NCBI GenBank assembly: GCA_946885335.1
Contig: CAMPGG010000074.1
Location: 1 to 12,623, forward strand
Length of the DNA: 12,623 nucleotides
Direction: 5' to 3'
Source of the DNA: an uncultured Chitinophagaceae bacterium
GTDB taxonomy: Bacteria > Bacteroidota > Bacteroidia > Chitinophagales > Chitinophagaceae
The notes under the pieces were generated by a model. It made no database searches. It worked only from the letters and a program-made list of their open reading frames with translations, and was not told where the DNA came from. The stretch's first letter is position 1, and the number at the start of each line of letters is the position of its first letter. Below, piece by piece: positions 1 through 12,623 of this stretch. The position numbers and the translations under genes were made by a program.

Positions 1-1140
1 GCCTTTGATGTAAACGGGGCCGATTATTATACTACAGGAGATATATTTTATACAGGCACAACGCCTACCGGTTCTGATGCAACAAACCTTTGGGTTAAAA
101 GAGGTTTTGTATACCTGACAGGTCCATCGGAAACATCTTTTACATTAACGCTTAGAAACAATGCACCCGGAGGTGGTGGTAACGACTGGGCCCTGGATGA
201 TATTTCAGTAGCCACCTGTTTGCCCAATATGCAATACTCGCCTTCACTAACACCCAATGTTTGCGTAAATAACCCAATAACGATTAATGATACCATACGT
301 TCTTATTTTGATAACTACGTTTATTATAAATGGCAAAAAAGCACAGATGCCGGCGCTAACTGGACTGATGTAACCGCAGCCCAGGGGCCAGCTTCACCAA
401 CATATAATGGAACGGCATGGGAATATGTAACTACTTACACGGTGCCTCCAGCCGAAACGCAATTTTCAAATAATAATGATCGCTACAGGGTGGTGGTTGC
501 AACAGGTGCTGCTGAATTGTCGACCAGTGATTGCCTGTTTACTGATGGAATTAGTTTGATCGATGTTAATGTGATCACCTGCACTCCACTCACAACTGAT
601 TTACTCAGTTTTAGTGGAAAGAAAATAAATGAACTGGCTAAACTTTACTGGACGACATCAAGAGAAGATCAACCTATTGCATATAATATTGAAAGAAGCA
701 ATGATGGTATAAATTTTGAAAACATAGGCGTTATTAATGGATACAATAACATCAATAACGAACGCAATTATTATTCTTTCAACGATCCTAAACCTTTAAC
801 CGCAGAAACTACTTACCGCATTGCGATGAAAACGGACGAAACCAAAAAACTTTCCCGTCATATCAGGATCATTAAAGATGCAGAAGAATTAAAGTTGACA
901 AATGTGGTTAATCCATTTCAACATGAAATTTCGTTTGATATTAGCATCAATGAAAATGCAAATATTGAAGTTTACCTGCTCGATATGTATGGTAAACAAA
1001 TACATCAAAAAACATTACCGGTTTACGAAGGATCTAACAGTATGCGTTTGGATAATATTGATGCTTTACCCGCGGGCATTTACATCTTACAGGTAAAACA
1101 TAAAGACAAAAATATAAGCAAACGCATTTTTAAAAAATAG
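1..1140 (+). CDS. T9SS-sorted secreted protein, C-terminal part (5' end outside the window)
   Basis: The reading frame is open from base 1, so this is the last 379 residues of a larger protein; the first in-window ATG (220) is not a credible start because matching protein sequence precedes it. Residues about 1-72 end in a GGGGNDWALDDISVATC stretch, seen at the end of beta-sandwich domains in many Bacteroidota exported proteins. An Ig-like segment with paired cysteines follows, then a fibronectin-III-like module (about 200-293, with LYWTT and YNIERSNDG). A type IX secretion sorting domain (about 300-379) carries NP, LLDMYGKQI, LPAGIYILQV and a basic KRIFKK end. Known biology of such domains is export through the outer membrane followed by cleavage and surface anchoring or release. 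The function of the mature protein cannot be told. A strong terminator follows 22 nt after the stop. Confidence 0.88.
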   Translation, partial: AFDVNGADYYTTGDIFYTGTTPTGSDATNLWVKRGFVYLTGPSETSFTLTLRNNAPGGGGNDWALDDISVATCLPNMQYSPSLTPNVCVNNPITINDTIRSYFDNYVYYKWQKSTDAGANWTDVTAAQGPASPTYNGTAWEYVTTYTVPPAETQFSNNNDRYRVVVATGAAELSTSDCLFTDGISLIDVNVITCTPLTTDLLSFSGKKINELAKLYWTTSREDQPIAYNIERSNDGINFENIGVINGYNNINNERNYYSFNDPKPLTAETTYRIAMKTDETKKLSRHIRIIKDAEELKLTNVVNPFQHEISFDISINENANIEVYLLDMYGKQIHQKTLPVYEGSNSMRLDNIDALPAGIYILQVKHKDKNISKRIFKK

Positions 1141-1161
1141 CTTATTAAACCTTGATCATAC

Positions 1162-1198
1162 AAAGTGGTTTGGCTTTTTGCTAAACCACTTTTTTATT
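1162..1198 (+). terminator. Rho-independent terminator of the first gene
   Basis: The arms AAAGTGGTTTGGC (1162-1174) and GCTAAACCACTTT (1180-1192) form a 13-bp stem with one G-T wobble around a TTTTT loop. A T-rich tail follows (to about 1198). It separates the upstream secreted-protein gene from pdxA. Confidence 0.88.
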
Positions 1199-1229
1199 TG
1201 TACAGCGTAAATTCCATTCATCAAAATAA

Positions 1230-1259
1230 TTGTAAAAAAAGTATCCCTCTATTCTTTTG
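1230..1259 (+). promoter_or_regulatory. Candidate promoter of pdxA
   Basis: TTG (1230-1232) lies 19 nt before TTCTTTTG (1252-1259), which matches five of the six fixed positions of the Bacteroidota -7 consensus TAnnTTTG. This would start transcription near 1266, giving a leader of about 40 nt. The upstream gene is closed by a terminator, so pdxA needs its own promoter here. The exact bases are inference. Confidence 0.4.
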
Positions 1260-1307
1260 CCATTTAACAAGGGAAAGGGGTAATTTTAGACCCTAATTTT
1301 AATTATT

Positions 1308-2405
1308 ATGGATAAGGCTGAAAAACCAATCATTGGCATAACCTGTGGCGATCTGAATGGAATAGGTATTGAACTGATCATCAAAACATTTTCTGATCAT
1401 CGCATCCTGGATCATTGCACACCCGTGGTTTTTGCTTCTAATAAGGTCATTAATTTCTACCGCAAATCCATGCCCGAAATTAATTTCAGTTACCAAAGTG
1501 CCCGCGATCTTCAAAAACTAAATAATAAACAACTGAATATTTACAATTGCTGGGAAGAAGATGTTTCTGTTGTACCTGGTCAGCTAACGGATGCAGGTGG
1601 TAAATATGCCATTAAATCTTTAATGGCCGGTGTGGATGCGCTAAAAAATAACTACATTGATGGATTGGTTACGGCACCCATTCACAAAAAAAATACACAC
1701 TCTGCAGAATTCAATTATACTGGTCATACACCATACTTAAAGGATGTTTTCCAGGTGAATGATGTAGTCATGTTTTTATGCGCCGGATCCTTCCGGGTTG
1801 GATTGGTAACAGAACATGTACCAGTAAGCGAAGTTTCTGGTTTTATTACTAAAGAAGCTATTTTGAGTAAGTTGCTATTAATGCAACAAAGCCTGGTAAA
1901 AGATTTTGCCATTAACGCTCCAAAAATAGCTGTATTGGGACTTAACCCGCATGCAGGTGATGAAGGATTGACAGGTAAAGAAGAAGATGCTGTCATCAAA
2001 CCTGCCATTAAAGAAGCCCGGTTAAACCGTAACATACTGGCTTTTGGGCCATTCAGTGCGGATGCTTTTTTTGCCCGCGGGCATTACCAGGAGTTTGATG
2101 CTGTATTGGCGATGTACCACGACCAGGGATTAATTCCTTTTAAATCACTTGCCGGCGAAAAGGGAATTAATTTTACTGCCGGATTACCAGTAGTCAGAAC
2201 TTCCCCTGATCATGGTGTTGCTTTTGATATTGCCGGTAAGAATATAGCAGAAGCTGCTTCATTTATGGAATCGATCTTTGAGTGTATTGATATCATTAAT
2301 CACCGCAGGTTATATGATGACATGAGAAAAAATCCTTTAAAGAAAATTTCAGCATCTGTTGTTGGTAACGTGGTTGATGAAAAAATAGAGGAAGAAGGAA
2401 GCTGA
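1308..2405 (+). CDS. pdxA: 4-hydroxythreonine-4-phosphate dehydrogenase (PdxA)
   Basis: PdxA oxidises 4-phosphohydroxy-L-threonine with NAD+; the product decarboxylates to 3-amino-1-hydroxyacetone-1-phosphate, which PdxJ condenses with deoxyxylulose phosphate to pyridoxine phosphate. It is a cytosolic, metal-dependent enzyme. The 365-residue protein shows the family motifs in order: GITCGDLNGIGIEL (10-23), GHTPYLKD (139-146), TEHVPVSEV (168-176), LNPHAGDEG (212-220), GPFSADAFF, AMYHDQGLIPFK (268-279) and RTSPDHGVAFDIAGKNIA (297-314). By comparison with E. coli PdxA (His166, His211, His266), His170, His215 and His271 are the expected metal ligands; all are present. The glycine-rich N-terminal motif (GDLNGIG rather than GDPAGIG) is the form I would expect in Bacteroidota. 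Length and start agree with the family. It appears monocistronic: a terminator lies before it and about 500 nt without a gene after it. Confidence 0.96.
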   Translation: MDKAEKPIIGITCGDLNGIGIELIIKTFSDHRILDHCTPVVFASNKVINFYRKSMPEINFSYQSARDLQKLNNKQLNIYNCWEEDVSVVPGQLTDAGGKYAIKSLMAGVDALKNNYIDGLVTAPIHKKNTHSAEFNYTGHTPYLKDVFQVNDVVMFLCAGSFRVGLVTEHVPVSEVSGFITKEAILSKLLLMQQSLVKDFAINAPKIAVLGLNPHAGDEGLTGKEEDAVIKPAIKEARLNRNILAFGPFSADAFFARGHYQEFDAVLAMYHDQGLIPFKSLAGEKGINFTAGLPVVRTSPDHGVAFDIAGKNIAEAASFMESIFECIDIINHRRLYDDMRKNPLKKISASVVGNVVDEKIEEEGS

Positions 2406-2411
2406 GAAAAT

Positions 2412-2443
2412 TTGACAATTTGACAATTAGACAATTTGAAAAT
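2412..2443. repeat. Octamer tandem repeat, four units (TTGACAAT type)
   Basis: Four abutting 8-bp units read TTGACAAT, TTGACAAT, TAGACAAT and TTGAAAAT. They begin 7 nt after the pdxA stop codon. This is an intergenic low-complexity repeat with no coding content. The exact phase is arbitrary. Confidence 0.85.
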
Positions 2444-2676
2444 GGAGAAAGGAAACCAACTCAAACCTAACTGGGAGTTTCAATCTTCAGATTTTTGACT
2501 TTTGATTTTTACATTTTGAATTTATCTGGCTTTTGACTTTTGCCTTACATTGATTAAGTCTGGAATTATCAACTTTTCTTTTCCTACATTTTATTTTACC
2601 TGAATCTGTATCTTCCTGCAGGTCAACAGTTTTTTACGGATTAACATCTTAGTTATCAACAAAAACGTTCAGAGGC

Positions 2677-2707
2677 TTGCATCTTTTGGGTTTGCACTAT
2701 ACTTTTA
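2677..2707 (+). promoter_or_regulatory. Candidate promoter ahead of the small membrane protein
   Basis: TTG (2677-2679) is followed after exactly 20 nt by TACTTTTA (2700-2707), one mismatch from TAnnTTTG. The same pair with the same spacing recurs at 3205-3235. Transcription would begin near 2714, about 190 nt before the start codon at 2906. No better promoter is visible nearer the gene. Confidence 0.3.
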
Positions 2708-2737
2708 TGATTCCAATCCGCTGAAATAACCATCCTC

Positions 2738-2778
2738 ATTCCGTACTATTACTATCACCACACCAAAGGGTACGGAAT
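2738..2778. repeat. 9-bp perfect inverted repeat in a putative leader
   Basis: ATTCCGTAC (2738-2746) and GTACGGAAT (2770-2778) are exact complements separated by 23 nt. If transcribed this would be a stem in the leader of the gene at 2906. It has no T-tract, so it is not an obvious terminator. It could equally be a pair of protein-binding half-sites. Confidence 0.5.
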
Positions 2779-2905
2779 AATATCCTTTTAAAACCCATCA
2801 CAAAACATTACAACCGGATCCAGCAGATCCTCCATATCCCTTGAAATACGTTTCTATCCGTGAACTACCCAGCAATTAAGTTTAATCCACTTAAAACATA
2901 CCGAT

Positions 2906-3127
2906 ATGAAACTATTTTTACGCATTCTGACAACCTCTTTTTCTATTGCATTTACAGTTGCACTGTTCTTAAGCATTCTCATTATTGCAGAAATGAAATC
3001 ATGGACATTTTTATGGCTCTATGTACCCCTTTTCCTGGTGGTTTATGAAATGGAAAAAATCAATTTAAAAAAGAAGAAACATACAAGCTCCTTCAAATAC
3101 AGGAAGTATACCAGCTTATATGATTAA
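2906..3127 (+). CDS. Small two-helix membrane protein, hypothetical
   Basis: A 73-residue reading frame of unknown function. Residues about 4-28 (RILTTSFSIAFTVALFLSIL and onward) and about 32-47 (SWTFLWLYVPLFLVVY) are hydrophobic and look like two membrane-spanning helices joined by a short acidic turn (AEMK). The tail is strongly basic (EKINLKKKKHTSSFKYRK), which by the positive-inside rule would place it in the cytoplasm. I recognise no family. Coding status is supported by the hydrophobic-basic layout, an ATG start, and a perfect hairpin 10 nt after the stop. It remains possible that this is a chance frame. An overlapping frame at 2860-3048 has no such organisation. Confidence 0.5.
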   Translation: MKLFLRILTTSFSIAFTVALFLSILIIAEMKSWTFLWLYVPLFLVVYEMEKINLKKKKHTSSFKYRKYTSLYD

Positions 3128-3137
3128 TATAAATAGT

Positions 3138-3163
3138 AAGGATAGCCGAAAATGGCTATCCTT
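3138..3163 (+). terminator. Perfect 10-bp hairpin after the small membrane protein
   Basis: AAGGATAGCC (3138-3147) and GGCTATCCTT (3154-3163) pair perfectly around a 6-nt loop. The T-tract afterwards is weak (CTTTGATTTG), so termination would be moderate. Its position 10 nt after a stop codon favours a terminator or mRNA-stabilising end. Confidence 0.65.
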
Positions 3164-3204
3164 TGATTTGCCCGGATAATGCAAAAATATTTTTTGAAGA
3201 AAGC

Positions 3205-3235
3205 TTGCACTATCCCAAACCGATGATTACTTTTA
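3205..3235 (+). promoter_or_regulatory. Candidate promoter of an intergenic small RNA
   Basis: TTG (3205-3207), 20 nt, then TACTTTTA (3228-3235). The -7-like box and the spacing are identical to those at 2677-2707, and both are followed by TG. Predicted transcription start is near 3242. There is no gene downstream on this strand before the terminator at 3424-3460. Confidence 0.3.
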
Positions 3236-3241
3236 TGCTTC

Positions 3242-3460
3242 ACCCCGATCCTTTACTTCAGAACAACCATCCAGCCAATTCCCAGGAATCACTCCAAGTT
3301 CTGCAACACTTTTTTTTATTATAAATGACTGAATAATTGAGCAAATTCATTTGCTAAACTATTTGAGCATACGGAAATATTTTTTTACAAAAGACCTCGA
3401 AGTTTTGCTCAAGGTTTAGTATGAACCTCTCCCCGCCAGTTGTGGCAGAGAGGTTTTTTT
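3242..3460 (+). ncRNA. Candidate small RNA of about 215 nt, unknown family
   Basis: The case rests on a promoter-like pair upstream, a long-range stem and a strong intrinsic terminator, with no accepted gene between them. In the 3' half, CTAAAC (3354-3359) pairs with GTTTAG (3414-3419) and TTGAGCA (3363-3369) with TGCTCAA (3406-3412). These two helices stack with a small internal loop (3 nt against 1 nt) and enclose 36 nt. Just before them GCAAAT-TC-ATTTGC makes a small local hairpin. The terminator begins 4 nt after the stem. I compared it mentally with tmRNA, SRP RNA, RNase P RNA and 6S RNA and see no match. The 5' end is inferred from the promoter only. Confidence 0.35.
3424..3460 (+). terminator. 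Rho-independent terminator with inner hairpin
   Basis: AACCTCTC (3424-3431) pairs with GAGAGGTT (3448-3455). Within it GCCA (3435-3438) pairs with TGGC (3443-3446) around a GTTG loop. A run of seven T's ends at 3460. The orientation is + strand. No gene on this strand ends nearby, which is the main reason to suspect a non-coding transcript. Confidence 0.8.
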
Positions 3461-3471
3461 AATTTAAAAGT

Positions 3472-3533
3472 GAAAATTTAAAATATTTAAAATGGAAAAT
3501 TCTGATAAATGCTTTTATCATTTTTAAATTTTC
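3472..3533 (-). terminator. AT-only nested inverted repeat at the end of the operon
   Basis: GAAAATTTAAAA (3472-3483) is an exact complement of TTTTAAATTTTC (3522-3533). Inside the pair TGATAAA (3503-3509) and TTTATCA (3514-3520) form a 7-bp hairpin with a 4-nt loop. It lies 27 nt past the stop of the last operon gene, so it may act as that operon's 3' end. It is wholly A/T-rich, so stability is modest and some of the symmetry may be low-complexity chance. Confidence 0.4.
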
Positions 3534-3559
3534 AAATTGCCTAATTTTTCAAATAGCTA

Positions 3560-3844
3560 TTACTTATTAAAATAAGACTGTAAATTCTTTACATATACTT
3601 CAAATGCCTGTATACCTGCTGTAGTTATTTTACAATTGGTTTGTGGATAATTGTCTTTGAATTTTTTTTCAATTTCTATATAACCGGCATCTTTTAATTT
3701 TTGTAATTGCACACTCAAATTTCCTGCGGATGCATTTGTTTTTTCACGCAGGTAAGTAAATTCCGCCTGCTTAACACTGATGAGCAATGACATAACGGCA
3801 AGCCTTAACTGAGAATGTAATATGGGATCCAGATCTTTAAACAC
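3560..3844 (-). CDS. Winged-helix transcriptional regulator (HTH_34 / MarR-ArsR-like)
   Basis: The 94-residue single-domain DNA-binding protein has the family layout: LDPILHSQLRLAVMSLL (first helix), FTYLREKTNASAGNLSVQLQKLKDAGYIEIEKKF (helix-turn-helix with recognition helix about 40-53), a wing with NYPQTNCKITTAG, and a C-terminal helix (FEVYVKNLQSYF) suited to dimerisation. Related proteins bind short palindromes as homodimers. I see no ligand domain and no obvious metal-binding cysteine pair. The start is GTG (3842-3844); it overlaps the stop of the preceding membrane-protein gene by 8 nt (GTGTTTAA), so translation is probably coupled. It is the last gene of the six-gene operon. A perfect palindrome in the operon promoter (8343-8357) is a candidate target, which would make this an autoregulator; that link is inference. 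Confidence 0.88.
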   Translation of the reverse strand: MFKDLDPILHSQLRLAVMSLLISVKQAEFTYLREKTNASAGNLSVQLQKLKDAGYIEIEKKFKDNYPQTNCKITTAGIQAFEVYVKNLQSYFNK

Positions 3845-4460
3845 CTTTCTTGATGGCCTCTTTATTTAATTTATTAAATTCAATATTAGCTATATGTCCT
3901 GGTATAATATATCCTGCCATAACTGCGCCGGCATGTAAAATCATGGTCCACATAAAATCTGGTGCAAATAAAGACGCAAATGCAAAAATCCAGGTGATGT
4001 ATGCACCTATAACAGATGGTTTAAAATTTAGGACAGCACCATAAATCAATATCCAGAACCCGTATAACCCTAACAACAACGCAAATCCCTTTGTTGGCGG
4101 CACACCAACATTTATTGAAATAATAATCAGCATAAGGGAAAGAAAAAACCCGGTATTTAATTTATCAAACAAGTCCTGTGTATACGTTTTTACCCGGCTT
4201 GCCTTATTGCCAAATAAATATCTCCCTATCTGAATAAAAAAAAATAATAGGGTAATGATGCCGAACATGTTCCAAAAAAAGAAGGTGCTGGAGTGCCATT
4301 CAAAGCTTATATTAAAAATGGTGAATACGGAGGCGGCAAAAATCAGCCAACCCCAAATGATCCATCCTTTACCATCATCTTTTTGTTCAACTTTTGCCGC
4401 AAAGATCATTTGCTGAATAACTTCCAAACTTTCTCTTTCCGTCATTGGTTTTTGTTCCAT
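3837..4460 (-). CDS. Multi-pass membrane protein, paralogue of its upstream neighbour
   Basis: A 207-residue protein of unknown function. A soluble N-terminal stretch (about 1-30) holds ESLEVIQQMIFAAKVEQ, then about six hydrophobic segments follow (roughly 33-52, 57-82, 104-120, 125-147, 149-166, 168-187), and the C-terminus is basic. Conserved points shared with the upstream gene are SL..IQ.MI..AK near the start, WGW at the first membrane segment, and YIIPGH after the last one. I know of many similar unnamed proteins in Bacteroidota but no assigned activity. ATG at 4460 begins 1 nt after the stop of the upstream paralogue, and its own stop overlaps the regulator start. It has no catalytic motif that I can recognise. 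A role as a membrane partner of the regulator or receptor is possible but unproven. Confidence 0.85.
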   Translation of the reverse strand: MEQKPMTERESLEVIQQMIFAAKVEQKDDGKGWIIWGWLIFAASVFTIFNISFEWHSSTFFFWNMFGIITLLFFFIQIGRYLFGNKASRVKTYTQDLFDKLNTGFFLSLMLIIISINVGVPPTKGFALLLGLYGFWILIYGAVLNFKPSVIGAYITWIFAFASLFAPDFMWTMILHAGAVMAGYIIPGHIANIEFNKLNKEAIKKGV

Positions 4461-4461
4461 A

Positions 4462-5034
4462 TTATTTATTATTATTTCTCAACAAATGGCCTGGAATTAT
4501 ATAACTGGTTAGTATAGCCGCAGCTGCAAATAAAATCTGGTAATCATAACTAAAAAAGGTGCAGGCACAAGCTAGTATCCAGTTAAATATACCACCCAAA
4601 ACCAGCGGCCTGAACTGCAAAATTTTTCCCGAAACAAATGTGCCAAGGCCATACATCAATATCATAAAAGGCCATGCATGCAGCCAGCCAATGGATTTTG
4701 AAATAATAAAAACCAATACAAAAAAGCTGATACCCACTCCCATCCATAAAAAGCCCATGCTATCGCCTACATAAGAACGGTAATGCTCCTTATTCTGATG
4801 TTTCCTGGCATAAAATATAGTAATGAAAACAGCTGGTATAGTAACCAACCAAACCAAATAATGTTGGTTATATTCAATCACTACTTTTAAAAAAAATTGA
4901 ACCAGTATGGCAATGAATGTCATCCAACCCCATAATAAAAAATAGATGCGGTTTTGGTCCAAATCAGATTTTGCTTTTACAATCATGGATTGAATAAGCG
5001 CTAAGCTTTGCTGCGGCGATAAGTTATCTTGCAT
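4462..5034 (-). CDS. Multi-pass membrane protein, first of two tandem paralogues
   Basis: A 190-residue integral membrane protein of unknown function. It starts with a soluble segment holding SLALIQSMIVKAKSD. About six hydrophobic stretches follow (roughly 30-50, 58-75, 92-112, 118-138, 143-160, 163-183), with LLWGW in the first and SYIIPGH after the last. It ends in LLRNNNK. The pattern matches its downstream neighbour along the whole length, so the pair arose by duplication. I chose ATG at 5034. The frame can be extended five codons to a TTG at 5049, but the ATG gives a 19-nt gap to the preceding stop and a sensible start relative to the paralogue. Only 1 nt separates its stop from the next start, so co-transcription and coupling are very likely. 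Confidence 0.84.
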   Translation of the reverse strand: MQDNLSPQQSLALIQSMIVKAKSDLDQNRIYFLLWGWMTFIAILVQFFLKVVIEYNQHYLVWLVTIPAVFITIFYARKHQNKEHYRSYVGDSMGFLWMGVGISFFVLVFIISKSIGWLHAWPFMILMYGLGTFVSGKILQFRPLVLGGIFNWILACACTFFSYDYQILFAAAAILTSYIIPGHLLRNNNK

Positions 5035-5053
5035 ATGTAATTGCTTCAAATAA

Positions 5054-5713
5054 TTATTTATTCACTTGTGCCATAAAATACTGCAAAGTTCCCTTACCCC
5101 AGGCCGGGTCTAAATTGGATGCAGGTTTAAATGCTGCATATTTTTGAGAAGCTGTTTCAAATAATTTTTTTGCTTCTGTTTTACTTCCGCCAAATTGTTC
5201 CGGAGTAAAAAATTTATCCTGCCCTTCCAGCAAATATACTCTTGGGTTTTCAGGATTTAATTGTTTTGCCGTTTCTAATGCTTCCTGTGCCACTGGCCCA
5301 TAAACCATATACCTATTTTGGGGATCCACAATCATCCGCAAACTATTGATCATTTTTTTCACTACATATATCTCCGAATTATTTTTACTCAATGCCTCCG
5401 CCTGCATTAGCAACGCTTCCGCTTTATCAGTTACAGGATCAATTTTTGATGCATCACCACTCATGGGGTTATCCATCATAGTATAACCCATATTTACGGT
5501 AGCCAACGCTGCATAATAATATGGGAGCCATTCTGTTTTTTCAGCAATCGCGATTCTTTCAAAACCGTTTGCTAATTCTTTTAAATTATTTGTATTCCTG
5601 GTTGTATCCATTGCCGCCACTTTGGGCGCCATGGCTTTTACAAATTTTTCATTTTGTGCAAAAGTGAACATCGTACACATACACAAAGACATTCCGGCAA
5701 TTAACTTTTTCAT
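5054..5713 (-). CDS. Exported TPR-like helical-repeat protein, hypothetical
   Basis: A 219-residue protein. The first 20 residues form a signal peptide (MKKLIAGMSLCMCTMFTFAQ); the basic start, hydrophobic core and small residues before FAQ-N suggest cleavage after Gln20 and a periplasmic location. A cysteine pair (Cys12, Cys14) sits within the signal, but there is no well-placed lipobox. The mature part is helical, with tetratricopeptide-like units around ELANGFERIAIAEKTEWLPY, DKAEALLMQAEALSKNN, VAQEALETAKQLNPENPRVY and SKTEAKKLFETASQKYAAF. A distinctive FFTPEQFGGSKTEAKKLF segment lies near residues 166-183. Such repeats usually bind partner proteins. Placement between a 2TM protein and two membrane proteins, downstream of an outer-membrane receptor, suggests an envelope complex, but no partner can be named. 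Confidence 0.82.
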   Translation of the reverse strand: MKKLIAGMSLCMCTMFTFAQNEKFVKAMAPKVAAMDTTRNTNNLKELANGFERIAIAEKTEWLPYYYAALATVNMGYTMMDNPMSGDASKIDPVTDKAEALLMQAEALSKNNSEIYVVKKMINSLRMIVDPQNRYMVYGPVAQEALETAKQLNPENPRVYLLEGQDKFFTPEQFGGSKTEAKKLFETASQKYAAFKPASNLDPAWGKGTLQYFMAQVNK

Positions 5714-5764
5714 ACTTTTTACTTTATTTTTTTATTGAGTAATATGTAATTGGTGATGGTAATT

Positions 5765-6058
5765 TTATTTTGATTCTCGTTCCTTAACTAATTTTTCATA
5801 CTCCCTTTCTATTGCATTGCTTTTAGGCAGAACATATGCATTAATGTAATGAAATGCAACACCAATTCCCCACCCTAACATAGGCCAAACAGGCCATGGA
5901 ATTGAATTAGCATCATATCCGCCTGAAAAATACCAGACTACCCAGAAAAAAACTGACATGATGAGGTAAGTAATTAAATGTCTTTTGAAAGATGCACGCT
6001 GATGTGCTATTTCCCATAATTGAGCATCTTTACCTGCAGGTGCAATAGTGTTTGTCAT
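5765..6058 (-). CDS. 2TM domain-containing membrane protein
   Basis: A 97-residue protein that matches the 2TM domain family as I know it. A soluble N-terminus (about 1-25) is followed by RHLITYLIMSVFFWVVWYF (first helix, about 26-45), then a loop, then PWPVWPMLGWGIGVAFHYIN (second helix, about 54-74). The WPMLGWGIG.AFH signature is characteristic of the family. The charged tail (EREYEKLVKERESK) is probably cytoplasmic. In Bacteroidota the same fold occurs alone or fused to sensor or LytTR-type regulators, and its molecular job is not settled. It begins 9 nt after the receptor stop codon, so the two are certainly co-transcribed; a 51-nt gap follows before the helical-repeat gene. Confidence 0.9.
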   Translation of the reverse strand: MTNTIAPAGKDAQLWEIAHQRASFKRHLITYLIMSVFFWVVWYFSGGYDANSIPWPVWPMLGWGIGVAFHYINAYVLPKSNAIEREYEKLVKERESK

Positions 6059-6067
6059 TTTGTTGAT

Positions 6068-8311
6068 TTATAAATTTGAATTAATGATGTCCTGGGTTCT
6101 ATCCACACCCAGGCTAATGAAAGCGCCCAGAAAAATAAAACGTTTAGAGGGTGGCACGATAGGTTCTTTTCGATGTCCATCATAAGAATATTGATATCCA
6201 AACACCTGGTTACTGCCAAATACATTGGTAATAGAAAATACGAAAACCGTATTCCTTGCTGCACCTTTATCAAAAATATTGGGTAAATAATTGATGCTAA
6301 AACTTAAACTGTTATAGTCAATCGTTTTACCCTGGTCGTAAATGGCAAATTTATCTGCAGCCTGGTCATATCGAATATTATAATAAGGTCGCCCTGTTGA
6401 ATATGTGTAGGAGGCATTGAACATGGATTTGAATTTGCTGACAAATTTTTTGATAACAAGTGAGGCGGTATGATTAGCCGCAAACGGTGGCTGCAATGAA
6501 GAAGGATAATTCAGGAAATTTCTTTTTGTATCTAAATAGGAATAAGAAAACCAATAATCCACTCCTTTGATACTTTTACGATCACGCCAAAAAACCTCAA
6601 TCCCTTTTGCATCACCATTTCCATTATTGCTATTCACTATTTCCCGGTTATTCATCATCGTTGTTTTCAACAAGTCATCATATTTTTTATAGAAAACTTC
6701 GGTTCGGAAAGTCCTGTTATTACCCATCTTTTGATACTGTGCAATGTAATGAGTGGCTTTTGTAAAAGACAGGTCTGAAATTGCCGGTAAATAGCGGCTT
6801 TCGGGACTTTGATAAAAAATGCCATAAGCCAGGGATGCCTGGCCCTGATTGCCTAATTTATAGGCGAGTGAAACTCTTGGGGCCCAATTCATTTTGCTGA
6901 TCAGCGATGAATGTTCAGTTCTTAAACCTAATTTGGCTGCCAGGTTATTGGTTAAATAGATATCCGTTTCTGCAAAAGCGGCTGCCAGGTTTTGTTTTAT
7001 TTCACCGTTAATTTTTTCTCCTGTATACAAAGTATAAACAGGTTTATCATTGCTATAATTATACTCTGTTCCAAAACGCAAAGCACTTAATCCTGCCAGT
7101 TTTTTTTCGAAAACTAATTTTGCATTTGCATACAGGCCCTTGTTATCTAAATAAAAATTTTTTGTCTCAAGATTGTTCAAATAAGCTTTTTGTTCATTTT
7201 CATTTTCTAAAGCCCCGTCAATTTTATCCCTGTTATTGGTAAATGAAAAACCGGCATTCATTTTCCATCCTGCAAAATTTTCTTTGTATGACAGGTTATG
7301 ATAAATATTCAGGTTGGATAATGTAAATACATCTTTATAACCAACAGTATCTATGCTGGGTGTTCTAAATCCCAATTTGTTGGCGCTTAAATAACCATAA
7401 TATTTTACTATCCCCGTGGCTGATGTTTTAATCCTGAAATTGATATCGGCAGTATGGTATTCAGGATCTTTAAAAAATGATTGTTTTTGTTTGATGGCCT
7501 TAAAAGCAAGCCACAAATTGGTATAACCATAATTTATACCCCATGATGATTTTTTATTTTTTGCGAGATGTTGAAATCCGGCGGAAGCGCCCAATACCGA
7601 AATACCCAACGCCCCGGAACTTTGCTCTGGCAAATCAATACTTTCTAAAATAACCGCAGACGAGAGTGCCTGGCCATACAAGGCTGAATATCCACCGGCG
7701 CTGAATACCGTTCCTTTAAATATAAATGGAGAAAATCGCCCACGTTGTGCAACATTTGGCACGCTGCTGTAAAAGAAATTATTGACCAGTGTACCATCAA
7801 TAAAAGTTTTGGTTTCGCCGGCTGTTCCTCCTCTTACAAATAAACCTTCACTTTCACCCACTTGTTGTGCACCGGGCAATGTTTTCAAAGCCCCGGTAAC
7901 ATCAGCATTGGCGCTGGCTGTAGTAGCTATATCGATAGAATTAAGAACGGTTCCCCGTTTGCTGTCGCTTGCTTCAAAACTTCCTGCAGTAATTACAACG
8001 GCCTTTAATTCGGTGATTTCTTCTTTTAAAAGAATCTCTAATTGTATGTTCTCAGTTCCCAGGTTAATTTCCTGGATAAATGGTTTGTAACCGATAGTTG
8101 TAGCCGAAATTTTAAAATTTCCCTTTTCATGGGTAATAAATGAAAACCGGCCCGTAGAATCTGTAGTAGCTCCATCATAAGTATCCACCAAAACAATACT
8201 TACACCAGCTAATCCGGCTTTTTTATCCATCACTTTACCTGATATGGTCAATTGGCCATAAGCCGTTAGCTGATAAGCAGTCAGCAGAAAAATGATTAAT
8301 AAGCGTAGCAT
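6068..8311 (-). CDS. TonB-dependent outer-membrane receptor with N-terminal CarboxypepD_reg-like domain
   Basis: A 747-residue outer-membrane transporter driven by TonB-ExbBD. The signal peptide is residues 1-20 (MLRLLIIFLLTAYQLTAYGQ). A carboxypeptidase-regulatory-like beta-sandwich follows (about 21-95: ISGKVMDKKAGLAGVSIVLV, DSTGRFSF, IGYKPF). The plug covers about 105-225, with LFVRGGTAGETKTFIDG (157-173) and GGYSALYGQALSSAVILES. The rest is a beta barrel with many alternating aromatic strands, ending at RFIFLGAFISLGVD plus a short tail. It is shorter than SusC-type glycan receptors (about 1000 residues), and no SusD partner is next to it, so it is more like a FecA/BtuB-sized receptor. The substrate is unknown. 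I start at ATG 8311: a TTG seven codons upstream (8332) lies inside the predicted -7 box and would not be transcribed. It is first in the six-gene operon. Confidence 0.92.
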   Translation of the reverse strand: MLRLLIIFLLTAYQLTAYGQLTISGKVMDKKAGLAGVSIVLVDTYDGATTDSTGRFSFITHEKGNFKISATTIGYKPFIQEINLGTENIQLEILLKEEITELKAVVITAGSFEASDSKRGTVLNSIDIATTASANADVTGALKTLPGAQQVGESEGLFVRGGTAGETKTFIDGTLVNNFFYSSVPNVAQRGRFSPFIFKGTVFSAGGYSALYGQALSSAVILESIDLPEQSSGALGISVLGASAGFQHLAKNKKSSWGINYGYTNLWLAFKAIKQKQSFFKDPEYHTADINFRIKTSATGIVKYYGYLSANKLGFRTPSIDTVGYKDVFTLSNLNIYHNLSYKENFAGWKMNAGFSFTNNRDKIDGALENENEQKAYLNNLETKNFYLDNKGLYANAKLVFEKKLAGLSALRFGTEYNYSNDKPVYTLYTGEKINGEIKQNLAAAFAETDIYLTNNLAAKLGLRTEHSSLISKMNWAPRVSLAYKLGNQGQASLAYGIFYQSPESRYLPAISDLSFTKATHYIAQYQKMGNNRTFRTEVFYKKYDDLLKTTMMNNREIVNSNNGNGDAKGIEVFWRDRKSIKGVDYWFSYSYLDTKRNFLNYPSSLQPPFAANHTASLVIKKFVSKFKSMFNASYTYSTGRPYYNIRYDQAADKFAIYDQGKTIDYNSLSFSINYLPNIFDKGAARNTVFVFSITNVFGSNQVFGYQYSYDGHRKEPIVPPSKRFIFLGAFISLGVDRTQDIINSNL

Positions 8312-8329
8312 AAAAGCATATTTGGAACA

Positions 8330-8361
8330 CAAACGTAAAGTAGTTTATAATATAAACCAAA
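8330..8361 (-). promoter_or_regulatory. Promoter of the receptor operon (TAnnTTTG type)
   Basis: On the minus strand TTTG (complement of 8358-8361) is followed after 20 nt by TACGTTTG (complement of 8330-8337), a perfect match to the Bacteroidota -7 consensus TAnnTTTG. Transcription would start near 8323, giving a leader of about 12 nt before the ATG at 8311. This is the best promoter match in the window. Confidence 0.65.
8343..8357. promoter_or_regulatory. Perfect 15-bp palindrome in the promoter spacer, candidate operator
   Basis: GTTTATAATATAAAC is a perfect dyad (7 bp, one central base, 7 bp). It lies wholly between the -33 and -7 boxes and abuts the -33 box. A bound dimer there would block RNA polymerase. 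The size suits a winged-helix homodimer such as the one encoded at the end of this operon; the pairing of regulator and site is inference. It is AT-rich, so chance cannot be excluded. Confidence 0.5.
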
Positions 8362-8381
8362 TTAAATTTTATTGTATTTAC

Positions 8382-8413
8382 AAAAAAAACCGGCTCATTG
8401 CTGAACCGGCTTT
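8382..8413 (-). terminator. Rho-independent terminator with GNRA tetraloop
   Basis: On the minus strand AAAGCCGGTTCA (complement of 8402-8413) pairs with TGAGCCGGTTTT (complement of 8386-8397) around the loop GCAA. The stem has 12 pairs including two G-T wobbles, and the T-run extends to 8382. It closes the cadherin-domain gene 21 nt after its stop and insulates the receptor operon promoter. Confidence 0.88.
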
Positions 8414-8434
8414 CATTTCTAAACCCCATTTAAA

Positions 8435-9835
8435 TTAATTTTTCAATATTTTTTGAATAGCTGTTTCATTTCCTGATCCAGCCTTGATAATATAAATACC
8501 ATCTGCCAATTCTGCCATATTCATTTCAATAAACTGCCCTTGTGCTACCTGGCGTAAACTCTTAACTTTTTGTCCTGATTGATTAAACACGTCGATGTTA
8601 ACAGCTTTTGATGCCCAGGCTCCCGGCAATTTAATTTTTGCCGTATGTACTACCGGGTTAGGATAAGTGCTTATTGAAAAATCAGCTATCTCCCCGATTT
8701 GCACGGTACGTACAGTTGAATTGCTCATTTTTCCATTTATATCCACAGCCGTTAATCGATAATAAATTGTTCCATTGAGATGTTTGGTATCCTTATCAAT
8801 ATAACTATATGTCTTTTCTGTAAGTGCTGCAGCAGATCCTAAAACCACTGCCTGTTTACTGTAATCATTACCATCAATGCTGCGCTCAATTTCATAGTGA
8901 CTGAAATTGGTTTCTTCTGCACTATGCCAACTCAACTCAACATCCGGGTTTGTATATTCAGCTTCAAAAGATTGCAACTTAACAGGTAATATAATAGGTG
9001 TCGAAATATTTATAACTACTGTAGCTACATTTGAATTTGCAGCAGGAAAACCATTGTCTGTTAAACGATAAGTAAATGAAGCCGTAGTTCCTGTGAAACC
9101 AGGATTTGGTGTGAATGAAAAACTTCCATCCGGATTAATAACCACCGTACCGTCAGGTGATGGTGTAACAATAGACGGGAACATTGATTCACCATTTGGT
9201 TCATTATCATTGTTCATCAGGTTTCCTACAACCACATCACCCTGCATACTTGAATAATCATCATTCACAGCAACAGGTGCACTGTTACACGTAACACCGG
9301 GACCATAATGCGGATTTGCATTGATAGTCAGGTCATCAAAAATTAAACGACTATTTCCATCACCTGTACTGCCTCCAAGTCGCAATACTAAACGAATCAT
9401 ACCTGTGCTTGCTAAATTGAATGAACTGTCATAACTAATTGGCGTAACAGGTGAATCTTTATCCATATTAATTAAATCCAGTGATGTAAAAACGCCTGTA
9501 CTGTTTACATATCCTACTTCAATAGTTCTTGTGGCATTGCCAGTGATTTTACTGCTTACTTTGTAATTAAAAGAAACATTAAGTGGATTAGTGAATACAT
9601 CTAAAACTGGTGTATAAATATCACGGGTAGCAGCACCCGAAGTAGGCGGGTTGGTATATAAACTGCCGGAACCTGTGATAACGTCTGCTGATGCACTGGT
9701 GTGATAAATTTCTGAAAAATCCCAGCAATTACTTGTCAGGCTTGCTTCATTTCCTTCAAAATATTCAGAATACTGGGCATTTGTTGCACCGGAATAAAAT
9801 ATCACAAATGCAATCAGGGTAAAAATCTTCTTCAT
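8435..9835 (-). CDS. T9SS-sorted secreted protein with a cadherin-like domain
   Basis: A 466-residue exported protein. The signal peptide is MKKIFTLIAFVIFYSGATNA (1-20), cleaved before Gln21. Residues about 22-172 form a beta-sandwich ending in LIFDDLTINA, similar to concanavalin/MAM-like modules before sorting domains. A cadherin-like/Ig-like domain follows (about 186-277: APVAVNDDY, DGSFSFTPNPGFTGTTASFTY). A fibronectin-III-like module (about 283-380) has LSWHSAEETNFSHYEIERSI. A T9SS sorting domain (about 388-466) shows YPNP, VFNQSGQKV, LADGIYIIKA and IQKILKN. It is probably surface-attached or released; the binding partner is unknown. The frame runs open 62 codons upstream to an ATG at 10021, but the ideal signal peptide begins at 9835, so I use that. 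It is transcribed alone, behind a leader of about 250 nt. Confidence 0.9.
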   Translation of the reverse strand: MKKIFTLIAFVIFYSGATNAQYSEYFEGNEASLTSNCWDFSEIYHTSASADVITGSGSLYTNPPTSGAATRDIYTPVLDVFTNPLNVSFNYKVSSKITGNATRTIEVGYVNSTGVFTSLDLINMDKDSPVTPISYDSSFNLASTGMIRLVLRLGGSTGDGNSRLIFDDLTINANPHYGPGVTCNSAPVAVNDDYSSMQGDVVVGNLMNNDNEPNGESMFPSIVTPSPDGTVVINPDGSFSFTPNPGFTGTTASFTYRLTDNGFPAANSNVATVVINISTPIILPVKLQSFEAEYTNPDVELSWHSAEETNFSHYEIERSIDGNDYSKQAVVLGSAAALTEKTYSYIDKDTKHLNGTIYYRLTAVDINGKMSNSTVRTVQIGEIADFSISTYPNPVVHTAKIKLPGAWASKAVNIDVFNQSGQKVKSLRQVAQGQFIEMNMAELADGIYIIKAGSGNETAIQKILKN

Positions 9836-10060
9836 AAGTACGGGTTTAGAATTAATTAATTTTTGGAAGGATACCAGATTGCGGTCTGAAAATAAATTGG
9901 AAAAGAAAACCAATAACCGGGGCTTACCGGAAAACGGGAAAATAAAAGCTCTTTGGTGGAAGAGGCTGGCAGCTAAAATGCCATTTGTTTTACAAGAGAG
10001 AGAAATATAAAATTTTCTCATAGCCGGGATTATTAGTTTTCTTAAGGGTTGGGTTCTTTT

Positions 10061-10086
10061 GATTTGCTTATTTCGATAAGTAAATC
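10061..10086 (-). promoter_or_regulatory. Stem-loop at the predicted transcript start, copy A
   Basis: On the minus strand GATTTACTTAT pairs with ATAAGCAAATC around CGAA; it has ten pairs and one A-C mismatch. Its 5' end coincides with the transcription start expected from the adjacent TATTTTG box. A stem at the very 5' end of an mRNA is a common stabilising device; that role is inferred. Confidence 0.5.
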
Positions 10087-10091
10087 TTGCA

Positions 10092-10121
10092 CAAAATAGA
10101 TAAGGGTTTCTGTATATGCAA
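10092..10121 (-). promoter_or_regulatory. Candidate promoter of the cadherin-domain gene
   Basis: On the minus strand TTG (complement of 10119-10121) and TATTTTG (complement of 10092-10098) are 20 nt apart. The second box is one base short of TAnnTTTG. The same pair and spacing is conserved in copy B, although the spacers differ in several bases, which supports function. Confidence 0.45.
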
Positions 10122-10288
10122 GTGTTTTTACGGAAATCTTTGAAAAAAACATACGGGTTTTTCCCCGAATGTCACAGTATATTTTACAAACCAGTCACTT
10201 ATCTAAGATATTGAATGAAGAAAAAAAGCTAAAATTCTCTCCGAGAAATTTCAAAATTATCCAGATTTGAAGCGTTTTTCAGATAGAA

Positions 10289-10324
10289 AAAGTAAAAACC
10301 CGGCTAATTCCGGGTTTTTACTTT
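10289..10324 (-). terminator. Perfect 15-bp terminator of the lamin-tail gene
   Basis: The arms at 10289-10303 and 10310-10324 are exact complements (AAAGTAAAAACCCGG and CCGGGTTTTTACTTT) around a 6-nt loop. On the minus strand a T-rich stretch follows. The symmetrical A/T flanks could let it work in both directions. It lies 37 nt past the stop of the lamin-tail gene. Confidence 0.88.
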
Positions 10325-10360
10325 CCAAAAAAATGGAAGCTTAAATAAAATTTATTGTCA

Positions 10361-12022
10361 TCAGTTTTTAACGGCTTTTATAATTATTTTGCTACCAGCA
10401 TTACCTATTTCAATATAGTAAAAGCCCTTATGTAAAACTCCGGATTCAGGTAATTCTAATATATTTTCTCCTTTTACTGTTTGAAAATATTTAGCCATTA
10501 ATAATTTACCATTTTGATCCATTACCCTGATTTGAAGTTGGGCACTCATATTATTGTTTAATAATCTTATTCTGAAATAATCCTTAACCGGGTTAGTTAT
10601 CAATGCAGCAACGATTGATTCTTCGTTCCCTTGAAGGTTTATCGTTTTTGAATAAGTTATTTTGCCTGATTTATGAAAAACTTTTAACCTGTAATACAAG
10701 CTTTCATTATTAAATGCGCTTTCACTGTAGTTATAACTTTCAATGCCAGGTCTGTCCGTTCCAATAATCATTGCTCTTTCTTTTACCTGTTGATCATCCA
10801 ATTTCTCCAGGATCACTTTATCTAATAATTCGTTTTCAGCAACAGTCCAATTCAATAAAATTTTCCCATTTTCCTTTTTTCCATTAAAGGAAGCTATAGT
10901 TACCGGTAAAATGATCGGTTCAATATTAGGAATGTGTTTCACCTGGTCAAAACAACCAGCGGCCGTTTTAATTACCATTATTATTTCAGCATCTTTCGGA
11001 GAAAACTTTGAAACATACTGAATGGTGGAAAATGAATTTATTTTTATTGTTTCCAAATGGTTATCGGCAGCATCCAATTCAGTTACTACACTGCCATTAT
11101 CTATATAAAGTTGTATTTCCAGCGGGAATACATTGGTTGAAGCTGAAATCAGACTAAAGGTTAAAGAAGATGTAGTTTCAATTTCGGTACCCCTGATAAT
11201 TGAAGCTGCCATTTGCACTTCAGAAGCGCTATTTCCAGGTTTACCATTTGATCTTGCAGGCGTATGATTTACACCAGCACTGGATTTGGTCCAGCTACCA
11301 CAAGTGCCATCTTTGGTACGGATATACCCATTATCTGAACCTATACTTGCAGTAACAGATTCAAAGGCGGTTTGCTGCATAACATTAAAATTCAAATTGA
11401 ATGTAAATAATGGAAGACTACTTGTTATAACATCTACATTCAGCGAGGGCATGGTGGCAATCATGGCAGGAAAATTTGTACCACTGAAATTTCCAAAGAA
11501 GGAGTTGATTAATACCCCATTTTTGAAAATAAAGAAATTATATGCTGCACCACTACCGGAAAGATTTACAAATACATTGTTTTCTGATAATGATACCGGG
11601 CTTAAATTATAATTCAAATTTCCATCCAGGTTATTATTATCATTTGCAAGAACCCACTTTTTTAAATATCCGAATTTGGCAGCTAACAATGGGTCATTCC
11701 AACTGTAGTTTACATCTGTAGAATTATTTGTTATCTGGTAACTGAATGGCATAGCCGCAGATCCAACAAAAAAACCTTTTGGTGGAATTAACAGATCCGG
11801 AAGATCGAGCACATAGAATCCCCTGGTACTGCCAGATTCAAAATAACTCATAATTGTATAAGCATCTACTGAGGAACTTGCCGAGGAAGTACTTGTATTA
11901 TACAATTCAAAAAATTCATGTCTTCCTGATCCCGGGTCAGGATAAATTTCATTGATGACTACCTGGCAAAAGGTAGCTGTTGACACTATCATTAAGATAG
12001 TTAGGGTAAAGATTTGTTTCAT
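10361..12022 (-). CDS. T9SS-sorted secreted protein with a lamin-tail domain
   Basis: A 553-residue exported protein. The signal peptide is residues 1-19 (MKQIFTLTILMIVSTATFC), with mature Gln20. A lamin-tail (LTD) domain follows: VVINEIYPDPGSGRHEFFELYN (21-42) is the classic opening, and GFFVGS plus the late DGTCGSWTKSSAGVNHTPARSNG (238-260) resemble its end. This suggests one LTD extended by an insertion over about 95-235. Residues about 270-365 form a beta-rich region without a recognised family. A fibronectin-III-like module (about 369-463) and a T9SS sorting domain (about 472-553: ITNPVKDYF, VMDQNGKLL, HKGFYYIEI, IIIKAVKN) finish it. Bacterial LTD proteins are often surface or extracellular and sometimes linked to nucleases, but no nuclease domain is seen here. 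It is probably monocistronic, with a leader of about 330 nt carrying copy B of the shared element. Confidence 0.9.
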   Translation of the reverse strand: MKQIFTLTILMIVSTATFCQVVINEIYPDPGSGRHEFFELYNTSTSSASSSVDAYTIMSYFESGSTRGFYVLDLPDLLIPPKGFFVGSAAMPFSYQITNNSTDVNYSWNDPLLAAKFGYLKKWVLANDNNNLDGNLNYNLSPVSLSENNVFVNLSGSGAAYNFFIFKNGVLINSFFGNFSGTNFPAMIATMPSLNVDVITSSLPLFTFNLNFNVMQQTAFESVTASIGSDNGYIRTKDGTCGSWTKSSAGVNHTPARSNGKPGNSASEVQMAASIIRGTEIETTSSLTFSLISASTNVFPLEIQLYIDNGSVVTELDAADNHLETIKINSFSTIQYVSKFSPKDAEIIMVIKTAAGCFDQVKHIPNIEPIILPVTIASFNGKKENGKILLNWTVAENELLDKVILEKLDDQQVKERAMIIGTDRPGIESYNYSESAFNNESLYYRLKVFHKSGKITYSKTINLQGNEESIVAALITNPVKDYFRIRLLNNNMSAQLQIRVMDQNGKLLMAKYFQTVKGENILELPESGVLHKGFYYIEIGNAGSKIIIKAVKN

Positions 12023-12328
12023 TTCTAAAGGGTTGAATTATTAAATAATATTTAGCCCCATAGAAAATTGGATGTGGCAATTCAGTAGATATAGAATTCC
12101 TGGTGGTTACAAAGCTTGTAAAAGGGTTCTCTTTAAAAAAAATGGTTAGTCATGACCAGTTTTAGAAAAGAAAATTCTTAAAACAATTTGTTCAACAACA
12201 CTTTTTAAAATAAAAATCGGGGGAAAAAGGAAACTGGTGACGGTTATAAGAAGTATGATCAACTTCTTTGGCGCAGACTAGTTTCATAGCCGGGATTTTC
12301 AGTTTTTAAAAGGGTTGGGTATTTTTTT

Positions 12329-12354
12329 GATTTGCTTACTTGTATAAGTAAATC
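12329..12354 (-). promoter_or_regulatory. Stem-loop at the predicted transcript start, copy B
   Basis: This is the same hairpin as in copy A. The closing pair near the loop is T-A in copy A and T-G here, which keeps pairing in minus-strand RNA. On the other strand it would be a C-A mismatch. The A-C mismatch in mid-stem is the same in both copies. Confidence 0.5.
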
Positions 12355-12359
12355 CTGCA

Positions 12360-12389
12360 CAAAATAGATAAGGGGTTTTGCATATGCAA
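12360..12389 (-). promoter_or_regulatory. Candidate promoter of the lamin-tail gene
   Basis: On the minus strand TTG (complement of 12387-12389) and TATTTTG (complement of 12360-12366) are again 20 nt apart. The TTG lies in a perfect 12-bp palindrome TTGCATATGCAA (12378-12389), which copy A has only partly. The predicted start is near 12353. Confidence 0.45.
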
Positions 12390-12525
12390 GTGTTTTTACG
12401 GATATTTTGGTAAAATCCCACGTATTTTTTCTCATCACCTTACGTAAAATATCGCAATAGTTTCTAGGTCAATTATTTAAGTATTTTCCTTACCAATTAA
12501 AAAAATCTATTATTATAAATAAAGA

Positions 12526-12548
12526 AAATCCCCACCAGGCGGGGATTT
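12526..12548 (-). terminator. Hairpin terminator of an upstream minus-strand gene (outside window)
   Basis: AAATCCCC (12526-12533) and GGGGATTT (12541-12548) pair perfectly around 7 nt. On the minus strand it is followed by TTTTCTTTATTT, a good T-tract. It ends transcription that enters the window from the right, ahead of the lamin-tail gene promoter. Confidence 0.65.
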
Positions 12549-12573
12549 GAGCGTTTTAGGTATTTTGTAAATA

Positions 12574-12603
12574 AGAGAGCCCCGGTAAAAACCGGGGCTC
12601 TTT
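12574..12603. terminator. Strong GC-rich hairpin at the right edge
   Basis: AGAGCCCCGGT (12576-12586) and ACCGGGGCTCT (12591-12601) pair perfectly around AAAA, and two more pairs can be added outside. On the + strand the tail is TTTATTGTTT; on the minus strand it is CTTATTTAC. Direction is uncertain. With the hairpin at 12526-12548 it makes a tandem terminator or a bidirectional barrier. Confidence 0.7.
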
Positions 12604-12623
12604 ATTGTTTCATGTTAATCAGA

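Follow-up and report, generated by a model that had tools for sequence, protein, structure and literature searches.

A repeated block in a Chitinophagaceae genome as a candidate promoter–leader module of T9SS cargo genes

In the sigma-A type promoters of Bacteroidota, a TTG is located about 19–21 bp upstream of the −7 box. The −7 box of this primary promoter type reads TAnnTTTG, and a variant found in Flavobacterium psychrophilum, SM5, reads TAnnTTGY at positions −12 to −5 (PMC9723704). The accessible part of the same source describes an ECF-sigma promoter type linked to T9SS genes, SM6, and a cis-regulatory 5′ leader RNA, Flavo-1; for F. psychrophilum, the promoter types it covers are associated with genes for secretion machinery, chaperones, surface sugars and gliding, and the median 5′ UTR is 24 nt (PMC9723704). 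In the literature as available to us, the choice of T9SS cargo genes for expression is little described, and the accessible titles and abstracts on leaders, 5′ UTRs, cis-regulatory RNA and start sites in T9SS or Chitinophaga contexts describe no leader of the kind reported here. The P. gingivalis ECF sigma factor linked to T9SS genes is named SigP. Cassette-type variation of surface proteins, with constant ends and a variable middle, occurs in other bacteria, and integron attC-type sites combine core sites with an integrase.

Here, we analyze a stretch of 12,623 nucleotides from an uncultured Chitinophagaceae bacterium (the window), in which a block occurs twice, upstream of two T9SS genes. 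The original prediction described two nearly identical blocks of about 116 nt with the same orientation and unrelated surroundings, located 184 and 263 nt from the start codons, and this description holds closely. The copies e1 and e2 lie within one or two bases of the predicted positions and are direct repeats, with both genes and both blocks on the minus strand. They share 102 of 116 aligned bases (0.879) with two gap columns, while their flanks agree at only 23 of 47 aligned bases on the 5′ side and 7 of 28 on the 3′ side. The distance from the 3′ edge of the block to the start codon is about 183 nt for gene 1 and 262 nt for gene 2. The two halves of the e1/e2 pair (94 and 43 nt) are the longest repeats, the other families measuring 20–34 nt among the 20 of 21 families listed.

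Table 1. Coordinates of the genes, repeat copies and putative regulatory features in the window.
Feature	Position	Strand	Basis or remark
Gene 1: Big_9/tandem-95 domain, FN3-like module, T9SS type A sorting domain	8435..9835	-	
Gene 2: Lamin Tail Domain match (weak, below cut-off), FN3-like module, T9SS type A sorting domain	10361..12022	-	
Repeat copy e1: putative promoter and first leader part, gene 1	10018..10133	-	102/116 against e2
Repeat copy e2: putative promoter and first leader part, gene 2	12284..12401	-	repeat scan
−33-like CTTGCA of e1	10117..10122	-	sequence; CTTGCA-N18-TANNTTTG recurs in the family
−7-like TATTTTG of e1	10092..10098	-	sequence; one base shorter than TAnnTTTG
−33-like CTTGCA of e2	12385..12390	-	sequence
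−7-like TATTTTG of e2	12360..12366	-	sequence
Putative 5′ leader of about 250 nt, gene 1 (predicted start site)	9836..10085	-	
Putative 5′ leader of about 330 nt, gene 2 (predicted start site)	12023..12353	-	promoter and start codon positions
Leader core box of e1, CCCAACCCTTAAGAAAAC..AATCCCGGCTATGA	10018..10053	-	aligns with relatives' leaders
Leader core box of e2	12284..12319	-	likeness to e1
Hairpin GATTT.CTTAT..ATAAG.AAATC in e1 leader	10061..10086	-	
Same hairpin in e2	12329..12354	-	

The start of gene 1 was taken as the ATG at 9835, ahead of a signal-peptide-like stretch, and that of gene 2 as the ATG at 12022; the FN3-like modules of both genes are our own reading. The two proteins, predicted to be alike only in a C-terminal module, do share their C-terminal part, but the likeness extends over about 190 residues at 27% identity, beyond the sorting domain.

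Both copies carry CTTGCA-N18-TATTTTG, which reads as a Bacteroidota-type promoter, followed by the start of the putative leader. Family sites related to the module carry the TTG at −33 and TAnnTTTG of the sigma-A type by construction of the search pattern, whereas the window −7 box, TATTTTG with CTTGCA-N18, is one base shorter; moreover, the sigma-A description does not include a long conserved leader, which the window module has. By its letters, TATTTTGT in e1, e2 and the sister-genome copy L001 fits the SM5 box TAnnTTGY, given the predicted start site. SM6, like the window module, ties one promoter type to T9SS, but its −10 region contains CGT and the T9SS targets named for it in the accessible part of the source are machinery genes, whereas the window module precedes cargo genes and shows no CGT between −33 and −7 in either e1 or e2. 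We put at roughly 0.6 the probability that the repeat arose by duplication of a cis-regulatory module, in which a housekeeping-type promoter and the start of a long 5′ leader drive T9SS cargo; this value covers the whole explanation, including the reading of leader boxes in trans and the exchange of cargo by recombination.

The leader of gene 1 is well conserved. In comparison with L001, it is 87–93% identical per 60-nt window over 9801–10160, while most of the gene 1 body reaches only 50–78%, and this conservation spans the entire leader up to the start codon. The open frame running through the leader differs from L001 by 11 nonsynonymous and 1 synonymous codon changes, with the differences spread 5, 6, 6 over the codon positions; on this comparison, we reject a protein-coding extension from the ATG of e1. 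The window leaders are C-rich and G-poor (20–23% C, 12% G). The core box of e1 aligns with CAATCCCTAAGAAAACAA..ATCCG in the leaders of G013, G020, G546 (two copies), G581, G195 and G130, and its best matches in the leader set have p values of 0.001 and 0.002, while the core box of e2 alone does not stand out against that set (combined p 0.11; 46 rows and 1000 shuffles in both cases, three duplicated sites having been removed from 49 rows, with control upstreams from the 49-row run).

Does the leader contain a known or structured RNA? Consistent with the prediction, which recognized no known riboswitch or element, none of the 23 Rfam 15 matches listed for window positions 8000–12623 (E up to 5) reaches the gathering score or overlaps e1 or e2, and nothing reaches that score in seven leader loci (the window-type leaders L329–L337 being outside this set). 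A known RNA family is thus rejected as the identity of the block in the window and these loci. The hairpin in Table 1 pairs in 29 of 30 cells over e1, e2 and L001 with no pair changed on both sides, and its position is a gap in the seven aligned leaders from other genomes. Because it is kept in three sequences without covariation and missing from the other seven, we reject it as the functional core, and it is more likely an insert of the window/L001 lineage. Covarying pairs number zero in the A3 alignment (28 sequences, 3 of 31 references left out), and none of 18 pairs in the A5 alignment is changed on both sides. Downstream of the CCGTAC box, the sequence has a slightly more favorable fold than its shuffled versions (mean z of −0.75 over n = 31 rows, some of them not independent; 9 of 39 leader rows dropped and one window stretch added). 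Of the two options originally offered, a regulon promoter or a structured leader RNA, a putative promoter and leader are thus recovered, but not a covarying structure. In comparison with leader RNAs of the Flavo-1 type, the window has likewise a conserved 5′ leader in Bacteroidota, but one with no Rfam match at the gathering score and conserved mainly as sequence.

In the closest relative, the sister genome G001, the locus L001 has a single copy of the block and lacks gene 2. This copy is a mosaic of e1 and e2, identical to e1 at 107 of 116 positions (0.922) and to e2 at 103 of 118. The e1–e2 pair is no closer than e1 and L001, and the copying therefore does not look recent. The full block occurs once in G001, and one further T9SS gene has the promoter half only; the other 22 BLAST matches of the block are short, with E values of 0.03 or worse. 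Exact GTAAAAACACTTGCA occurs in G001 only at these full and half copies, both upstream of T9SS genes, while with up to two mismatches it shows no clear excess (23 sites versus 16 in the reversed control). Since the copies and the exact motif are found in G001 only upstream of T9SS genes, we reject a dispersed repeat.

To what extent does the module occur in the family? The pattern ACTTGCA-N18-TANNTTTG matches at 42 sites across 60 genomes of the family and at 3 in the reversed control. By our count, 33 of the 42 are noncoding with an ORF downstream and 5 have no ORF of at least 75 aa within 450 nt; of the 6 flagged under an open frame, 4 were taken as coding and L182 and L200 (104 and 127 aa) kept as noncoding. 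A sorting domain over the cut-off follows at 10 of the 22 sites with leaders of at least 90 nt and at none of the 10 tested among the 11 with shorter leaders (all but L205), the domain being assigned by coordinates at L184, L196, L200 and L203. Against an assumed 1.3% of genes, 10 of 33 gives a binomial p of about 1e-11, with orthologous sites counted separately. These counts indicate that T9SS cargo genes are found downstream of such sites in excess of the chance expectation.

Adding CCGTAC to the promoter gives 40 sites in 394 family genomes and none in the reversed control, related genomes being counted separately. By our classification, T9SS or FN3-like genes follow 29 of them: 16 whose sorting domain scores over the cut-off, 2 just below it (L291 and gene 2 of L009), 9 small FN3-like proteins with no sorting domain (one compared by BLASTP, L284, the rest judged by eye), and 2 cut at contig ends yet resembling the gene 1 family (L210, L313). 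Two more precede L,D-transpeptidase domain genes (L297, L298, as does the further site L167) and two other genes (L322, L323); four lie inside ORFs (L293, L301, L302, L310), two have no ORF (L288, L324) and one is at a contig edge (L308). Another site precedes a transaldolase-type gene (L206), and the promoter pattern is also seen, with short leaders, ahead of ribosomal protein genes (L180, L193). The cargo genes with leaders that were compared have an FN3-like C-terminal part in common; "exported" here means a signal-peptide-like start judged by eye. The window module differs from the CCGTAC class in that CCGTAC is absent and the −7 box is one base short. The R1 profile of this class (28 sequences, the window and the L001 gene 1 copy excluded) matches e2 at 12.7 bits (E 0.029) and e1 at 10.5 bits (E 0.14), both weakly, and L001 at 11.9 bits (E 0.052), no better than two other places in L001 at 11.0 and 10.2 bits; its hits L127 and L243 arise by construction, their loci L170 and L200 being in the training set.

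The module is on few T9SS genes per genome. In G001, 2 of 23 such genes have it (5 of 28 matches had no readable start and were dropped, and one of the 23 had 100 nt upstream). In G005, a profile match precedes 1 of 50, with 50 of 60 matches examined; a loose promoter expression fits 7 of these 50 upstreams, and 4 of the 50 have CCGTAC no more than 450 nt away. On these fractions, we reject a regulon of all T9SS genes. The prediction that the block marks a set of surface-protein genes thus survives for a subset only. Likewise, the proposed survey of other genomes found related leaders mostly upstream of T9SS or similar genes, and not scattered with no link to gene starts, but on few T9SS genes in each genome and with one full block in the sister. 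When the entire block was compared by BLAST with 98 genomes of the family, 15 weak matches appeared beyond G001 (E 9e-4 to 0.009), of which L061 and L074 cover the promoter and the remaining 13 other parts. AACCC in the spacer was rejected as a signature, with 16 sites versus 5 in the control and 7 of the 16 inside or antisense to ORFs (three more, L159, L160 and L170, lie over short antisense frames of 80–97 aa, not taken as genes); among 396 order-level genomes, the stricter CTTGCATAN{5,8}AACCCN{5,9}ANTTTG matched nothing but the L001 copy.

The core pattern of the window-type leader occurs at 10 sites in 9 genomes and nowhere in the control; the sites include L001 itself, as well as L183 and L203, which served to write the pattern. 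Besides L001, seven sites share the leader, five of them new (two in G546, one each in G581, G195 and G130), while L333 and L334 lack the rest of it. The order TonB receptor, leader-bearing gene, atpA is conserved in L001, G546 and G130. At the loci of G130, G195 and G546, the TonB receptors match over their full length (53–58%), whereas the neighboring protein matches gene 1 only over the last ~190 aa (35–40%); these genomes thus have the window's locus and leader type with an unrelated protein front end. In G581, the leader is at a different locus. A leader of the gene 1 type is also present in the cultured relatives Puia dinghuensis and Flavitalea sp. BT771 (loci L011 and L007). Two neighboring genes of G546 share 446 nt at 95% at their 5′ ends and align over 532 columns at 81% at their 3′ ends. 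It looks as though a related promoter–leader is sometimes copied beside a neighbor gene with an unrelated protein front end. As in cassette-type variation, similar 5′ and 3′ parts surround different middles, within G546 and between genomes, but the scanned window proteins include no recombinase, the 5′ constant region consists of untranslated leader, and the exchange itself is putative.

From these comparisons, we read the element as a promoter–leader that is kept and copied while its cargo changes, with action at the RNA or DNA level as a candidate only. Transcription would start just downstream of TATTTTG. The leader boxes would then be read in trans, most likely at the RNA level, by an RNA-binding protein or a small RNA. 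Such a regulator may set translation or stability and thereby place the few module-bearing genes under common control. A tandem copy would subject a further, unrelated cargo (gene 2) to this control as well, and if the two copies recombined, the intervening cargo could be lost, as seems to be the case in the sister genome.

Alternatively, the boxes downstream of the start may be transcription factor sites, for a repressor or roadblock, with the leader not read as RNA. One subfamily of leaders has a pair of similar boxes, AAAACCACAT and AAAACTACGAT, which by eye are about 20 nt apart, or two helical turns, and the A3 and A5 alignments contain no covarying structure, as a DNA operator would have it; however, the conservation between the window and L001 up to the start codon exceeds what an operator needs, and the leaders stay long in front of different cargo, and we regard this reading as unlikely but worth serious weight. 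A strong promoter of the ordinary kind, not specially regulated, its likeness due to local duplication and common descent of the cargo genes, would agree with the ribosomal protein sites and the shared FN3-like part. We consider it quite unlikely, as the leader is conserved past the promoter and above the coding sequence, and proteins without any match between their N-terminal parts are preceded by one leader type. Less credible again is a Rho-type attenuator, in which Rho would load on the C-rich, G-poor leader and premature termination would set expression: C exceeds G over 150 nt in 31 of 31 leader rows (26% C, 15% G; 30 sites, with L184 = L296 in twice, 8 of 39 rows dropped, and a small bias from the CCGTAC-ended pattern) versus 62 of 106 control stretches, but composition alone is weak evidence, and the T9SS upstreams of G005, nearly all with no module, lean likewise (39 of 50).

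A regulatory leader peptide starting at the ATG inside the block (CGGCTATGA) is very improbable. This ATG is present in e1, e2 and L001 and, by eye, in 5 of 7 leaders from other genomes, but it is missing in G020 and G581, and the codon changes described above, mostly nonsynonymous and evenly spread, count against it. We give least credence of all to a gene-inserting element, whether a mobile cassette or a recombination site. Gene 2, missing from the sister locus, does lie between direct repeats, but neither a recombinase nor an integrase domain is found in the ten window proteins scanned (small ORFs left out), G001 has no second full copy, and e1 and e2 (0.879 versus 0.922 for e1–L001) do not look recently copied. 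The mobility originally suggested is therefore not borne out; the block shows no sign of moving by itself, and the observations agree with a conserved locus undergoing duplication and recombination.

Under the preferred reading of a duplicated promoter–leader module, a leader common to a definable subset of cargo genes across the family would be a handle for finding the regulator, and the conserved locus with changing passengers would constitute a natural experiment on how one surface protein can replace another with its signals for expression and export left in place. We suggest tentatively, as a possibility with the odds against it, that Chitinophagaceae keep dedicated chromosomal surface-protein slots, with an RNA-regulatory promoter–leader fixed at the front, a sorting module fixed at the back, and a passenger swapped through recombination between tandem copies. 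If so, any protein entering such a slot would at once come under the same post-transcriptional control and be routed to the cell surface.

Nearly identical blocks with unrelated flanks precede the two T9SS genes, just as the original prediction had it: the copies, e1 upstream of gene 1 and e2 upstream of gene 2, are direct repeats that match at 102/116 aligned bases. The encoded proteins have 190 C-terminal residues in common, at 27% identity, and in both of them the segment preceding the T9SS type A sorting domain is FN3-like by our own reading. In minus-strand order, GTAAAAACACTTGCA is followed in each copy by a spacer, then by TATTTTGTG, a hairpin of 26 nt, and the core box (CCCAACCC..AAAAC..AATCCCGGCTATGA). 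The CTTGCA-N18-TATTTTG arrangement is similar to the -33/-7 promoter of Bacteroidota (TAnnTTTG), except that its -7 box is shorter by one base; the letters of this box also fit the SM5 motif TAnnTTGY of F. psychrophilum (PMC9723704). If the promoter reading holds, the inferred start sites would give leaders of ~250 nt for gene 1 and ~330 nt for gene 2. The median leader length in F. psychrophilum is 24 nt (PMC9723704).

Coordinates of the repeat copies, their genes, and the other promoter-like elements of the window
Feature	Position	Strand	Remarks
Repeat copy e1	10018-10133	minus	upstream of gene 1
Repeat copy e2	12284-12401	minus	upstream of gene 2
Gene 1	8435-9835		Big_9/tandem-95 domain; T9SS sorting domain
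Gene 2	10361-12022		T9SS sorting domain; weak Lamin Tail Domain match (below cut-off)
Promoter-like element with stem	2677-2778	plus	~190 nt upstream of the 73-aa ORF
73-aa membrane-type ORF	2906-3127		also in L001; no Pfam match
Candidate small RNA	3203-3462	plus	L001 5121-5370 similar

The closest relative, the Chitinophagaceae MAG locus L001 in the sister genome G001, was reached through PdxA (87% PdxA identity) and is colinear with the window at 77-80%. It has a single block copy where the window has e1-gene 2-e2: window 3560-10148 matches L001 up to and including this copy, and window 12284-12623 matches from it onward. At the individual sites, the L001 copy mostly agrees with e2 on the 5′ side, shows a mixture over columns 32-110, and follows e1 from column 130 onward with a single exception. 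Since the e1-e2 identity (0.879) is not above the e1-L001 identity (0.922), both copies may predate the window/L001 split, with gene 2 lost from L001 by recombination; with 116 sites compared, a gain of gene 2 in the window lineage is a conceivable alternative. In 60-nt segments, identity between the window and L001 is 87-93% over the promoter, the leader, and the start of the signal peptide, as compared to 50-78% for most of the gene body, and the last two segments at the 3′ end of the gene reach 80% and 88%. We also considered protein-level constraint on the open frame through the leader. The differences do not look like it, because 11 codon changes are nonsynonymous and 1 is synonymous, spread as 5, 6, and 6 over the codon positions.

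Elsewhere in the window, CTTGCA-N18-TACTTTTA occurs twice. One site is followed by ATTCCGTAC..GTACGGAAT, which by eye forms a stem of 9 bp in the window and 8 bp in L001, and may be a similarly designed leader preceding a non-T9SS gene. The other precedes ~220 nt without a listed plus-strand ORF and a terminator-like hairpin with a T run.

The pattern CTTGCA..TTTG..CCNTAAGAAAA, written from e1, L183, and L203, occurs at 10 sites in 9 genomes, as compared to 0 for the control. Besides L001 and the two source loci, five new sites carry the same leader (two in G546, and one each in G581, G195, and G130), and L333 and L334 match the pattern with the rest of the leader missing. For all seven leaders from loci other than L001, the alignment to e1 and L001 runs across the core box up to the start codon, with the 26-nt hairpin as a gap. 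Against 46 distinct leaders, the e1 core matches best with L183 (p 0.001, the floor) and L203 (p 0.002); the combined p is 0.0008, or 0.03 without these two, and 0.11 for the e2 core, as compared to 0.96 for the e1 core against 49 control upstreams. The profile of the wider CCGTAC family scores weakly on the window. On this sequence evidence, the window's leader clearly belongs to the CCTAAGAAAA group and only plausibly to the CCGTAC family.

Locus context was compared for G546, G130, G195, and G581. In the first three, a TonB receptor adjoins the leader and matches the window's receptor at 53-58% over its full length. The gene on the other side in G546 is atpA. G130 also has atpA on that side, one gene of 242 aa farther on, and in L001 it likewise lies past the block copy; the window stops short of the corresponding position. 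The stretch compared from G195 has another T9SS gene at its end, and the G581 leader lies at a different locus. The cargo, that is, the secreted protein encoded downstream, carries the sorting domain over the cut-off in G130, G195, and the first G546 gene, and matches only the last ~190 residues of gene 1 (35-40%), above the 27% between gene 1 and gene 2. The two neighboring G546 cargo genes are 95% identical over 446 nt at their 5′ ends and 81% over 532 columns at their 3′ ends, with no match between their middles. The second (L338 9500-11248) is interrupted near its 3′ end, inside the part ~81% identical in DNA to its neighbor, and a scan of it for the sorting domain gave no match. In L005 and L009, gene 1-like and gene 2-like genes also adjoin, each with its own CCGTAC-type leader; the pairing of these cargo types is therefore old, even though their order along transcription is not the window's.

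What does the block do? Most likely, it is a cis-regulatory promoter-leader that would act at the RNA level. A DNA operator and a plain promoter are rival readings, as is a Rho-type attenuator, in favor of which C exceeds G in 31/31 leader rows. RNA structure in the leader is weakly supported: the stretch directly behind the CCGTAC box folds slightly better than expected (n=31 rows, not all independent; mean z -0.75; t -3.6), with no excess before the box or beyond this stretch, and there were no covarying pairs in leader alignment A3 (28 sequences) and no double-sided pair changes in alignment A5. Rfam gave no match at gathering score in window 8000-12623 or in seven leader loci, and no description of such a leader was found in titles and the starts of abstracts.

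Across the family, ACTTGCA-N18-TANNTTTG occurs at 42 sites (60 genomes; control 3), which we classified as 4 coding, 5 without a downstream ORF, and 33 with one. Genes behind leaders shorter than 90 nt (n=11) include those for ribosomal proteins, with the sorting domain in 0/10 tested, as compared to 10/22 over the cut-off behind leaders of at least 90 nt (Fisher p 0.013, short class entered as 0/11). The promoter followed by CCGTAC occurs at 40 sites (394 genomes; control 0). The predicted link of related sites to T9SS genes is borne out in part: by our classification, 16/40 sites precede a gene with the sorting domain over the cut-off and 2 one with a marginal domain, 9 precede genes for small FN3-like proteins, 2 precede cut genes of the gene 1 type, and 11 are others. 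The small FN3-like proteins (125-162 aa; L284, L285, L287, L294, L295, L299, L300, L306, and L202) have the most uniform leaders, TTCGGAAAACCACAT..AAAACTACGATAA..CCGTAC; the two scanned, L284 and L202, gave no sorting domain or Pfam family. Near pdxA in relatives that include Flavitalea and Puia (L002, L004, L006, L007, and L011), genes for proteins of the gene 1 type are preceded by CTTGCA promoters and by leaders that share other boxes, e.g., TTCCTTCCTTTGAATC.

In G001, the block matches in full at one site and in part at another (the promoter half, before another T9SS gene), the two sites of exact GTAAAAACACTTGCA; the 22 further matches are all short (E 0.03 or worse). Among the G001 T9SS genes with readable starts, kept from 28 T9SS matches, 2/23 have the block. 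In G005, a single 5.08-Mb contig, 1/50 T9SS upstreams examined has the module, and so the module marks a subset of T9SS genes.
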